Source of the DNA: Leeuwenhoekiella parthenopeia
GTDB lineage: Bacteria; Bacteroidota; Bacteroidia; Flavobacteriales; Flavobacteriaceae
NCBI RefSeq assembly: GCF_020782115.1
Contig: NZ_JAJGMW010000002.1
Coordinates: 124,001 to 188,000, forward strand
Direction: 5' to 3'
Length of the DNA stretch: 64,000 nucleotides
Under the pieces are notes generated by a model. The model saw only the letters and a program-made list of their open reading frames with translations, searched no databases and had not been told where the DNA came from. Every line of letters starts with the position of its first letter. The first letter of the stretch is position 1. Made by a program: the position numbers and the translations under genes. This document shows positions 1 through 64,000 of the stretch, piece after piece.

Positions 1-333
1 GGTTTTTCGTGTCTTTTTATACGGAAGGTATAAGTCTTCTAAAACCGTAGCATCGGTGGTGTTTTCTATTTGTTTTTGAAGTTCGGGCGTTAATACCTCC
101 TGCTCTTCCAAAGCTTTTAAGATGGAAGTTTTCCGCTTTTCTAAAGCTTCAAACTGTTCTTTAAACTTGACGATTTCGCCCAACTGTACCTCATCCAGAT
201 TTCCCGTGCGCTCCTTCCGATAGCGCGAAATAAAAGGAATGGTAGCGCCTTCTTCCAGCAGTTGAAGGGTGTTTTTAATACCTGCTTCGGGTAAGTTGGT
301 TACAGATTTTAGGTAGGAGAGGATGGTGGGCAT
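1..333 (-). CDS. tex: Tex-family transcription accessory protein, N-terminal part (runs off the window)
   Basis: The first 111 codons of a minus-strand gene are present; the rest lies beyond the left edge. Residues about 30-44 contain the block ATIPFISRYRKERTG, a hallmark of the Tex N-terminal helical domain, followed by a helical stretch rich in Glu and Lys. Tex proteins are cytoplasmic, carry helix-hairpin-helix and C-terminal S1 RNA-binding domains, and are tied to transcription and nucleic-acid handling; those later domains cannot be seen here. The ATG at 333 is the first start and fits the family start MPTILSYL. It is transcribed in the same direction as metG and separated from it by a palindromic repeat. 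Confidence 0.88.
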   Translation of the reverse strand, partial: MPTILSYLKSVTNLPEAGIKNTLQLLEEGATIPFISRYRKERTGNLDEVQLGEIVKFKEQFEALEKRKTSILKALEEQEVLTPELQKQIENTTDATVLEDLYLPYKKTRKT

Positions 334-378
334 GTTGTGTGATATTATTTATTGGTGGCGCTCACTGTGGCGTAGAGG

Positions 379-433
379 ACCACCCCTCTTTCAGCAAAGC
401 TGAAATTTTCCCCTCCTTTTTAAGGAGGGGAGC
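379..433 (+). repeat. Palindromic repeat element, copy A (short form)
   Basis: The order is ACCACCCC, then a perfect hairpin TTTCAGC-AAA-GCTGAAA (389-405), then CCCCTCCTT-TTT-AAGGAGGGG (410-430), then AGC. The same module order recurs at 15413-15498 (inverted) and 15880-15946 with a different but equally perfect first hairpin. It fills most of the gap between tex and metG. The second hairpin is followed on the minus strand by only a short A/T stretch, so it might also act as a terminator for metG. Confidence 0.75.
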
Positions 434-442
434 ATTTTAAAT

Positions 443-2524
443 CTAACTAATCACCCCACCATTCTTAACCCCGGCAGTATCTGGGTTCATAAACACCAGT
501 TTACCCTGTGCGTCTTCGGTCATGAGGATCATACCCTGACTTTCTACGCCGCGTAAGGGACGAGGGGCAAGATTTACCAAAACGGTTACCTGTTTGCCAA
601 TAATATCTTCCGGCTTAAAGCTTTCGGCTATACCTGAAACTATAGTGCGTACATCAATACCGGTGTCAACTTTTAGAACCAATAATTTCTTGGTTTTTGG
701 CATTTTTTCGGCTTCTAAAATGGTACCTACACGCAGATCGAGCTTGGTAAAATCATCAAATTGAATGGTGTCTTTTTGCGGTGTTACTGCTGTATTTTCG
801 GCTTGATTGCTCATTTTGGTGGCTTCGAGTTTATCGAGTTGTTTTTGTATTTGTTCGTCTTCAATCTTGCTAAACAAGAGGGCGGCGGCATTAATGGTAT
901 GACCTACCGGAAGCAGGTCTATTTTTTCGCCAAGACACTTCCAGCTTAAAGGCTTTGGCAGACGCATCAACGGATTTTCACTTTCGATATTGAGCATATC
1001 TTTCAGCGTTTTTGCTGTATGAGGCAGGAAGGGTTCGCTTAAAACCGCCAGTGTCGCTGCGATTTGCAGGGCAACGTACATCACGGTCTGGGTGCGTTCC
1101 GCATCGGTTTTTACAGTTTTCCAGGGCTCTGCGTCAGCAAGGTATTTGTTTCCTAAACGGGCGACATTCATCAGTTCGTTTTGCGCTTCGCGGAAACGGT
1201 ACCGCTCTATCGAACTCGCAATAACCGCGGGATAAGCTTTCATTTCGGCCAGCGCCTGATCGTCTTCTTCGGTAAAGTTTGAAGCCTGTGGAATTTTCCC
1301 TTCGTAATATTTATTGGTCAATACCACCACGCGGTTGATGAAATTCCCAAAAATCGCCACGAGTTCGTTGTTGTTACGCGCCTGAAAGTCATTCCACGTA
1401 AAATCGTTGTCTTTGGTCTCGGGCGCATTTGCGGTGAGCGTATAGCGTAACACGTCTTGCTGTCCCGGGAAATCCTGAAGATACTCGTGCAGCCATACCG
1501 CCCAGTTTTTGGAGGTCGAAAGCTTATTGCCTTCCAGGTTTAAAAATTCGTTTGCAGGCACGTTATCGGGCAAAATGTAACTGCCTTCCGCCTTAAGCAT
1601 ACTTGGGAAAATGATGCAGTGAAAAACGATGTTGTCTTTCCCGATAAAGTGTACCAGTTTGGTGTCATCGGCTTTCCAGTAGTCTTCCCAGTTTTTGCCT
1701 TCGCGCGCGGCCCATTCTTTAGTTGATGAAATATAACCAATAGGTGCATCAAACCACACGTAAAGTACTTTGCCTTCTGCGCCTTCAACCGGTACGGGAA
1801 TTCCCCAATCCAGATCGCGGGTCACCGCACGTGGGCGTAGACCATCGTCGATCCACGATTTACATTGGCCGTAAACATTCGATTTCCAGTCTTTTTTATG
1901 GTCTTCAAGAATCCATTGCTTCAGAAAATCTTCATAGCGTTCCAAAGGTAAAAACCAGTGACGGGTTTCCTTTAAAACCGGCTTAGCGCCTGAAATAGTT
2001 GATTTGGGATTGATCAAATCGGTCGCGTTAAGCGACGAACCGCAATTTTCGCACTGATCGCCGTAGGCTTCCTCGTGGCCACATTTTGGGCAGGTGCCGG
2101 TCACAAACCGGTCTGCCAGATATTGATTGGCTTCCGGGTCGTAGAGTTGCTCGGTCACTTCTTCAATAAAGTCTCCTTTTTCATAAAGGGTCTTAAAAAA
2201 GTCTGAAGCCGTATCGTGATGTACCTGCGCTGAGGTACGGGAATAATTGTCAAACGAAATCCCAAATTCTTCAAAAGAATCTTTGATGATTTTATGGTAT
2301 TTATCTACCACTTCCTGCGGAGAAATTCCTTCTTTTTTTGCTTTGATGCTTATGGCCACCCCGTGCTCGTCGCTTCCGCAGATATAGGCGACATCTTTAT
2401 CAAGTCCACGCAAATAGCGTGCATAGATATCGGCGGGTACATAAACACCTGCCAAATGGCCTATATGTATAGGGCCGTTTGTGTAGGGCAAAGCAGCAGT
2501 GATGGTATATCTCTTAGGATCCAT
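443..2524 (-). CDS. metG: Methionyl-tRNA synthetase with C-terminal tRNA-binding domain
   Basis: Charges tRNA-Met with methionine in the cytoplasm. Class I signature HIGH is at residues 20-23 and a KMSKS variant, KLSTS, at 334-338. Four zinc-knuckle cysteines are at 145, 148, 158 and 161. The last about 100 residues (from DLRVGTIL) form the OB-fold EMAP/Trbp111-like tRNA-binding domain that occurs in MetRS of this length (693 residues). An in-frame ATG 11 codons upstream (2557) exists, but the promoter box TATCTTTG (2553-2546) lies between the two ATGs, so 2524 is the start the transcript can use. Confidence 0.96.
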
Positions 2525-2545
2525 AAGGTTCAAAATTTTGTGCGG

Positions 2546-2553
2546 CAAAGATA
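2546..2553 (-). promoter_or_regulatory. Promoter -7 box of metG
   Basis: TATCTTTG on the minus strand matches the Bacteroidota TAnnTTTG box and lies 22 bases before the chosen ATG. It rules out the longer metG start. Confidence 0.7.
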
Positions 2554-2630
2554 CCATTATGCGATTAAACCTACTAACCGCTACAGCTACAAATACAAAG
2601 TGCGTATATTAGTGTTTTGACGGGAATCTT

Positions 2631-2638
2631 TATTTTTG
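2631..2638 (+). promoter_or_regulatory. Promoter -7 box of the peptidase S66 gene
   Basis: TATTTTTG matches TAnnTTTG and lies 21 bases before ATG 2660. The upstream in-frame ATG at 2636 overlaps the box and so is unlikely to be used. Confidence 0.65.
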
Positions 2639-2659
2639 ATTCTATTAAAACTGAAATGT

Positions 2660-3568
2660 ATGTTGACCCCACCCTTTTTAAAAGCCGGAGATAAAGTAGG
2701 TATTGTGTGTACCGCCCGTAAAATTGATCGTGACGAACTCGAAGATGGTATTGCAATGCTTAAAAGTTGTGGTTTGGTCCCGGTTTTGGGTAAGACTATT
2801 GGAGCGAAAGATGATCAGTTTGGGGGTGATGATGCCTTGCGTGCCCAGGACTTGCAAAATATGCTTGATGATGAAGAAATACGCGCAGTGTGGTGTGCAC
2901 GGGGCGGTTATGGTACGGTACGTATCATAGATGCCATCAACTTCTATAAATTTGTTAAATACCCGAAGTGGATTATTGGGTATAGCGATATAACGGTGTT
3001 GCATTCTCAGATTCATAAATTGGGTTTTGAGACCATTCACGCGGTGATGCCGGTAGGAATCGCAAAGAATACCGCTTTGTCGAAACAAACGCTTGAGAAT
3101 GCCTGGTTTGGTAAGCCCTTGCACTATCACATCCCGGCATCGCCGCTTAACCGTCTTGGGCAGGGAAGGGGTGAACTGGTAGGTGGAAATATATCTATTT
3201 TGTACTCCCTTTGCGGAAGCGCGAGTTCTATAGATACCGATAATAAGATCCTCTTTTTAGAAGATCTTGACGAATACCTCTACCACGTTGACCGTATGAT
3301 GGTAAACCTGAAGCGTAACGGGATGCTGCGCAATCTTAGAGGACTTATCGTGGGCGGACTCACCAAAATGCATGACAACTCAATTCCTTTCGGAAAGACT
3401 GCACAGGAAATCGTACTGGATGCAGTGGCCGAATACGAATATCCGGTGTGTTTTGATTTTCCGGCGGGTCATCTGGACGATAACCGGGCCCTGATTTTTG
3501 GGCGCGACACTTCTTTTGAAGTCAATGAGCGTGGCGCTAAAATCTATTTTGAAGAGGCCGAAAGCTAG
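2660..3568 (+). CDS. LD-carboxypeptidase, peptidase family S66 (LdcA-like)
   Basis: Family S66 enzymes cut the L,D-bond between meso-diaminopimelate and D-Ala of murein tetrapeptides in the cytoplasm during cell-wall recycling; some relatives hydrolyse microcin C. Visible motifs are CARGGYGTVR (about 79-88), GYSDIT with the likely nucleophile Ser109, a later FLEDLDE segment that should supply the catalytic Glu, and PAGHLDDN with the likely catalytic His. The 302-residue length is normal. Start 2660 gives MLTPPFLKAGD, the usual family start, and is supported by the promoter position. The next gene begins 12 bases after the stop, so they probably form an operon. Confidence 0.92.
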   Translation: MLTPPFLKAGDKVGIVCTARKIDRDELEDGIAMLKSCGLVPVLGKTIGAKDDQFGGDDALRAQDLQNMLDDEEIRAVWCARGGYGTVRIIDAINFYKFVKYPKWIIGYSDITVLHSQIHKLGFETIHAVMPVGIAKNTALSKQTLENAWFGKPLHYHIPASPLNRLGQGRGELVGGNISILYSLCGSASSIDTDNKILFLEDLDEYLYHVDRMMVNLKRNGMLRNLRGLIVGGLTKMHDNSIPFGKTAQEIVLDAVAEYEYPVCFDFPAGHLDDNRALIFGRDTSFEVNERGAKIYFEEAES

Positions 3569-3580
3569 ACACGGTAAGCT

Positions 3581-3937
3581 ATGAACCATAACGAGTTGGG
3601 CATTTGGGGAGAGCAGTATGCGGCAGATTATTTGTTGCGAAATGGCTACGAAATCCTCGAGCGCAACTGGTTTTTTAATAAAGCCGAAATAGACATCATC
3701 GCCAGGCACAGAGAACAGCTCGTTATCGTTGAGGTCAAAACCCGTAACTCAGATTTTTTCGGCGACCCGCAGGAATTTGTAAAGCCTTCTAAAAGAAAAC
3801 TACTGGTCAAAGCCGCAAACGAGTACATCATCTCAAACGATCTGGATATCGAAACCCGTTTTGATATCATCGCCATTTTAAAAAACGCCAGGCAGGAAGA
3901 ACTGGAGCATTTTGAGAATGCGTTTTATCATTTTTAA
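3581..3937 (+). CDS. YraN family protein (UPF0102, endonuclease-like fold)
   Basis: A 118-residue protein of the UPF0102/YraN family, which adopts a restriction-endonuclease-like fold. Visible features are GIWGEQYAADYL near residue 7, NWFFNKAEIDIIA with the acidic active-site pattern, and VEVKTRNSDFFGDP with the E-x-K element. In vivo function is not established; a Holliday-junction or nuclease role has been suggested for the family. It follows the S66 peptidase by 12 bases and is probably co-transcribed with it. Confidence 0.9.
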   Translation: MNHNELGIWGEQYAADYLLRNGYEILERNWFFNKAEIDIIARHREQLVIVEVKTRNSDFFGDPQEFVKPSKRKLLVKAANEYIISNDLDIETRFDIIAILKNARQEELEHFENAFYHF

Positions 3938-4044
3938 GGGAATGAACACACAACCTGTCTTATCTTAGATGAAGAGACTTCGTTATATTTTGTAACAGAA
4001 TTAGGGTTACTTGCCGATTTTTTCTTGAAAAACTTTTAAAATAA

Positions 4045-7000
4045 TTACTTTTCAACAGCCTCAACTTTCTTCGGCATCAAAGGCTTCAACAACTCTACAG
4101 CTTTGTTCACTGAGGAAATACCGGGAGCGGTAAGCAGTAATCGTAATCCTTTTGAAGTTTTCTTTTCTTTAAGCGTAACGCGGTTTGCGTGGGTTTGCAC
4201 AAACTGAAGCATTCTTGAGAACGCAGTGCTCTGGTAGAATTTAGATTGCTGGTCTGCAATAAAGAAGCCGATAAGCTTTTTGTTTTTCATCACCACTTTT
4301 TCGAGTCCGTAATGGGTGGCAACCCACTTGATGCGTACCGAATTCAGTAAATCTTCGGCTTGTGAGGGTAATTCACCAAAACGGTCAATCAGGCGGGCTT
4401 CAAAAGCTGCAAGTTCTTCTTCGGTCTTGAGACTGTTGAGTTCGGTATACAGATTTAAACGCTCGGTGATGTTATTGATATAATCATCGGGGAAAAGCAA
4501 TGAGAAGTCGGAATCAATCACGGTATCCTTGACGTATTCTTTATTTTCATCATCCGCATTTTGATCGGCATACAGATCGGCGAACTCGTTTTCTTTAAGC
4601 TCTTCAATGGTCTCGTTGAGGATTTTTTGATAGGTATCAAAGCCTATTTCATTGATAAAGCCGCTTTGCTCACCACCTAATAAATCTCCGGCGCCACGAA
4701 TCTCCAGATCTTTCATAGCAATATTAAAACCGCTGCCCAGACTTGAGAATTGCTCTAAAGCCGTCATGCGTTTACGCGCATCTTCGGTCATTGCCGAAAG
4801 TGGCGGAGTAATAAAATAGCAGAAGGCTTTCTTGTTGCTTCGGCCCACACGACCCCGCATTTGGTGCAGGTCTGAAAGCCCGAAATTATTAGCGTTATTG
4901 ATGAAAATCGTATTGGCATTCGGCACATCAAGACCACTTTCCACAATCGTGGTAGAGACCAAAACGTCAAACTCCCCGTCCATAAATTTCAGCATCAGCT
5001 CTTCCAGCTTTTTGCCGTCCATCTGGCCATGGCCAATTCCTACCTTGGCATCCGGAACCAGACGCTGTATCATTCCCGCAACTTCCTTGATGTTTTGCAG
5101 GCGGTTGTGAATGAAAAAAACCTGTCCGCCGCGTTGTATTTCATAAGAAATCGCATCGCGTATCACTTCCTCAGAAAGGCGAACGATATGCGTCTCAATG
5201 GGATAACGGTTGGGCGGTGGCGTGGTAATCGTGCTCAAATCGCGCGCGGCCATCAGGCTAAATTGCAGGGTGCGCGGTATAGGTGTGGCTGTAAGCGTGA
5301 GCGTATCTACATTCTCTTTGATGGTCTTAAGCTTGTCTTTTACGGCTACGCCAAACTTTTGTTCCTCATCAACAATGAGCAATCCCAAATCTTTAAACTT
5401 CACGTTTTTACTGGTGAGCTGGTGGGTGCCAATGATGATGTCTACTCTTCCGTTAGCGAGTCGCTCCAGGGTTTCCCGTTTTTCTTTCGCTGTGCGAAAG
5501 CGGTTGAGATAATCTACCGTAACGGGTAAATCTTTAAGCCGCTCGCTAAAGGTTTTATGATGCTGAAAGGCCAAAATCGTCGTGGGAACCAAAACCGCAA
5601 CCTGTTTGCCGTTATCTACCGCTTTAAATGCGGCGCGTATGGCAACCTCGGTTTTACCGAAGCCCACATCGCCACAAACCAGGCGATCCATGGGGCGGGT
5701 ACTTTCCATATCTGCTTTTACAGCTTCGGTGGCCGTGCTTTGATCGGGCGTGTCTTCGTAGATAAAACTGGCTTCGAGTTCGTTTTGCAAATAGGTGTCG
5801 GGCCCAAAAGCAAAACCTTTTTCAAGCCTGCGTTTTGCATACAGTTTTATGAGGTTAAAAGCGATCTCCTTGACCTTGGTTTTGGTCTTTTGCTTCAGTT
5901 TTTTCCAGGCGGCGCTGCCCAACTTGTAAATCTGGGGCGGTTTGCCGTCTTTACCGTTGTATTTAGTGACTTTGTGCAGCGAGTGAATGCTGAGGTAGAG
6001 CACATCGCGCTCGCCGTAAATCAGTTTGATGGCTTCCTGACGCTTTCCTTCAACTTCAATTTTCTGGAGTCCGCCAAATTTCCCGATCCCGTGATCAATA
6101 TGCGTTACGTAATCGCCTATCTGGAGGCTGGTCAGCTCTTTTAAAGTAATCGCCTGCTTTTTGGCGTAGCCGTCTTTCAGCTTAAACTTGTGATAGCGTT
6201 CAAAAATCTGATGATCGGTATAGCAAACAATCTTTAAATCTTCATCAATAAATCCGCGGTACAGCGACATAATGATGGTTTCGTACTGTTTGACGTTGAG
6301 ATCTGCATCGTCAAAAATATCCTGAAAACGTTTGGCCTGTTGTTCGCTGGCGCAGCAAATATAGTTGGTGTAACCAGCCTCGTAATTTTCATTCAGGTTT
6401 TCAATAAGCAGGTTGAATTGCTTATTAAAAGCCGGTTGTGGCTGCTGATTGAAGGTAATCGTAACGCCTGACGACTCGCTTGCGTTGGTGTCGTTGACGC
6501 GCACCAGCTGAAAATCGAGCAGTTGCTTACGTATTAGTGCCGAATCGCAAAAAAGTTCGCCCGGATCGGTGCGTTTGATTTCGCTGTCCAGCTTGTTATA
6601 AGCTTCCTGGGCTTTTTCAAAATTGGTATCGATACGTGCCGAAAGTTGCTCCAGATCCTGTGCAAAAACCACCGTGTCTGCCGAAATGTATTTAAAGAAA
6701 CTCTCGCGTTTTTCCTGAAGCATTTTATGCTCCACATTGGGCATCAGGCTTATTTTGTTCACTTTGTTGACCGAAAGCTGCGTCTCCACATCAAAGGTGC
6801 GGATGCTGTCTACCTCGTCTCCAAAAAACTCAATGCGATACGGCTCGTCGTGCGAGAACGAGAACACATCTATGATTCCCCCGCGTACCGAAAATTCTCC
6901 CGGTTCGGTCACAAAATCCACACGCTTGAACTTGTATTCAAAAAGCATTTCGTTTACAAAATCGAGCGAAAGCTTATCACTCAGTTTTACCTTAAGCGTG

Positions 7001-7422
7001 CTTTTGTCGAGTTCCTTGCGGGTAACGACTTTTTCAAAAAGCGCATCAGGGTAGGTGACAATGAGTGCCGGTTTTTTGCGGCTGTTGATGCGGTTGAGCA
7101 CTTCGGCGCGCAACAATACATTGGCATTATCTGTTTCTTCAATTTGATAGGGTCTGCGGTAGCTTCCGGGATAGAAGAGTACATTGCTTTCCTTGACCAG
7201 TTGTTCCAGATCATTCAACACGTATGCCGCCTCTTCCTTGTCATTTAAAATGACCAGAAAAGGTTTTGTGGCTTCCTTAAAACTTTCGGCAATAACCAGA
7301 GAAAGCGAAGAGCCAATAAGGCCATTCAGGTTGATGCGGTTTTGAGAACCGGCAATAGCATTTTGCAGATTCTGCAGTTGCAGAGCCTGTGAAATGGGCT
7401 TTGTAATTTTTGAACTACTCAA
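4045..7422 (-). CDS. mfd: Transcription-repair coupling factor
   Basis: Mfd removes RNA polymerase stalled at DNA lesions and recruits UvrA. The 1125-residue protein has the expected order: UvrB-like N-terminal homology module, RNA-polymerase interacting region (around ITLKELTSLQIGDYV), a RecG-like translocase with Walker A GDVGFGKTE, DEEQ box (VDEEQKFGV), TATPIPRT, and motif VI QMRGRVGRS, then a C-terminal TRCF domain (LYTELNSLKTEEEL). The start MSSSKITKPIS is the only ATG near the end of the homology. The promoter box at 7508-7501 gives a leader of roughly 70 bases holding two small hairpins (7438-7453 and the palindrome CTGCAATTGCAG at 7469-7480). Confidence 0.96.
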   Translation of the reverse strand: MSSSKITKPISQALQLQNLQNAIAGSQNRINLNGLIGSSLSLVIAESFKEATKPFLVILNDKEEAAYVLNDLEQLVKESNVLFYPGSYRRPYQIEETDNANVLLRAEVLNRINSRKKPALIVTYPDALFEKVVTRKELDKSTLKVKLSDKLSLDFVNEMLFEYKFKRVDFVTEPGEFSVRGGIIDVFSFSHDEPYRIEFFGDEVDSIRTFDVETQLSVNKVNKISLMPNVEHKMLQEKRESFFKYISADTVVFAQDLEQLSARIDTNFEKAQEAYNKLDSEIKRTDPGELFCDSALIRKQLLDFQLVRVNDTNASESSGVTITFNQQPQPAFNKQFNLLIENLNENYEAGYTNYICCASEQQAKRFQDIFDDADLNVKQYETIIMSLYRGFIDEDLKIVCYTDHQIFERYHKFKLKDGYAKKQAITLKELTSLQIGDYVTHIDHGIGKFGGLQKIEVEGKRQEAIKLIYGERDVLYLSIHSLHKVTKYNGKDGKPPQIYKLGSAAWKKLKQKTKTKVKEIAFNLIKLYAKRRLEKGFAFGPDTYLQNELEASFIYEDTPDQSTATEAVKADMESTRPMDRLVCGDVGFGKTEVAIRAAFKAVDNGKQVAVLVPTTILAFQHHKTFSERLKDLPVTVDYLNRFRTAKEKRETLERLANGRVDIIIGTHQLTSKNVKFKDLGLLIVDEEQKFGVAVKDKLKTIKENVDTLTLTATPIPRTLQFSLMAARDLSTITTPPPNRYPIETHIVRLSEEVIRDAISYEIQRGGQVFFIHNRLQNIKEVAGMIQRLVPDAKVGIGHGQMDGKKLEELMLKFMDGEFDVLVSTTIVESGLDVPNANTIFINNANNFGLSDLHQMRGRVGRSNKKAFCYFITPPLSAMTEDARKRMTALEQFSSLGSGFNIAMKDLEIRGAGDLLGGEQSGFINEIGFDTYQKILNETIEELKENEFADLYADQNADDENKEYVKDTVIDSDFSLLFPDDYINNITERLNLYTELNSLKTEEELAAFEARLIDRFGELPSQAEDLLNSVRIKWVATHYGLEKVVMKNKKLIGFFIADQQSKFYQSTAFSRMLQFVQTHANRVTLKEKKTSKGLRLLLTAPGISSVNKAVELLKPLMPKKVEAVEK

Positions 7423-7500
7423 TCGTATCGATTAAAGCGGGATCTAAGTCCCGTTAGTATCAGTTAATCTGCAATTGCAGAACGAAGCATTTTCGGAGCG

Positions 7501-7508
7501 CAAAGATA
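7501..7508 (-). promoter_or_regulatory. Promoter -7 box of mfd
   Basis: TATCTTTG on the minus strand, about 80 bases before the mfd ATG. Confidence 0.65.
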
Positions 7509-7584
7509 AGGGCTTAAGGCTTTCTTTCACAATGGCGGTAAGTGATTTATCATTTCTGTAACACAAGACGGGCAAAGGCTTTCC

Positions 7585-7592
7585 TATTTTTG
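7585..7592 (+). promoter_or_regulatory. Promoter -7 box of the SDR/oxidoreductase pair
   Basis: TATTTTTG, 49 bases before the SDR start codon. It probably drives both the SDR and the following disulfide oxidoreductase gene. Confidence 0.6.
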
Positions 7593-7641
7593 AGAAAAGC
7601 CGAAACAGGCCACCTTCATTAATTTTCCACTAAAAACTACT

Positions 7642-8424
7642 ATGGATTTACAACTCAACTTAAAACGAGCCTTTATTTCGGGCTCTACTAAAGGAATAGG
7701 ACGCGCGATTGCTAAAACCCTGGCGGAAGAAGGAGCAGAGGTTATCATCAACGGCAGATCTCAGGATTCTATTGATGAAGCGATCAAAACTATTAAGGCT
7801 GAAGTGCCACAGGCTAAAATTACCGGAATCCCTTGCGATTTCGCCAAGCCTGAAGAGATAGATGCGTTACTAAAGGAATTGGGAAACGTTGATATTCTCG
7901 TAAATAACGTAGGCGTTTTTGAACCGAAGGATTTCTTGGAAATTCCTGACGAGGATTGGCAGCGTTTTTACGATATCAATGTGATGAGCGGCGTGCGGTT
8001 GTCACGGGCGTTGCTTCCTGCAATGCTGGAACAAAACTGGGGGCGTATCATTTTTATTTCGAGCGAAAGCGGATTGAATATTCCGGTAGAAATGGTGCAC
8101 TACGGGATGACCAAAACCGCGCAACTGGCTATTTCGCGAGGAATCTCCGAGACTACAAAAGGAACCAGCGTTACCGTAAACAGTGTGTTGCCCGGTCCTA
8201 CCTTGTCTGAAGGAGTGCGCGAATTTGCAAACATTGGGGAAGACGCCTCCCGCGAAGAAGTGGAAAAAGAATTTTTTACCACAGAGCGACCTACTTCACT
8301 CATTCAGCGTTTTGCAGAACCTCAGGAAGTGGCCAATATGGTTGCTTATGTGGCGAGTCCTAAATCTGCCGCAACTAACGGCGCCAGCCTGCGTGTAGAC
8401 GGCGGTTGTGTAAAAATCATCTAG
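7642..8424 (+). CDS. Short-chain dehydrogenase/reductase (SDR)
   Basis: A 260-residue classical SDR, a cytoplasmic NAD(P)-dependent oxidoreductase. The Rossmann motif SGSTKGIG is at 13-20, the NNVG motif at 88-91, and the catalytic triad is Ser140/141, Tyr154 and Lys158 (YGMTK). An Arg (NGRS, about 39) at the end of beta-2 hints at NADP preference. The C-terminus (TNGASLRVDGG) is the usual SDR ending. Substrate cannot be told from sequence. The next gene starts 5 bases after the stop, so the two are an operon. Confidence 0.92.
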   Translation: MDLQLNLKRAFISGSTKGIGRAIAKTLAEEGAEVIINGRSQDSIDEAIKTIKAEVPQAKITGIPCDFAKPEEIDALLKELGNVDILVNNVGVFEPKDFLEIPDEDWQRFYDINVMSGVRLSRALLPAMLEQNWGRIIFISSESGLNIPVEMVHYGMTKTAQLAISRGISETTKGTSVTVNSVLPGPTLSEGVREFANIGEDASREEVEKEFFTTERPTSLIQRFAEPQEVANMVAYVASPKSAATNGASLRVDGGCVKII

Positions 8425-8429
8425 AAATT

Positions 8430-9785
8430 ATGGGAATTGAACATTACGATCTTTTTATAATAGGAACCGGTAATGCCGGAAAGCACGTGGCTTACGATGC
8501 GGTTGATGCGGGTTTACGGGTTGCCATTGCAGACAATCGCGAGTACGGCGGTACCTGCGCAAACCGCGGTTGTGACCCCAAAAAAGTTCTGGTGGGGATC
8601 ACAGAAGTCTTAGAACGCAGCATCGACATGCAGGGTAAGGGCGTTTGTGATTTGCCCAGGATAGACTGGAAAGATCTTATGGCCTTTAAAAAAACCTTTA
8701 CAGAAGCCGTTCCTTTTACTACCGAGCGAAAACTGGAAGATTTAGGCATCAAACTGTATCATCAATCGCCTAAGTTTTTGGGCGAAAACACCTTGTCTGT
8801 AGAAGGAAAAACGGTAACGGCAGACAAGATCGTTATCGCTACCGGAAACATTCCGCTTGAACTGAAAATTCCCGGGAGAGAGCATTTGCTCATCAGCGAT
8901 GATTTTCTGGAGCTTGAAGAACTGCCGGAAAGTATGATTTTTATCGGCGCCGGCTACATTGGGATGGAGTTTGCCCACATCGCTGCCCGGTGTGGGGTAG
9001 ACGTAACTTTAGTAGATGTAAACGAACGCATTTTATCCAATTTTGATGAAGGGCTCGCGCTGTATCTTCAGGAAAATTCGGAGCAGCTGGGCATCAAATT
9101 TATTTTCAATGCACGAGCCGTGGGGGTTGAAAAGCTTCGCAAAAATCACCGTGTTACCCTTGAGGTTGATGGCAAAGAACAGGAGATCAAGGCCGAGTTG
9201 GTATTCAATACAGCCGGAAGGGTACCTGCTGTGGCTGATCTGGATTTGGAGAAAGGCAACGTGTCTTACACGCCTAAAGGAGTTACGGTAAATGAATATA
9301 CCCAAAGCACTACCAACCCCAATGTTTATGCCTGCGGGGATGTGGCCAATACAGGAGAATTACCGCTTACACCCATCGCTCATCAGGAGGCGCGCATTAC
9401 AGCTAAAAATATTCTGAAAGGCGAGAATTATATGAAACTCGACGTGCCACCTACGCCATCCGTGGTCTTTACCCAGCCTCAATTGGCTATGGTTGGTATG
9501 AATGAAAAGCAGGCCCGCGAAGCAGGTTATGATTTTGTGGTAAATGAGCAAAATGTACCGGACTGGTATAACTCCAAGCGGATGAATCAAAACTGTTATG
9601 CCTATAAAACGCTGGTTGATAAAGAAACGGGTTACATCTTAGGAGCGCATCTCCTCAGTTGGGACGCGGCAGAAACCATCAATATGTTTGTAATGGCGAT
9701 GTGCGGAAGGCTCGATGTGAACACCTTGAAAGGGATGGTGTTTACCTATCCGAGTTGGGCAAGTGACATCAAGTCAATGATATAA
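8430..9785 (+). CDS. FAD-dependent pyridine nucleotide-disulfide oxidoreductase (class I, glutathione/mercuric reductase type)
   Basis: A 451-residue flavoprotein. The FAD-binding GTGNAG motif is at about 12-17, the redox-active pair is GGTCANRGC (Cys43 and Cys48), a second Rossmann motif GAGYIGME binds NAD(P)H, and YACGDV binds FAD. The usual C-terminal HPTxxE element, which supplies the catalytic His-Glu pair in dihydrolipoamide dehydrogenase and glutathione reductase, is replaced by YPSWASD, so thiol chemistry may differ. The start at 8430 gives MGIEHYDLFIIG; an in-frame ATG at 8406 would overlap the SDR gene and add eight non-homologous residues. Substrate unknown. Confidence 0.9.
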   Translation: MGIEHYDLFIIGTGNAGKHVAYDAVDAGLRVAIADNREYGGTCANRGCDPKKVLVGITEVLERSIDMQGKGVCDLPRIDWKDLMAFKKTFTEAVPFTTERKLEDLGIKLYHQSPKFLGENTLSVEGKTVTADKIVIATGNIPLELKIPGREHLLISDDFLELEELPESMIFIGAGYIGMEFAHIAARCGVDVTLVDVNERILSNFDEGLALYLQENSEQLGIKFIFNARAVGVEKLRKNHRVTLEVDGKEQEIKAELVFNTAGRVPAVADLDLEKGNVSYTPKGVTVNEYTQSTTNPNVYACGDVANTGELPLTPIAHQEARITAKNILKGENYMKLDVPPTPSVVFTQPQLAMVGMNEKQAREAGYDFVVNEQNVPDWYNSKRMNQNCYAYKTLVDKETGYILGAHLLSWDAAETINMFVMAMCGRLDVNTLKGMVFTYPSWASDIKSMI

Positions 9786-9815
9786 AGGATAATTTTTAGT
9801 TTATATTGTATTTGA

Positions 9816-9823
9816 TAATTTTG
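9816..9823 (+). promoter_or_regulatory. Promoter -7 box of the toxin-antitoxin pair
   Basis: TAATTTTG, 31 bases before the antitoxin ATG and immediately upstream of a palindrome. Confidence 0.55.
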
Positions 9824-9826
9824 TAT

Positions 9827-9840
9827 ATTGCATTTGCAAT
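9827..9840. promoter_or_regulatory. Candidate operator of the Xre/Res module
   Basis: ATTGCA-TT-TGCAAT is a perfect 6-2-6 inverted repeat at the predicted transcription start. Xre-type antitoxins with their toxins commonly autoregulate by binding such palindromes; binding here is an inference. Confidence 0.5.
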
Positions 9841-9854
9841 TGAAGGATATTATT

Positions 9855-10274
9855 ATGAAGTCTTATAAATCTATTGAAGAGTTCCTTATCGCTGCTGATG
9901 TCAATGAAGCTGCGGTCGCCTACTGGAGGCAGGAAAGTTTACCCTACCAAAAAGCAAAGCCTGTTCTTGATTTTTTAGATTTTAATCAGGAAGAGAGTGC
10001 TCATTTTTTAGACGTTAATCCTTCTACCATTTCCCGTTGGAAATCCTCTAACGGCAAGTTGAGTAAGTTGAGTTCAAAAATGGTTTATGATGTAAACGAG
10101 CTTATCAAAAAAGGGATTTCGATTTTTGGAGAAGAGCATTTATTTTTAAAATGGCTTGAAACCCCTAATCACGCTTTAGGTAATGTCACCCCTAAAGAAA
10201 TGATTCAGGATCCCAATGGGATGGAGTATGTTGATGAAGCTTTAGATGCCCTGGCCTGGGGAGCTGTAGTTTAA
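9855..10274 (+). CDS. Xre/MbcA/ParS-type antitoxin (DUF2384 toxin-binding domain)
   Basis: A 139-residue antitoxin of a type II module. An Xre-like helix-turn-helix region (DFNQEESAHFLDVNPSTISR) is followed by a C-terminal MbcA/ParS segment (GEEHLFLKWLETPNHALG) that holds the toxin, and it ends in DEALDALAWGAVV, typical of Res-associated antitoxins. The ATG at 9855 is preferred because the TTG at 9828 lies in the palindrome at the transcription start. Its stop TAA shares one base with the toxin ATG (TAATG), so the two are translationally coupled. It should neutralise the toxin and repress the pair. Confidence 0.88.
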   Translation: MKSYKSIEEFLIAADVNEAAVAYWRQESLPYQKAKPVLDFLDFNQEESAHFLDVNPSTISRWKSSNGKLSKLSSKMVYDVNELIKKGISIFGEEHLFLKWLETPNHALGNVTPKEMIQDPNGMEYVDEALDALAWGAVV

Positions 10275-10732
10275 TGCAGATTTATCGGATTTACATAGAT
10301 AAGGAAGGCTACACTGCGCTGGGTTACGGACCGGCAGGAGCTCGCTGGAACAAAGCGTTTACTCCGGTAATCTATGCCAGCAGTCAGGTTTCTTTATCTA
10401 TGCTTGAGCATCTTTCTATACGAGGGGCTTCCGTATCAAAATTGAACTGGAAACTCGCCACACTTGAACTCGACGTTACTCCTCATTTTGTTAATGTTAC
10501 TGATTTGCCAGGAGATTGGGATTTTCGCCCACATCCCCGAAGCACTCAGGAAATTGGAAGCCGCTGGGCTCTACAAAGACAATCATTGGCTTTGGCTGTG
10601 CCTTCTGCACGACTTCCGTTAAGCCGATTTCCGAAAGAATATAATTTACTGATCAATCCTTTTCACCCGGAGTTTTTAGAAAAAATCAGATTGGTTAGTG
10701 AAGAAGATGTTCCCTTTCAGCTTAATTACTAA
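10274..10732 (+). CDS. RES-domain toxin (NAD-depleting)
   Basis: A 152-residue RES family protein. Characterised Res toxins degrade cellular NAD+ and resemble ADP-ribosyltransferases. The family pattern is visible: GARWN with Arg24, YAS with Tyr34, Glu45 in the helix that follows, and VPSARLP with the conserved Ser about 113, then NPFHPEF. All expected polar residues are present, so the toxin looks intact. It overlaps the antitoxin by one base and its 3' end overlaps the convergent TspO-like gene by 11 bases. Confidence 0.88.
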   Translation: MQIYRIYIDKEGYTALGYGPAGARWNKAFTPVIYASSQVSLSMLEHLSIRGASVSKLNWKLATLELDVTPHFVNVTDLPGDWDFRPHPRSTQEIGSRWALQRQSLALAVPSARLPLSRFPKEYNLLINPFHPEFLEKIRLVSEEDVPFQLNY

Positions 10733-11519
10733 AACGCTGTTTACACTTCTCAGCAGGATTAGTCGCCCGATTGCGATAGCCGTGTAATCCTGCGGCGACG
10801 CTAAGTACAATTGCTCCCGCCAGTGCATAATAGGCAATTGCCGGGATTGTCCCATTATGTCTGATGAAAATGGCAAAAAGCGCCCAGGCACCTACCATTG
10901 CGAATTCCCGCATATTGCGCAAATTGATCATCAGATTGTTGATGTAGACTGCGATGGTTATAAGTACCATCGTTAGTATTATTTGCGTGAGTTGTGAAAG
11001 TTCAACCCCGAGACTTATAAGGAAAGCGGAAATATTGGCGATGGTAGCAACTGCAATCCAACCACTGTAAAAGCAAATGGGCCACCAGACGAATGCAATG
11101 ATCTCAATGGGTGCATCCCAGCGTTCCATATTGGTTTTGAGAATGATTTTTAGAAGCGAAACCAGTATTCCCAGCATAATCAGGACTGAAAGCCAAATCT
11201 GGTCGTAAATAAAAGCAAGCACCCAACCGGCATTGAGCACATTAGCAATCGCAAACCAATAGCCGGTCTGCTCCAGATGCGGAGTGTCCTTTTTGCTGAA
11301 AAATGCCCGTCTGATACCGAAAAGTGCATAACCCACCAATCCCAAAAAAATCAATCCCCAGATCGAGAAGGCGTAACCGGCAGGAGTAAACAAATTGTCG
11401 TAACGCGCGCTCATTTCACCAATAGTGGTGTCATTCCAGCGCTGTGCCTGTGAAAGTCCGTTTACGGTAAGTACCAGTACAACTGAAAGCAGGTTGAGGA
11501 TGGCAAGTTTCTTTTTCAT
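10722..11519 (-). CDS. TspO/tryptophan-rich sensory protein-like membrane protein
   Basis: A 265-residue integral membrane protein with about seven hydrophobic segments. The motif FTPAGYAFSIWGLIF (about 45-59) is the TspO/MBR signature, but the protein is longer than the about 160-residue bacterial TspO, as in the larger Flavobacteriaceae homologues. Ligand unknown; TspO proteins bind porphyrins and related molecules. The ATG at 11519 starts a good membrane-anchor sequence (MKKKLAILNLLS); an upstream in-frame start at 11540 is possible. It converges on the toxin gene with an 11-base overlap. Confidence 0.78.
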   Translation of the reverse strand: MKKKLAILNLLSVVLVLTVNGLSQAQRWNDTTIGEMSARYDNLFTPAGYAFSIWGLIFLGLVGYALFGIRRAFFSKKDTPHLEQTGYWFAIANVLNAGWVLAFIYDQIWLSVLIMLGILVSLLKIILKTNMERWDAPIEIIAFVWWPICFYSGWIAVATIANISAFLISLGVELSQLTQIILTMVLITIAVYINNLMINLRNMREFAMVGAWALFAIFIRHNGTIPAIAYYALAGAIVLSVAAGLHGYRNRATNPAEKCKQRFSN

Positions 11520-11557
11520 AGTATTAATTTTCGGTATCAAACGAAATAGATATTGCT

Positions 11558-11640
11558 GTCAGTCTGAGCCTGTCGAAGACAACTTAAATAATTAAAAATC
11601 TACAACATCATCGCTAGCATTTCGACAAGCTCAATGTGAC
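11558..11640. repeat. Imperfect inverted repeat with CTGTCGAA cores
   Basis: The arms 11558-11580 and 11617-11640 share TGAGCYTGTCGAA in inverse orientation around a 36-base AT-rich spacer. The word GAGCCTGTCGAA is a familiar dispersed intergenic repeat in flavobacterial genomes. It fills the gap between the TspO-like gene and pdeM and could form a large cruciform. Confidence 0.6.
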
Positions 11641-11653
11641 ATTAATTGAGGGT

Positions 11654-12289
11654 TTAACAAACCCGGATCACCTCATTCCTGGTCACGGCAAATACCTGAT
11701 CGCCTGATTTGGGTTCCAAATAGTAATTTCCCGTAAATGTACCAAATGCGGGTAAAATCAACTGATTTTCAGTCTTAAAGAAACATGAAAGTTTCAGTAC
11801 CTGACGGCCTAATCCGCCCATACGGATTCCCGGATGTATGTGTCCACAAAAATTAAACAGGCCTTCACGTTCTTCCGGATGATGGGTGAGTAAAAAACCT
11901 TCGGTTATGATTTCAGAGTAGATCGCGATACCCAGCTTTTCATACTTTAACGGATTGATGATGTCGTGGTTACCCGCAACCAAAATCACGTTTTCCTTTC
12001 GCGATTTAACCCAATCTTCAAAGAGTTGCCATTCCGTATTTAAACTGCTGTGAAACAAATCGCCCAAAAAGCAAATGCTGTTGGCCTCAAAAGCATCTGC
12101 GATACGGGTCAGCTGCTTAAAATTTTCGGCCACGGCCTTAAACGGAACAGCGCTTCCGTGTTTTCTAAAATGCGAAACTTTCCCCAAATGCACATCGGCA
12201 ATGAGCAAGGTTGACTTTTCGGTCCAAAAAATCCCACCCGAAGGATGCAAGACAAAATTTTGGTCTAAAATGGAAAGCGACTGATTCAT
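11654..12289 (-). CDS. pdeM: Ligase-associated DNA damage response endonuclease PdeM (metallophosphoesterase)
   Basis: A 211-residue calcineurin-like phosphoesterase. Motifs are IADVHLGK (D-x-H), LGDLFHS (GD), GNHD, THHPE and GHIHPGI, giving the complete two-metal site. Homologues in the ligase/helicase/exonuclease cluster are manganese-dependent DNA nucleases. The ATG at 12289 (MNQSLSILDQNFVLHP) fits homologues; an in-frame ATG at 12310 would add seven residues. It is the last gene of the minus-strand repair cluster, separated from the helicase by a small VOC-like gene and a terminator. Confidence 0.9.
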   Translation of the reverse strand: MNQSLSILDQNFVLHPSGGIFWTEKSTLLIADVHLGKVSHFRKHGSAVPFKAVAENFKQLTRIADAFEANSICFLGDLFHSSLNTEWQLFEDWVKSRKENVILVAGNHDIINPLKYEKLGIAIYSEIITEGFLLTHHPEEREGLFNFCGHIHPGIRMGGLGRQVLKLSCFFKTENQLILPAFGTFTGNYYLEPKSGDQVFAVTRNEVIRVC

Positions 12290-12336
12290 AGCACTGCAAA
12301 TTTCAGTCATTTTAGCGGGCTAGTCAACGCTGCAAC

Positions 12337-12368
12337 AAAAAAATGCCGAAGCATTAACTTCGGCATTT
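12337..12368 (-). terminator. Rho-independent terminator after the VOC-like gene
   Basis: The 11-base stem AAATGCCGAAG / CTTCGGCATTT (12341-12351 and 12358-12368) is followed on the minus strand by a T run. It should end transcripts arriving from the helicase side, so pdeM may need its own promoter. Confidence 0.8.
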
Positions 12369-12391
12369 TAATCTATTTCGATAGCAACTGA

Positions 12392-12799
12392 TTAGTTTAA
12401 GTCGGCATTCAGCATCCAGCTTATTCCGTACTTATCGCGTACGCGGGCATAATAGGCATTCCAGCTTGTTTCTTGCGGGTCTGCCAGGCTTTGCCCTTCA
12501 GCAGAAAGCTTTTTAAACAGTTCGCTTACTTCTTCCTTGCTGTCCAGATCCACGCCCAATTGTACCGTGTTACCCTGTTGCACCGGAGTATCTGGGGAAG
12601 CATCGTAGGCCATCAGGTGAATTCCTTTCCCTTTCAGTTCTGCGTGTTGCAGTTTATTGCGATAATTTCCGGGAATATCTATTTCTTTCCCTTCATAAGT
12701 CTCTTTATTGATGATATCACCACCAAAGCAATCCTGATAAAAATTCAGCGCTTCCTGGCATTCTCCTCTAAATGTTAAATATGGTTTTACAGTTGTCAT
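12392..12799 (-). CDS. VOC family protein, PhnB/YjdN-like
   Basis: A 135-residue vicinal-oxygen-chelate (glyoxalase/bleomycin resistance fold) protein of the PhnB type. It starts with VKPYLTFRGECQEALNFYQDCFGG, the usual beta-alpha opening, and ends with GISWMLN. PhnB-type proteins have no settled function; they were once mislabelled demethylubiquinone methyltransferases. It lies within the repair cluster and on the same strand, but nothing in the sequence links it to DNA repair, and a terminator separates it from pdeM. Confidence 0.85.
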   Translation of the reverse strand: MTTVKPYLTFRGECQEALNFYQDCFGGDIINKETYEGKEIDIPGNYRNKLQHAELKGKGIHLMAYDASPDTPVQQGNTVQLGVDLDSKEEVSELFKKLSAEGQSLADPQETSWNAYYARVRDKYGISWMLNADLN

Positions 12800-12908
12800 A
12801 ATTTTTGATTTTTAAGTTATCTTAAAGATACGGCCTCAACCCTCATTATTCCTGCTGTTACGTGTTATATTGTTCTTAATCAAAGGCTAAAGTCTGTTAA
12901 GAGCAGGG

Positions 12909-15377
12909 CTAAATCTTATCCAGGTAGCGCAGCATATTTTTTATGCGGTCTTCCAGCTTTTCGCTGCTCAGTTTTTCCCGAAGTCGGTCTGTAATAATAG
13001 GGAAGGAGAAGGGCGTGGCTTTTTCGCAGGCTTTGATCACAATTTCCTGTTTTTCTATACGCTCCAGTGCCAGGCGCAAACGACCTTCTTCCAATTGATG
13101 TTCAAAAGTCTCACGATATGCCTGCTGAAACAACAAATTTTCAGGTTCGTAATCTCTAAAAACTTCAAACAATAACTGACTGTTGCTTTGCAGATGCTTG
13201 TTTTTGACGATTTTCCCCGGAAAACCGGTAAACACCATCCCGCTGATGACTGCAATATCACGGAATTTCCGCCGGGCCATTTCGGTGCTGTTCAGGCTTT
13301 TCTGCAGGTCTTCTACTAAAAAACGAGCCGTAAATAAGTCGTTGTCGAGCACCTGTTGCATATCGATTTTTTGGTCTGAAAGTATCTCAAAACCGTAATC
13401 ATTAAATGCGATGCTGAAGGTTATGGGCGAAAGTAAACTGATTCGGTAGGCTAATAAACTTCCTAAAGCCTCGTGTACAAAGCGGCCTTCAAAGGGGTAA
13501 AATATATGGTGAAAACCTTCGCGACTTTTAAAGGTTTCAATCAAAAACTGATCGTTATTGGGAACGATAGATTCCAAACGCTGCCGGTCGAAGATGTCTT
13601 TTAACGCCTGAAGCTCTCGGGTTTGTTGCTCAAAAGGCAAATTAGCCGAATACAATTCTTCGCGCAGCAACTCGCTCATTTGTGCCGAAAGCGTCAACCG
13701 ACCGCCCATCCAACTCACCACTTTTGCCTGCTTTTTGGTTTTAGCCTTTTTCACCAAAACCTGCATGCCTTTGATGCGGTAGAGTTCGAGGTTTTTCCCT
13801 GCAAACGTAAACACATCGCCGGGCGAAAGTTTAGAGATAAACCATTCTTCAACGGTGCCAATGTAGCCGCCTTTTAAATATTTGACCTGCAAGGCGGCAT
13901 CGCCTACAATGGTACCGATCTGCAACCGATGGCGCATCGCGACGGCTTTACTATTTACCTTAAACTTGCCGTCTTCTTCAATTTCAATCTTTTTATACTC
14001 GTCGTAGGCTTGCAGCGACTGACTGCCTTTGGTGATAAAATTCAGAATCCATCGCCATTGCTCTTCGCTCATCGCCTGAAAACAAAAAGTTTGTTTGACT
14101 TCTTTCCAGATTTCTGCCGGGTAAAAACCGTCTGCGACTGCAAGCGTGGTTAAATATTGAATCAAGACATCAAAACTCAGCAGATACGGAATACGGTCTT
14201 CAACCACCTGATTAATCGCTGCCTTCCCCAGCGCCGAAGCTTCTATGAGTTCAATTGCGTGCGTAGGTAAAAAGTAGATTACACTTTCTTTCCCGGGCTG
14301 GTGCCCGCTGCGGCCGGCACGTTGTAAAAAACGGGCAACGCCTTTGGGACCACCAATTTGGATGATGCTCTCTACCGGCGCAAAATCAACACCCAGATCG
14401 AGACTTGAGGTGCAAATCACAGCTTTCAGGCTTTCGTTTCTTATGGCCTGCTCTACCCAGAGCCGGGTTTCTTTATTGATACTGCCATGATGCATAGCGA
14501 GTTCACCGGCATACTCCGGGTGCTTGTACATCATTTTCTGAAACCAGAGTTCGCACTGCGCCCGTGTATTGGTAAACAAAAGTGTGGTTTTGCTGTTGTT
14601 GATGATAGGTACGACTTCTTCCAACAGGTGCAATCCCATATGTCCGCGCCATGGAAATTTCTCCATAGTTTTAGGTATGATGCTTTCAACCTTGTAGGTT
14701 TTTCCCAAATTGGCTTTGACCAAAACCGAATTTTTAAAGGCTTTAGAATCGGGTCCCAGTAGTACTTCGCGTGCCTGATCGAGATTGCCTATGGTTGCTG
14801 AAATTCCCCAGATACGCAGTTTTGGGGCAATGGCTTTAAGCCGGGAGAGTCCGAGTTCGGTTTGTACCCCGCGTTTGCTGCCCAGGAGTTCGTGCCATTC
14901 GTCAATCACGATAGCCGTACAATTCTTAAAAACTTTCTTATAGTCTTTGCTCGTCAGCAAAAGCTGAAGACTTTCGGGCGTGGTGATGAGCAGATCGGGC
15001 ATTTTGCGTTTTTGCTTTGCCCGTTCCGCCTGAGGCGTGTCACCGGTGCGTATACCTACGGTTAGTTGGGTTTCCAAACCATCTGCAAAACGCGCTGCCG
15101 CCTGCGCAATTTCCACTGAAAGCGCTCGTAAAGGCGTAATCCAGATCGCTTTAAGTCCCGGTTTGTGTTTGGTTTTATAATCAGGATTGTTTTTGATGTA
15201 ATCTAAAACAAATGCTACCCAAAGGGCATAGGTTTTCCCGCTTCCTGTAGGCGCGTTGAGCAGACCGTTTTTACCTTCCAAAAAAGCCCCCCAGGTCTCT
15301 TCCTGAAATGCAAAGGGTTTCCATCCCTGATTTTTAAACCAGGATTGCGCGAGTTTATGGAGTTGGTTTTTTGTCAT
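12909..15377 (-). CDS. Ligase-associated DNA damage response DExH helicase (Lhr-core type)
   Basis: An 822-residue superfamily 2 helicase. Walker A is APTGSGKT (about 42-49), then TPLRAL, TTPESL, the DExH box DEWHELLG, SATIGN, TSSLDLGVDF and QRAGRSGH. The C-terminal half carries the winged-helix and Lhr-core extension (EEWFISKLSPGDVFTFAGKNLEL). Lhr-core enzymes are ATP-driven 3'-5' DNA translocases. ATG 15377 (MTKNQLHKLAQSW) is preferred; the upstream ATG at 15413 sits in the inverted repeat region and adds 12 residues without homology. It is downstream of the ligase gene, from which it is separated by the DUF559 insertion. Confidence 0.9.
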   Translation of the reverse strand: MTKNQLHKLAQSWFKNQGWKPFAFQEETWGAFLEGKNGLLNAPTGSGKTYALWVAFVLDYIKNNPDYKTKHKPGLKAIWITPLRALSVEIAQAAARFADGLETQLTVGIRTGDTPQAERAKQKRKMPDLLITTPESLQLLLTSKDYKKVFKNCTAIVIDEWHELLGSKRGVQTELGLSRLKAIAPKLRIWGISATIGNLDQAREVLLGPDSKAFKNSVLVKANLGKTYKVESIIPKTMEKFPWRGHMGLHLLEEVVPIINNSKTTLLFTNTRAQCELWFQKMMYKHPEYAGELAMHHGSINKETRLWVEQAIRNESLKAVICTSSLDLGVDFAPVESIIQIGGPKGVARFLQRAGRSGHQPGKESVIYFLPTHAIELIEASALGKAAINQVVEDRIPYLLSFDVLIQYLTTLAVADGFYPAEIWKEVKQTFCFQAMSEEQWRWILNFITKGSQSLQAYDEYKKIEIEEDGKFKVNSKAVAMRHRLQIGTIVGDAALQVKYLKGGYIGTVEEWFISKLSPGDVFTFAGKNLELYRIKGMQVLVKKAKTKKQAKVVSWMGGRLTLSAQMSELLREELYSANLPFEQQTRELQALKDIFDRQRLESIVPNNDQFLIETFKSREGFHHIFYPFEGRFVHEALGSLLAYRISLLSPITFSIAFNDYGFEILSDQKIDMQQVLDNDLFTARFLVEDLQKSLNSTEMARRKFRDIAVISGMVFTGFPGKIVKNKHLQSNSQLLFEVFRDYEPENLLFQQAYRETFEHQLEEGRLRLALERIEKQEIVIKACEKATPFSFPIITDRLREKLSSEKLEDRIKNMLRYLDKI

Positions 15378-15412
15378 AAGGGGCACGAACCCGTCCGTTT
15401 TTGCCTTCGACA

Positions 15413-15498
15413 AACCACCTTCCCTTACTAAGGGAAGGAGCTTATAGCTCCCCTCTTAGTATAGGAGGGGTGTCCCGATAAATCGGGACGGGGTGGTT
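15413..15498 (-). repeat. Palindromic repeat element, copy B (long form, inverted)
   Basis: An 86-base unit bounded by AACCACC (15413-15419) and GGTGGTT (15492-15498) and packed with hairpins: CCTTCCCTTA-C-TAAGGGAAGG (15418-15438), GAGCT-TAT-AGCTC (15438-15450), CCCCTC..GAGGGG (15450-15470) and GTCCCGAT-AA-ATCGGGAC (15472-15489). Read on the minus strand it has the module order of copies A and C plus an extra final hairpin. Its edge supplies the TGA stop of the DUF559 gene. Confidence 0.85.
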
Positions 15499-15863
15499 CA
15501 CTTCTTTTTAAAATTATCTTCAATCTCTTTCAATACACTGGGTAAAAAGTCAAAAACCATTTTATTCTCAAAACGTATGACATTAAAGCCCAGTTCATTT
15601 AATTTTTCAGTTCTGTAGGCATCATATTCAGCAACATCGGGATTTTGATGATACTGGCCATCCAATTCTACAATCAGTTTTTCTGAAGGACAGTAAAAGT
15701 CAACAATAAAGTAGGTAATGCTGTGTTGTCTTCTGAACTTTCTACCCGCCAGTTGAGATCTTTGTAAGTGTCTCCATAAAAAAGCTTCGGCAGGAGTTAG
15801 GTGTGATCGTAAATACTTTCTTCTGCTCTCCAGTATTTTTAAGTTGTGTATTTGTTTTTTCAT
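15498..15863 (-). CDS. DUF559 / endonuclease domain-containing protein (Vsr-like PD-(D/E)XK fold)
   Basis: A 121-residue protein. Visible motifs are RSHLTPAEAFLWRHL at the N-terminus, GRKFRRQHSI, FIVDFYCPSEKLIVELDGQYH with the D-x(n)-E-x-D nuclease core, and the C-terminal FNVIRFEN. The family is related to very-short-patch (Vsr) endonucleases; no activity has been firmly assigned. It lies in the gap between the ligase and helicase genes, bracketed by perfect 9-base inverted repeats GGGGTGGTT (15490-15498) and AACCACCCC (15880-15888) belonging to repeat copies B and C. This suggests it arrived as a cassette and is not an original member of the repair operon. Confidence 0.88.
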   Translation of the reverse strand: MKKQIHNLKILESRRKYLRSHLTPAEAFLWRHLQRSQLAGRKFRRQHSITYFIVDFYCPSEKLIVELDGQYHQNPDVAEYDAYRTEKLNELGFNVIRFENKMVFDFLPSVLKEIEDNFKKK

Positions 15864-15879
15864 AAACCAGCGGGATTAT

Positions 15880-15946
15880 AACCACCCCAATTTTGACAGG
15901 TCAAAATTTTCCCCTCCTTTTCTAATGAGGGGAGCTTTTTAAAGCT
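15880..15946 (+). repeat. Palindromic repeat element, copy C
   Basis: AACCACCCC, a perfect hairpin AATTTTGAC-AG-GTCAAAATT (15889-15908), CCCCTC..GAGGGG (15911-15932) and AGCTTT-TT-AAAGCT (15933-15946). It lies 16 bases upstream of the DUF559 start codon, in opposite orientation to copy B. Confidence 0.85.
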
Positions 15947-16011
15947 TTTAATTCCAGTCCAATTTACAAATAGTACCTCAATCAACATTTAGCTTGCATC
16001 ATGAGATTCCT

Positions 16012-17622
16012 TCAGCCGGCTTTGCCCGGCTTCGGAATCAATTGCTTGAGGTCTTCTAAAGTGTTGGCATCTTCAATCTTTTTGTCTTTACGCCAACGCA
16101 GCATACGCGGGAAACGGGTGGCGACACCGCTTTTGTGGCGCTTGCTGAGGGCGATTCCCTCGAAGGCAATTTCAAAAACGTGATGCGGTGTCACGCTGCG
16201 TACAGGGCCAAAGCGCTCCAATGTATTCTTCTTGATCCAGGCGTCCAGACTGCGAAACTCGGCATCGGTAAGGCCGGAGTAGGCTTTGGCGAAAGTGACG
16301 AGCTCTTCCTTGTTTTCATCCCAAAGTCCAAATGTATAATCGGTAAACAGATTGCTACGGCGGCCGTGACCGCGCATCGCGTAGGTGAGCACCGCGTCAA
16401 TAGTGAGCGGGTCAACCTTCCATTTCCACCAGTCGCCTTTTTTACGACCTACCAGATAGGGCGAATCTTTCCGCTTGAGCATCAAACCTTCAGACATCAC
16501 CTCGCGGCTGCGTTCACGTTCTACGGCGGCCTCTTCCCAATTTGAAAACTCGATGGTTTCAGAAAGGTGTAGCGGTAACTCTTCGGTTTTAACCTGAGTA
16601 TATAATTCTTCTAATAATTTCCGCCTTTCGGCGAAAGCCAGATCGCGAATGTCTTTGCCTTCCCATTCCAGAATATCGTAGGCTTTGAGAATCACGGGTG
16701 TTTTTTTCAGTTGGGCTTTGGTAATATTTTTACGCCCGATGCGGGTTTGTAAATCGTTAAACGTACCAATCACCCCTTTTTTAAACGGAAGGATTTCACC
16801 ATCAAGCACCGTCCCATTTGGGATAGCCTCCACGAAGGCTTCAAACTCGGGGTACTTATCGGTTACCAGTTCTTCACCTCGGCTCCAGACAAACAGCTCG
16901 TCTTCGCGAATGATGACCTGTGAGCGGATGCCGTCCCACTTATGCTCGGCAAACCAATCGTTTACATCGCCCAAATCTTCCGGAGTGTCCTCAATCGCAT
17001 AGGCCAGATAAAAGGGGTAGGGCTTGCTGAGGTAATCGGCTTTATTTTCTTCTAAAATGAGTTTTTGAAAACTGATTGTTTTGGGATCCCAATCGCCCAT
17101 CAGTTTATAGGCCAGCACGTCAACATCAATATCTGTAGCCTTTGCCAGCGCACGGGTCATTAATTTCTGACTTACGCCAATGCGAAAACTACCGGTGATG
17201 AGTTTACTGAATACAAAACGCTCGTAATAATTGAGGCGCGTCCAGTTTTCGTGCAGGTATTCGCGTTTTTCGTCTTCGGGCTTTTTTTTGAGGGCGATAA
17301 TTTCTTCACAAAACTGCGTGAGGCTTTTATCGGTATGCTCTTCGGAAGCGGGAATAATCAGCGCAATGGTTTCTGCCAGATCGCCTACAATGTGATAGCT
17401 TTCTTCAAACAGCCACAAGGGAATCTGAGCCAGTTCGGTAGCCCAGGTTCTTAATAAGGTAGTATTGACCGGCCGAGGCGGACGGCGGTGCGACAAAATC
17501 GCAATCGTCCAGACCTTGTCTTTGGGAGGCGCTTCGCGAAAGTATTGCGTAAGCGCATCAACCTTGACGTTGGTCTTGTTGGTACTGTCTATTTTACGTA
17601 TCAGTTCTGCAAAATCCCTCAT
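16012..17622 (-). CDS. ATP-dependent DNA ligase (ligase-associated repair cluster)
   Basis: A 536-residue ATP-dependent DNA ligase, sealing nicks through an enzyme-AMP intermediate. The nucleotidyl-transferase motif I is EHKWDGIR (K-x-D-G with the adenylated Lys, about 220), motif III is FVWSRGEELVTDKYPE, motif IV VLDGEIL, motif V EGLMLKR, and VGRKKGDWWKWKVD follows. An N-terminal DNA-binding domain (about 1-190) and a C-terminal OB-fold are present. ATG 17622 (MRDFAELIRKID) is chosen over 17643. The neighbours on the same strand are a beta-lactamase-fold exonuclease upstream and, beyond the DUF559 insertion, an Lhr helicase. This is the four-enzyme cluster known in many bacteria. Confidence 0.93.
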   Translation of the reverse strand: MRDFAELIRKIDSTNKTNVKVDALTQYFREAPPKDKVWTIAILSHRRPPRPVNTTLLRTWATELAQIPLWLFEESYHIVGDLAETIALIIPASEEHTDKSLTQFCEEIIALKKKPEDEKREYLHENWTRLNYYERFVFSKLITGSFRIGVSQKLMTRALAKATDIDVDVLAYKLMGDWDPKTISFQKLILEENKADYLSKPYPFYLAYAIEDTPEDLGDVNDWFAEHKWDGIRSQVIIREDELFVWSRGEELVTDKYPEFEAFVEAIPNGTVLDGEILPFKKGVIGTFNDLQTRIGRKNITKAQLKKTPVILKAYDILEWEGKDIRDLAFAERRKLLEELYTQVKTEELPLHLSETIEFSNWEEAAVERERSREVMSEGLMLKRKDSPYLVGRKKGDWWKWKVDPLTIDAVLTYAMRGHGRRSNLFTDYTFGLWDENKEELVTFAKAYSGLTDAEFRSLDAWIKKNTLERFGPVRSVTPHHVFEIAFEGIALSKRHKSGVATRFPRMLRWRKDKKIEDANTLEDLKQLIPKPGKAG

Positions 17623-17673
17623 CCCTCTCTGTCCTTCGGACATCTCTCCCCAAGGGAGAGAATATCTTTATAT

Positions 17674-18723
17674 CTAATCCTTTTCACTTACTTCTTCTTT
17701 TTTGTTTTCTTCGCCGAGTTCTCCCTCGTATTGGGTGGCTTCGGTGCGGGCGTCATAGCCTTGCTCCAGTAAAAAGCGGGTAAAAATATCGGTGTAGCCG
17801 TGGGTGCTGATGATTTTTTCGGCGCCGGTGGCTTTGATGCTTTCTAAAAGTCCCTGCCAGTCGCAGTGGTCGCTCAGTACAAAACCTTTATCAATGGCAC
17901 GTCTTCTGCGCGCTCCGCGAAAGGTCATCCAGCCGCTGGCCGAAGCGGTAACGTACGGCACCATTTTGCGAATCCAGGTGCTGCCGTGGGCGCTGGGCGG
18001 CGCAACAACGATGTTGCCTTTAAGTTCTTCTTTTTTGGTTTCGCGGGTTACCCGGGTAGTTTCGGGCATTGGGGTAAGTGGCCTTATGACTTCGGTCATA
18101 TTTTCGATGGCGCCGTGGGTATAAATCTTACCAATATCGGTATCAAGATAGCGCAGCAGGCGCTGGGCTTTGCCCAGAGAATAGCCAAAAATCACCGAGG
18201 TTTTGCCTTCGGCTTTATTTTCTGCCCACCAGTTGTTGATATCGGTAAATACTTCGCTTTGCGGCCGCCATTTAAATGCCGGAAGCCCAAAAGTACATTC
18301 GGTGATAAAGGTGTGGCATTTTACGGGTTCGTAGGGAACGGCGATGCCATCATCTTCGGTTTTATAGTCTCCTGTAAACACCCAGACTTCGCCTTTGTGC
18401 TCTACGCGTATCTGCGAACTGCCAATAATATGCCCGGCGGGATGCAGGCTGAATTTGACGTTGTTGATCACAAAAGTCTCGCCCCATTCTTTGCCGGTAA
18501 CGTTGATGTCTCCCAGCCTATGGCTGATTATGGGGATATTGGTGTGATGGGTTATATAGGCCTTGTGTCCCCAACGGCTGTGATCTGCGTGACCGTGCGA
18601 AATGATGGCTTTATCTACCGGCCTCCACGGATCGAGATACACATCTGCAGCGGCACAATAAATACCCTTGTCGTTAAATTGTAAAAGTGGTTCTGCGATG
18701 ATTGTAGCGTTTTCCTCGATAAT
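17674..18723 (-). CDS. Ligase-associated DNA damage response exonuclease (metallo-beta-lactamase fold), start uncertain
   Basis: A metallo-beta-lactamase-fold nuclease of the CPSF/mRNA 3'-end-processing-like group. The metal motif SHGHADH, GDYK and YSLGKAQRLL are visible, and the C-terminus has a charged tail. The conserved N-terminus EPLLQFNDKGIYCAAADVYLDPW begins upstream of the first ordinary start codon (GTG at 18642, in the middle of this block). From there back to the in-frame TAA at 18732-18730 there is no ATG, GTG or TTG; ATT (18723) and ATC (18702, 18699) codons are the only near-start codons. Either a rare AUU/AUC start is used or the gene is damaged. The ligase gene starts about 50 bases downstream. 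Confidence 0.8.
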   Translation of the reverse strand: MIEENATIIAEPLLQFNDKGIYCAAADVYLDPWRPVDKAIISHGHADHSRWGHKAYITHHTNIPIISHRLGDINVTGKEWGETFVINNVKFSLHPAGHIIGSSQIRVEHKGEVWVFTGDYKTEDDGIAVPYEPVKCHTFITECTFGLPAFKWRPQSEVFTDINNWWAENKAEGKTSVIFGYSLGKAQRLLRYLDTDIGKIYTHGAIENMTEVIRPLTPMPETTRVTRETKKEELKGNIVVAPPSAHGSTWIRKMVPYVTASASGWMTFRGARRRRAIDKGFVLSDHCDWQGLLESIKATGAEKIISTHGYTDIFTRFLLEQGYDARTEATQYEGELGEENKKEEVSEKD

Positions 18724-19000
18724 CGAGATTTAACAGATTTAGGACTTTTCCAAATTGAAAATTTCAGAGAAGACCTTTTGCTTATGACCTATTGGTTATG
18801 CTTAAAATTACAAAGGGTGATAGAATGTGGTTGGGTGATTAAGAAAACATTAGCTTCGGTACAATTTTTTGGCAGAGCCAAAAAATCACTCAGCTATCTT
18901 TTGGAAGTAAGTAGTCTCAGTGGGCAGTCCTCCGAATTTGAGATTCAATGTTGAAAACTTAAAGTTTGGAAGTGATACGGGGAATTTCTTTTTTCTTAAA

Positions 19001-19056
19001 CGCTTCCACGCTTCCACGCTTCCACGCTTCCACGCTTCCACGCTTCCACGCTTCCA
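19001..19056. repeat. Tandem repeat, seven perfect copies of CGCTTCCA
   Basis: Seven head-to-tail copies of an 8-base unit without any mismatch, followed by CCGC. Such perfect short arrays are prone to slippage and can vary between strains. Confidence 0.95.
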
Positions 19057-19164
19057 CCGCAAACCGTAAACGGAAAACAAAAAACCTACTCTTTACTGAA
19101 AACTGCCACTGCCCACTAATTAGTATTATTACTAACTAACAACTGCCACTGCCACTGCTTACTG

Positions 19165-19255
19165 ATAAACGGGATAGGGATAGGAGCAGGCTACCAAGTA
19201 GCGCGGATAGCCCGGTGCCCGTGCGGCCTTGTTGCCGCTCGGGCAATCCCCCAAA
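19165..19255 (+). ncRNA. Structured GC-rich intergenic element, copy 1 (candidate small RNA or extragenic repeat)
   Basis: It contains GGGATAGGAGCAGG, then GCGCGGATAGCCCGG, then a stem GCCCGTGCGGC / GCCGCTCGGGC with one mismatch (19217-19227 and 19234-19244). A relative sits at 36640-36735 (GAGGGACAGTAGTGG ... GCAACGGATGGCCCG). I recall such AGCGGATAGCCCG-type elements as common between flavobacterial genes; whether this equals the described Flavo-1 RNA motif needs a covariance-model search. Confidence 0.4.
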
Positions 19256-19292
19256 TTATTGTTATTCTTTTTTGTTAAGATTTGGGAAATAG

Positions 19293-19300
19293 TATCTTTG
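19293..19300 (+). promoter_or_regulatory. Promoter of the TerB-like gene
   Basis: TATCTTTG preceded by TTTG at 19271-19274 with an 18-base spacer: a full match to the Bacteroidota TTTG-N17-23-TAnnTTTG promoter. Confidence 0.8.
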
Positions 19301-19319
19301 ACAACTTAAAATTACAACC

Positions 19320-19745
19320 ATGTCTTTTACAGATTTATTTGATAGCGGCGAGCACAGACGCAACCTTGGGCACTTCGCAGCTATCGCAAATATGGCCACC
19401 GTAGATGGTGAATTGAATGCCGAAGAAATCAAACTTTTAAAACGTTTTGCAGTTAAACTGGATATAGACCAGGATGAGTACGTTGATATCGTTGAAAATG
19501 CACGCAAATACCCCATCAATCCGCCAAATACTTCAGAAAAACGTCTGGAGCGTTTGCACGATCTTTTTAAAATGATTTTTATCGATCATGAGATTGATGA
19601 TCACGAGCGTTTTTTAATCGAAAAATATGCGATAGGTCTTGGTTTTAGTGCCGAGCAGTCTAAAAAGTTGATAGAGCGTTCCATTCAGATTTTTCAGGGT
19701 GGCGTTGACTTTGAAGATTATGTGTATCTTTTGAATAAGAAGTAA
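19320..19745 (+). CDS. TerB-like protein
   Basis: A 141-residue, all-helical acidic protein. MATVDGELNAEE (about 25-36) and DHEIDDHERFLIEKYA (about 89-104) are the two acidic repeats typical of the TerB/DjlA-N fold, which binds metal ions through these loops. TerB proteins are linked to tellurite and stress responses, but this is a lone gene without other ter genes, so a tellurite role is not implied. Strong promoter upstream and a terminator right after it: a single-gene unit. Confidence 0.85.
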   Translation: MSFTDLFDSGEHRRNLGHFAAIANMATVDGELNAEEIKLLKRFAVKLDIDQDEYVDIVENARKYPINPPNTSEKRLERLHDLFKMIFIDHEIDDHERFLIEKYAIGLGFSAEQSKKLIERSIQIFQGGVDFEDYVYLLNKK

Positions 19746-19766
19746 AAAGCCAAATAAATATAAATC

Positions 19767-19800
19767 AACCCATTGCTGCGGCAGTGGGTTTTTTGTTTTT
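19767..19800 (+). terminator. Terminator of the TerB-like gene
   Basis: Stem AACCCATTGC / GCAGTGGGTT (one G-T pair) with loop TGCG, followed by TTTTTTGTTTTT. Confidence 0.85.
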
Positions 19801-19835
19801 GGGATGCAGGGCATGCATTTTGAAAACTGTATATT

Positions 19836-19843
19836 TAGCTTTG
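19836..19843 (+). promoter_or_regulatory. Promoter -7 box of the acetyltransferase/aspartate kinase operon
   Basis: TAGCTTTG, 13 bases before the acetyltransferase ATG. Confidence 0.55.
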
Positions 19844-19856
19844 AAAATACGTTTTT

Positions 19857-20345
19857 ATGGATGCAACAATACGAAAGGCCGATGCCAATGATATGGCTCA
19901 GGTTTTACGCCTTATCAAAGAACTGGCTGTTTATGAAAAGGAGCCCGATGCGGTTGAGGTTACTGTAGATGATCTTATCGCTTACGGAACCGGTGATGAC
20001 GCCCAGTTTACCTGTTTTGTGGCTGATCGTGACGGGGAAATTTTGGGTATTGCTCTGGTGTATTATCGCTTTTCTACCTGGAAAGGGCGCACCATTCATC
20101 TGGAAGATCTTATTGTACGCCAGCAATACCGCGGTCAGGGTCTTGGGATGGCTCTGTATACCGAAGTGATCAAATACACACACGAGTTAGGTCTTAAAAG
20201 ATTGGAATGGGTGGTGCTTGACTGGAACAAATCTGCTGTTGATTTTTACGAGGCTTCGGGAGCTCATGTGATGACCGAATGGAACACGGTACAGATGGAT
20301 GCTGCGGCGATGAAAGCCTTTCTCGCTCAAAAAGGCCTGGTCTAG
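19857..20345 (+). CDS. GNAT family N-acetyltransferase (diamine/thialysine acetyltransferase-like)
   Basis: A 162-residue GNAT enzyme. The acetyl-CoA loop is QYRGQGLG (about 95-102), HLEDLIVR precedes it, and ELAVYEKEPDAVE near residue 23 together with WVVLDWNKSAVDFYEASGA places it with the SSAT/thialysine acetyltransferase group, which acetylates small amines. Substrate not proven. The aspartate kinase gene starts 3 bases after its stop, so the two are co-transcribed. Confidence 0.88.
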   Translation: MDATIRKADANDMAQVLRLIKELAVYEKEPDAVEVTVDDLIAYGTGDDAQFTCFVADRDGEILGIALVYYRFSTWKGRTIHLEDLIVRQQYRGQGLGMALYTEVIKYTHELGLKRLEWVVLDWNKSAVDFYEASGAHVMTEWNTVQMDAAAMKAFLAQKGLV

Positions 20346-20348
20346 TCT

Positions 20349-21605
20349 ATGGGTTTTAAAGTCTATAAATTTGGAGGTGCCTCGGTTAAAGATGCCGAAG
20401 GAGTGCGCAATGTAGCTCACGTAATTAGGGAGACCGGTGCAACTGATGCGGTTGTTGTGGTTAGTGCGATGGGTAAAATGACCAATGCTTTTGAAGAGTT
20501 GGTTGATGCCTATTTTAGCCGTGAAGACCGTATTACCGACGCGCTTGAACCCTTGATTAGTTTTCACCTCAATATCGCAAAAGATCTTTTTGAAAACACC
20601 TCGCACTCTGTTTTTAAAGAACTAAACCTGCTCTTTAATGAGCTTACCGACTTTCTAAAGCGAAATAAATCTCCCGATTATGACTTTGTTTACGATCAGG
20701 TTGTTGTTTATGGGGAGTTGTTGAGCACTACCATTGTAAGTGCCTACTTTAATGTTATCAGTTTAGTTAATACCTGGCACGATGTGCGCCGGTATATTAA
20801 AACGAATACCCGCTATCGGGAAGGTAAGGTAGATTGGGAGATCACGATGCGCAATCTGAGCCGAAACATACCAAAACAAGGTCTGCAGGTTACTCAGGGT
20901 TTTATCGCATCAGATCCTAACGGTTTTAGCACTACACTGGGGCGCGAAGGCAGTGATTATACCGCAGCGATTATCGCCTATTGCCTCAATGCCGAAAGCG
21001 TAACGATCTGGAAGGATGTTCCCGGAGTTTTAAGCGGAGACCCCAGGTATTTTAAAAACACGGTTTTACTAAACACCATATCTTATACCGAAGCTGTGGA
21101 ATTGGCTTTTTACGGGGCATCGGTCATTCACCCAAAAACCTTACAGCCCCTGCAACGCAAAGAAATACCCCTGCTGGTAAAATCATTTGCGAATCCCACG
21201 GCAAGCGGCACGCAGGTATGTCTGGGCGAACCCATAAATCCGCTGGTGCCCTGCTATATTCTGAAACGTCAGCAAATTTTGCTTTCGCTTTCTTCACTGG
21301 ATTTTTCGTTTATGGATGAAGAAAACATTGGTGAAATTTTCAAACTTCTGGGTTATTATAAGCTTAAGGTTGATTTGATTCAAAATTCAGCCATCAGCTT
21401 TTCGGTCTGTGTGGAAGATAAATACCGAAATCTGGAGAAGCTGGTGGCCCGGCTCAAAGCTGATTATAAGGTAACGGTCTATGAGCAGGTTTCCCTGTAT
21501 ACTCTGAGGCATCCTAATCAGGCGGCGGTAAGTCAGTTAGAAGAAAATAAAGAAATCCTGTTAAAGCAGGTGACCCAAAATACCGTTCAACTGGTAAGCC
21601 TGTAA
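20349..21605 (+). CDS. Aspartate kinase (monofunctional)
   Basis: A 418-residue aspartokinase, catalysing ATP-dependent phosphorylation of aspartate, the first step toward lysine, threonine, methionine and diaminopimelate. The N-terminal motif is VYKFGGASVKD (about 4-14); TTLGREGSDYTAA (about 197-209) and WKDVPGVLSGDPR (about 222-234) form the aspartate and ATP sites. The last about 110 residues form ACT-like regulatory domains (LLSLSSLDFSFMDEE onward), expected to sense an end-product amino acid. It is the second gene of an operon with a GNAT acetyltransferase. Confidence 0.93.
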   Translation: MGFKVYKFGGASVKDAEGVRNVAHVIRETGATDAVVVVSAMGKMTNAFEELVDAYFSREDRITDALEPLISFHLNIAKDLFENTSHSVFKELNLLFNELTDFLKRNKSPDYDFVYDQVVVYGELLSTTIVSAYFNVISLVNTWHDVRRYIKTNTRYREGKVDWEITMRNLSRNIPKQGLQVTQGFIASDPNGFSTTLGREGSDYTAAIIAYCLNAESVTIWKDVPGVLSGDPRYFKNTVLLNTISYTEAVELAFYGASVIHPKTLQPLQRKEIPLLVKSFANPTASGTQVCLGEPINPLVPCYILKRQQILLSLSSLDFSFMDEENIGEIFKLLGYYKLKVDLIQNSAISFSVCVEDKYRNLEKLVARLKADYKVTVYEQVSLYTLRHPNQAAVSQLEENKEILLKQVTQNTVQLVSL

Positions 21606-21626
21606 GCGCTTCAAGTCGTTTTTTGC

Positions 21627-21634
21627 TATATTTG
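21627..21634 (+). promoter_or_regulatory. Promoter -7 box of the acyltransferase gene
   Basis: TATATTTG, about 105 bases before ATG 21739. The long leader contains the 13-base direct repeat ATCGGTTTTTTGA at 21647-21659 and 21670-21682. Confidence 0.6.
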
Positions 21635-21738
21635 CCCGTATACACCATCGGTTTTTTGACCAAATTAAAATCGGTTTTTTGATATCAAACCCTGATTGGC
21701 CTGCCTTCTCGTAGCTCAATCGCTTTATTTCAATATTC

Positions 21739-23571
21739 ATGGGATTAGTAACAGCAAAAGAAGTTGCCAAAGCAATCAATGTAGATAAATATGGTTTTGC
21801 GGGTACTTTTTTAGGTTGGTCCCTGATGAAGGTTCTCAAAATTTCAAAGGCAAACGAGATCTACGACCGCAACAAGCACCTGAGTGATCTGGAGTTTTTA
21901 AATGCGATTCTGGGTGAGTTTCAAATCAATTTTGAAATCCCCGAAGAGGATCTAAAGCGTCTGCCCAAAACCGGCAGTTACATCACCATAAGCAATCATC
22001 CGCTGGGCGGAATAGACGGGATTTTGCTGCTGAAACTAATGATTGAGCAGCGTCCTGATTTTAAAATCATAGCAAACTTTCTCCTGCACCGCATAGAGCC
22101 GCTGAAGCCTTATGTGATGCCGGTTAATCCGTTTGAGGAGCATAAAGACGCCAAGTCTAGCATTGCCGGTTTTAAACAGGCGATTCGGCATATACGCGAC
22201 GGGCATCCGCTCGGGATATTTCCGGCAGGTGAGGTTTCTACCTATAGAGATGACAAGCTCATCATAGATAAACCCTGGGAAGAGGCCGCGATGAAGCTCA
22301 TCAAAAAGGCTGAAGTTCCCGTAGTTCCTATTTATTTCCACGCGAAAAACAGCAGGTTATTTTACCAGCTTTCACGCATAAGCGACACCTTGCGTACGGC
22401 CAAATTGCCTTCAGAATTGCTTACGCAAAAAAATCGCGTGATTCATGTGCGTATAGGTAACCCTATTAGTGTTAATGCCCAAAAAGAGCACGAAAGCCTC
22501 GAAGATTTCACCGATTTCCTGCGGAAGAAAACCTATATGCTCGCTAAAACTTTTGAAAAAAAGTCGATTCTGAGTACGATTCCGCAGTCTTTAAAAGTGC
22601 CTAAGGAACCCAAGAAAATAGTAAAAGAAATCAAAGGCGAATTCATTGAGCAGGAAGTAGATAATCTTCGGGAAAACGACCGGCGTCTGTTGCAAAGTAA
22701 AAACTATGAGGTGTTTTTGGCTTCTGCCGAAAATATTCCAAATATCCTTAAAGAAATAGGGCGCTTACGCGAAATTACCTTCCGCGAGGTAGGTGAGGGT
22801 ACTAATGAGCCTACCGATCTGGATCCCTACGATCACCATTACCATCATTTATTTTTGTGGGATGAGGATACCAAAAAAATAGCCGGTGCCTATCGTATGG
22901 GACTGGGCTCGCATATTATGCCAGAACACGGTATTAATGGGTTTTACCTGCAAAGTCTGTTTCGTTTTGAGCCCGAATTGCACAAAATGATGGGCGAAAG
23001 CATCGAGATGGGAAGGGCTTTTGTGATTAAAGAATACCAGCAAAAACCAATGCCGCTGTTTTTACTGTGGCGCGGTATTGTACACACCACGCTGCGTTTT
23101 CCGGAGCATAAATACCTAATTGGCGGGGTAAGCATCAGCAACCAGTTTTCCAATTTCTCCAAATCGCTGATGATTGAGTTTATGAAGTCGCATTATTACG
23201 ATCCCTATGTAGCGCAATACGTGAGGCCGAAAAAGGAATTTAAGGTGAAGCTGAAGGATGCCGATAAGGAATTTGTATTTGATGAGACCGAAGCAGACCT
23301 GAATAAGTTTGATAAAATCATCGAAGAAATGGAAACCGGAAACCTGCGTCTCCCGGTTTTGATCAAAAAATACATCAAGCAAAACGCGAAAGTAGTTGCG
23401 TTCAACGTAGATCCGCTATTCAATAATGCGGTAGACGGACTAATGTATATCAAAATTGCAGACCTTCCGGAAAGTACGGTAAAACCCGTGATGGAAGAAT
23501 TTCAGGCCGAACTGGAGCTTAAACTCGAGCAGTCTAAACGGGAGGAAGAAGATGCAGCTAATAGATCTTAG
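21739..23571 (+). CDS. OlsF-like bifunctional acyltransferase (PlsC-like + OlsB/hemolysin-like GNAT)
   Basis: A 610-residue two-domain protein. The N-terminal half is a 1-acyl-glycerol-phosphate acyltransferase-type domain with SNHPLGGID (H-x5-D, about 88-96) and FPAGEVS. The C-terminal half, from about residue 320, resembles OlsB/hemolysin-like N-acyltransferases (LREITFREVGEGT, LDPYDHHYHHLFLWD, SIEMGRAFV). This is the layout of OlsF, a fused enzyme that makes ornithine lipids and is known from Serratia and Flavobacterium. Glycine-lipid synthesis is a possible alternative. Such aminolipids replace phospholipids in the membranes of this phylum. The 3' end overlaps the convergent acetyltransferase gene by 14 bases. 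Confidence 0.88.
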   Translation: MGLVTAKEVAKAINVDKYGFAGTFLGWSLMKVLKISKANEIYDRNKHLSDLEFLNAILGEFQINFEIPEEDLKRLPKTGSYITISNHPLGGIDGILLLKLMIEQRPDFKIIANFLLHRIEPLKPYVMPVNPFEEHKDAKSSIAGFKQAIRHIRDGHPLGIFPAGEVSTYRDDKLIIDKPWEEAAMKLIKKAEVPVVPIYFHAKNSRLFYQLSRISDTLRTAKLPSELLTQKNRVIHVRIGNPISVNAQKEHESLEDFTDFLRKKTYMLAKTFEKKSILSTIPQSLKVPKEPKKIVKEIKGEFIEQEVDNLRENDRRLLQSKNYEVFLASAENIPNILKEIGRLREITFREVGEGTNEPTDLDPYDHHYHHLFLWDEDTKKIAGAYRMGLGSHIMPEHGINGFYLQSLFRFEPELHKMMGESIEMGRAFVIKEYQQKPMPLFLLWRGIVHTTLRFPEHKYLIGGVSISNQFSNFSKSLMIEFMKSHYYDPYVAQYVRPKKEFKVKLKDADKEFVFDETEADLNKFDKIIEEMETGNLRLPVLIKKYIKQNAKVVAFNVDPLFNNAVDGLMYIKIADLPESTVKPVMEEFQAELELKLEQSKREEEDAANRS

Positions 23572-24049
23572 CACTTCGGCGCTCTAAAAAAGTATTGTCC
23601 TGCCAGTTGCCGTTGCGCCTGGCAATTTTTTCGTGTACCCCCAGGATGCGGAAACCCAACTTTTGATGCAAGGCCAGGCTTGCTTTATTCTGCGGAAAAA
23701 TATGCGCCGTCAGCGTCCAGAAACCGGCGTCTTCGCTGGCATCAATAAGTGCCGAAAGCAACCGAAAGCCAACTTGTTTACCCTGATGAAGCGGCGAGAC
23801 GTAAAGTGTAACTTCTGCCACTCCGCTATATACCTGTCGTTTTGAAAACGGACTCAAAGCAGCCCAGCCAATAACCTTATTTTCTGTTACCGCGACCAGT
23901 CTGCAGGATTTATGAAATCTCAAATCCCAGTCGCTATATATAGGAGCCTGTACTTCAAATGTCGCAATATCGGTATCAATACCCTGCTGGTAAATCACCG
24001 CTACCTCGGGATAGTCTGATTCCTGAAACGGGCGTATACTGATATTCAT
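23558..24049 (-). CDS. GNAT family N-acetyltransferase, phosphinothricin acetyltransferase-like
   Basis: A 163-residue GNAT of the PAT/MnaT group. MNISIRPFQESDYPEV is the usual opening, followed by TFEVQAP, AEVTLYVSPLHQGKQVG as the acetyl-CoA site and ALHQKLGFRILGVHEKIARRNGNW near the C-terminus. Characterised relatives acetylate phosphinothricin or methionine sulfone/sulfoximine; the natural substrate here is unknown. ATG 24049 is preferred to the in-frame TTG at 24064. Confidence 0.88.
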   Translation of the reverse strand: MNISIRPFQESDYPEVAVIYQQGIDTDIATFEVQAPIYSDWDLRFHKSCRLVAVTENKVIGWAALSPFSKRQVYSGVAEVTLYVSPLHQGKQVGFRLLSALIDASEDAGFWTLTAHIFPQNKASLALHQKLGFRILGVHEKIARRNGNWQDNTFLERRSAKIY

Positions 24050-24106
24050 ACGGGTTGAAGCCAAAAGTCTTTTGGACGCGTGAGATTTGAGATTTTTCTA
24101 ATCGAA

Positions 24107-24457
24107 TTAGAACCAGGGTTTCTTCCCTACCTGATAGGTCTGGTAAAATTCTTCATCGGTTTTGGTAAGGTAAATAATACCTTCAATCAGACCAATGATT
24201 CCGGCAAAACCACAGGTTACAATACCTGCAATAAGTTGAATGACGCCTTCTTTAGTATATCCCAGAACAAATTTATGAATGCCAAAGGTTCCCAGAAATA
24301 TGCCTAGTAAGCCACAAACCAGCTTTAGGTTATTGGTGTTGTTGGTGGCTTGATTCCAACCTTCTTTAAATTCATTAGCCGTTTTTTGAGCTTCCTGCTC
24401 GAGATTTTTGGCGGTTTCCTTCGCCTGATCTTCAAAGTTCTTGTCGTTAGTGTCCAT
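24107..24457 (-). CDS. TM2 domain-containing protein
   Basis: A 116-residue membrane protein. Residues about 1-42 are a charged amphipathic helix rich in Glu, Lys and Gln; the rest is a TM2 domain: two transmembrane helices around a short loop, with LGTFGIHKFVLGYTKEGVIQL (about 55-75) as the TM2 signature. The function of bacterial TM2 proteins is unknown. It stands alone between a GNAT gene and a MarR-type regulator on the same strand. Confidence 0.88.
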   Translation of the reverse strand: MDTNDKNFEDQAKETAKNLEQEAQKTANEFKEGWNQATNNTNNLKLVCGLLGIFLGTFGIHKFVLGYTKEGVIQLIAGIVTCGFAGIIGLIEGIIYLTKTDEEFYQTYQVGKKPWF

Positions 24458-24499
24458 AGATTATGTATTGATTAGTGTTGTTAAATCTAGCATTTTTAA

Positions 24500-25126
24500 C
24501 TATTTGATAGATAAACTCTTATCTTTTTTTGAAATGTACTCCGGGCAGTCAAGCCTTCTGTTTTCAGGAGGTAATTGTATGCGTAGTTGCATACAAAATG
24601 CATAATTCAGTGGGTCTGAGCGGTAAGCCTGGCAGTCCAAACACGAGCGGTTTAGCGTGGCAAGTTGTGGTTGATTGAGGCGACCCAGCAAATTATACAG
24701 CGATTTGTATAGCTCTTTGAGGTTCTCTTCAGAATCCTGAGCTATAGCTTTTTGAAGTGGTTCGGAAAAGTCGGTTAGACCCTTGAGTTTTTCTCCGCCC
24801 TGAGCCGTAAGCTCAATGTAAAACCTGCGGTTGTCTTTGTGATTGAGCTGTTTGTTGAGCCATTTTTTAGAAACCAAAGTGCTGATGCAGTCGCTTACCG
24901 TGGCCTTAGTCAGATTGAATTCCTGCACCAGATTGCTTACTGTATTTTCTTCCGGTTTATGGCTGGCTACAAAAATCAAAAGCTTTTGCTGTAAAGGTGA
25001 AAGCTGATGTTCTTTCTGACTTTCCCAAAGCAGCGTTTTAAAAACGTCTGCCAGTTTATCGAGCGCAGCGGTGGTGCGCAAGGCGAGACTTTGATTTTGG
25101 TAAGCAGGATCGTAGAGGTGTTGCAT
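24500..25126 (-). CDS. MarR-type winged-helix regulator with a C-terminal four-cysteine extension
   Basis: A 208-residue regulator. Residues about 40-115 form a MarR-like winged helix (VSNLVQEFNLTKATVSDCIS as the recognition region, then KDNRRFYIELTAQG as the wing). The extension after residue 120 holds Cys162 and Cys165 (CLDC), Cys178 and Cys194 (DCPEY), spaced like a metal or iron-sulfur ligand set. A redox or metal-sensing role is therefore an inference; the target genes are not evident. The closest candidates are the dehydrogenase upstream and the TM2 gene downstream. Confidence 0.85.
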   Translation of the reverse strand: MQHLYDPAYQNQSLALRTTAALDKLADVFKTLLWESQKEHQLSPLQQKLLIFVASHKPEENTVSNLVQEFNLTKATVSDCISTLVSKKWLNKQLNHKDNRRFYIELTAQGGEKLKGLTDFSEPLQKAIAQDSEENLKELYKSLYNLLGRLNQPQLATLNRSCLDCQAYRSDPLNYAFCMQLRIQLPPENRRLDCPEYISKKDKSLSIK

Positions 25127-25206
25127 ATTAGGGTCTTAGGTTCTTCTAAAATACTAAAAACCTTGCAAATAGGCATCTCATTCCTTAAAGTCAGGAAACC
25201 GAAGTA

Positions 25207-26145
25207 TCAGGGCATCGCCAAAACTTTATCTACAATAGTTTGTGCCAGTTTGATTTTGCTTTCCACCGTCCACCCTGCGATGTGCGGGGTGAGCACCACG
25301 TTTTCAGCAGTGATCAGGTATTTAAGAGGTTCGGGCATTTGAGCAGCATCTGTGAAGAGGTTTTCAAACGAAAGCTTCTCGTACTCCAAAACATCGAGAC
25401 CTGCGCCCAGAATTTTTCCGCTTTTCAGGGCTTCAACCAGATCTGCGGTGACCACACTTTTTCCCCGGGCGGTATTTATGAGCCAAAACGACTTTTTAAA
25501 GCCCTTTATAAAATCGGCATCAACCATCTTATCGGTGAGTGGTGTCCAGGGTGTGTGCAGGCTTAAAACATCTGCTTTTTCCTGTAATTCTTCAAGCGAA
25601 ACCTGGCGTGCATTGGCATTACCCAGATCAGGTCTGATGTCGTAACAAAGTACCTCACAATCAAAACCCTGTAATTTTTTCGCGAATGCGTTACCCATAT
25701 TGCCATAGCCTATAAGTCCTACCGTCTTGCCCTCGAGCTCGAGACCCCGGTTTTTCTCACGGTTCCACTGGCCGTTACGCACTTCGGCATCTGCCTGTTT
25801 CAGTTTGTTGAATAACATCAGGAGCATTCCCAGAGCGTGCTCGCCTACGGCATTTCTGTTTCCTTCGGGAGCAGCGATGAGGTGTACGCCTTTTGATTCG
25901 GCATACGGGATGTCAATACTTTCGAGGCCTGCACCTACGCGGGCAATAAACCTGAGGTTTGTTGCGGCATCCAGAAATTGCCTGTCAATTTTGAATCTAC
26001 TTCGAATGACCACACCTTCATAATCGGCTATTTTTGCTTCGATTTCCTCTTTGCTAGAAGTATAATCCTCGTGATTGGTGTGACCTGCAGCGGCCAGTTG
26101 TTGAATCATAAGTGCGTGGTTGCTGTCTATGTGGAGTATTTTCAT
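25207..26145 (-). CDS. D-2-hydroxyacid dehydrogenase (SerA/phosphoglycerate dehydrogenase-like)
   Basis: A 312-residue NAD-dependent dehydrogenase. The NAD site is GLIGYGNMGNAF (about 143-154); the catalytic Arg is in NTARGK, the Glu in LDVLEYEK and the His in TPHIAGWT. It lacks the C-terminal ACT domain of long phosphoglycerate dehydrogenases, so end-product inhibition by serine through an ACT domain is not expected. Phosphoglycerate, glyoxylate or another 2-oxo acid could be the substrate. The thioesterase gene upstream ends 9 bases before this start, so they form an operon. Confidence 0.9.
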   Translation of the reverse strand: MKILHIDSNHALMIQQLAAAGHTNHEDYTSSKEEIEAKIADYEGVVIRSRFKIDRQFLDAATNLRFIARVGAGLESIDIPYAESKGVHLIAAPEGNRNAVGEHALGMLLMLFNKLKQADAEVRNGQWNREKNRGLELEGKTVGLIGYGNMGNAFAKKLQGFDCEVLCYDIRPDLGNANARQVSLEELQEKADVLSLHTPWTPLTDKMVDADFIKGFKKSFWLINTARGKSVVTADLVEALKSGKILGAGLDVLEYEKLSFENLFTDAAQMPEPLKYLITAENVVLTPHIAGWTVESKIKLAQTIVDKVLAMP

Positions 26146-26154
26146 TAGAATAGT

Positions 26155-26562
26155 TTATTGGTTCACTTCTTCGTAATACGCGGTAAAGGATGCCGGTACA
26201 CGCAGGGGTTTTCGGGTTTGCATATCGAGCAGGCACCAGTTTGTTACCGCTGTGGCCAGCACTTTCTCATCTGCCGGTCTGTGAATTTTGGTATGCCGAA
26301 TAGAACGCACGCCTTCAAACTTCTCAACCCAGGTTTCAACGATGATCTGTTCGCCCTCAAAAGCAGGCGCGTGGTATTTTATGGTGTGTTCCAAAGCAAC
26401 CCAGGCATATTGTTTTAGCATTTTTGGGGTTGAATTGTGCTGCCAGTGTGCTTCGGCTACATCCTGCACCCATTGCAGATAAATGACATTGTTTACGTGA
26501 CCCAAACCGTCAATGGCTTCGGCGGGAATGGTAACGTCAAGGGTAAAAGTTTTCGCATTCAT
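26155..26562 (-). CDS. Acyl-CoA thioesterase, hotdog fold (4HBT)
   Basis: A 135-residue hotdog-fold thioesterase of the 4-hydroxybenzoyl-CoA thioesterase/YbgC type. The motif IDGLGHVNNVIYLQW (about 17-31) carries the catalytic Asp in the usual D-x2-G-H-V-N-N setting, and WCLLDMQTRKP closes the fold. It hydrolyses acyl-CoA thioesters; chain length cannot be read from the sequence. It is the first gene of a two-gene operon with a 2-hydroxyacid dehydrogenase. The promoter box lies only 4 bases from the ATG, suggesting a leaderless or nearly leaderless mRNA. Confidence 0.88.
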   Translation of the reverse strand: MNAKTFTLDVTIPAEAIDGLGHVNNVIYLQWVQDVAEAHWQHNSTPKMLKQYAWVALEHTIKYHAPAFEGEQIIVETWVEKFEGVRSIRHTKIHRPADEKVLATAVTNWCLLDMQTRKPLRVPASFTAYYEEVNQ

Positions 26563-26566
26563 TTTT

Positions 26567-26574
26567 CAAAAATA
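26567..26574 (-). promoter_or_regulatory. Promoter -7 box of the thioesterase/dehydrogenase operon
   Basis: TATTTTTG on the minus strand, ending 4 bases before the thioesterase ATG. Confidence 0.5.
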
Positions 26575-26632
26575 GGAAACAAAAATGGCGAAGCGGATAG
26601 AAGAATGGATTTTGAGAATTATTTGGGAAGGT

Positions 26633-26689
26633 TTAGAGGTGAGTTCCAAGATCATTTTCAGCTTCACATGAAATCTGAATACTAAGCAT
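26633..26689 (-). pseudogene. Stub of a ParE-type toxin gene
   Basis: An 18-codon frame whose ATG overlaps the parD stop by 8 bases (ATGCTTAG), the usual ParD-ParE coupling. It encodes MLSIQISCEAENDL, which resembles the start of ParE toxins (strand followed by A-E-x-D-L), then stops after GTHL. Nothing ParE-like follows in any frame up to the thioesterase promoter, so only the N-terminus survives. Confidence 0.6.
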
Positions 26690-26948
26690 TTTTACGCTTC
26701 TGATTTTCTTCAAAGCGCTTTTTGCCCGCATCCCATATTTCTTCAACGCTTTTGGAGCTTAAACCACTTTCCAAACCTTTGTCTATCTTCGACTTTAGAT
26801 TTAAAAATTGAGAGTTGTTGTGCTGTTCGTGGCGAATGAGCGATCTGATGTACTCACTTTCATTGGTAAAATCACCTTTGCTGATTTGCTCCTTAATCCA
26901 GTCGTCGTACTTTTCAGTAACGGTAATGGTTTTGCATACGGTACCCAT
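26682..26948 (-). CDS. ParD-type antitoxin (ribbon-helix-helix)
   Basis: An 88-residue antitoxin. The N-terminal ribbon-helix-helix is KTITVTEKYDDWIKEQI then GDFTNESEYIRSLIRHE (about 22-38), a classic ParD pattern; the C-terminal part is a charged helix that normally wraps the toxin. ATG 26948 (MGTVCKTITV) is preferred. The partner toxin downstream is reduced to a short stub, so this is an orphan antitoxin. An inverted repeat CAATT..AATTG (26958-26974) just upstream could be its operator. Confidence 0.85.
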   Translation of the reverse strand: MGTVCKTITVTEKYDDWIKEQISKGDFTNESEYIRSLIRHEQHNNSQFLNLKSKIDKGLESGLSSKSVEEIWDAGKKRFEENQKRKNA

Positions 26949-27070
26949 ATCAAAAATCAATTATCATACAATTGACTTAAATATAACTCAATTCTGCGAG
27001 AATGACGTGTGGATTTAAGGTCTAAGGAATTTACCGGGAACGGGTACTCGGGAATGGGAAACAAAGGTTC

Positions 27071-28420
27071 TTAAAATCCTAGAATTAGTTTCGCCAGGCT
27101 GAAGTAGATAAGAATACCAAAAATATCGTTGCTGGTGGTGATAAAGGGTCCGGTTGCAATAGCGGGGTCAATCCCACGCCAGTCGAGCAAAATAGGGACA
27201 AAGGTGCCTACCAGAGCTGCCACGATAATCACCGAAAGCATCGCCACCGCTACGGTTGAACTCAGCAGCCAGCCAAAACCAAAAATAACCCCGAAGCTTA
27301 CTACCAAAATACCAAGCGCCAGGCCGTTTATAAGACCAATACTTATTTCTTTAACCAGACGCAGCCACATACTGCCGGTCACATTATCGTTAGCAAGACC
27401 CTGTACGATAATGGCGCTTGATTGCACCCCTACATTACCGGCAACCGCCGCAACGAGCGGTGTGAAGAAAAAAAGTTCGGGATGTACTGTTAAAGCTCCT
27501 TCAAAACCTTTCATAATATTCACGGCTCCCAAACTTCCTACAAGACCCAAAACCAACCAGGGCAGGCGGGCACGGGTAAGTTCCCACACCGTATCATCGG
27601 CCTCAACGCCTTGCGAAAGACCGGCGGCCATACGGTAATCTTCATCGGCCTCGTCTCTAATGAAATCGAGAATATCATCAACGGTAATACGTCCCAGCAG
27701 TATACCGTTGTCATTGACAACAGGCACGGCCTCCAGATCGTATTTTTGCATCAGTCGTGCGACATCTTCTGCGGTGTCGTGCACGTTTACCGAGTCTACA
27801 TTGGGAATATAAATGTCTGAAATTTTGGATTTTGCATCAGCAGTAAGCAGGTCTTTGAGTGAAAGTCTGCCTATCAATCTATCGGTGCGATCTACCACAT
27901 AAACCGAATGTACCCGGGTTACATTTTGAGCCTGCGCCCGCATTTTCCGCACACAGCCTGCAACCGTCCAGGTTTCGCGAACGCGCACCAATTCTTTTGC
28001 CATAAGACCCCCGGCAGAATTGTCGTCATACCGAAGCATCTCAACAATATCCCGGGCATGGTCCTCGTCTTCAATGGCGTCGATTACCTGCCGCTGAATC
28101 TCTTCATCCAGTTCAGATAGGAAATCCACCGCGTCATCGGTGTCGAGTTCGTTAAGTTCGTCTGCAATTTCCTGTGGAGAGAGGTTGTCAAGAATTTCTT
28201 CCCGGTAGTCCTCATCCAGCTCCATCAGCGCCTCAGAAGTGGTCTCGCTATCCAGAAGTTTTACCAGATAGGTAGCTTCTTCGGTAGTGACCTCGTCCAG
28301 AATCTCGGCGATATCAGCGTGGTGCACGTCGTCGAGAAGATCAAGAAGACTCTGATTGTCGCCAACCTCGATAAAGTTTTCAATCTGCTCTATAAGGTCT
28401 TCGGTAAGTTCAAAAGCCAT
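27071..28420 (-). CDS. mgtE: Magnesium transporter MgtE
   Basis: A 449-residue inner-membrane Mg2+ channel/transporter. An acidic N-terminal superhelical domain (1 to about 125, e.g. ELNELDTDDAVDFL) is followed by two CBS domains (about 130-255, with RIGRLSLKDLL-like and GILLGRITVDDIL blocks) and five transmembrane helices from about residue 285 (WLVLGLVGSLGAVNIMKGFE, then NVGVQSSAIIVQGLA). The cytoplasmic domains gate the channel according to internal Mg2+. Length and order are typical. It has its own promoter at 28469-28462. Confidence 0.95.
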   Translation of the reverse strand: MAFELTEDLIEQIENFIEVGDNQSLLDLLDDVHHADIAEILDEVTTEEATYLVKLLDSETTSEALMELDEDYREEILDNLSPQEIADELNELDTDDAVDFLSELDEEIQRQVIDAIEDEDHARDIVEMLRYDDNSAGGLMAKELVRVRETWTVAGCVRKMRAQAQNVTRVHSVYVVDRTDRLIGRLSLKDLLTADAKSKISDIYIPNVDSVNVHDTAEDVARLMQKYDLEAVPVVNDNGILLGRITVDDILDFIRDEADEDYRMAAGLSQGVEADDTVWELTRARLPWLVLGLVGSLGAVNIMKGFEGALTVHPELFFFTPLVAAVAGNVGVQSSAIIVQGLANDNVTGSMWLRLVKEISIGLINGLALGILVVSFGVIFGFGWLLSSTVAVAMLSVIIVAALVGTFVPILLDWRGIDPAIATGPFITTSNDIFGILIYFSLAKLILGF

Positions 28421-28461
28421 AGTCGCTACTGTATCGGGGTTAATACTCGTTTAAAGTCGTG

Positions 28462-28469
28462 CAAATATA
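28462..28469 (-). promoter_or_regulatory. Promoter -7 box of mgtE
   Basis: TATATTTG on the minus strand, 41 bases before the mgtE ATG. Confidence 0.7.
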
Positions 28470-28612
28470 ATCAAACTAGGCCATGCGCTCTGCCGCTTTA
28501 GGATAGATTTACCGCTGTGGTTGCAGGTCTAAATTTAACTTGAGAGCGAAACATCCCCTGCCATCTTCTCTTCAAAGGCCAGGAACTTTAAAGTCTCTAG
28601 CTCAAGGGAGAT

Positions 28613-29485
28613 TTAGAGAGATTTTTGTGATTTAATTAACCCCGGATCATTCTCAATGGCCCGGGTAAGCTCTATAAACCGGGTAACGCTCAGTTGTTCA
28701 GGTCTAAGGTTAAAAATTTCGCTTTCGCGAAAGGCTTCGCTGAGTTCGAGCTGCTTCAGGCTGTTGCGCAGGGTTTTGCGTCGCTGCTGAAAGGCCATTT
28801 TGACCACCTTGTAAAGGGCTTCGGGACTGCAGGCCAAATCTTTATAGTTTTCCTTTCGAGTAAGCCGTAAAACGCCGCTGTCTACTTTTGGCGGTGGATT
28901 AAAGACCGAAGGAGGTACGGTAAACAGGTATTCGGCATCGTAAAAAGCCTGGGCTAAAACCGAAAGAATCCCGTAGGCCTTGCTGCCTTCGGGCTCACAG
29001 ATGCGCTGGGCGACTTCTTTTTGAAACATCCCCGTAAACTCGGGCACCTGATCGCGCCACTCGAGCATTTTAAAAACGATTTGAGTCGAAATATTATAAG
29101 GAAAGTTTCCCGTGATCGCAAAAGGCTTGTCGCTAAACAAGGTGCTGAGGTCAACTTTGAGAAAATCGGCTTCTACCACCTCGAGATTGCAGCCTTCCAT
29201 TTGCTCGGCATACTCCAGCGGAAAGCTGTGGTTGAGGTACACGATAGACTCGCTGTCGAGGTCCATCGCGGTGATGTTCATGTCTTTGCGCAGTAAATAT
29301 TTGGTAAGCACTCCCGTGCCCGGACCAATTTCCAAAATATCTGAATAGCCCGTGTAGGAAAGGGTTTCGGCAATTTTACGGGCGATAGTTTCGTCCTTTA
29401 AAAAGTGCTGCCCCAGATGTTTTTTAGCTTTTACGGGATCGTCTGCCCGGTGTTGGTTTTCGGTCTTTTTGAACTTTTTCTTCAT
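28613..29485 (-). CDS. rsmA: 16S rRNA (adenine1518/1519-N6)-dimethyltransferase
   Basis: A 290-residue RsmA/KsgA enzyme that dimethylates A1518 and A1519 of 16S rRNA with S-adenosylmethionine. LGQHFLKD (about 24-31), the SAM motif [11 protein letters not shown] (about 52-61) and the catalytic NFPYNIST (the family's N-L/F-P-Y motif) are all present. A basic N-terminal extension of about 20 residues precedes the homology. It follows the DUF4286 gene on the same strand with a 48-base gap and is probably in the same operon as the TPR gene. Confidence 0.95.
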
Positions 29486-29533
29486 TACCCGTAAAATAGC
29501 GATTTGAGCAAAACTAAAGCTTCCGGCTTCGGT

Positions 29534-29860
29534 TTAATGCGGATTAAATTCGGTTTGTTCGGTAACGATCTCCAGTTCGGTTTTGAAAAACAGCACTTTA
29601 TCACCAAATTTTCCGGCTTCGCCGTCCAGACGATTCACGTCTTCTTTGTAAAAACGGGCGAGAGCATCTTTGCTTTTTGCGGTATATTGAATGGAATAAC
29701 TTTGACCGCCCATTTCTTCTTCTACGAGTACTTTGGTCATCAGGGCTTTAATAAACTTCCCGGTTGCGAGCATTTCGGGGATGTGCTCATTGCGTATCCA
29801 GTACAGCCAATCCTTGTGTATGCTGTCGTCAACATTTACGGTTACATTGTAAATAATCAT
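29534..29860 (-). CDS. DUF4286 family protein
   Basis: A 108-residue protein of the DUF4286 family, frequent in Bacteroidota and fold-wise probably an alpha/beta ferredoxin-like (ABM/EthD-type) dimer. The start MIIYNVTVNVD and the block HKDWLYWIRNEHIPEML (about 15-31) are the family signature. Function unknown. ATG 29860 starts exactly at the family N-terminus, 16 bases after the TPR gene stop; the longer frame from 29923 would overlap that gene. Confidence 0.85.
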   Translation of the reverse strand: MIIYNVTVNVDDSIHKDWLYWIRNEHIPEMLATGKFIKALMTKVLVEEEMGGQSYSIQYTAKSKDALARFYKEDVNRLDGEAGKFGDKVLFFKTELEIVTEQTEFNPH

Positions 29861-29876
29861 AGGGTTTGTTTTGTCT

Positions 29877-31661
29877 TTAGTTGATTGCGTCACCGCGCAA
29901 TCTGCGGTATTTTTGCTGGGCATCTACATAAAAAATGCTGTCTGCAAAGTTAAATAGGATTTGCTCGTACTGCTCTTTTGCCTTTTCGGGCTGGTTGAGT
30001 TGAGCGGCATAGAGGTTTGCAAGCCGGTAATGGGCATCATCTGCGAGAATATCGCTACCATGGCTTTCCAGTATTTTCAGGTAGTTGTCTGCTGCTTTTT
30101 GATATTCTTTTTTATCTTCAAAAAGCAGGGCCTGAGCCAGTAGGGCTTCGTCTTCAATTTTTTCGCCCGCGAAATCCTTTAAAACCCGGTCGTAGATGGC
30201 AATAGCATCTTCATCGCGATTCTGGTAGCTGCGTAAATCGGCCTGTGCGTAGGTTTTTAAAGCGGTTTGGGTCGAATCGTTAACGGTATTGTCTGTGATA
30301 AGCAGGTACAAATCCTGAGCATCGTTTGCAATAAGTTGTTCTGCGGAAGATTTAAGAACCTTCAATTGGGTCTTGGCCCATTCAAAATCGCCTTTGTAAT
30401 AACTGGTTTTGGCCACTTTAAAACGGGCTTCCTGAGCGATGACGTTGTCCTTAAGCTTTTTCTGAATTTGCGAATAGTAAATCAATGCGGCATTAAAGCG
30501 CTCTTCAAGTACCAGAATATCTGCCAGTTCCATTTTGATACGGGCTTCCTGAAAGTTATTAAGTGGAAGGTTGAGCGCTTCTTCAAGCAGGTTTGTTGCC
30601 TGTTCTTTTTTCGCAAAGCGGAAGGCTAAAAAATGCGCATAATCTGCCTGAAGCTCTAAAGTTAAAGCCGATTTACCATACGTTTCAAGCAGGGAGGCAT
30701 ACTGCGCGTCGATATCCTTTAGTTCTTCAGGATTTGCAGATTTGAGTTTAAGTTCCAGGTATTTTTGACGGGCAAAAAGGCGCTGTTCCTCGTCGATGGT
30801 TTCGTTAATCAAATACTCCAAAATGCCAATAGCCAAAGTATCTTCTTCATTCTGTTCGGCGACAATGGCGAGGGTAGCGATCCCCGAAAAGTTACCGCTG
30901 CGCTTTGCGATTGCTTTTTCCTGTATAAAAGCCTTGTCGTATTCTTTTTGTTGAATAAACAGCCAGCTGAGCATACGATTGTAGAGCAGGTCTGGGTTGT
31001 CCTGCATACGGGTTAAAATAACTTTTCGCAGGGTTTGATTGGCTAGGTTTGTATTGTCGTCGGTTATAAATCGGCTGATATTGCGCTGAGCATTTAGGGT
31101 TTGATTATCACCCTGCTCCAGCATATTCAGGTTCATCTGGAACATGGTTTCATAATCTCCAAGCTCACCGTATAATGAAGCTAATTGATAATCAAAACGG
31201 TTTGCGGGATTAATCTCCTGCGCGGTTTCATAAGACTTTATAGCTTCTTCCAGCAAACTGTATTTTTGAAAAGTGCGGGCTACGCCACTGGCATAACCCG
31301 GGTTTTCAGCTATGCCCGCGATGGCCTTATTGTAAAGAGCCTGTGCTTCGGTCTCCTTTCCCTGCAGCTGTTTGTTGTAACCCAGTTCAACCTCAAGAAC
31401 GGGTTTGTTTCGGGTATTTTCCAGAGTGTTAAGCAGCAGGCTATCTGCTTTGGAATAGGCTTCCGTTTGCTGATAAGCTTCAACCAGACCGGTTACAAAG
31501 GTGAAGTTACCCGGCGTTTCTTTGACCAGACTTTCAAACACGGTAACAGCTTTATCATAGTCGCCCTGCTCCATATAATTACGGGCAAGCAGCTCGTTTT
31601 GTGCGAAAGCACTAACGCCTGAAATCAGAATTACCGCTAAGAGAACAACTTTACGCAACAC
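29877..31661 (-). CDS. Secreted tetratricopeptide repeat (TPR) protein
   Basis: A 594-residue protein with a signal peptide (MLRKVVLLAVILISGVSAFAQ, cleavage near 21) and TPR-like helical repeats along its whole length (e.g. YMEQGDYDKAVTVFESLV, LANLYAAQLNQPEKAKEQY). The C-terminal part resembles outer-membrane assembly lipoprotein-type TPRs. It should sit in the periplasm or on the outer membrane as a scaffold; partners are unknown. DUF4286 and rsmA follow on the same strand. Confidence 0.85.
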   Translation of the reverse strand: MLRKVVLLAVILISGVSAFAQNELLARNYMEQGDYDKAVTVFESLVKETPGNFTFVTGLVEAYQQTEAYSKADSLLLNTLENTRNKPVLEVELGYNKQLQGKETEAQALYNKAIAGIAENPGYASGVARTFQKYSLLEEAIKSYETAQEINPANRFDYQLASLYGELGDYETMFQMNLNMLEQGDNQTLNAQRNISRFITDDNTNLANQTLRKVILTRMQDNPDLLYNRMLSWLFIQQKEYDKAFIQEKAIAKRSGNFSGIATLAIVAEQNEEDTLAIGILEYLINETIDEEQRLFARQKYLELKLKSANPEELKDIDAQYASLLETYGKSALTLELQADYAHFLAFRFAKKEQATNLLEEALNLPLNNFQEARIKMELADILVLEERFNAALIYYSQIQKKLKDNVIAQEARFKVAKTSYYKGDFEWAKTQLKVLKSSAEQLIANDAQDLYLLITDNTVNDSTQTALKTYAQADLRSYQNRDEDAIAIYDRVLKDFAGEKIEDEALLAQALLFEDKKEYQKAADNYLKILESHGSDILADDAHYRLANLYAAQLNQPEKAKEQYEQILFNFADSIFYVDAQQKYRRLRGDAIN

Positions 31662-31804
31662 GCTTTTTTGATTTTACCCGGAAAAACCGGGATTGATGTC
31701 AATGGCAAATTTGAGGTACAAATTAAAAGCACCCCATTAAATATACTAAAGATGTGCCAGAACACTCCTGTACTAAACGTAATACCTGTGTAAAACGTAC
31801 GCGG

Positions 31805-33076
31805 CTAGTCTATTTTATCAAAACCACAATACGGAACCAAAACCTCAGGGATTTTGATGCCGTCTTCGGTCTGGTAATTCTCCAGAATTCCGGCGAGAAC
31901 GCGGGGCAGGGCCAGAGCGCTTCCGTTAAGGGTGTGTGCCAGTTGCTTGTTGCCGTCTTTGTCTTTGTAACGCAGTTTTAAGCGGTTTGCCTGAAAGGTT
32001 TTAAAGTTAGACACGCTGCTGATTTCGAGCCAGCGATCCTGTGCGGTTGAGAACACCTCAAAATCGTAAGTAAGGGTAGAAGTGAAGCCCAGGTCGCCTC
32101 CACATAATCTCAAAATACGATAAGGCAATTTAAGTTCATCAAGAATACCTTTTACGTGCTCTACCATTCCGTCAAGAGCGGCGTCACTGTCTTCTGCGCG
32201 TTCGATGCGCACGATTTCGACTTTGTCAAACTGATGCAGGCGGTTAAGTCCGCGCACGTGAGCCCCGTATGAACCGGCCTCGCGACGGAAACACGGGGTG
32301 TAGCCTGTACAGGTAATAGGCAGGTCTTTATCTTCCAGCAAATCATCGCGGAATAAGTTGGTCACCGGTACTTCTGCAGTTGGGATGAGGTACAAGTCGT
32401 CAAGGCCTACGTGGTACATCTGGCCTTCTTTATCGGGCAATTGACCGGTACCAAAGCCGGAAGCTTCATTTACCAGGTGCGGCACCTGATACTCGGTATA
32501 GCCCGCAGCGGTGTTTTTATCCAGAAAATAGTTGATCAAAGCCCGTTGTAAACGTGCGCCTTTATTTTTATAAACCGGAAAGCCGGCGCCGGTAATCTTG
32601 TTACCCAGCTCAAAATCGATAATGTCGTATTTTTTAGCCAGTTCCCAGTGGGGCAGGCTGCCTTCAGCCAAAACGGGAATGTCTCCTTTTTTAAAGACCT
32701 CTTCGTTATCGGCATCACTTTTCCCTGCCGGCACACTCTTTTGCGGGATGTTTGGGATGGTGTACAGCAATTGGTCAAGGGCTGCGATAGTTTCGGCCAG
32801 GGTTTCCTGAAGATTTTTAGAATCTTCCTTCAGTTTACCGGTGCGCTCCTTGAGGATGTTGGCTTTTTTGGGTTCGCCGTTTTTAAACAGCATCCCGATT
32901 TCTTTAGAAAGTTTATTGCTTTCAGCCAGCGTATTGTCTAGCGAAGCCTGGGTGCTACGGCGTTTTTCGTCCAGGTCAAGTACCTGATCGAAAATGGCGG
33001 AAGCCTCAAAATTCCGTTTTGTAAGTGCTTGAATATAGGCTTCTTTGTGTTCACGAATGTCGTTAACGTGTAGCAT
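31805..33076 (-). CDS. serS: Seryl-tRNA synthetase
   Basis: A 423-residue class II synthetase charging tRNA-Ser (and tRNA-Sec where present). The N-terminal long coiled-coil arm is at about 30-100 (EKRRSTQASLDNTLAE and following). Motif 2 is CFRREAGSYGAHVRGLNR and motif 3 is NGSALALPRVLAGILEN. Length and start (MLHVNDIREHKEAYI) are standard. It is transcribed from its own promoter at 33102-33095. Confidence 0.96.
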   Translation of the reverse strand: MLHVNDIREHKEAYIQALTKRNFEASAIFDQVLDLDEKRRSTQASLDNTLAESNKLSKEIGMLFKNGEPKKANILKERTGKLKEDSKNLQETLAETIAALDQLLYTIPNIPQKSVPAGKSDADNEEVFKKGDIPVLAEGSLPHWELAKKYDIIDFELGNKITGAGFPVYKNKGARLQRALINYFLDKNTAAGYTEYQVPHLVNEASGFGTGQLPDKEGQMYHVGLDDLYLIPTAEVPVTNLFRDDLLEDKDLPITCTGYTPCFRREAGSYGAHVRGLNRLHQFDKVEIVRIERAEDSDAALDGMVEHVKGILDELKLPYRILRLCGGDLGFTSTLTYDFEVFSTAQDRWLEISSVSNFKTFQANRLKLRYKDKDGNKQLAHTLNGSALALPRVLAGILENYQTEDGIKIPEVLVPYCGFDKID

Positions 33077-33094
33077 GGCTTAAATTTTAGACGG

Positions 33095-33102
33095 CAAAAA
33101 TA
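33095..33102 (-). promoter_or_regulatory. Promoter -7 box of serS
   Basis: TATTTTTG on the minus strand, 18 bases before the serS ATG. Confidence 0.65.
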
Positions 33103-33162
33103 CGGAATTGGGCTTTAAAAGAGTGTTTAAAACGACATGTCTGCACTTAAATAAGTGAAGCA

Positions 33163-34512
33163 TTAATCCAGGACATGCTCTTTAACCTCTCGTTTACTCA
33201 AATCAGGTGAAGGCATCAGCCAGTCGTTGTGCCAGAAATAATCCCATTTGGCATCAGCCATATCCACTTCGGGATTGATAAGGGGATGGTAGGGACGGGC
33301 ATTGACGCTTACTTTACAATCTACATAAATCGCAACATCGGTGCCTTTTGCAGCATAATCTTCTTTTACACGCTGGCAAAACTGCCAGATACAATCCGGT
33401 TTTACACTCACACTGCGCAGTTCTTTAGTGGATAGCCAGTCGCGGTGATTAAAGGGTAGTTCTTTTCCGGTACTTTTGTCAACCACTTTAAAATGAATCC
33501 TTCCGCTTTTAGAACGCAGCATCATGCGCCAGCTGAGGCGATGGCCTTCTTCGGTCCAGAGTACATTATCCTGTATAAACCAGTGGCGTAAGGGTAGCGC
33601 GATTTGTACCAAAAAGTACAGGCCAAACACCACCAGAATGGGTTTGTAATGTTTAGGTCTGATGATCTCACCGGTATCGTAAAAGGTTTTTTTAGGCAGA
33701 AAAATACGTTGTATGGTTTCTGCCGGAAAGAAAAACAGTGTAAAAGCCAGTGACAAATACGGAAAAATCCCAATGTGGAAAATAAACGAATTGAACAGGT
33801 GAAAGAATATCGAAATGATAAATGCCGTCTTTCGGGTGCGTTTCCAAAGTAGGGCCGGGATGATGAGCAGATCAAAAAAGATCCCGAAATACGCGATGCA
33901 CCAGTGTACCCATTTTTGCTGAAGCATTTCGCCCACCAGCCAGTAATCGGCTTTTGATTGCATCAGCTGGCCGGCAACGCTGGCATCTAACCAGTCCGGG
34001 TATATTTTGGCCACCGAAGCATAGGTATAGACAATCCACAACTGGGCGATGATGACAATATAAACCCAGCGGGGCATATGATTTTGTTTAATCTGTGGGT
34101 TTTGTTTTGCGTCAAGCGATAAATACCGGTTCGCCGGAAAGCAGGCCATGATGCCCAAAAGCAGCATCAGCAGGTAATAATGGTTGTTGTAGGAGGATTT
34201 TTGCATCAGATACACGCAGGTCCACATCACGCCATAAGCGAGGACACTAAAACGGTATTTGTAGCCCAGCATTACTAGTACACCAAAAAGCCCCATCAGC
34301 CCATAGTAATAATACATCAGGTCGCCGGGAAGCGGCTGTAAAAAGTCAAAACCTATAAAGTTGAAAGTAAACTGGGGCTCTACGAGTGTGGTGCGTATCC
34401 ACCCTGTTGCGATGGCACCCCAGGCTTCACAGGTAATCAAAAAGCCAAAGATGACCCTAAACACGACCAGCGCGCTGTTGTCAACCTGCTTATAGAGCCA
34501 TTGATTAAGCAT
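33163..34512 (-). CDS. HTTM domain protein (vitamin K-dependent gamma-carboxylase homologue)
   Basis: A 449-residue membrane protein with a multi-helix N-terminal HTTM domain (about 8-275) and a soluble C-terminal part. The pattern LVVFRVIFGFLI, SSYNNHYYLLMLL and YASVAKIYPDWL is that of bacterial relatives of vertebrate gamma-glutamyl carboxylase; the His and Lys positions used by the family are kept. Natural substrate in bacteria is unknown. Its start overlaps the ribF stop by 8 bases, so both are in one operon. Confidence 0.85.
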   Translation of the reverse strand: MLNQWLYKQVDNSALVVFRVIFGFLITCEAWGAIATGWIRTTLVEPQFTFNFIGFDFLQPLPGDLMYYYYGLMGLFGVLVMLGYKYRFSVLAYGVMWTCVYLMQKSSYNNHYYLLMLLLGIMACFPANRYLSLDAKQNPQIKQNHMPRWVYIVIIAQLWIVYTYASVAKIYPDWLDASVAGQLMQSKADYWLVGEMLQQKWVHWCIAYFGIFFDLLIIPALLWKRTRKTAFIISIFFHLFNSFIFHIGIFPYLSLAFTLFFFPAETIQRIFLPKKTFYDTGEIIRPKHYKPILVVFGLYFLVQIALPLRHWFIQDNVLWTEEGHRLSWRMMLRSKSGRIHFKVVDKSTGKELPFNHRDWLSTKELRSVSVKPDCIWQFCQRVKEDYAAKGTDVAIYVDCKVSVNARPYHPLINPEVDMADAKWDYFWHNDWLMPSPDLSKREVKEHVLD

Positions 34513-35440
34513 TCAATTTTGCGATATAATCCCGGGAAAACCCTTCATCCTCTTGCATAGCAGTAATAAGCTCATCAACTCCGTTGAATTTTTTTTCATC
34601 CCTGATACGGGTAAGCAGGGTGATCTCCAGATGCTGCTCGTACAGGTCGCCTTCAAAATCAAAGAAGAAGGTCTCAATGCTGAGATCGCTACCGCCCACG
34701 GTAGGGTTAGTGCCTATGCTCATCATCCCAAAGACCGTTCGGTTAGCAATAACAGACTGTACCACGTAAACCCCTTTTGCGGGAATGATTTTATAGTCCT
34801 CTGCGATTTTTAGGTTGGCAGTGGGATAATTAAACTTACGACCTAGGCCTTTGCCGCGAGATACGGTTCCGCTAAGCATAAACGGGTAGCCCAGATATTC
34901 GTTGGCGCGATCGAGATCGCCTTCAAGCAGGGCTTTGCGTATTTTGGTCGAACTCACCGCAACATCATCCACATCCTGCTTGGAAATTTCTTCCACCTCA
35001 AAATCATACTGCTTCCCAAAGGCTTTTAAATCTTCTATATTGGCATTTCGGTTACGGCCAAAACGATGGTCGTAGCCTATGATGACTTTGCGGGCTTTGA
35101 GTTGATCTACCAGAATATCCTTGACGAATTCTTCTGCGGTAAGCCTTGAAAACTCCTGGGTGAACGGGTGAATCACCAGATGGTCAAGACCGGTGGCTTC
35201 AAGCAAAGCGATGCGCTCGTTAATGGTATTGATGAGTTTGATCTGCGCTTCTTTTTGCAGGACCATCCTGGGATGTGGGAAAAAGGTGAGTACCACAGAT
35301 TCCAGGTCGTTACCGGCCGCACTGGCCAGCAAACGCTTGATGATCTTGCGATGGCCCAAATGCACCCCGTCAAAAGTGCCAATGGTGACTACCGTACCTT
35401 TTGTACCGTTAAATTCTTGTGCTGATGTATGCTGTCTCAA
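34505..35440 (-). CDS. ribF: Bifunctional riboflavin kinase / FAD synthetase
   Basis: A 311-residue enzyme making FMN and FAD from riboflavin. The N-terminal nucleotidyltransferase domain has IGTFDGVHLGHRKII (about 17-31); IGYDHRFGRNR and STKIRKALLEGD follow. The C-terminal flavokinase domain begins at LSGTVSRGKGLGR and contains YPTANL and the SIGTNPTVGG loop. It is one base from the pth stop and overlaps the HTTM gene: a tight operon pth-ribF-HTTM. Confidence 0.95.
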   Translation of the reverse strand: MRQHTSAQEFNGTKGTVVTIGTFDGVHLGHRKIIKRLLASAAGNDLESVVLTFFPHPRMVLQKEAQIKLINTINERIALLEATGLDHLVIHPFTQEFSRLTAEEFVKDILVDQLKARKVIIGYDHRFGRNRNANIEDLKAFGKQYDFEVEEISKQDVDDVAVSSTKIRKALLEGDLDRANEYLGYPFMLSGTVSRGKGLGRKFNYPTANLKIAEDYKIIPAKGVYVVQSVIANRTVFGMMSIGTNPTVGGSDLSIETFFFDFEGDLYEQHLEITLLTRIRDEKKFNGVDELITAMQEDEGFSRDYIAKLNA

Positions 35441-35441
35441 A

Positions 35442-36062
35442 CTATTTGCCGTTATACGCGTTCATCGTATTTGTAATCCCCGAAGCTATAAAACTTTCTA
35501 TAACCTTGCACGAGATATCCAGTCTTTCGGGCATGTCTTTTTCTTCTTCGCTGTCCCACTCGCCTAAAACGTAATCGATTTGTTTGCCTTTGCTAAAACG
35601 ATCGCCTATGCCAAACCGAAAGCGGTTGTAGTTTGAAGTGAGCAGTTGGTTTTGAATGTCTTTTAGGCCGTTATGACCACCGTCGCTGCCTTTGGTCTTT
35701 ACGCGAATGGTGCCAAAATCGAGATTGAGATCGTCTGTAATGATGAGCAGGGTCGCCAGGCTTATTTTTTCTTTTTGCATCCAGTATTTTACCGCTTTAC
35801 CACTGAGGTTCATATACGTATTGGGCTTAAGCAAAATCACGGTTTTACCGCGCACTTTGAGCTGGGCGATATCTCCAAGTTTTTCGGTAGCCCAGGTTTC
35901 TTCTTTTTCTGCCGCGTAGGCGTCCAGTATTTTAAAGCCGATGTTGTGGCGGGTGTTGTGATATTTGGGGCCAATGTTGCCCAATCCCACTATGAGGAAT
36001 TTTTTCATGGGGTCAATGTTCTCTTGTTTTGTGCCGAAAAGTTTTCCGAAAAATGAAATCAT
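35442..36062 (-). CDS. pth: Peptidyl-tRNA hydrolase
   Basis: Recycles tRNA from prematurely released peptidyl-tRNA. Family motifs are FLIVGLGNIG, NTRHNIGF with the catalytic His, KPNTYMNLSG and DDLNLDFG, then GSDGGHNGLK. The 206-residue frame from 36062 carries an N-terminal extension of 18 residues (MISFFGKLFGTK..) before the standard core start MKKFLIVG at 36008; either ATG could be used. It is the first gene of the pth-ribF-HTTM operon. Confidence 0.93.
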   Translation of the reverse strand: MISFFGKLFGTKQENIDPMKKFLIVGLGNIGPKYHNTRHNIGFKILDAYAAEKEETWATEKLGDIAQLKVRGKTVILLKPNTYMNLSGKAVKYWMQKEKISLATLLIITDDLNLDFGTIRVKTKGSDGGHNGLKDIQNQLLTSNYNRFRFGIGDRFSKGKQIDYVLGEWDSEEEKDMPERLDISCKVIESFIASGITNTMNAYNGK

Positions 36063-36220
36063 ACGGTATTACGGGTATGAAGTGCTTACATCCTAATTTT
36101 TTGTGCCCGCGTCACGCCCGAAGCATTACGGGAAGCGACCCGGTTCATAGGCACGGGACAAAGTTAACATTTTGAATGGGAGTGCGTCTTAATGAAATTA
36201 GAAATAGTTTTAGTGAGTGT

Positions 36221-36342
36221 GCAGTCTCAGTTTTCAGTTGGCAATTAAGAGTGAGAAGTAGTAGGTTAGTTCGGAGTTGATTTAACTCTGAATTCCGCAT
36301 TCCGCATTCAGAATTAGTAGGCAGTCTCAGTTTTCAGTTGGC
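36221..36342. repeat. 22-base direct repeat pair
   Basis: GCAGTCTCAGTTTTCAGTTGGC occurs perfectly at 36221-36242 and 36321-36342, with unrelated sequence between. Confidence 0.9.
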
Positions 36343-36639
36343 GGGTAAAAGGTGGAAGGTATGAAGTAAGAAGTAAAAGTCAAAAAACTCAGCATTCCGC
36401 ATTTTTAACTAGTCAGACAGTCATTTCGAAGGAGCCCTAAGCAACTGAGAAATCACATCAGACTGGAGTTGCCGATACATCTCTTCCTGGGAGTAGGCGA
36501 TCTTAGTTAACTGAATCGAAAAGAAATCAGAAATCAGAAATTTTGCTTTACGTGATGTATGGTGTTTGCTTTTGCGCGATTGTATCGCGCGGTTTGGTAT
36601 TGTTTTTATAGAGGAAGCCGGTGCGAATGACTTGATTTT

Positions 36640-36735
36640 CCGTGCGTGAGGGACAGTAGTGGAAATCCCGCAGTCCCGAAAGATCGGGACGAGGAATTGC
36701 AACGGATGGCCCGACCCTTGTGGTCACGCCCAAAA
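36640..36735 (+). ncRNA. Structured GC-rich intergenic element, copy 2 (candidate small RNA or extragenic repeat)
   Basis: GTGAGGGACAGTAGTGG, a hairpin GTCCCGA-AAGA-TCGGGAC, GCAACGGATGGCCCGACCC and GGTCACGCCC. It shares order and words with the element at 19165-19255. This pattern is familiar between flavobacterial genes; identity with the Flavo-1 RNA motif is only a guess. Confidence 0.4.
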
Positions 36736-36752
36736 CACGATTAGTATAAAGC

Positions 36753-36787
36753 AAAAAAAAAGAGGCTGCCGAAGGGGCAACCTCTTT
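36753..36787 (-). terminator. Terminator of prs-rplY
   Basis: Stem AAAGAGG(C)TGCC / GGCA(A)CCTCTTT at 36759-36787, followed on the minus strand by nine T. Confidence 0.88.
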
Positions 36788-36809
36788 GATTTGTAAAAGG
36801 AAACAGGGT

Positions 36810-37448
36810 CTACTCTTCAGCTTTTGCTTCTTCAGTTTCTCCTTCTGCAGCAGCAGTTTCTCCTTCTTCACCTTCTTCTTCCTCGTCTTCAAGATCTTCA
36901 ACCATGTTACGTGAAGTACGTACCTGACAAACGATGGTGTCTTCCGGGTGCATATATTTCCAGGGACCTTGCTCGATCTCAGAGATTGAACGCTTATCGC
37001 CAATTTTAAGGTCGCTGATGTTAACCGTAACGTAATCTGGAAGGTCTTTAGGAAGAGCCTTAACACGTAGTGTACGGTAGGTTTTACGCAATACACCCCC
37101 GTTACGTACCCCGCGAGAGTTACCCTCGTAGTGTACCGGTACGGTCATAGCTACTTCTTTACCTTCAAAGATTTGATAGAAATCGATGTGAAGTATGCGA
37201 TCTGTTACCGGGTGAAACTGGATGTCCTGAAGGATCGCCATATAGGTGTTTCCGTCAAGCTCCAACGTCGCGGTATGCGCATCTGGAGTGTAAACCAAAT
37301 CTTTAAACGCAATTTCCGGCGCGTTAAAGTGCACTGGTTCATCCCCTCCGTAAAGTACGCAAGGAACCTCTCCAGCATTACGTAGGGCTTTAGTTGCCTT
37401 TTTGCCCACGCTTTCTCTTTTAGATCCTGTGATCGTGATTGACTTCAT
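36810..37448 (-). CDS. rplY: Ribosomal protein bL25 (Ctc/general stress form)
   Basis: A 212-residue 5S-rRNA-binding ribosomal protein of the long Ctc type. The N-terminal bL25 domain ([32 protein letters not shown]) covers about 1-95, the C-terminal beta domain about 100-185, and a very acidic Glu-rich tail follows, as usual in Bacteroidota. It lies 26 bases downstream of prs and upstream of a strong terminator. The prs-rplY-pth order is common in the phylum. Confidence 0.94.
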
Positions 37449-37474
37449 TTAAATATATATTAAGTATTAATAAA

Positions 37475-38416
37475 TTACATTAAGAATTTTGACGCGATTG
37501 AGGTGTTGCTGTGCACCCGGTGCATCACGTCTGCAAATAAATCTGCGCAGCTTACGATGCGCACTTTATCGCTTTGTTGTTTTGGAGGAATACTGTCTGT
37601 AACAATCAATTCCTGCAATTTGCTTTTTTCGAGTCGCTCGTAAGCGTTGCCACTTAGCAGGGCGTGTGTACAAATCGCACGTACGCTCAAGGCACCACGC
37701 TCCATCATCAAATCTGCTGCCTTGGTAAGAGTGCCGGCGGTGTCTACCATATCATCTACAAGAATGACGTTGCGTCCTTCAACGCTACCTATCAATTCCA
37801 TATAGCTGATGACGTTTGCCTTCTCGCGCTGTTTATAACAGATTACCACATCACAATCTAAAGCTTTTGAATAGGCATAAGCCCGTTTAGAACCACCCAT
37901 ATCGGGTGATGCGATGGTGAGATTGGGCAGGTTGAGTGAGCGCAAATACGGCAGAAACACCGTTGATGCAAACAGGTGATCTACGGGACGCTCAAAAAAG
38001 CCCTGAATCTGATCGGCGTGCAGGTCCATCGTAATAATACGTGTCGCACCTGCGGTCTCTAATAAATTGGCAACCAGTTTTGCAGCGATAGGTACGCGTG
38101 GCTTGTCTTTACGATCCTGGCGTGCCCAACCAAAGTAGGGAAGCACCGCGGTAATATGACGTGCCGAAGCGCGTTTTGCTGCGTCAAGCATCAGGAGCAT
38201 TTCCATCAGGTTTTCACTGCTGGGCATGGTTGAACCTATAATAAATACCCGTGTACCGCGTATCGATTCTTCAAAGGAAGGCTGAAATTCGCCGTCGCTG
38301 TAAGTAGACGTGATGATTTTGCCCAGAGGTTGCCCGTAAGCTTTAGCTATTTTTTCGGCTAAATCCCGGCTTTGTGTGCACGGAAAAATTTTGGCTTCAG
38401 GCGTTGATACTGACAT
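37475..38416 (-). CDS. prs: Ribose-phosphate pyrophosphokinase
   Basis: Makes PRPP from ribose 5-phosphate and ATP for nucleotide, histidine and tryptophan synthesis. Motifs are TMPSSENLMEMLLMLDAAKRA, YFGWARQDRK, DLHADQIQGFF, and the PRPP-binding VILVDDMVDTAGTL. The 313-residue form from ATG 38416 (MSVSTPEAKIF) fits the family; an ATG at 38443 would add nine residues. The promoter at 38465-38458 serves prs and rplY. Confidence 0.96.
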   Translation of the reverse strand: MSVSTPEAKIFPCTQSRDLAEKIAKAYGQPLGKIITSTYSDGEFQPSFEESIRGTRVFIIGSTMPSSENLMEMLLMLDAAKRASARHITAVLPYFGWARQDRKDKPRVPIAAKLVANLLETAGATRIITMDLHADQIQGFFERPVDHLFASTVFLPYLRSLNLPNLTIASPDMGGSKRAYAYSKALDCDVVICYKQREKANVISYMELIGSVEGRNVILVDDMVDTAGTLTKAADLMMERGALSVRAICTHALLSGNAYERLEKSKLQELIVTDSIPPKQQSDKVRIVSCADLFADVMHRVHSNTSIASKFLM

Positions 38417-38457
38417 GGTTATCTTATGTTTAGAGTTCCTCAATTTATAAGAGGGTG

Positions 38458-38465
38458 CAAAAGTA
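38458..38465 (-). promoter_or_regulatory. Promoter -7 box of prs-rplY
   Basis: TACTTTTG on the minus strand, 41 bases before the prs ATG; divergent from the tRNA-Leu promoter. Confidence 0.65.
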
Positions 38466-38530
38466 TAAATTAAATTGGCTTTGAGAGATTTATTTGATGT
38501 CTTTTTTGCTTGGTAAAATAGAATTTTTAG

Positions 38531-38538
38531 TATTTTTG
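38531..38538 (+). promoter_or_regulatory. Promoter of tRNA-Leu
   Basis: TATTTTTG with TTTG at 38505-38508 and a 22-base spacer, ten bases upstream of the tRNA. Confidence 0.75.
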
Positions 38539-38548
38539 CCCTCCAATT

Positions 38549-38628
38549 GCCTCGGTGGCGGAATTGGTAGACGCGCTGGATTCAAAACCCAGTTCTTACG
38601 AGTGTGGGTTCGATTCCCACCCGGGGTA
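38549..38628 (+). tRNA. tRNA-Leu (anticodon CAA)
   Basis: An 80-base class II tRNA. The acceptor stem GCCTCGG pairs with CCGGGGT, the D-arm contains AATTGGTAGAC, the anticodon loop TTCAAAA has CAA at 38583-38585, the T-arm is GTGGG-TTCGATT-CCCAC, and an 11-base variable arm lies between. The CCA end is not encoded, as in many Bacteroidota. The last anticodon-stem pair is A-C. Confidence 0.93.
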
Positions 38629-38631
38629 CAA

Positions 38632-38660
38632 AAGCTCAACAGTAATGTTGGGCTTTTTTT
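38632..38660 (+). terminator. Terminator after tRNA-Leu
   Basis: Stem AAGCTCAAC / GTTGGGCTT (one mispair) followed by TTTTTGTTT. Confidence 0.8.
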
Positions 38661-38699
38661 GTTTAGATCTCATACCTTTCAGAAAAACAGTTTGTAGCT

Positions 38700-39260
38700 A
38701 TGTCAAAAGAAAGAAAGGTGCCCGAATGGTTAAAAAAGTCACGAGAAGGCTGGAGCAATAACGGATCTAAAAGACCATCCTTTGCTGTAATTCCCAAGCC
38801 CGGGCAGCGTTCGGTATGGGATTTTCCGCGCCCTCCGCTCATTGAAAAGGTAACTAAACCTGTACTGGTAAAGCATCAGGATCACATTTTAGCCGAGTCT
38901 GAAAAGGCACTGGCAGTTCTGGAAACTGCAAGTCCGCCAACCTATTACATTCCAAACTCGGATATCGACACCAGCTTATTGATAAAGATGGAAGGCAAGT
39001 CTTCGATGTGTGAATGGAAAGGCAGCGCCACCTATTGGGCTTTGAAAGATAACCCCGGTAAACCGGTCGCCTGGTCGTACCCGAATCCTTTCCCGGAATT
39101 TGAAGCTTTAAAAGAGCATCTGGCTTTCTATCCGCAAAATCTCCAGTGCTTTGTAGATGGGAAACAGGTAAAAGCACAGGACAGTGCATTTTATGCGGGT
39201 TGGATCACGCCAGATTTAACAGGTCCGTTTAAAGGGGAAAAAGGTACTGAGCATTGGTGA
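38700..39260 (+). CDS. DUF427 domain-containing protein
   Basis: A 186-residue protein with a DUF427 domain. A basic N-terminus (SREGWSNNGSKRPSF) precedes WDFPRPPLIE; the core TYYIPNSDIDTSLL, CEWKGSATYWAL and WSYPNPFPEF is the family pattern. DUF427 is widespread and has no established function; its small beta-rich fold suggests ligand binding. It stands alone after the tRNA terminator. Confidence 0.88.
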   Translation: MSKERKVPEWLKKSREGWSNNGSKRPSFAVIPKPGQRSVWDFPRPPLIEKVTKPVLVKHQDHILAESEKALAVLETASPPTYYIPNSDIDTSLLIKMEGKSSMCEWKGSATYWALKDNPGKPVAWSYPNPFPEFEALKEHLAFYPQNLQCFVDGKQVKAQDSAFYAGWITPDLTGPFKGEKGTEHW

Positions 39261-39333
39261 AGTCCAACATTATATTTTATTTAATACCCGTTCCCTTTTA
39301 AAATACCTAGCTTTTAGGTTTAGAACTTGAACT

Positions 39334-39840
39334 ATGAGCAGAGGATTTGTAAAAGAAGACGATCAGGAAGAAACGCCTATAATTCCGCCAAGGGCGGCTT
39401 TGCCTGCCGGTGCGACCAATTATGTGACTCCGGCCGGATTGCAGGCAATAAAAGAGGAGCAGGAGGAGTTACTGCGCGAAATCTCAGATCTTGAAGAGCC
39501 CGATGAGCGGGAGCGGCGCAGAGCACTGGCCGTACTCAATGGAAAACTTAATTTACTTAAGGAGCGACTTGCAAGTGCCAGACTGCTGGATAAAGTAGAT
39601 ACCGATGAGGTGCGTTTTGGCGCACGGGTGACTTACACTATCTCAGGGGCCAATAAACCGGTAACGTTACAGATTGTGGGAGTTGATGAGGCTGATGTGA
39701 AAAAACAGAAAATTGCGTTCACAGCTCCGGTAGTACGTGCCTTGATGGGTAAAAAGCCGGGAGAGGAAACTACGCTGCAGCTGGGTGATCAAAGCAGACG
39801 AATTTGCATTCAGGAAATTAGCTATTCTGCTAAAGACTGA
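39334..39840 (+). CDS. GreA/GreB family transcription elongation factor
   Basis: A 168-residue Gre-like protein. After about 27 flexible residues the N-terminal coiled coil runs from YVTPAGLQAIKEEQEELL to about residue 95, and the C-terminal FKBP-like domain (FGARVTYTISGANKPVTLQIVG, then SPVVRALMGKKPGEE-like ending) follows. Gre factors insert the coiled coil into the RNA polymerase secondary channel to rescue backtracked complexes. The acidic tip (DLEEPDERE, about 51-59) is present. It is followed by a terminator. Confidence 0.87.
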   Translation: MSRGFVKEDDQEETPIIPPRAALPAGATNYVTPAGLQAIKEEQEELLREISDLEEPDERERRRALAVLNGKLNLLKERLASARLLDKVDTDEVRFGARVTYTISGANKPVTLQIVGVDEADVKKQKIAFTAPVVRALMGKKPGEETTLQLGDQSRRICIQEISYSAKD

Positions 39841-39897
39841 CTGTTCATTTCGAATTCGAGTTGTAAAACGGCCATAGATTTTTGATTAAAAGTGAAT

Positions 39898-39930
39898 AAA
39901 GCCTCATTTCGGAGGCTTTTAATTTTTTTA
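39898..39930 (+). terminator. Terminator of the Gre-like gene
   Basis: Stem AAAGCCTC / GAGGCTTT with loop ATTTCG, followed by a T-rich tract. Confidence 0.85.
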
Positions 39931-40043
39931 TTGTCGTTCAAAGGTAGTATCTTGGGTCGCTGTTAGCTTATAGTCCAAAAGAATATATGCTATCTTTTTA
40001 CTTTAGTTCTTAAAATCTAAAATAGCTTTTACGCAATCGATTT

Positions 40044-40057
40044 CCTTAAGATTAAGG
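40044..40057. promoter_or_regulatory. Palindrome upstream of the GPH transporter
   Basis: CCTTAA-GA-TTAAGG, a perfect 6-2-6 inverted repeat 48 bases before the transporter ATG; a possible operator. No regulator gene is adjacent. Confidence 0.35.
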
Positions 40058-40104
40058 CAGGTCGGTATCGTAGATTAATACAGAATTCATTTAGCCCGTT
40101 ATCT

Positions 40105-41571
40105 ATGAGTACGCAATCCCAAAAATTATCCATTAAAGAAAAAATTGGTTACAGTCTGGGCGATTTGTCTGCAAACCTCGTGTTTCAGACCTTAATGACC
40201 TACCTCGCTTATTTTTACACCGATATTTACGGTCTGAAGGCCAATGATGCTTCGGTGATTATATTTATAGTGGGGATGATCGCGGCTTTTGGTTTTAATC
40301 CCGTAATCGGTGCGCTTGCAGATCGTACGCGTTCCCGCTACGGTAAATTCAGACCGTGGATTCTCTATACGGCCATTCCTCTGGGGGTAGTAGCATTGCT
40401 GGCCTTTACAACACCTGATTTTGACTACAAGGGCAAAGTAATTTACGCGGTAGTTACCTACACCTTGTTGTTGCTGCTTTATGCTGCCAACAACCTGCCG
40501 TATTCGGCCTTGAGTGGTGTGATTACAGGTGATATGGGTGAGCGCAACAGCTTGTCTTCCTATCGCTTTGTCGCGGTTATGTTTGCCCAATTTTTTGTTC
40601 AGGTATTTATGTTGCCCATTATTGAGTCTGCCGGTGGTGGAGATCAGGCTGTAGGTATTGAGATCGTTATGACCTGGCTGGCTATTATAGGTACCGTAAT
40701 GCTGATCATTACGTTTTTGACCACAAGAGAACGTATAGTTCCTACCATAGATCAGGAATCGAGTTTGAAAGAAGACCTGAGTGATTTGGTTAAAAATAAG
40801 CCCTGGGTGATCATGCTTGTGCTTACAACGTTGGTTTTCATTACCCTCGCGATGAAAGGGGGTTCGTATGTCTATTACTTCAAAAATTATGTAGATCCAA
40901 CCTCGCTTACAACCTTTATAGAACCCATTTTGAGCGGACTTGAAGCTATCGGCGTTAATTTTTTTGGTGAAAATCCGGTTTCTGCGGGCTTCGGTCTTTT
41001 TAACGCGGGCGGAATCATTTTTATGATTGTAGGTATCACATTTTCAAAGCGATTTGCAGATAAGTATGGGAAGCGGGATGTTTTCGGCGTAGCCTTATTT
41101 ATATCCACGCTTTTTATTCTGGCGTTTTATTTTTTTCCGAAAGACGCCGTGATCCTTATGTTTGTATCTCAGATTTCACACGGTTTTTTCTACGGAATCA
41201 CGATTCCCCTGCTTTGGGCAATGATCGCAGATGTTGCTGATTATTCCGAATGGAAAAATAACCGAAGAGCCACCGCTATAATATTTTCGGCAATGATGGT
41301 GGGGCTTAAAGGAGGTCTTAGTATTGGTGGAGCACTGGTTGCCTGGATTTTGGGTCTGTACAATTACATAACCAAAGAAGCCGCTACGGTAGCCGTAGAA
41401 GATATCATACAGCCCGAAACAGCAATACAGGGCACAAAATTATTGGTAAGCATTTATCCTTCTATCCCGTTCTTGTTGGGTGTGGCGCTGCTTTTCTTCT
41501 ATGAAATCAACAAAGCCAAGGAAACACAAATTGAGCAGGATCTAAAACAGCGCAGGTTAAGTAAACAGTAA
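40105..41571 (+). CDS. Glycoside-pentoside-hexuronide (GPH) family cation symporter
   Basis: A 488-residue MFS-type permease of the GPH family with about 12 transmembrane helices. The opening KEKIGYSLGDLSANLVFQ and the loop ADRTRSRYGKFRPWIL (about 72-87) are GPH signatures, as is WAMIADVADYSEWKNNRRAT (about 373-392). GPH proteins import sugars with Na+ or H+. No glycoside hydrolase or sugar regulator lies next to it, so the sugar is unknown. Expression may be controlled at the palindrome 40044-40057. Confidence 0.9.
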   Translation: MSTQSQKLSIKEKIGYSLGDLSANLVFQTLMTYLAYFYTDIYGLKANDASVIIFIVGMIAAFGFNPVIGALADRTRSRYGKFRPWILYTAIPLGVVALLAFTTPDFDYKGKVIYAVVTYTLLLLLYAANNLPYSALSGVITGDMGERNSLSSYRFVAVMFAQFFVQVFMLPIIESAGGGDQAVGIEIVMTWLAIIGTVMLIITFLTTRERIVPTIDQESSLKEDLSDLVKNKPWVIMLVLTTLVFITLAMKGGSYVYYFKNYVDPTSLTTFIEPILSGLEAIGVNFFGENPVSAGFGLFNAGGIIFMIVGITFSKRFADKYGKRDVFGVALFISTLFILAFYFFPKDAVILMFVSQISHGFFYGITIPLLWAMIADVADYSEWKNNRRATAIIFSAMMVGLKGGLSIGGALVAWILGLYNYITKEAATVAVEDIIQPETAIQGTKLLVSIYPSIPFLLGVALLFFYEINKAKETQIEQDLKQRRLSKQ

Positions 41572-41592
41572 GTTTTAAGAGAGAAACAGTTT

Positions 41593-42192
41593 TTAATTCA
41601 GCGGATTAAGGTCTACATATTTGTAATTGAGAACCCCCAGATGCTCAATGTCAAGATGCCCTTCGTGTATTTCAGACCAGTTGCAAAAACCGGCGAACTC
41701 ATCTTCATCAAATTTGCTATACACCTGTTCTGAAAATACGATGTACTCCTCAATAGGAATATCATTTTTAAGCATACGATGCGCGGTAATGACATCCTCT
41801 CCCATCAGTTTTATACGATTACCTATGGGTACCATGGCAATTTCTTCGCCGTAGTGAAGTATGATTTTAAGACCTAAAATTTCAGAGATGCTGCGGGCAT
41901 CCTCCTCGTTTTTATGCTCTTTGTACAACTTGTCTATACGTTTGTAGAATTCTTTGTAGAAGGTTTTACATTGTTCTACCAGTTCTCCAATAGCCGGTAA
42001 CTCGCCGCTCCTAAAGAAAAGTACCGCATCACCCTCTATTTCAGAAACCTGCAGATTTATGGTATTGGCATAAATAATCTCATTGAGCAGTGCAGGTATG
42101 ACCTGTGCTGTAAGATCAAAGTTGGCCTCCCGCATAAACTGGGTAAAACCGCTTATATCGGGGATGCAAATTAATGTGGGTTCTGCTTTCAT
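41593..42192 (-). CDS. DUF2652 family protein (nucleotide-cyclase-like fold)
   Basis: A 199-residue protein of the DUF2652 family. PDISGFTQFM (about 11-20) and EIEGDAVLFF (about 53-62) copy the metal-binding strands of class III adenylate/guanylate cyclases, but the substrate-specifying Lys/Asp and transition-state Asn-Arg motifs are not evident. It may be a degenerate cyclase-fold protein with a regulatory role; cyclase activity should not be assumed. It is a single gene, tail to tail with the transporter. Confidence 0.85.
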   Translation of the reverse strand: MKAEPTLICIPDISGFTQFMREANFDLTAQVIPALLNEIIYANTINLQVSEIEGDAVLFFRSGELPAIGELVEQCKTFYKEFYKRIDKLYKEHKNEEDARSISEILGLKIILHYGEEIAMVPIGNRIKLMGEDVITAHRMLKNDIPIEEYIVFSEQVYSKFDEDEFAGFCNWSEIHEGHLDIEHLGVLNYKYVDLNPLN

Positions 42193-42255
42193 AGCTGCAA
42201 ATATCTATCATTCAAGATAATGTAAAATCATTTTTAATAAATATTTGGCTCAAAT

Positions 42256-42405
42256 CTATTCTTTAGATTGTGCTGCTTTGATGATTTCCTTGAGTTTAAG
42301 AGCGCGAGCTTCTTTTTCAGAACGCAGTTTGTCTTTTTTGCGTTTGAGTAACTTCGAGTGTTTCGCTTTGTTTTTTCCGTTTTTGGGAGTTCCTTTTTTG
42401 GCCAC
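42256..42405 (-). CDS. Small highly basic protein, 49 residues, GTG start, coupled to brnQ
   Basis: A short frame starting at GTG 42405, which shares one base with the brnQ stop (TAGTG). The product begins MAKKGTPKNGKNKAK and contains about 18 Lys/Arg, ending in an amphipathic helix (EKEARALKLKEIIKAA). No membrane segment. No family recognised with certainty; it looks like small basic nucleic-acid-binding or ribosome-associated proteins. The 1-base stop/start overlap, coding-like composition and sensible C-terminus support it as a real gene. Confidence 0.65.
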   Translation of the reverse strand: MAKKGTPKNGKNKAKHSKLLKRKKDKLRSEKEARALKLKEIIKAAQSKE

Positions 42406-43697
42406 TAGTTTTCGGTTTTAGGAGTATTTGATTTAAGATAGAAATGCTCAATACTCTTTCCGAATACAAAGGTGAGCAGAACCGGCAAAATCCAGCCCAC
42501 TCCATAATCTGAAAAAGGAATCCACGTAAAGCGACCTTCATAATTTTCGGCATTAAGGGCTACCAGAAAATCGGGAATACTAAATACGATAGTCACAATC
42601 GCAACCAGTCTAAAAATGAGAATAGATACAAAACGATCTGAAAATAAGTTCAAAACAATTAATACAATGACTAAAGGATAAATAAAACTTAATGCGGGTA
42701 CGGCTACTGCAATAATATAGGCAACGCCGGTCTGACCTATAAGTACGCCAAGCGCGGCGGCAACCGTCGCGGTAAGTACATAGGCTTTTTGTGAATTCTT
42801 AAAAAGACCTTTTACAAAGTCGGCAGTCCCGGTGACGATACCTACTGCGGTAGTGAAACAGGCGAGACCCACCAGAATAGAAAGCAGAATACGCCCTCCA
42901 GAACCCAGGGTGTCATAGCTCAGGAAAGCCAGTAAGTCGGTACGGGAAGTGAGGTCGGTTTGGCTTCCGTAAAGAGAGCCCACGTAAATCATACCTATAT
43001 AAATAAGGAGTAATCCAAGTCCGGCGAGGCTTCCGGCCTGTATCATCAGGTTTTTTTTCACCTGATGGCTGTCGGGGTTTACCAGATTAAGAGAAATAAC
43101 CACTACTGCCCCTATAACTATAGCCCCAATAGCATCAAAGGTTTGATAGCCTTCTAAAAGACCCGAGGTCACCGGGCTGAGCATTTCTGAGCCGGTTGCC
43201 GGAGGTAATTGTGCAAAAAGTGCAATACAGATAATCGTGGTGAGAATAAGTAACAGCAGCGGGGTAAGGTATTTCCCCAAAGCATTGAGGACCCTCGACC
43301 TGTTCAGTGCAAATAGCAGGGCAAGACCAAAATAAATAGCACTCGAGGTAAGTGAACTGATCTCAAAATAGGGCTCGATGGCCATCTCATAAGTTACAGA
43401 CGCAGTTCTGGGTCCGGGCAGGGTTATGGCTACGAGATAGACCAGAGCGCAAAAAATAACGCTGAAGATTGGGTGTGCTTTATTGGCTAAATCAAGCATA
43501 CTTCCCTGAACCCGGGCGTGTGCAAAAATACCCAGTAGAGGTATTAACACTGCTGATACGCAGAATCCTATGCTTACCCAAAACCAGTTTGATCCTGCTG
43601 TATAACCCAGATAGGGAGGCAGGATGAGGTTTCCGGCACCAAAAAACAATGAAAATATAGCGAAACCCGTAACGAGTGTTCCTTTAGAAAATCGCAT
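42405..43697 (-). CDS. brnQ: Branched-chain amino acid transport system II carrier protein
   Basis: A 430-residue LIVCS-family permease importing leucine, isoleucine and valine with Na+ or H+. The opening FAIFSLFFGAGNLILPPYLG (about 12-31) and LPGPRTASVTYEMAIEP (about 103-119) are family signatures; about 12 transmembrane helices follow. ATG 43697 (MRFSKGTLVTGF) is the right start, since the longer frame from 43760 runs through the divergent promoter. Its transcription starts from the symmetric promoter shared with the hydrolase gene. Confidence 0.92.
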   Translation of the reverse strand: MRFSKGTLVTGFAIFSLFFGAGNLILPPYLGYTAGSNWFWVSIGFCVSAVLIPLLGIFAHARVQGSMLDLANKAHPIFSVIFCALVYLVAITLPGPRTASVTYEMAIEPYFEISSLTSSAIYFGLALLFALNRSRVLNALGKYLTPLLLLILTTIICIALFAQLPPATGSEMLSPVTSGLLEGYQTFDAIGAIVIGAVVVISLNLVNPDSHQVKKNLMIQAGSLAGLGLLLIYIGMIYVGSLYGSQTDLTSRTDLLAFLSYDTLGSGGRILLSILVGLACFTTAVGIVTGTADFVKGLFKNSQKAYVLTATVAAALGVLIGQTGVAYIIAVAVPALSFIYPLVIVLIVLNLFSDRFVSILIFRLVAIVTIVFSIPDFLVALNAENYEGRFTWIPFSDYGVGWILPVLLTFVFGKSIEHFYLKSNTPKTEN

Positions 43698-43705
43698 AGT
43701 AACTG

Positions 43706-43726
43706 TATCTTTCCGGCCGAAAGATA
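43706..43726. promoter_or_regulatory. Symmetric divergent promoter of brnQ and the hydrolase gene
   Basis: TATCTTTC-CGGCC-GAAAGATA is a perfect inverted repeat of the box TATCTTTC (near TAnnTTTG) pointing both ways. It lies between the brnQ ATG (43697) and the hydrolase ATG (43734), 37 bases apart, so both leaders are very short and the two promoters cannot be occupied at once. Confidence 0.55.
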
Positions 43727-43733
43727 AACTAAA

Positions 43734-44501
43734 ATGAACGCAAAGAAAGGCGAGGGACAATTATTTTATAAGCACTACGGCAAGGGTGAAACCTTATGCC
43801 TGCTGCATGGTTTTTTGGAGAATCACCTGATGTGGGAGCCTATGCTTGACGAACTCGTTAAGCACTACCACATACTGGTGATCGATTTGCCGGGTCATGG
43901 AAATTCAAATCTTGCTCATGATGAGATGACGCTTTCTGATATGGCCGGGGCAGTAAAAGAAGTTCTCGAAAAACTGGAGCTTACCGAGGTGAAATTTGTA
44001 GGTCATTCTATGGGTGGCTATGTGGCACTCGTATTCGCGGAAGCCTATCCTCAAAAAACAAAAGGGATTTTATTGCTTAATTCTACGCCTGAAGCAGATA
44101 GCGCAGAGCGGAAGGAAATGCGCAATCATGCTGTGGATATGGCCGGGCGTAATTATGAAGCCCTCATCTCAATGTCTGTAACCAATTTGTTTTCATCAAA
44201 GAAGAGAGCGGCCCTGGAACAGGAAATTGCACAAACAAAAGCCGAAGCCCTCCAGGTTAGTGCAGAAGCGTACATAGCCTGCCAAAAGGCGATGAGCAAA
44301 CGACCTGATTATTCGGAGTTTTGGGAACGTGCAAGGTTTAAAAAAGGCATGATTTTAGGCAGTGATGATGGTCTTATTGATCCCGGTAAAATGCAGCAAA
44401 AGTTTTCATCTCAGGGGGTGAAAATTGACGTTTTAACCGGCGGGCATATGCTTCATATTGAGAATTTTACGGAAGTTGTGAGTTTATTGGTCGGTTTTTA
44501 A
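43734..44501 (+). CDS. Alpha/beta hydrolase
   Basis: A 255-residue alpha/beta-hydrolase-fold enzyme. The oxyanion region is LLHGFLENHLMW (about 23-34), the nucleophile elbow VGHSMGGYVA (Ser about 96), the acid is in ILGSDDGLIDP and the His in GGHMLHIENF. It resembles carboxylesterases and MenH-like proteins; the substrate is unknown. Transcribed divergently from brnQ. Confidence 0.88.
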   Translation: MNAKKGEGQLFYKHYGKGETLCLLHGFLENHLMWEPMLDELVKHYHILVIDLPGHGNSNLAHDEMTLSDMAGAVKEVLEKLELTEVKFVGHSMGGYVALVFAEAYPQKTKGILLLNSTPEADSAERKEMRNHAVDMAGRNYEALISMSVTNLFSSKKRAALEQEIAQTKAEALQVSAEAYIACQKAMSKRPDYSEFWERARFKKGMILGSDDGLIDPGKMQQKFSSQGVKIDVLTGGHMLHIENFTEVVSLLVGF

Positions 44502-44700
44502 TGATTTTAGGCGGAAAAAAGTTTTCAACATTTGTTGATAACCGGGCTTTTTATTGAGTTTTACACATAAAATAGAGGAAAAGATTAAAAAATCTTCAAT
44601 TATGTGCTTTAAGCTGATAAAATGTGCGTTTTGGCGATTAAAATTTTTTTTAACGAATAATTCTGTTAAATTTAACTACCTAATTTCAAAAACCCTAAAA

Positions 44701-44943
44701 ATGAATTATTCGTTCTTCTCCAAAAACCCCTATCACCTGATTCTATGTAAGCTATTTGGCCACAAGTATCAGGTTCTTCGGTCTTATCAAACTAACAAAA
44801 AAGAATATGAGTGCTGTAAATGCCGTCAGCAATTTACCGAAAATGACCACGGTGAATTACAGCCCCTAACCCCAAAATTGCGTCGCATTAATGAGGTGAT
44901 GGAAAAATTCTACATTTTCAGGCACGCACGCCAGTTGGCATAA
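44701..44943 (+). CDS. Small CxxC protein, 80 residues, function unknown
   Basis: Starts MNYSFFSKNPYHLILCKLFGH. It contains YECCKCRQQF, a C-x-x-C zinc-ribbon half-knuckle at about 41-44, and a basic C-terminus. Homologous small proteins occur in Flavobacteriaceae without assigned function. The start at 44701 is preferred: the frame opens at 44554, but the first 49 codons there are AT-rich leader-like sequence. Its end meets the thiL stop on the other strand. Confidence 0.65.
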   Translation: MNYSFFSKNPYHLILCKLFGHKYQVLRSYQTNKKEYECCKCRQQFTENDHGELQPLTPKLRRINEVMEKFYIFRHARQLA

Positions 44944-45996
44944 TTACTCCTCGTTCTGAAGTGCATTCCATCCACGGGCAACTATTGGTATTGCTGTATT
45001 TGCACGGGTAATTAAATTCATACCGTCATTAGCTGCGGTCATATGCCCAATGATGCTAAAATTGGGATTGCCCTTGATCTTTTCAAAATCCTCCTGCCTG
45101 ATGGTGAAGAGCAGCTCATAATCTTCCCCGCCGCTTAGGGCAACAGTTGTACTGTCAATTTCAAACTCCTCACATACATTAATGAGCTGGGGATCAAGAG
45201 GTATTTTTTCTTCGTAGAGTCTGCATCCTACTTCAGACTTTTTGCACAGGTGTATAATTTCTGAAGATAGACCGTCGCTAATGTCTATCATAGCCGTGGG
45301 TTTAACCTCCAGAGCAGCAAGCAGTTCTACAATATCCTTTCGGGCTTCAGGCTTAAGCTGGCGCTCAATGAGATAAGAATACGGCTCAAGATCAGGTTGT
45401 GCGTTGGGATTTACCTGATGTACCTGTTTTTCGCGTTCCAAAACCTGTAAACCCATATACGAAGCGCCCAGGTCTCCTGAAACGACGAGTAAATCACCTT
45501 CGCCTGCACCATAGCGGGTAACGATGTCATCGGCATCTGCAACTCCCATTGCTGTTACACTTATCAAAAGGCCTTTGGTACTCGAAGTGGTGTCCCCACC
45601 TACGAGATCTATTTTGTAAATTGAACAAGCCAGTTCAATACCGGCATACAATTCTTCAAGAGCTTCTAGCGGAAAACGGTTTGAAACAGCCAGCGAAACG
45701 GTGATTTGCGTGGCTTTGGCATTCATCGCGTAAATGTCTGAAAGATTAACCATCACCGCTTTATAGCCCAGATGCTTTAAGGGCATGAACGCCAAATCAA
45801 AGTGTACCCCTTCAATTAACAAATCTGTCGAAACCAAAAGGTGTTTACCTTTCGTATCTATTACAGCGGCATCGTCCCCAATACCTTTAACAGTGGTTTC
45901 CTGGCTAATGCTAAAATTTTTGATCAGATGGTCTATGAGTCCAAATTCACCCAGCTCACTCAGCGAGGTTCGGCTTTGCTCTTTGTTTTCAAACAT
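44944..45996 (-). CDS. thiL: Thiamine-monophosphate kinase
   Basis: A 350-residue ThiL converting thiamine phosphate to thiamine diphosphate. The N-terminal ATP/Mg site is VKGIGDDAAVID (about 37-48) and ISTDLLIEGVHFDL follows; VGGDTTSS, DISDGLSSE and SGGEDYELLFT are further signature blocks. ATG 45996 (MFENKEQSRTSLSELG) is chosen because the ATG at 46017 lies inside the promoter box. Confidence 0.95.
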   Translation of the reverse strand: MFENKEQSRTSLSELGEFGLIDHLIKNFSISQETTVKGIGDDAAVIDTKGKHLLVSTDLLIEGVHFDLAFMPLKHLGYKAVMVNLSDIYAMNAKATQITVSLAVSNRFPLEALEELYAGIELACSIYKIDLVGGDTTSSTKGLLISVTAMGVADADDIVTRYGAGEGDLLVVSGDLGASYMGLQVLEREKQVHQVNPNAQPDLEPYSYLIERQLKPEARKDIVELLAALEVKPTAMIDISDGLSSEIIHLCKKSEVGCRLYEEKIPLDPQLINVCEEFEIDSTTVALSGGEDYELLFTIRQEDFEKIKGNPNFSIIGHMTAANDGMNLITRANTAIPIVARGWNALQNEE

Positions 45997-46014
45997 AACT
46001 CCTGTATTTTGGTG

Positions 46015-46022
46015 CAAAGTTA
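46015..46022 (-). promoter_or_regulatory. Promoter -7 box of thiL
   Basis: TAACTTTG on the minus strand, 18 bases before the thiL ATG. Confidence 0.7.
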
Positions 46023-46125
46023 ACGGGAATTACTCGAAATACTTAGGTGTTTTAAACGTTTAACCTATTTTAGAAGGCTGCCTTCAGAAATAAAAGAGGC
46101 TGTTGTTCTATTAAAATCAACGATT

Positions 46126-47358
46126 ATGAAATTTGATCATCTGCTCCCCGCTTTGTTTGCTATGTGTTTTTTAGCGGCTTGTTCGCGTACAGATGATGCA
46201 GATTTGCCTCCTGCGATTGACGCCGGAGACGATGGGCTTACGCAGGGTACAGCCACTCCGTGTGAAAACGGATTTGCAGGGGAATACCCATGTTCAGGCT
46301 ATGATTTGCAGAGCAGAATTCCGCTAAGACGCTTACAGGGAGCTTCGGGCAACGATGTCTGGGGCTGGACAGACCCGGTTTCAGGAAAGGAATATGCACT
46401 AATGGGAGTCGATAACGGAACCACTTTTGTTGATATTTCAGATGCTGAAAGCCCGATTTATTTAGGCAAATTACCCACCCGGACTGTAGCTTCTCCCTGG
46501 CGCGATATAAAAGTTTATGGCAATCACGCCTATATCGTCAGCGAGGCACCCAATCACGGTTTGCAGGTTTTTGACCTCACGCGACTGAGAAACCTTACTG
46601 CCGCACAAACCTTTACAGCCGATGCTGTGAATCTTGACTTTGGCAGTGCTCATAACGTGGTTATTAACGAAGATGAGGCCCGGGTTTATGTTGTGGGTGC
46701 CGAAACGTTCAAGGGAGGTATTCATATTATCGATGTCACAGACCCTCAAAATCCAACAACCCTGGGGGGATATGATGGCGACGGTTATACCCACGATGCG
46801 CAGGTAGTCACCTACTCAGGTCCCGATTTAGACTATACCGGTCGCCAAATTTGTGTGGCCAGTAACGAAGACAGCGTTACCATCATTGATGTAACCAATG
46901 CTGCAAATCCTGTTTTTATATCAAAAATGGAATATGCCAATGCTTTTTACACGCATCAGGGCTGGTTTTCTGAAGATCAGCGTTACTTTATAGCCAATGA
47001 TGAGCTGGACGAATTGCGGGTGGGTTTCAATACACGCAGTCTTGTTTTTGACTTTTCTGATCTGGATAACCCGGTTGAAGTGGGGACTTATGCGGGTCCC
47101 ACCCGGGCTATTGATCACAATTATTATGTAAAAGGCAACACGCTTTACCTCAGCAATTATTCCGCAGGCCTACGCATTTTAGACATAAGCGATATTGGTA
47201 ACGCCAATTTTATGGAAACCGGTTTTTTTGACACCTATCCTTCTTCCAATGTGACCGGTTTTGAAGGGGCCTGGAGCAATTATCCGTATTTCGCCAGCGG
47301 AAACATTATCATCAGCGATATAGAAGGGGGTCTTTTCGTAATCAAAAAATCAAATTAG
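46126..47358 (+). CDS. Choice-of-anchor B family lipoprotein (LVIVD-type propeller)
   Basis: A 410-residue lipoprotein. The signal peptide ends in a lipobox (FLAAC, Cys about 19). The repeats have the LVIVD-like pattern in which phrases such as FVDISDAESPIYLGKL, VFDLTRLR, IIDVTDPQNPTTLGGY and ILDISDIG alternate with HDAQV and HNVVI segments, building a propeller. The block DVWGWTDPVSGKEYALMG is the choice-of-anchor B signature. It should be outside the cell or on the outer membrane; ligand unknown. The next gene begins one base after its stop. Confidence 0.85.
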   Translation: MKFDHLLPALFAMCFLAACSRTDDADLPPAIDAGDDGLTQGTATPCENGFAGEYPCSGYDLQSRIPLRRLQGASGNDVWGWTDPVSGKEYALMGVDNGTTFVDISDAESPIYLGKLPTRTVASPWRDIKVYGNHAYIVSEAPNHGLQVFDLTRLRNLTAAQTFTADAVNLDFGSAHNVVINEDEARVYVVGAETFKGGIHIIDVTDPQNPTTLGGYDGDGYTHDAQVVTYSGPDLDYTGRQICVASNEDSVTIIDVTNAANPVFISKMEYANAFYTHQGWFSEDQRYFIANDELDELRVGFNTRSLVFDFSDLDNPVEVGTYAGPTRAIDHNYYVKGNTLYLSNYSAGLRILDISDIGNANFMETGFFDTYPSSNVTGFEGAWSNYPYFASGNIIISDIEGGLFVIKKSN

Positions 47359-47359
47359 G

Positions 47360-48694
47360 TTGAAGGCTCGCACTGCATTTAGAATTTTCAGTTTGTTCCT
47401 GCTTACTGTCGCCTGCGCCGAAGACGATACGCAGTTGGATGCTGCTTCGAGTAATTCATTTAGGGGCCAATTGGTGAGTCTGCAACACTACGGCGGGAGT
47501 CTTGATGATCGGGCAGCGGCGCTCGTAAGTCTCGATGCCGGTGGTTTTGCGGTTTTGGGAACCGCGCAAAGTGTTGACGGGATGCTCGCCGGCAAAACCA
47601 GAGCAGGTGAAGATTACTGGCTGTTGCGTCTGGATGATTCGGGTAATATATCTCAATCTTTAACTTTCGGTGGCAACGATGGTGATGTAGCCACCGATTT
47701 AATCGCTACCTCAGATGGCGGCTTTTTGATGGGAGGTTACAGTATGAGTGCAGATGGGGATGCCAGTAAAAATGAAGGCTTTCACGATACCTGGTTTGTT
47801 AAAACCAATGCTTCGGGAGGTATTGAATGGGAAAAAAGTTATGGTTTTGCCGGCCACGATCATTCGTATTCTGTAATTCAAACTGAAGACGGCGGCTATT
47901 TTAGCGCAGGCTATCTCGATGTTACGGCTTCAGGTGGAGCCGGAAATGAAAACTCTAAACACGGAGTTGGGGAATTTTGGGGTCAGAAATTAGACGCTTC
48001 AGGCAATCTGGAGTGGCGTAATTATTTTGGTGGAAGCAATAATGACCGTTCCTACAAAGCTTTGCAAACTCCTGATGGCGGGTTTATGTTGATCGGTTTT
48101 ACCGAAAGTGATGATTTTGACATCTCTCAAACCCACGGCAGTTATGATTACTGGATTGTAAAACTCAGCAAAACCGGAGGTATGCAGTGGGAAAAGACCT
48201 TTGGCGGTTCGGGTATTGACATCGCTTACGATGCTGTGTTTTTGTCCAATGGCGATTGTCTTATTGTGGGCCAAAGCAATAGTACAGACGGGGATGTGAC
48301 TGCTTCAAACGGAGACTTCGATGCCTGGGTAATGCGCATCGACGCCGCCGGAAATCTGAAATGGCAGCGCAGTTTTGGTGGAACCGATTTTGAATTTTCC
48401 CGGAGCATTACGCCGGGACCTGATGACAGCTTTTTTATAATTGGAAATAGCCGAAGCGCTGATACTACTTCCAACGGAAACGCGGGTGCAAACGATATCT
48501 GGGTTTTTCAGGTTGACTCTGAAGGGCAATTGCTGTGGCAGGAAACATGGGGAGGTGAAGGTATTGATCTCGGGACAGACGCCGTTTATTCTGAAAAAGG
48601 AATACTTTATGTTCTGGCTACCACCGCAAGTTCTTCTGTTGAATCGGCTTCCGGTTTTGGGAAAGATGATCTGATCCTCCTTCAGCTGCGTTAA
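47360..48694 (+). CDS. Lipoprotein with repeated DGGF/GG-x-D motifs (beta-propeller-like)
   Basis: A 444-residue putative lipoprotein. TTG at 47360 is the only start that includes the whole signal peptide; the lipobox is TVAC (Cys about 19). About six repeats of roughly 55 residues follow, each with S(F/Y)GG-x-x-D at one end and DGGF(L/M)xxG in the middle (e.g. LIATSDGGFLMGGYSMS, ALQTPDGGFMLIGFTES). These suggest a beta propeller. It is the second gene of an operon with the LVIVD lipoprotein, so the two probably act together at the cell surface. Confidence 0.82.
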   Translation: MKARTAFRIFSLFLLTVACAEDDTQLDAASSNSFRGQLVSLQHYGGSLDDRAAALVSLDAGGFAVLGTAQSVDGMLAGKTRAGEDYWLLRLDDSGNISQSLTFGGNDGDVATDLIATSDGGFLMGGYSMSADGDASKNEGFHDTWFVKTNASGGIEWEKSYGFAGHDHSYSVIQTEDGGYFSAGYLDVTASGGAGNENSKHGVGEFWGQKLDASGNLEWRNYFGGSNNDRSYKALQTPDGGFMLIGFTESDDFDISQTHGSYDYWIVKLSKTGGMQWEKTFGGSGIDIAYDAVFLSNGDCLIVGQSNSTDGDVTASNGDFDAWVMRIDAAGNLKWQRSFGGTDFEFSRSITPGPDDSFFIIGNSRSADTTSNGNAGANDIWVFQVDSEGQLLWQETWGGEGIDLGTDAVYSEKGILYVLATTASSSVESASGFGKDDLILLQLR

Positions 48695-48812
48695 CTTACT
48701 TTTCCCGGTACTATATCTATTTCTTATTTCAACAGCGTTTTATATTGGCGCAGCCTATCATTTGATAAGATAGTTTAATGTAAGGTTGTATGGTAAAACC
48801 CTACTTAAATGG

Positions 48813-48820
48813 TATATTTG
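48813..48820 (+). promoter_or_regulatory. Promoter -7 box of the SUF operon
   Basis: TATATTTG, 18 bases before the HesB-type gene; it should drive the whole suf operon. Confidence 0.7.
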
Positions 48821-48838
48821 CACTAATTTAGAATTAAT

Positions 48839-49168
48839 ATGATTAAAGTAAGTGAAGACGCAAAAAAGAAGATAACCGCTTTGATGACCGAAGAGGGTTA
48901 TGATGCTGTGGCAGACTACGTGCGCGTGGGTGTAAAGAGCGGCGGTTGCAGTGGTTTGTCGTATGAACTTAAATTTGATAAAAGCAAGGATGCAGAAGAT
49001 AAACTCTTTGAAGATAACGGGGTTAAACTCATTGTTGACAAACGCAGCTTTCTGTATCTCATAGGTACTACTCTCGAATATAGTGGTGGTTTAAACGGAA
49101 AAGGTTTCGTTTTTAATAACCCCAACGCACAACGCACCTGTGGTTGTGGTGAAAGTTTCTCACTTTAA
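48839..49168 (+). CDS. HesB/IscA (SufA-like) iron-sulfur carrier
   Basis: A 109-residue A-type carrier. Three conserved cysteines are visible: SGGCSGLSYEL (Cys about 37) and the C-terminal TCGCGESF pair. A-type carriers receive iron-sulfur clusters from SufBCD and deliver them to apo-proteins. First gene of the suf operon, ending 36 bases before sufB. Confidence 0.93.
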   Translation: MIKVSEDAKKKITALMTEEGYDAVADYVRVGVKSGGCSGLSYELKFDKSKDAEDKLFEDNGVKLIVDKRSFLYLIGTTLEYSGGLNGKGFVFNNPNAQRTCGCGESFSL

Positions 49169-49204
49169 TAGTTTTACCTGTTTTCAACAGTTTAGAAAAG
49201 ATAT

Positions 49205-50650
49205 ATGGCGTATACAGAAGACGACTTAGAAAAAGAATTAGCGACCAAAGAATATAAGTACGGGTTTTATACAGACATCGAGTCTGATACATTCCCCGTG
49301 GGACTTAATGAAGAAATTGTAAAAGCTATTTCCTTAAAAAAAGGAGAGCCCGAATGGATGACAAACTGGCGTCTGGAGGCTTTCAGGTATTGGCAAACAA
49401 TGGAAGAGCCGGAGTGGGCTAATGTACATTACACGAAACCTAATTTTCAGGATATTTCGTACTATTCCGCACCCTCAAAAAAACCGAAATACGACAGCCT
49501 TGATGAGGTTGATCCCGAGTTGCTAGATACCTTCAAGCGTTTGGGGATCTCACTGGACGAGCAGAAAAAGCTTGCCGGTGTTGCGGTTGACGTGGTGATG
49601 GACTCCGTTTCGGTAACTACAACTTTCAAAAAAACACTGGCTGAAAAAGGAATTATCTTTTGCTCAATTTCTGAAGCGATAAAAGAGCATCCTGAATTGA
49701 TTAAGAAGTATATCGGCTCTGTAGTTCCGCAGAAAGATAATTTCTATGCGGCTTTAAACAGTGCGGTATTTAGTGACGGTTCGTTCTGCTACATCCCGAA
49801 AGGAGTGCGTTGCCCGATGGAGCTTTCTACATATTTCCGTATCAATCAGGCCGGTACCGGTCAGTTTGAGCGTACACTCGTGGTAGCCGATGAGGATAGT
49901 TATGTGAGTTATCTGGAGGGCTGTACAGCGCCTTCGCGAGACGAGAATCAATTGCACGCAGCGGTTGTAGAACTTATTGCGCTTGACGGAGCAGAGATTA
50001 AATATTCTACTGTTCAAAACTGGTATCCCGGTAATGATCAGGGTAAAGGAGGGGTTTATAATTTTGTGACCAAACGCGGACTTTGCGAGAAGAATGCCAA
50101 AATTTCCTGGACTCAGGTTGAGACGGGTAGTGCCGTAACCTGGAAATACCCCAGCTGTATTTTGAAAGGAGATAACTCAATTGGCGAATTTTATTCCATT
50201 GCGGTTACCAACAATTTTCAGCAGGCAGATACCGGTACTAAAATGGTGCACCTGGGTAAAAACACCCGAAGTACTATTATTTCCAAAGGTATTTCTGCCG
50301 GTCAAAGTCAAAACAGCTATCGCGGTCTGGTTCAGATCAACAGCAGGGCACAAAATGCCCGTAACTTTTCACAATGTGACTCGTTACTTATGGGCAATAA
50401 ATGTGGGGCTCATACCTTCCCCTATATTGAAGCCAATAACAAATCGGCACGGGTAGAACACGAAGCGACTACCAGTAAAATTGGCGAAGACCAGATTTTC
50501 TACTGTAACCAGCGGGGTATAGATACCGAAAAAGCAATCGCTCTGATTGTAAATGGCTTTAGCAAAGAGGTGTTAAACAAACTGCCAATGGAATTTGCAG
50601 TAGAAGCTCAAAAGCTTCTGGAGATTTCGCTGGAAGGTTCAGTAGGCTAA
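49205..50650 (+). CDS. sufB: Fe-S cluster assembly protein SufB
   Basis: A 481-residue scaffold subunit of the SufBCD complex. Blocks include [15 protein letters not shown] (about 47-61), [58 protein letters not shown] (the cysteine used in cluster assembly lies here) and [16 protein letters not shown]. Length is standard. Between it and sufC are a lipoprotein hydrolase gene and a gene wreck. Confidence 0.97.
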
Positions 50651-50680
50651 AACCAAAACATTAACCACAAACCAAAAAAT

Positions 50681-51565
50681 ATGCTTATCAGGAAAATTAC
50701 ATTTTTTGCACTGGCTGCTTTATTAGTCGTTGGTTGTAAAGAAACTAAGAAAGAAGAAAATACCGAAGAGGTAGTTGTTGAAGAACCTGCAAAACCGGCT
50801 GTAGAGCTTTATGCTTTTGACGGTGGTAGTATCATGGCAAATAATCTGAATCTTTTTGCTCAGGGAGATACCTATAAAGGCGAAAGCAAGCAGCTTGCAG
50901 ATGCATTTTACGTGATCAAACACCCTAACGGAATCTTGTTATGGGATAGCGGTCTTCCGGAAATGCTGGTTGGTCAGGGAGATTACACTCCGGAAGGTGG
51001 TGCTTTTACGATCTCGCGTAAAGACAGCATCACAACGCAGTTGAAAAGTATTGGTTTAAGTGCGGAAGATGTAGATATGATCGCATTTTCACACATTCAT
51101 TTTGATCATACCGGTGCCGCTAATCATTTTGCAGGTGCGAAATGGCTTATTCAGCAAAGTGAAGATGATTTCCTGAATAGTGAAGAAATTAAGGGGAATT
51201 CATTTTACAATCCTGATACATTTTCGGCTTTAAAAAATAAAGAAATCATTGCTAATAAAGACTATGACGTCTTTGGAGACGGTAGTGTTGTTATCAAATA
51301 CATGCCGGGTCATACCGCAGGTCATAATGCTTTGTTTGTTGATTTACCTGAGACCGGACCTTTAGTTTTAACCGGAGACACCTATCATTTTGAGCAAAAT
51401 CGCGAAGATGCTATCGTGCCTCAGTTTAACTACGATATCCCGCAGTCTGAAGAAACAATCAAAGCTTTTGAAGCTTTTGTGAAAGAGAAGAATGCCAAAG
51501 TGTGGATTCAGCACGACCTGGATGATTTTAATGCGATGACCACGGCTTCCCAATCGCTCAAGTAA
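50681..51565 (+). CDS. Metallo-beta-lactamase-fold lipoprotein (AHL lactonase/AttM-like)
   Basis: A 294-residue exported hydrolase. The lipobox LVVGC has Cys19 and is followed by a Glu/Lys-rich linker. The MBL zinc motif is SHIHFDH (His138, His140, Asp142, His143), then PGHTAGH, LTGDTYH and a late WIQHD; all ligands are present. It resembles N-acyl-homoserine-lactonase-type enzymes, but the substrate is unknown. Unusually it sits inside the suf operon, 30 bases after sufB, and has no evident tie to cluster assembly. Confidence 0.88.
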   Translation: MLIRKITFFALAALLVVGCKETKKEENTEEVVVEEPAKPAVELYAFDGGSIMANNLNLFAQGDTYKGESKQLADAFYVIKHPNGILLWDSGLPEMLVGQGDYTPEGGAFTISRKDSITTQLKSIGLSAEDVDMIAFSHIHFDHTGAANHFAGAKWLIQQSEDDFLNSEEIKGNSFYNPDTFSALKNKEIIANKDYDVFGDGSVVIKYMPGHTAGHNALFVDLPETGPLVLTGDTYHFEQNREDAIVPQFNYDIPQSEETIKAFEAFVKEKNAKVWIQHDLDDFNAMTTASQSLK

Positions 51566-51952
51566 TTGCGAAGTGTGTTCCGGAGTTTGTTTTGAGTTTA
51601 AGCGTAGTAAGTTGTTCTTAAAAGCTTAAATCATAACAGGTAGCCGGGAGTTCATTTGTTATGAAGATGCCGCACTGCTGAAGGTTGAAGAATCAATTTA
51701 GCCTGTTGTGCCGGATGAAAGGCTAAATGAGCTAATCACACAGGCATCAGCTATAAAGAAAATCCTGAAGATTTTGTTCAGGTGATTTTAAAAGTGATCA
51801 TTGTTTCTAATACACCTAAAGTGGAAGCTTGAGATACGGTGGTCAAAGTAAAAGAAATACTGGCTGTAAGCTACCCCGAAAAGTCGGGTTTGCCGCGCCT
51901 TGAAATAGTAAAGTAAATAACGCGGGCTTTTCTAGCCCAAAGAATTGAGAAT
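51566..51952. other. Non-coding gap inside the suf operon
   Basis: 387 bases between the lactonase-like gene and sufC. It contains a degraded gene (51639-51916) described separately and otherwise nothing recognised. Confidence 0.7.
51639..51916 (+). pseudogene. Degraded gene fragment of unknown family
   Basis: Protein-like sequence survives in two frames: GSREFICYEDAALLKVEE (51639-51701) and, from 51731, ANHTGISYKENPEDFVQVIL then SNTPKVEA, a TGA where a Trp codon would fit (51830-51832), DTVVKVKEILAVSYPEK and SGLPRLEIVK to a natural-looking TAA at 51914-51916. At least two more in-frame TGA codons and a frameshift separate the halves. I do not recognise the parent protein. Confidence 0.55.
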
Positions 51953-52705
51953 ATGTTAGAGATAAAAAATCTAAACGCAGGTATAGAAGATAAAGATATT
52001 TTACGCGGTATAGACCTTAAAGTCAATGCCGGTGAGGTTCACGCGATAATGGGACCTAATGGTTCCGGTAAGAGTACCTTGTCTTCGGTTATTGCGGGTA
52101 AGGAAGAATACGAAGTTACCGATGGCGATATACTTTTTGAAGGAGAATCTATTCTGGAAATGGACGCAGACGAGCGCGCTCATAAAGGGGTGTTCCTGTC
52201 TTTTCAGTATCCGGTAGAAATTCCCGGCGTTTCGGTGACCAACTTTATCAAGACTGCAATCAATCAGACGCGTAAAGCAAAGGGTCTTGAAGACATGCCT
52301 GCCAGCGAAATGCTTAAGAAAATCAGAGAGAAATCTGAATTACTTGAGATTGACCGCAAATTTTTATCACGTTCCTTAAACGAAGGTTTTTCGGGAGGTG
52401 AGAAAAAGCGAAATGAGATTTTTCAAATGGCGATGCTAGAGCCTAAACTGGCTATTCTGGATGAGACCGATTCCGGTCTGGATATCGATGCCCTGCGTAT
52501 TGTTTCTAATGGAGTAAATAAGTTGCGCAGCAGCGACAATGCGGTAATCGTGATTACACACTACCAGCGTTTACTGGAGTACATTGTACCCGATTTTGTT
52601 CACGTTTTGGTAAACGGTAAAATCGTAAAATCCGGCGGTAAGGAACTGGCTCTTGAACTTGAAGAAAAAGGTTACGACTGGGTAAAAGCGGAGACCACAG
52701 TGTAG
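51953..52705 (+). CDS. sufC: Fe-S cluster assembly ATPase SufC
   Basis: A 250-residue ABC-type ATPase of the SufBCD complex, cytoplasmic and without membrane domains. Walker [13 protein letters not shown] (about 33-44), Q-loop LSFQYP, signature SGGEKKRNE (about 149-157), Walker [13 protein letters not shown] and switch His in VITHYQ. Complete and of normal length. Confidence 0.97.
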
Positions 52706-52741
52706 TTCAAAATTTAAAATTCAAAGTCTAAAATTGGAGTG

Positions 52742-53134
52742 ATGGCAACTGTAAAGCGATTTGAAGATTTACAAATTTGGCAGGAAGCTCGGGTTTTAGC
52801 AAAAGAAATTGTTTCAATTGTCCAAACTACCGGCCTTAAGGAAAATTACAAGTTGAGAGATCAGATTGTAGGTTCTTCAGGAAGTATTATGGACAACATA
52901 GCAGAAGGTTTTGAGAGAAATGGTAATTTGGAATTCAGACAATTTCTATCTGTTGCAAAAGCTTCCGCAGGTGAAACAAGATCTCAGTTGTATCGCGTTT
53001 TTGACTGGCAATACATTGAGGAACAAGAATTAAATAGATTGACATTAAAGTGTGAATCCTTGAGTAAGCAAATAGCTGGATTCATTGCTTATCTAAACAA
53101 ATCAGAACTCAAAGGGACTAAATTTCAGAGCTAA
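52742..53134 (+). CDS. Four-helix bundle protein (23S rRNA intervening-sequence type)
   Basis: A 130-residue protein of the four-helix-bundle (S23/IVS) family: FEDLQIWQEARVLAKEI, LRDQIVGSSGSIMDNIAEGFER (the family hallmark), EFRQFLSVAKASAGETRSQLYR. Relatives are encoded in intervening sequences of 23S rRNA genes and in many free-standing loci; function unknown. It is inserted between sufC and sufD and is bordered on both sides by TTCAAAATTT / AAATTTTGAA-type repeats. ATG 52742 is used; GTG 52739 is adjacent. Confidence 0.85.
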   Translation: MATVKRFEDLQIWQEARVLAKEIVSIVQTTGLKENYKLRDQIVGSSGSIMDNIAEGFERNGNLEFRQFLSVAKASAGETRSQLYRVFDWQYIEEQELNRLTLKCESLSKQIAGFIAYLNKSELKGTKFQS

Positions 53135-53171
53135 TCTGAAATTTTGAACTTTGAATATTGAATCAAGAAAC

Positions 53172-54485
53172 ATGAGTTTAAAAGATAAATTACTTTCATC
53201 TTATCTGACTTTTCAGGAAAATCAGGATTTTGATAACAGCATTCACGATATCAAGGACGCTGCAATTAAAGTTTTTGAAGAAAAAGGTTTTCCTACCCGG
53301 AAAGATGAAAATTGGAAATATACTTCGCTCAACAGTCTGGTAAAAGAAGACTACAGCCTGGTGGGGCGCAATGATGATGCGGTAGAGTTTAGAGATGTCA
53401 AGAAATTCTTTCTGAATGATATCGATACGTATAAAATCGTGTTTATAGATGGTAAATACAGTTCGTATTTATCAGAAACCACACACGATGGTGTAGATGT
53501 ATGCCTGTTGAGTGCTGCTCTTACCAAGCCTAAGTACAAGTCTGTAATCGACAAGTATTTCGATAAAATCCTTAAAAAGGATAGTCTTACTTCCTTAAAC
53601 ACGGCTTTCGCCCGCGAAGGTGCCTACATCTATGTACCCAAAGGTAAAGCGGTAAGCAAACCTATTCAGATTGTACACTTTGCTACCGGCGTTGAGTCAA
53701 ACCTGATGTTGCAACCGCGCAATCTGGTTGTGGTTGAAGAAAATGCCGAAGTTCAAATCATTGAGCGTCATCAAAGCTTAAACAGCAACCCGGTATTTAC
53801 CAATTCGGTTACAGAGATCTACGCAGGCAATCATGCCCGAGTAGATTACTATAAAATTCAAAACGATAAAGAACAGGCGTCTTTAATTGACAACACGCAC
53901 ATAGACCAGCAGACATCGTCTGAGGTGGCGGTGCATACCTTTTCTTTTGGTGGAAAACTCACCCGTAATAACTTGAATTTCTATCAGAACGGGGAGCACA
54001 ACAATTCGATACTTAAAGGTGTTACGATCATAGAAGATAAGCAGCACGTGGATCACAATACACTGGTGCATCACAAGCAGCCCAATTGTGAGAGTCATCA
54101 GGATTATAAGGGAATTTTTGACGATAGATCTACCGGTGTTTTTAATGGGAAAGTAATCGTTGACTCGATCGCCCAAAAAATCAATGCTTATCAGTCTAAC
54201 AATAATATTTTAGTGAGCGACAAAGCTTCGATCAATTCCAAGCCTCAGCTCGAGATTTTTGCTGATGATGTGCGTTGTTCTCACGGTTGTACGATAGGTC
54301 AGCTTGACGAGGATGCGTTGTTTTACATGAAAACGCGCGGGATTGGCGAGAAAGAAGGTCGTGCATTGTTGATGTATGCCTTTGCCAATAACGTATTGGA
54401 GAGCGTTAAAATCCCCCAGTTAAAATCACGTATTACCAAGCTTATCGCTAACAAATTGGGAGTAAACCTGGGATTTGAGGTCTAA
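53172..54485 (+). CDS. sufD: Fe-S cluster assembly protein SufD
   Basis: A 437-residue partner of SufB in the SufBC2D complex. Its C-terminal SufBD core has GVTIIEDKQHVDHNTLVHH, SINSKPQLEIFADDVRCSHGCTIGQLDEDALFYM and the terminal helix ALLMYAFANNVLE. The N-terminal domain starts at MSLKDKLLSSYL (ATG 53172); the frame opens at 53151, but those codons lie in the repeat bordering the preceding gene. The conserved His and Cys in the SHGCT segment are present. Confidence 0.96.
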   Translation: MSLKDKLLSSYLTFQENQDFDNSIHDIKDAAIKVFEEKGFPTRKDENWKYTSLNSLVKEDYSLVGRNDDAVEFRDVKKFFLNDIDTYKIVFIDGKYSSYLSETTHDGVDVCLLSAALTKPKYKSVIDKYFDKILKKDSLTSLNTAFAREGAYIYVPKGKAVSKPIQIVHFATGVESNLMLQPRNLVVVEENAEVQIIERHQSLNSNPVFTNSVTEIYAGNHARVDYYKIQNDKEQASLIDNTHIDQQTSSEVAVHTFSFGGKLTRNNLNFYQNGEHNNSILKGVTIIEDKQHVDHNTLVHHKQPNCESHQDYKGIFDDRSTGVFNGKVIVDSIAQKINAYQSNNNILVSDKASINSKPQLEIFADDVRCSHGCTIGQLDEDALFYMKTRGIGEKEGRALLMYAFANNVLESVKIPQLKSRITKLIANKLGVNLGFEV

Positions 54486-54528
54486 ATAAACCAGACCCGA
54501 ATCGCTTTTAACTATAAAAACTACTCAA

Positions 54529-55767
54529 ATGGCTTCCGTAGATACCTCTTTACATTTTGATGTGGAAAAAATCAGAGCAGATTTTCCCATTCTGAAGCGA
54601 AAGGTGAACGATAAGCCTTTGGTTTATTTTGATAATGCGGCAACATCGCAAACCCCACAGCAGGTTATAGATGTTATTGTAGATTACTACAGCCGCTATA
54701 ACGCCAATATTCACCGTGGTGTACACGCGCTGTCTCAGGAGGCTACAGATGCTTATGAACAGGCGCGAATCAAGATTCAGAAGCATTTTAATATTCCTAA
54801 TGCGTACCAGACTCTGTTTACTTCGGGAACTACGCACGGGATTAATATGGTAGCTTCGGGCTTTGCTTCGATATTAGAAGCCGGAGACGAGGTGATCGTT
54901 TCGGCATTGGAGCATCATTCTAATATTGTACCCTGGCAAATGCTTTGCGAAAAAACCGGGGCGCAGCTTAAGGTCATCCCAATGCTCGAAAATGGAACAC
55001 TGGATATGCAGGCCTTTGACAGATTACTTTCAGAAAAGACCAAACTGGTTTTTGTCAATCACGTAAGTAATGCTTTAGGTACTGTAAACCCCATTGAAGA
55101 ACTAATTAGCAAGACCCACAATGTGGGAGGGGCCGTTTTGGTTGACGGGGCTCAGGCAGCACCGCATATCAAAGCAGATTTACAGGCTCTTGACGTAGAT
55201 TTTTATGTGGTTTCGGCTCATAAAATGTGTGGACCCACCGGAGTGGGAATGCTTTACGGAAAAGAGGAATGGCTTACCAAACTGCCGCCCTATCAGGGAG
55301 GCGGTGAGATGATAGATCAGGTTACTTTTGAAAAAACTACTTATGCCGGTCTGCCTCATAAATTTGAAGCCGGTACGCCCAATATTTGCGGAGGAATTGC
55401 GTTTGGTGCGGCTTTAGATTATATGAATGCGATAGGCTTCGATCAAATTGCAGAGTACGAGCACGAGTTGCTCGAGTATGCTACAAGCCGGTTAAAGGCG
55501 ATTGATGGTTTGCGTATTTACGGGGATATTCCAAATAAAACAGCGGTCATTTCTTTTAATATTAAAGGCGTACACCCTTACGATATGGGAACCATACTCG
55601 ACAAACTGGGTATTGCGGTACGTACCGGGCATCATTGTGCACAGCCCATTATGGATTTTTATAAAATTCCCGGAACGGTACGGGCGTCATTTGCTTTTTA
55701 CAACACTAAAGATGAGATCGATACTCTGATTGCCGGAGTTGAGCGTGCCCGCAATATGTTGGTATAA
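54529..55767 (+). CDS. sufS: Cysteine desulfurase SufS
   Basis: A 412-residue PLP enzyme that takes sulfur from cysteine for cluster assembly. The PLP Lys is in SAHKMCGPTG (about 226-235), RGVHALSQEA and ALEHHSNIVPW are typical type II desulfurase blocks, and the persulfide Cys is in RTGHHCAQP near residue 366. SufE, its sulfur acceptor, is encoded two genes downstream. Confidence 0.96.
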   Translation: MASVDTSLHFDVEKIRADFPILKRKVNDKPLVYFDNAATSQTPQQVIDVIVDYYSRYNANIHRGVHALSQEATDAYEQARIKIQKHFNIPNAYQTLFTSGTTHGINMVASGFASILEAGDEVIVSALEHHSNIVPWQMLCEKTGAQLKVIPMLENGTLDMQAFDRLLSEKTKLVFVNHVSNALGTVNPIEELISKTHNVGGAVLVDGAQAAPHIKADLQALDVDFYVVSAHKMCGPTGVGMLYGKEEWLTKLPPYQGGGEMIDQVTFEKTTYAGLPHKFEAGTPNICGGIAFGAALDYMNAIGFDQIAEYEHELLEYATSRLKAIDGLRIYGDIPNKTAVISFNIKGVHPYDMGTILDKLGIAVRTGHHCAQPIMDFYKIPGTVRASFAFYNTKDEIDTLIAGVERARNMLV

Positions 55768-55831
55768 TTTTAAGTTTTCTAAGTATACTATTTAAATGAT
55801 TACGAGTAATTTCGTAACAAAACAATCTAGT

Positions 55832-56233
55832 ATGAAAGCAATTTGGCCAACATTGATTCTAATATGCACAGTAATAGCTGCATGTAAATCAACCGATAAA
55901 AATAGTTTAGGCCCACAGGGCAGTTTCGAGGTTCAGACCATCAAAAGGGATTCGGTAGCGGTTAAGGAAATCACCCTTAACTTTAATGCCGAAAACGGAC
56001 AGCTTAATGGGAAAGGGGTTTGTAACTCGTACAGCTCTACTTACGTGGTGAGTGGTAAGAATATCAAATTTTCGCCTGCTGTGTCCACTAAAATGATGTG
56101 TCCCGAAGGTACCACGCTTGAGTATAACTTTTTTCAGGCTTTGCAAAATGCCAGCAGCTATACGTTGAAACGCGGTAAGCTTACCTTATACAATGCTGAA
56201 GAAGAGGTTTTACTCTCGGCCAGCGAAGATTAA
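55832..56233 (+). CDS. META domain lipoprotein (HslJ-like)
   Basis: A 133-residue lipoprotein. The signal peptide ends in the lipobox VIAAC (Cys about 18). A META domain follows: GKGVCNSYSSTYVVSGKNIKF (about 60-80), AVSTKMMCPEGTTLEYNFFQAL and a final strand LTLYNAEEEVLL. META/HslJ proteins are exported stability factors of unclear mechanism. ATG 55832 gives a proper signal peptide; the in-frame start at 55796 does not. It lies inside the suf operon. Confidence 0.82.
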   Translation: MKAIWPTLILICTVIAACKSTDKNSLGPQGSFEVQTIKRDSVAVKEITLNFNAENGQLNGKGVCNSYSSTYVVSGKNIKFSPAVSTKMMCPEGTTLEYNFFQALQNASSYTLKRGKLTLYNAEEEVLLSASED

Positions 56234-56269
56234 TAATCTGTATTAAACAGATCTTTAAGTAAAAACAGA

Positions 56270-56701
56270 ATGAAAAGTATTCCCGAAATACAACAGGAAA
56301 TAGTTGAGGAGTTTGAGATGTTTGACGACTGGATGCAACGTTATGAGTACATGATCGAGTTGGGCAAATCGCTCCCGCTTATAGACGAAAAATACAAGAC
56401 CGACGAATACATCATTAAAGGCTGCCAAAGTAAAGTGTGGGTTCATGCAGATCTCAATGAGGATAAAATTGAGTTTACCGCAGATAGTGATGCCATTATA
56501 ACTAAAGGTATTATTGCTATTTTAATCCGGTCGTTTTCCGGTCAGCCGCCACAGGAAATTTTAGATGCAGACACCTCGTTTATTGATAAAATAGGGCTTA
56601 AAGAGCATTTATCACCCACCCGTGCAAACGGTTTGGTGAGTATGATCAAACAAATTAAACTATATGCTGTAGCCTATAAGGCTAAAGCCGAAAACAGTTA
56701 A
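56270..56701 (+). CDS. sufE: SufE family sulfur acceptor
   Basis: A 143-residue SufE. The acceptor Cys is in IKGCQSKVWV (Cys about 51); YEYMIELGKSLP and IITKGIIAILIRSFSGQPPQEIL are family blocks. It accepts persulfide from SufS and passes it to SufB. Followed 2 bases later by the SdpI-like gene. Confidence 0.95.
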   Translation: MKSIPEIQQEIVEEFEMFDDWMQRYEYMIELGKSLPLIDEKYKTDEYIIKGCQSKVWVHADLNEDKIEFTADSDAIITKGIIAILIRSFSGQPPQEILDADTSFIDKIGLKEHLSPTRANGLVSMIKQIKLYAVAYKAKAENS

Positions 56702-56703
56702 AC

Positions 56704-57072
56704 ATGTATTGGGATAATGGCTTTACACTTACTACAGGTCTTTGCGGACTCGTATTTGTTAGTACAGCTGTCGTTCTATACCGGTTTCCGCCGAAACATA
56801 TCAATTATTTATACGGCTACCGAACCGCAAAATCGATGAAAAGTAAGCAGCACTGGGATTTTGCCCAGAAATTTTCGGCTTTGCGAATGATTGAAGCGGG
56901 TATTTTTTTGATTATTTTGGCAGGAATATCAGCCTTTGCCGGGATTTTTAATACTTACGGAAAAGAAGCTGTTTTTGCGGGTTTGGGTTTTATACTGCTT
57001 GCTGTAATTTACCTTTTCGTAAGGACTCAAAAAGCTATCGACAAAAAATTTAAAGACAATAACCATGAGTGA
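56704..57072 (+). CDS. SdpI family membrane protein
   Basis: A 122-residue membrane protein with three hydrophobic segments. PPKHINYLYGYRTAKSMKSKQHWDFAQKF (quoted in part: YGYRTAKSMKS, about 39-49) is the SdpI/YfhL signature. In Bacillus SdpI gives immunity to a secreted toxin and acts as a signal receptor; no toxin gene is seen here. Its stop overlaps the start of the SufT-like gene by 8 bases, so it is translated within the suf operon. Confidence 0.82.
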   Translation: MYWDNGFTLTTGLCGLVFVSTAVVLYRFPPKHINYLYGYRTAKSMKSKQHWDFAQKFSALRMIEAGIFLIILAGISAFAGIFNTYGKEAVFAGLGFILLAVIYLFVRTQKAIDKKFKDNNHE

Positions 57073-57394
57073 AGCTAAAGAAATAAACACACAGGAACTC
57101 GGCGAAAAAGTCGTGCGCGTACTTAAAACTATCTACGATCCTGAAATCCCGGTAGATATTTATGAATTGGGATTGATTTACGATGTTTTTGTAAACGAAG
57201 ATTACGAGACCAAAATCCTGATGACCCTTACCACACCTAACTGTCCCGTGGCTGAAACGCTTCCGGTGGAAGTAGAGGAGAAGGTTAAAACCATTGATAT
57301 GGTTAAAGATTGTGAGGTCGAAATCACTTTTGACCCACCATGGAGTCAGGACTTGATGAGCGACGAGGCCAAATTGGAATTGGGCTTACTCTAA
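57065..57394 (+). CDS. SufT-like protein (MIP18/DUF59)
   Basis: A 109-residue DUF59 protein. KTIYDPEIPVDIYELGLIYDV (about 22-41) and TTPNCPVAETLP with the conserved Cys (about 61) are the family signature; PPWSQDLMSDEAKLELG closes the protein. SufT and its eukaryotic relative MIP18/CIA2 help mature iron-sulfur proteins. Its place in the suf operon supports that role. Starts inside the SdpI-like gene (8-base overlap). Confidence 0.93.
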   Translation: MSEAKEINTQELGEKVVRVLKTIYDPEIPVDIYELGLIYDVFVNEDYETKILMTLTTPNCPVAETLPVEVEEKVKTIDMVKDCEVEITFDPPWSQDLMSDEAKLELGLL

Positions 57395-57417
57395 TCTGAA
57401 AAATTCCGGAATCGGAT

Positions 57418-57921
57418 ATGGAAGAAATTGTAAACCGCGTAGCCAACAGCAAGTTAAAAACCTTCAATCTGGAGGATTTATACCCTGCCGGTAAACGTGA
57501 ACAAATAGACATTTCCCAATGGTTGACCGAAGGATTTATTCTGCGTGAGAAAGACTTTCGCGAGAGCCTAAAAAACTACGACTGGTCTGCTTATAACGAC
57601 GCTTACGTTGCGTTGCATTGCAGTACCAATGCCATTGTACCCGCCTGGGCCTATATGCTGGTTACAACCTATTTACAACCCGTTGCTAAAAAAGTGGTTG
57701 TAGGCAGTCTTGAAGAATTGGAAACCATTTTATATACCGAGCAAATTCAGACGCTGGACGTTACCGCCTATCAGGATGAGTATGTCATAGTAAAAGGATG
57801 TTCAAACAAGCCGGTACCCCAAAATGCATACATATTACTTACCCAAAAACTACAGGGGATCGTAAAGAGCCTCATGTTTGGCGAGGCCTGCTCCTCAGTG
57901 CCGTTGTACAAGTCTAAATAG
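57418..57921 (+). CDS. DUF2480 family protein
   Basis: A 167-residue protein of the Bacteroidota family DUF2480. The blocks EEIVNRVANSKLKTFNLED, GKREQIDISQWL, ALHCSTNAIVPAWAYML and VKGCSNKPVPQNAYILL are characteristic, including conserved Cys residues at about 64 and 123. Function unknown; co-occurrence with suf genes in this phylum suggests a link to iron-sulfur metabolism, but this is only inferred. It is the last gene of the operon, followed by a terminator. Confidence 0.88.
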   Translation: MEEIVNRVANSKLKTFNLEDLYPAGKREQIDISQWLTEGFILREKDFRESLKNYDWSAYNDAYVALHCSTNAIVPAWAYMLVTTYLQPVAKKVVVGSLEELETILYTEQIQTLDVTAYQDEYVIVKGCSNKPVPQNAYILLTQKLQGIVKSLMFGEACSSVPLYKSK

Positions 57922-57935
57922 CTTTTAAAGTAAAT

Positions 57936-57960
57936 GCCCCATAATTTATGGGGCTTATTT
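57936..57960 (+). terminator. Terminator of the suf operon
   Basis: Stem GCCCCATAA / TTATGGGGC (57936-57954) followed by a T-rich tract that runs into the promoter box of the next gene. Confidence 0.75.
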
Positions 57961-57967
57961 ATATTTG
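57960..57967 (+). promoter_or_regulatory. Promoter -7 box of the DUF3078 gene
   Basis: TATATTTG beginning in the T-tract of the preceding terminator, 25 bases before the ATG. Confidence 0.65.
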
Positions 57968-57992
57968 CCTCTTAAACCAACACTCAAAATTT

Positions 57993-58940
57993 ATGAAAAG
58001 ACTAGTTGTATTTGCACTGGCACTACTGAGCTTTGGCTATGCTCAGGCGCAGGAAAAAACCGAAGAAGAATTGCGTGAAGAGATGGCTCCTAAAAAGGCC
58101 GAGATCGCAAAACTTCAGAAAGAAGTCAGCGCGCTTCAGTCACAAATTGATAATCTTCCGGGCTGGAAATTTGGTGCCTTCGGTACTGTAGGGGCAAACT
58201 TCAGCCGCTTCAACAGCTGGTATTCTCAAGGGACGCCTAATGTTTCTTCGGCCAATATCGCTGCGACTATGAATGCGTTTGCTAACAAAAAAGAGGCTAA
58301 GTACTTTTGGCGAAATGCCCTAAACCTTAACCTCGGCTGGGTAAAATACGACGATCGCGATGATCCGACTGACGACGACAGCTTCCGCAATGCGACCGAT
58401 GTTTTTAATGTCACCTCGCTTTACGGTTATAAATTAAGCGAAAAGCTCGCGGTGTCTACCTTAGGTGAGTATCGAACAACCATTTTAGATAATTTTAATG
58501 ATCCCGGTTATCTGGATCTTGGGGTGGGTATGACCTGGACACCGATTACGAATTTGGTAGTGGTGGTGCATCCGCTCAACTACAACTTTGTATTTAGCAC
58601 TGGTGAAACGGTATACGAGTCTTCTCTGGGTGCTAAAATAGTAGCCGATTATACCCGTCAGATTGGTAAAATTGCTTTTAAATCCAACCTTTCAGCCTTT
58701 CAAAGCTATAAAAGTAATGATTACTCAAACTTTACCTGGATTAACAGTTTTAACTACAAACTGTTTAATCAGATTGGAGTAGGTTTTGAAGTAGGTCTGC
58801 GTGGCAACAAGCAGGAAAATCTGGATTTTGCAAGAGATAATTGGATGGAAAATGATATGGCTGGGACAGAACCCACTTTTGATAATCTGGATAGACAATT
58901 GCAATCCTACTATTTGCTAGGACTTACGTATTCCTTCTAA
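57993..58940 (+). CDS. DUF3078 family protein (predicted outer-membrane beta barrel)
   Basis: A 315-residue exported protein. The signal peptide is MKRLVVFALALLSFGYAQAQ (cleavage about 20), then a short coiled coil (about 30-55, KKAEIAKLQKEVSALQSQI), then alternating beta strands ending in an aromatic residue (LLGLTYSF), as expected for an outer-membrane barrel. WKFGAFGTVGANFSRFNSWYSQG (about 62-84, quoted as FSRFNSWYSQG) is a DUF3078 signature. Function unknown. Single-gene unit. Confidence 0.85.
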   Translation: MKRLVVFALALLSFGYAQAQEKTEEELREEMAPKKAEIAKLQKEVSALQSQIDNLPGWKFGAFGTVGANFSRFNSWYSQGTPNVSSANIAATMNAFANKKEAKYFWRNALNLNLGWVKYDDRDDPTDDDSFRNATDVFNVTSLYGYKLSEKLAVSTLGEYRTTILDNFNDPGYLDLGVGMTWTPITNLVVVVHPLNYNFVFSTGETVYESSLGAKIVADYTRQIGKIAFKSNLSAFQSYKSNDYSNFTWINSFNYKLFNQIGVGFEVGLRGNKQENLDFARDNWMENDMAGTEPTFDNLDRQLQSYYLLGLTYSF

Positions 58941-58960
58941 AACAAACTGTATAAAAATGA

Positions 58961-58993
58961 AAAAGCCCGATAGGTCAATACTATCGGGCTTTT
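58961..58993. terminator. Bidirectional terminator between the DUF3078 gene and hflX
   Basis: AAAAGCCCGATAG / CTATCGGGCTTTT with loop GTCAATA; A run before and T run after serve both convergent genes. Confidence 0.9.
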
Positions 58994-59009
58994 TTTATTT
59001 TGTGTGGAA

Positions 59010-60236
59010 TTATTCCTCCTCTTCACCAGTATACAAATCGTATTCCGGATACAGGAAATTGTTATACGGGAACCGGGTGATGTGTATCTCCCGTACCCGC
59101 TCGTAAACCTTCTTGCGAAAGGCATCCATATTGTCTTTGTTTAAGGCCGAAATAAAAATGGCATCTCCGTTTGCTCGAGACATCCAGGTCTGTTTCCAGT
59201 CCTCAAGTGTAAAATGTTCTTCGGTACGCTCGGTCACCAGATCGTCTTCCTCAATAGTTTTGTGGGTGAAGGCGTCAATTTTATTAAAGACCATTAGTGT
59301 AGGCTTGTCGCCTCCTTCAATCTCATCCATAATTTGATTAACCGAAGCGATATGGTCTTCAAACTGCGGATGCGAAATATCTACCACGTGTAACAGTAAA
59401 TCAGCCTCACGCACTTCGTCTAGCGTACTTTTAAAAGATTCTACCAGTTGCGTAGGCAACTTGCGTATAAATCCTACCGTGTCGCTCAACAGGAACGGCA
59501 AGTTGCGTATCACCACTTTTCTAACGGTGGTATCAAGCGTCGCGAAGAGTTTGTTTTCTGCAAAAACTTCACTCTTACTTATAGTGTTCATCAAAGTAGA
59601 TTTACCCACATTGGTATAACCTACCAAAGCTACACGTACCAAAGCCCCGCGATTACCACGTTGTATGGCCTGCTGCTTATCTATTTTTTCGAGTTTCTTC
59701 TTTAAAAGCGAGATGCGGTCGCGTACAATACGGCGGTCAGTCTCGATCTCGGTTTCACCCGGACCACGCATCCCTATACCCCCACGCTGACGTTCCAGGT
59801 GAGTCCACATACCGGCCAAACGAGGCAGCAAATACTCATACTGCGCCAGTTCTACCTGTGTGCGTGCGTAGCTGGTTTGCGCCCGCTGTGCGAAAATATC
59901 AAGGATCAGGTTAGTACGATCAATAACCTTACACTTGAGGATCTTTTCGATATTCTTTTGCTGCGCAGGGCTGAGTTCGTCATCAAAAATCGCCGTGCCT
60001 ACTTCGTATTGATCTACATACGCACGCACTTCTTCCATCTTACCCGTACCAATAAAGGTTTTGGGATTAGGTGTATCTAATTTTTGAGTAAAGCGTCTAA
60101 GCACTTCCCCGCCGGCAGTGTAAGCCAAAAATTCGAGTTCGTCCAGATATTCTTTAGACTTTTCCTCATCCTGGTATTGGGTGATCAGACCTATGAGAAC
60201 GGTCTTTTCGTATTCTATATTAGTTTCTTCAATCAT
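59010..60236 (-). CDS. hflX: Ribosome-associated GTPase HflX
   Basis: A 408-residue Obg-HflX GTPase that rescues or splits stalled 50S/70S ribosomes. The N-terminal HflX domain has TFIGTGKMEE and FDDELSPAQQKNIE; the Gly-rich linker RQRGGIGMRGPGETEIETDRR (in part GGIGMRGPGE) precedes G1 GYTNVGKSTLMN, G3 DTVGF, G4 NKID and G5 SALN. Own promoter at 60260-60253. Confidence 0.96.
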   Translation of the reverse strand: MIEETNIEYEKTVLIGLITQYQDEEKSKEYLDELEFLAYTAGGEVLRRFTQKLDTPNPKTFIGTGKMEEVRAYVDQYEVGTAIFDDELSPAQQKNIEKILKCKVIDRTNLILDIFAQRAQTSYARTQVELAQYEYLLPRLAGMWTHLERQRGGIGMRGPGETEIETDRRIVRDRISLLKKKLEKIDKQQAIQRGNRGALVRVALVGYTNVGKSTLMNTISKSEVFAENKLFATLDTTVRKVVIRNLPFLLSDTVGFIRKLPTQLVESFKSTLDEVREADLLLHVVDISHPQFEDHIASVNQIMDEIEGGDKPTLMVFNKIDAFTHKTIEEDDLVTERTEEHFTLEDWKQTWMSRANGDAIFISALNKDNMDAFRKKVYERVREIHITRFPYNNFLYPEYDLYTGEEEE

Positions 60237-60252
60237 ATATGCAAGTAAGTTG

Positions 60253-60260
60253 CAAAGGTA
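60253..60260 (-). promoter_or_regulatory. Promoter -7 box of hflX
   Basis: TACCTTTG on the minus strand, 17 bases before the hflX ATG. Confidence 0.7.
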
Positions 60261-60312
60261 CGGATTTAGAAGCTAAGGGTTTCTTAAATTAAGCCATTCA
60301 AAAAAGAACCGA

Positions 60313-60630
60313 ATGCCTCAAAATAAACTCAGTATCGCCTTTTACAACCTCGAAAACCTGTTTGATACCATTAACGATCCCAATATTCTGGATGATGCGT
60401 TTACTCCAAAAGGAGAATTGGGCTGGAATTCTTCGCGCTACGCGGAAAAACTCAATAAGTTGTCTCAGGTTATTGTTAAAATCGGAAAGGCTGAAACCGG
60501 TAGCGCGCCTGCTATTCTGGGGGTAGCAGAGGTCGAATATAGAAAAGTACTGCGCGATCTCGTTACTACCGAAGCTTTACAGCATCTGAATTATGATTTT
60601 GTACATTACAATTCTCCGGATGGGACATAG
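60313..60630 (+). pseudogene. Truncated copy of an endonuclease/exonuclease/phosphatase family gene
   Basis: 105 codons that match residues 1-102 of the intact gene at 62047-62994, at roughly 90% nucleotide identity by eye, most differences being silent. Homology ends at CCGGA (about 60620); foreign sequence then gives GT and a stop. The DNA after it shows no trace of the remaining about 210 codons. The Asn next to the metal-binding Glu of the EVEN motif is Tyr here. Without the His, DFND and SDHF motifs it cannot be an active enzyme. Confidence 0.85.
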
Positions 60631-60698
60631 ATATTGCTATTTTGAAGTTATATAATAAAGCTAAAGAAAACAATTGCTTAGAAAAAGCTGAAATATGA
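60618..60698 (+). pseudogene. 3' end of a lost gene at the insertion junction
   Basis: In another frame the foreign DNA reads WDIDIAILKLYNKAKENN then CLEKAEI and a TGA (60696-60698) that overlaps the ATG of the next gene as ATGA. This is the typical coupling of operon neighbours, so a lost upstream gene of the imported segment probably ended here. No family recognised. Confidence 0.5.
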
Positions 60699-61207
60699 AA
60701 ATACCGTTTTGCACTAATCTTGTGTCATTTCTTGTTCTAATCTATTCTCAAAGCTTTAATGCACAGGAAACACCAATAGAAACTATATCTGATGGAGCTT
60801 ACACAATATTTAATACAAGTAATCATAATCAGATGTTTAACCAGTTTTCAGATCAACCTTATAGCTTGATGAGAATGATTTCTGACTCTAATACAGATAC
60901 TAAATATAAATCGGGGAGTGGTTTTAATTTAAGTTCTTTTCAACAAACATTTACTAGCAGTACTTTTAATTTTTTAAGAAACAATAGATCGAGGCAGAGT
61001 CGTTTTAGTATTACTTACATTATTGATCAAATAGGGAATACTGTATTGTCTTGTTCTTTACGCTTTCCAACTAATTTAGTTTCTTTAAGCTCATCTGAGG
61101 TCGAAGCAATTTTAACTGCCGCAATGAATCATAGTTTTCATTATATAAATAAACCAATAGGAGACGCAAGTTTCCTATTTAAAAAAAAGTTTTATTATAT
61201 ACTTTAA
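60695..61207 (+). CDS. Putative secreted protein, function unknown
   Basis: A 170-residue protein. MKIPFCTNLVSFLVLIYSQS then FNAQ is a plausible signal peptide (cleavage about 24). The body is Ser/Asn/Phe-rich (FTSSTFNFLRNNRSRQS); the C-terminal part (ITYIIDQIGNTVLSCSLRF, then EVEAILTAAMNHSFHYINK) looks like a small exported alpha/beta domain. I do not recognise the family. The DNA is much more AT-rich than its neighbours, and it begins coupled to a lost upstream gene, so it was probably acquired with the inserted segment. Confidence 0.6.
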   Translation: MKIPFCTNLVSFLVLIYSQSFNAQETPIETISDGAYTIFNTSNHNQMFNQFSDQPYSLMRMISDSNTDTKYKSGSGFNLSSFQQTFTSSTFNFLRNNRSRQSRFSITYIIDQIGNTVLSCSLRFPTNLVSLSSSEVEAILTAAMNHSFHYINKPIGDASFLFKKKFYYIL

Positions 61208-61339
61208 TGCTATGAAGACCCACAGGCTTGCTGGCTAGTGCCGGCAATAGCAAAAAGCACGTTTTCGGAAATAGATTAACAAGTGATAGGTATTAGCGAT
61301 TTTTTGAATTAATGGTATTAGAAATACTGAGTTATAAGA

Positions 61340-61642
61340 ATGAAAGAAAGCACCCCAAATAAATTTAAAATCACCGAATTTTTTAGAGGTATTAATTTCT
61401 TTGGAGCCCTAATCCTTGCGTTAATTTTTAGGATTGATGATCTTGGTCATCTGGTAGCCTATTACTTAATGTACTTTTATTTTTGGACATATCTTACTTT
61501 CATCATATTAGAAGTTAGATATATAGGTATAAGGAAAATTAATTTTTTCGAACATTTTTTCACTAATTGGCTAGTTTCAATCGGATTTATATTACCAATT
61601 TTAACTGTTATTATAAGCAGAACTTTTCCAATTACTCAATAA
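61340..61642 (+). CDS. Small membrane protein, function unknown
   Basis: A 100-residue protein with about three transmembrane helices (GALILALIFRI, YYLMYFYFWTYLTFIIL, WLVSIGFILPILTVII) and a positively charged segment RYIGIRKINF between the second and third. No family recognised. It lies in the AT-rich insert, 132 bases after the secreted-protein gene and on the same strand. A small membrane partner or immunity-type role would be speculation. Confidence 0.5.
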   Translation: MKESTPNKFKITEFFRGINFFGALILALIFRIDDLGHLVAYYLMYFYFWTYLTFIILEVRYIGIRKINFFEHFFTNWLVSIGFILPILTVIISRTFPITQ

Positions 61643-62046
61643 TACTCCACTATGTGTGTATTTATTATAAGATTAAAATAATATTTAGCCGATTTTTCCT
61701 TTAAGGTAAGTGAGCTTCAGCCTTTTTTATGAAATACTATTTTATTGCTTTCAAAAGTGAAAAATAAAAGGCTTTGGCTTTAGAAAAAGTTTTACCTCTT
61801 TCATAGCTCCTCAGGAGCTGATTTAGAATTATACTTCATTTCCTTACGGAAATCGACCGTTTTTATCTTCGCCATTACCGCCAAATACAAAGATTTCTAC
61901 ACTACACTGTCAGTTGGAGTTTAAGCCTAATCTTTAGCATATTTTCACAAAATACATATCGTCATTTTCTAATTAAAGACCAGCGCACCTTTATTCAGCC
62001 AAGAACGCCTATTTTTAAATTAACTTATAAACTTTAGTCTCGGGCT
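61643..62046. other. Gene-free AT-rich stretch before the intact EEP gene
   Basis: No gene seen. It holds three palindromes: AGCCTTTTTTAT (about 61718) facing ATAAAAGGCT (about 61767), AGCTCCT-C-AGGAGCT (about 61805-61819) and TTTCC-TTAC-GGAAA (about 61840-61853). They may be terminators or remnants of repeats. It shows no similarity to the leader of the truncated copy at 60270-60312. Confidence 0.55.
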
Positions 62047-62994
62047 ATGCCTCAAAATAAACTCAGTATCGCCTTTTACAACCTCGAAAACCTGTTTGAT
62101 ACCATCAACGATCCCAATATTTTGGATGATGCGTTTACTCCAAAAGGGGAATTAGGCTGGAATGCTTCGCGCTATGCGGAAAAGCTTACTAAGTTGTCTC
62201 GGGTTATTGCTAAAATTGGAAGGGCTGAAACAGGCAGCGCACCGGCTATTTTGGGTGTGGCAGAGGTCGAAAATAAAAAAGTTCTGCGCGATCTGGTTAC
62301 TACCGAAGCTTTACAGCATCTGCATTACAATTTTGTACATCACAATTCGCCGGACGAGCGGGGTATTGATACGGCGCTGTTGTACCGGAAGGATGTTTTT
62401 GAAGTTTTTGAAAGCCGAAGCTACAGCCTTCATATATCCAATGTTGAGGGTCTGCGCGATTACACCCGTGATATTTTATACGTTCACGGAAAGCTGGATG
62501 CCATCGAAGTTTTTATTTTGGTCAATCACTGGCCGTCCCGCCGGGAAGGGGTTGAACTTTCTAATCCCAAACGCATCGCGGCTGCAAAACGAAACCGGGA
62601 AATTATAGCCGAAATCAACGCGCGGCATCCTGAAGCCCGAATCCTGATTATGGGTGATTTCAATGATGATCCACAAAGTGAAGCGGTGCGCGAGTATTTG
62701 GTGTCGACTGATTTTTACAATCCGATGATTTTCCTGCTTACCCGCTACGCAGGTTCGTTAACCCACCGCGGAGACTGGTATTTGTTTGACCAGATTATCC
62801 TTTCACCCAACTGGATGAAAGCATACGACAACCCTTTGGAATATGTAAAGTCGGTCATCTACAACCCCGAATATCTAAAGGAACAGGAGGGCCGTTTTAA
62901 AGGCAATCCCTTACGCACCTATGCCGGTGATAATTATCTGGGCGGCGCAAGCGACCACTTTCCGGTATATGTGGTGTTCAAAAAAGAAAATTAA
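62047..62994 (+). CDS. Endonuclease/exonuclease/phosphatase (EEP) family hydrolase, intact copy
   Basis: A 315-residue cytoplasmic EEP-fold protein. FYNLENLFD (about 10-18), GVAEVENKKVL with the metal-binding Glu (about 74), LVNHWPSRR with a catalytic His (about 159), GDFNDDP (about 203-209) and GGASDHFPVYVVF at the C-terminus make up the full EEP active site (DNase I/exonuclease III/phosphatase superfamily). Substrate could be nucleic acid or a phospho-compound. It is the intact member of the split pair and its 3' end overlaps the convergent DUF1456 gene by 4 bases. Confidence 0.88.
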   Translation: MPQNKLSIAFYNLENLFDTINDPNILDDAFTPKGELGWNASRYAEKLTKLSRVIAKIGRAETGSAPAILGVAEVENKKVLRDLVTTEALQHLHYNFVHHNSPDERGIDTALLYRKDVFEVFESRSYSLHISNVEGLRDYTRDILYVHGKLDAIEVFILVNHWPSRREGVELSNPKRIAAAKRNREIIAEINARHPEARILIMGDFNDDPQSEAVREYLVSTDFYNPMIFLLTRYAGSLTHRGDWYLFDQIILSPNWMKAYDNPLEYVKSVIYNPEYLKEQEGRFKGNPLRTYAGDNYLGGASDHFPVYVVFKKEN

Positions 62995-63311
62995 TCTGCC
63001 TTCTTGGGGTTGCTTTTTTTCTTTGATGGTGTTTTCTTGCCCCCGTCTTTTTTAAGGGTCGGTTTATCGGCTTTTGGTTTTTTTTCGGGCATCGGGCCAC
63101 GCATATGAATGACGAGACCATTAAGGAAATTCCGTAAAAACTGGTCGCCACATTCCACGTATTTGGGATGATTTTCATTTCTGAAAATAGCGCCAAGTTC
63201 ACTTTTGGTCACCGCAAAATCAACCAGGGCACAAATTTTTACAATATCATCATCCCGCAATTTAAGGGCGACACGTAGTTTTTTAAAAATATCATTGTTA
63301 GATAAGGCCAT
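62991..63311 (-). CDS. DUF1456 family protein with Lys-rich tail
   Basis: A 106-residue protein containing a single DUF1456 unit (about 1-68: NNDIFKKLRVALKLRDDDI, VDFAVTKSELGAIFRNE, YVECGDQFLRNFLNGLV) where YehS-type homologues have two, followed by a Lys/Pro-rich tail (about 75-106) that may contact nucleic acid. Function unknown. It converges on the EEP gene with a 4-base overlap. Confidence 0.87.
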   Translation of the reverse strand: MALSNNDIFKKLRVALKLRDDDIVKICALVDFAVTKSELGAIFRNENHPKYVECGDQFLRNFLNGLVIHMRGPMPEKKPKADKPTLKKDGGKKTPSKKKSNPKKAD

Positions 63312-63369
63312 GACTTAATGTATTTAGCTTGTATTATCGATTTCAGATTACCGGGTAAAGGTAGAAATA

Positions 63370-63398
63370 AAAAACTCCTCATTTTCAGAGGAGTTTTT
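63370..63398. terminator. Terminator between the DUF5723 gene and the DUF1456 gene
   Basis: AAAAACTCCTC / GAGGAGTTTTT with loop ATTTTCA; positioned to end the minus-strand transcript from the DUF5723 gene. Confidence 0.85.
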
Positions 63399-63444
63399 AG
63401 GTCGGCTAATAAATACGGGTTGTTTGAAGAGACGCTTATAGAGA

Positions 63445-64000
63445 TTATCTGCTTCGTTGATATATGGGCACTTTAAGGCCTACATATACATCTGCTCCTT
63501 TAGAGCTTTCAGAAATTAAATTTGTAAGAATCGTACTTGAGCCTAAAGTCAAAGGCCCTGCTCTAAGCCCAAATCCCCAGGCAAAACCATCATACTGTCT
63601 CATACTTAATGGCATGTAAGCACTAAACCATTTACTTTCAAAACGAGGCGAAAGTGTTGCTATATTAGCAATTCTACTGGCTTGTTGGGATTCAGGCGAA
63701 ACCAGTGATAGTGAGGTTTGCAGGTTCAAATAAAATTTATTTTTGAGATGGTAATCTGCTGCAATATGCATTGCTGTGGGCAAACTGATTTGTGCAGTTT
63801 CTACGGTCTCCTGACCATCAAAATTGTCGCGTAATATTTCATCAATACCTTTCTCATTAAACTCAGCTTCAGTAATGACTGCGTTAGTAGCAGAATAGTT
63901 GCCTATAGTGCTTTCATCATAATTTATAGAACCTAAATCTGTAACCGAAAGCCCTAATTTAAGTTTGTACTTATTGAGACCACGATTGCCCAGATTAGCG
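63445..64000 (-). CDS. DUF5723 family outer-membrane protein, C-terminal part (runs off the window)
   Basis: The frame stays open from the right edge of the window (64000) to the stop at 63445, giving the last 185 residues. Repeated amphipathic beta strands (KYKLKLGLSVTDLGSI, KFYLNLQTSLSLV, KWFSAYMPLSMRQYDG, FAWGFGLRAGPLTLGSS) fit a porin-like barrel of the DUF5723 family, common in Bacteroidota outer membranes. The apparent internal start at 63783 is only a TTG within the gene. Function unknown. Confidence 0.78.
   Translation of the reverse strand, partial: ANLGNRGLNKYKLKLGLSVTDLGSINYDESTIGNYSATNAVITEAEFNEKGIDEILRDNFDGQETVETAQISLPTAMHIAADYHLKNKFYLNLQTSLSLVSPESQQASRIANIATLSPRFESKWFSAYMPLSMRQYDGFAWGFGLRAGPLTLGSSTILTNLISESSKGADVYVGLKVPIYQRSR

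Follow-up and report, generated by a model that had tools for sequence, protein, structure and literature searches.

A probable mobile cassette of wide distribution: a DUF559 nuclease gene between inverted triplex-motif repeats in Leeuwenhoekiella parthenopeia

The sequence analysed here, hereafter the window, is a stretch of 64,000 nucleotides from contig NZ_JAJGMW010000002.1 of Leeuwenhoekiella parthenopeia. Within it, a gene for a DUF559 protein splits an operon formed by an ATP-dependent DNA ligase and an Lhr-type helicase, and all three genes are co-directional. Repeats were located by a sequence scan for a hairpin accompanied by a mirror tail, and the label 'triplex' in the following list denotes a predicted motif.

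378-433, minus strand: solo type-a triplex repeat without a nuclease gene; tail CCACCCC, a second hairpin and a hairpin at 409-431
12909-15413, minus strand: Lhr-type helicase gene (PF19306, PF08494), the host gene downstream of the DUF559 gene
15386-15440, minus strand: left outer triplex repeat, type b; hairpin 15418-15438, tail ACCCGTCC (given on the plus strand) at 15389-15396
15446-15498, plus strand: left inner triplex repeat, type a; hairpin 15450-15470, second hairpin 15472-15489, tail GGGGTGGTT at 15490-15498
15498-15863, minus strand: DUF559 (Vsr/EDxHD-fold) nuclease gene, 121 aa (PF04480, E=5.2e-32)
15880-15946, minus strand: right triplex repeat, type a, inverted; tail AACCACCCC at 15880-15888, second hairpin 15889-15908, main hairpin 15910-15933
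16012-17643, minus strand: ATP-dependent DNA ligase gene (PF01068), the host gene upstream of the DUF559 gene
17623-17661, minus strand: solo triplex-like repeat over the start of the listed ligase ORF

A sequence-only reading of this DNA had placed the 121-residue gene between perfect 9-base inverted repeats belonging to longer hairpin-rich elements, the whole unit interrupting a co-directional ligase-helicase operon, and this layout was confirmed. The two 9-mers each occur once on the plus strand of the window, the left one having one base in common with the DUF559 stop codon, and perfect hairpins adjoin both; those at the locus lie at 15418-15438, 15472-15489, 15889-15908 and 15910-15933. 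In the left outer repeat the mirror rule described below fits at all G positions, with one arm-A opposite C. The overlap of the repeat at 17623-17661 with the start of the ligase ORF indicates that the true ligase start may be a later codon. Elsewhere in the window, a short tandem repeat of TTCCACGC units was seen at about 19000-19060, in a stretch without a long ORF, and a four-helix gene (23S rRNA IVP family, PF05635) at 52763-53077; the genome has eight such matches.

As proof of a cassette, the 9 bp inverted repeats were ruled out, being matched by 4% of shuffles. An exact inverted match of at least 9 bp between the flanks was reached in 209 of 5000 dinucleotide shuffles and in 61 of 1714 identically arranged segments of the window; by themselves, therefore, the 9-mers depart only slightly from chance. 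Over the entire flanks the locus had an inverted score of 17, above nearly all ORFs of the same genome, of which 0/337 reached 18 and 0.6% reached 15. The case for a cassette is made by comparison among loci and genomes and not by the 9 bp repeats.

No separate extended DNA-binding region was found in the 121-residue protein, for which Pfam gave only DUF559 plus a sub-threshold MTES_1575 match that overlaps it. Residues E26, D55 and E66 were invariant in 115 of 115 aligned DUF559 relatives and are the presumed active site, as inferred from the family, while D68 and H72 were kept in 113. An AlphaFold2 model (mean pLDDT 91) was matched by Foldseek to 3hrl (E 6.8e-8), to the catalytic domain of I-Bth0305I, 3r3p (E 3.2e-4; profile E 2.8e-5), and weakly to Vsr, 1vsr (E 0.028). 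A homologous catalytic domain with conserved acidic residues, as in EDxHD/Vsr-like homing endonucleases, is present. In the accessible text of earlier reports, a DUF559 protein has been called Vsr-like and Caulobacter VsrA proposed as a mismatch nuclease (PMC12907096), and a DUF559 gene in a cyanobacterial intein context has been placed in the EDxHD homing family (PMC9403480). For the present protein, the model supports the relation to Vsr only weakly and as similarity of fold; T:G mismatch nicking has not been shown. A role as a defence system was rejected, the sole PADLOC match being a weak one to mREase_II (E 3.3e-4, 18 bits), as was a role as phage cargo, matches being present in merely 3 of 50,697 phage records.

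The repeats share a common build. The hairpin has a 5' arm rich in C and a 3' arm rich in G; a few bases further on, or beyond a second hairpin, comes a tail of about 6-8 nt. This tail mirrors the purine arm, except that T may stand in place of A. Among the hairpins flanking 118 DUF559 sites and 47 named loci, the mirror rule was met at all G positions in 300 of 645 hairpin-orientations, compared with 82 for a direct tail and 53-84 for shuffled arms; the ceiling is about 50% because each hairpin was tried in both orientations. The tail base opposite arm-A was A in 388 cases, T in 327, C in 22 and G in 33, a pattern that corresponds, as far as sequence can tell, to the purine-motif third-strand rule (G·GC, A·AT, T·AT). 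The same scan applied to 464 kb of the same genome (38 tests) gave 16 mirror, 6 direct and 2 shuffled matches. For a pyrimidine parallel third strand the values were 29% mirror, 14% direct, 5% on the 3' side and 2% shuffled of 626; this arrangement was rejected in favour of the purine motif because T occurs opposite arm-A. Single matches in G-rich DNA need care, since short G-runs meet the mirror rule more easily.

Intrastrand triplex motifs (ITxF/TM-ECO) were published in 2015 by Holder et al. and occur in many bacteria; the E. coli consensus is CCCTCNCCC N3-6 GGGNGAGGG N3 GGGNGAGGG, and the accessible text reports that the E. coli motif forms a triplex, links such motifs to instability and states that its authors at no time encountered mobility activities near those sites (PMC4666352). 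The repeats described here are like these in their hairpin and third-strand tail, the purine-motif rule and the inverted A+B pairs, and are classed as intrastrand triplex motifs by sequence, physical triplex formation not having been shown for them. They differ in having a DUF559 nuclease as a frequent neighbour, where no mobility activities were reported, and in lying also inside coding genes, the E. coli copies being described as intergenic only, both points being limited to the available parts of that account (PMC4666352). As a separate observation, in G005 (C38:45600-46600, L318) a triplex repeat together with the 3' end of a trp-operon gene stands in about three tandem copies, as if the repeat promotes duplication of adjoining host DNA.

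The relation of the repeats to DUF559 genes extends well beyond the window. Across the genus, family and order, a triplex motif lay within 200 bp of 105 of 118 DUF559 sites, on both sides at 58 and on neither at 13. Hairpins with a stem of at least 7 were present on both sides within 150 bp at 58/118 of these sites, compared with 5/337 ORFs of the genome itself. By the same 200 bp measure a motif accompanied 27/29 class-wide DUF559 loci, 26/26 named flavobacterial loci, 19/21 more distant named loci and 7/10 loci of a plasmid collection. In the controls it was found at 19 of 335 own-genome ORFs (2 on both sides) and in 11 of 114 windows taken 700-900 bp away within the DUF559 loci (0 on both sides). 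The cassettes on a Deinococcus plasmid, between paaD and paaZ, and on a Sphingomonas plasmid, between sufB and sufC, have clear inverted motifs. Genes resembling polysaccharide-biosynthesis genes, judged by eye, adjoin eight of the stand-alone cassettes (L102, L106, L113, L115, L128, L131, L132 and L134).

Several limits apply to these counts. The DUF559 loci were sampled from among the matches listed, and the further samples partly overlap the 118 sites (e.g. L248 and L074). By title, the 21 distant loci (L251-L271) comprise five from Bacteroidota and 16 from other phyla. The 118 sites leave out profile matches with E above 1e-12 (L025 and one fragment of L090), three loci without a match (L027-L029), one that is the same gene as another (L056, L092) and the second fragments of broken copies. 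Some of the controls are mostly coding DNA, and relatedness among genomes was only partly controlled.

The repeat type also tracked the nuclease. Over 61 stand-alone sites, after removal of pairs sharing a recognised locus, the number of common repeat 7-mers rose with DUF559 identity (r 0.40; 0/2000 permutations). For genomes with more than one DUF559 gene, the repeats of a gene were closer in 44 of 54 tests to those of its nearest DUF559 relatives, taken from different sites and different genomes, than to those of its genome-mates, and in 10 less close; an earlier within-genome contrast, in which same-site pairs were kept, stood at 46 to 7. These comparisons indicate that repeat type follows nuclease clade more than genome, kinship being only partly controlled. 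Such tracking bears on the possibility that repeats and DUF559 genes merely gather in permissive, unstable spots without a functional link. The LeuRS linker, which also collects unrelated short repeats, and the reported connection of triplex motifs with instability in E. coli, as given in the accessible portion of that paper (PMC4666352), would fit such passive co-location. However, two other small-gene families, the GxxExxY nucleases (PF13366) and the four-helix proteins (PF05635), had a triplex motif within 200 bp in 0/24 and 0/30 cases respectively, and neither the agreement of repeat type with nuclease clade nor the invariance of the conserved acidic residues is expected of it; we regard it as very unlikely. 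No literature link of DUF559 to triplex repeats was found in the open-licence papers, as far as their available text extends.

Presence and absence at the ligase-Lhr junction were compared among 13 Leeuwenhoekiella genomes, all of which have the ligase. The DUF559 gene follows the ligase in seven (G000, G003, G004, G005, G007, G009 and G011) and is missing in five (G001, G002, G006, G008 and G010); the junction of G012 was unreadable, leaving 12 readable genomes. Ligase and helicase nearly abut in G010, G001 and G008. An inverted pair of similar repeats without a gene occupies the junction in G006, which has a related DUF559 gene with similar repeats elsewhere (L086). The sequence-only reading would have been refuted by a gene standing without exception between ligase and helicase, or by DUF559 genes elsewhere lacking such repeats; the empty sites in 5 of 12 genomes and the motif counts above, against none in either control family, spared it on both points.

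The repeats at this locus vary with the genome. As read by eye, the stem and tail of the left repeat change together, with CCCCTCC/GGAGGGG and GGGGTGG in G000, G003 and G009 (one mismatch in the G000 stem) and CTCCTCC/GGAGGAG and GAGGTGG in G004, G005, G007 and G011. Beyond the genus set, ligase and Lhr neighbours were found at 11 of 31 named flavobacterial DUF559 loci (five Leeuwenhoekiella, some from the same genomes as the 13-genome set, one Mesonia, three Aequorivita and two Salegentibacter) and in four more genera (L016, L105, L120 and L136). The rows of these further genera occupy about three places in the DUF559 tree, with modest support (84-91).

The recurrence of DUF559 between ligase and Lhr in several genera, together with the proposal that Caulobacter VsrA is a mismatch nuclease (PMC12907096, of which only part was available), favours a host repair function, in which a Vsr-like nuclease near triplex repeats resolves structures or mismatches, or belongs to the ligase-Lhr repair operon. 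Yet only 11 of the grouped stand-alone sites have both ligase and Lhr, a twelfth having Lhr alone, the gene is missing from the junction in nearly half of the readable genus genomes, and DUF559 also occurs as in-frame inserts inside metabolic enzymes. Host repair is accordingly held to be quite unlikely.

These inserts were identified by Pfam inside MetH, LeuRS, RecG, RecJ, acetyl-CoA synthetase and HsdR, in frame, and DUF559 was also found fused to HisD and to HemD; in one such scan, 2 of the 32 domain matches were spurious second matches. The second DUF559 of the L. parthenopeia genome itself lies in frame within MetH. Two insertion sites were found in LeuRS and three in MetH, and one MetH (L092) holds two sister copies at two sites, 87.5% identical in amino acids and 81% in nucleotides. 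In a LeuRS survey of 45 relatives, 43 with a match, the domain was present at 9 of 30 loci (one decayed, L174) and missing at 21. Inserts of the repeat alone also exist: one lies in frame in the LeuRS of L187, and another (L059) occupies MetH site 2, where L092 has a full cassette.

The joints of the cassettes inside genes read as short Pro/Gly/Ser-rich linkers without a stop, and LeuRS, MetH and other hosts may tolerate the insert because the repeats read as such stop-free linkers. Ten proteins with DUF559 inside or fused to them gave no Hint family at an E of 1e-8 or better, and there were no Rfam gathering matches in 10 loci; there is thus no sign of splicing, and a known structured RNA was likewise set aside for want of an Rfam match. 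Decayed DUF559 domains that have lost the conserved residues are still in frame in LeuRS at L174 and L099, and unrelated short in-frame repeats (NSEFKI, VTSSAVEK etc.) were seen in the LeuRS linker at L161, L165, L167 and L181 and in the MetH linker at L195. Rickettsia palindromic elements are palindromic repeats inserted in frame in protein genes. To our knowledge they carry no nuclease gene; the cassettes resemble them in these features, as in-frame palindromic inserts, here with a nuclease gene.

The history of the inserts was examined with a tree of 115 DUF559 domains, from which the broken copies L026, L090 and L106 were left out. Each of the LeuRS (26 rows), HemD (12), MetH (8) and RecG (4) groups fell on one side of a branch, with supports of 30, 100, 88 and 99 respectively; L082, labelled apart on the tree, proved to be MetH too. 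The labels changed 6 times, compared with a shuffled mean of 48. Presence is patchy: between G000 and G004, which are sister species, differences were seen at LeuRS, MetH and HemD and at a fourth site. The LeuRS inserts of G002 and G009 were 53-54% identical to those of G001, G004, G005 and G008, which were 89-100% identical among themselves, and 55-57% identical to that of G006. Ligase-Lhr copies were 88-98% identical among G000, G003, G004, G005 and G009 and 67-76% in any pair that included G007 or G011, and the host LeuRS of insert-bearing genomes was 85-98% identical to that of G002 over 317 aa. Forcing the genus LeuRS inserts together cost 44.8 log-likelihood units, with p-AU 0.078 and 0 of 200 bootstrap trees. 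The data are against monophyly of the genus LeuRS inserts in a way that is suggestive, not conclusive, as it was not rejected at 0.05.

Site-specific clades with few label changes and patchy presence among sister species are also what would be seen if an EDxHD-like DUF559 cut an empty host allele, namely the LeuRS linker, the MetH linker or the ligase-Lhr junction, and was copied in by repair, the repeats merely marking the ends or easing tolerance. Such homing on host sequence draws further support from the homology to the I-Bth0305I catalytic domain and from the low identity of the G002 and G009 LeuRS inserts (the 53-54% above), set against 88-91% for the ligase-Lhr copies of G009, G004 and G005 and a host LeuRS 89-94% identical to that of G002. 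It does not account, however, for the match between repeat type and nuclease at unrelated loci or for the existence of solo repeats; there is no extra DNA-binding domain in the 121 residues, and the failure to reject monophyly weakens the insert comparison. Homing is therefore judged unlikely, though not to be dismissed. With EDxHD homing endonucleases such as I-Bth0305I the cassette shares the homologous catalytic domain, site specificity and patchy distribution, and it differs in being repeat-bounded, with no intron or intein found and no long DNA-binding region, as far as the accessible description of those enzymes allows comparison (PMC3943268).

Repeats without a nuclease gene also exist, some of them at sites that elsewhere have a cassette. 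Inverted pairs of about 150 bp with cassette-like inner boundaries were found at L301-L303, L305-L308 (G011) and L310-L311 (G010), the L311 pair looking truncated; all of these but L311, and further gene-less pairs at L042 and L314, were read by eye. Hairpins of the form CCCCTCC-N2-14-GGAGGGG numbered 1-16 per genus genome, and genomes without DUF559 at the ligase-Lhr junction also have some of them; a high-copy REPIN population was not found in the genus by a search for this form. No clean target-site duplication was found at the cassettes. Long direct repeats around 40 of the 118 sites remain unexplained and may be array expansion.

The REP/BIME-like layout raises the possibility that an HUH (IS200/RAYT) transposase moves the repeats in trans, with DUF559 as cargo, and Y1_Tnp was indeed detected in 7 of 13 genus genomes. 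It was not found in the other 6, among them G011, the genome richest in exact type-a hairpins, and by eye no such repeats lay at the flanks of the four best Y1 genes. An HUH transposase as the driver is unsupported on both counts and is, in our estimation, barely credible.

A further member of the family is YcjD of E. coli, which shares 40% identity with the protein of the window, carries a DUF559 annotation and is accepted by the NCBIfam DUF559 model; the control panel of the DUF559 search gave matches in Caulobacter and Corynebacterium and none in E. coli despite this annotation. The gene lies between sapF and fabI and is present in 3364 of 5426 complete E. coli genomes at a coverage of at least 80%. 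In K-12 (L335, NC_000913 1351407-1351760) a consensus motif with 0 mismatches starts 168 bases past the ycjD stop, and the last ycjD codons and stop look like the remnant of a triplex motif. In KE47 (L326) a perfect motif contains the last ycjD codons and stop and is followed by a second perfect motif. By hand estimate, 23 motifs in 4.64 Mb give a probability of about 0.3% that any particular gene has one no more than 300 bp away. At least one strain (row H66) that matches nothing else of the ycjD region still matches the motif. YcjD is a homologue of the window protein with polymorphic presence, and it differs in having triplex motifs on one side of its gene only, the upstream hairpin not being a triplex motif. 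In the accessible parts of earlier work, a profile for YcjD detects Vsr (PMC1189080) and ycjD was found where other lineages have an efflux operon (PMC12817139).

Taken together, we consider it probable, with appreciable doubt remaining, that the DUF559 gene and its flanking inverted repeats form one mobile nuclease-repeat cassette. By analogy, the best reading is a cassette that would be REPtron-like in layout, with a Vsr/EDxHD-fold enzyme in place of the HUH transposase. Like REPtrons and REPIN-RAYT systems, as described in the accessible part of PMC8266576, it has inverted short palindromes around a DNA-cutting enzyme and gene-less pairs elsewhere. Unlike them, it has a PD-(D/E)XK/Vsr-fold enzyme where TnpAREP/RAYT is of the HUH type, a low copy number and in-frame insertion, and a mirror tail where REPtrons have a conserved GTAG tetranucleotide 5' of the hairpin, no GTAG standing next to the hairpins of the window (PMC8266576, same limitation). 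Of two REPtron criteria, inverse-orientation repeat pairing is met at the window flanks and in the gene-less pairs, and an HUH Y1 transposase gene flanked by repeats is not, DUF559 standing there instead.

Under this cassette reading, the nuclease would recognise its cognate folded repeat and nick or cut there, and repair or replication restart would then copy the cassette, or a gene-less repeat pair, into another site that bears repeats or is permissive. The non-autonomous partners, corresponding to the REPs of a RAYT, would be the solo repeats and repeat pairs, and at the window locus the mobile unit would have come to lie between ligase and Lhr. The association of DUF559 with triplex repeats, the tracking of repeat type, the turnover of presence and absence and the in-frame insertion were all observed; that the nuclease acts on the repeats and thereby moves them is inferred, as no cleavage, binding or transposition has been seen. 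The sequence-only reading had suggested a mobile or repeat-linked cassette resembling those of REP transposases but with a Vsr-like nuclease, and had called the functional link an inference. The empty sites and the 105/118 association support the former suggestion, and on the latter we agree, since nuclease-driven mobility remains an inference. The triplex nature of the hairpins, the in-frame cassettes inside genes and the membership of E. coli YcjD go beyond that reading. A broader proposal, which we put forward tentatively as possible rather than probable, is that the triplex repeats of Bacteroidota, Cyanobacteria, Deinococcota and Proteobacteria, TM-ECO included, are non-autonomous members of a new DUF559-driven mobile class, that DUF559 recognises the triplex or folded hairpin, and that its cassettes enter essential genes in frame with no splicing involved, their repeats acting both as ends and as linkers that are translated.

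The association would supply a candidate enzyme for a triplex repeat family described as having none. With a frequent nuclease partner, present even in K-12 as ycjD, the making, spread and use of these repeats become testable at the bench in a laboratory strain, and recognition of triplex DNA, if the nuclease has it, would be an unusual specificity. An in-frame and apparently intact nuclease in LeuRS, MetH, RecG, RecJ and other proteins, without signs of splicing, shows a way for mobile genes to reside inside essential enzymes, and a testable role is given to a large family still named a domain of unknown function. The unit in the window looks like a single representative of a mobile cassette of wide distribution, which enters between and even inside essential bacterial genes.
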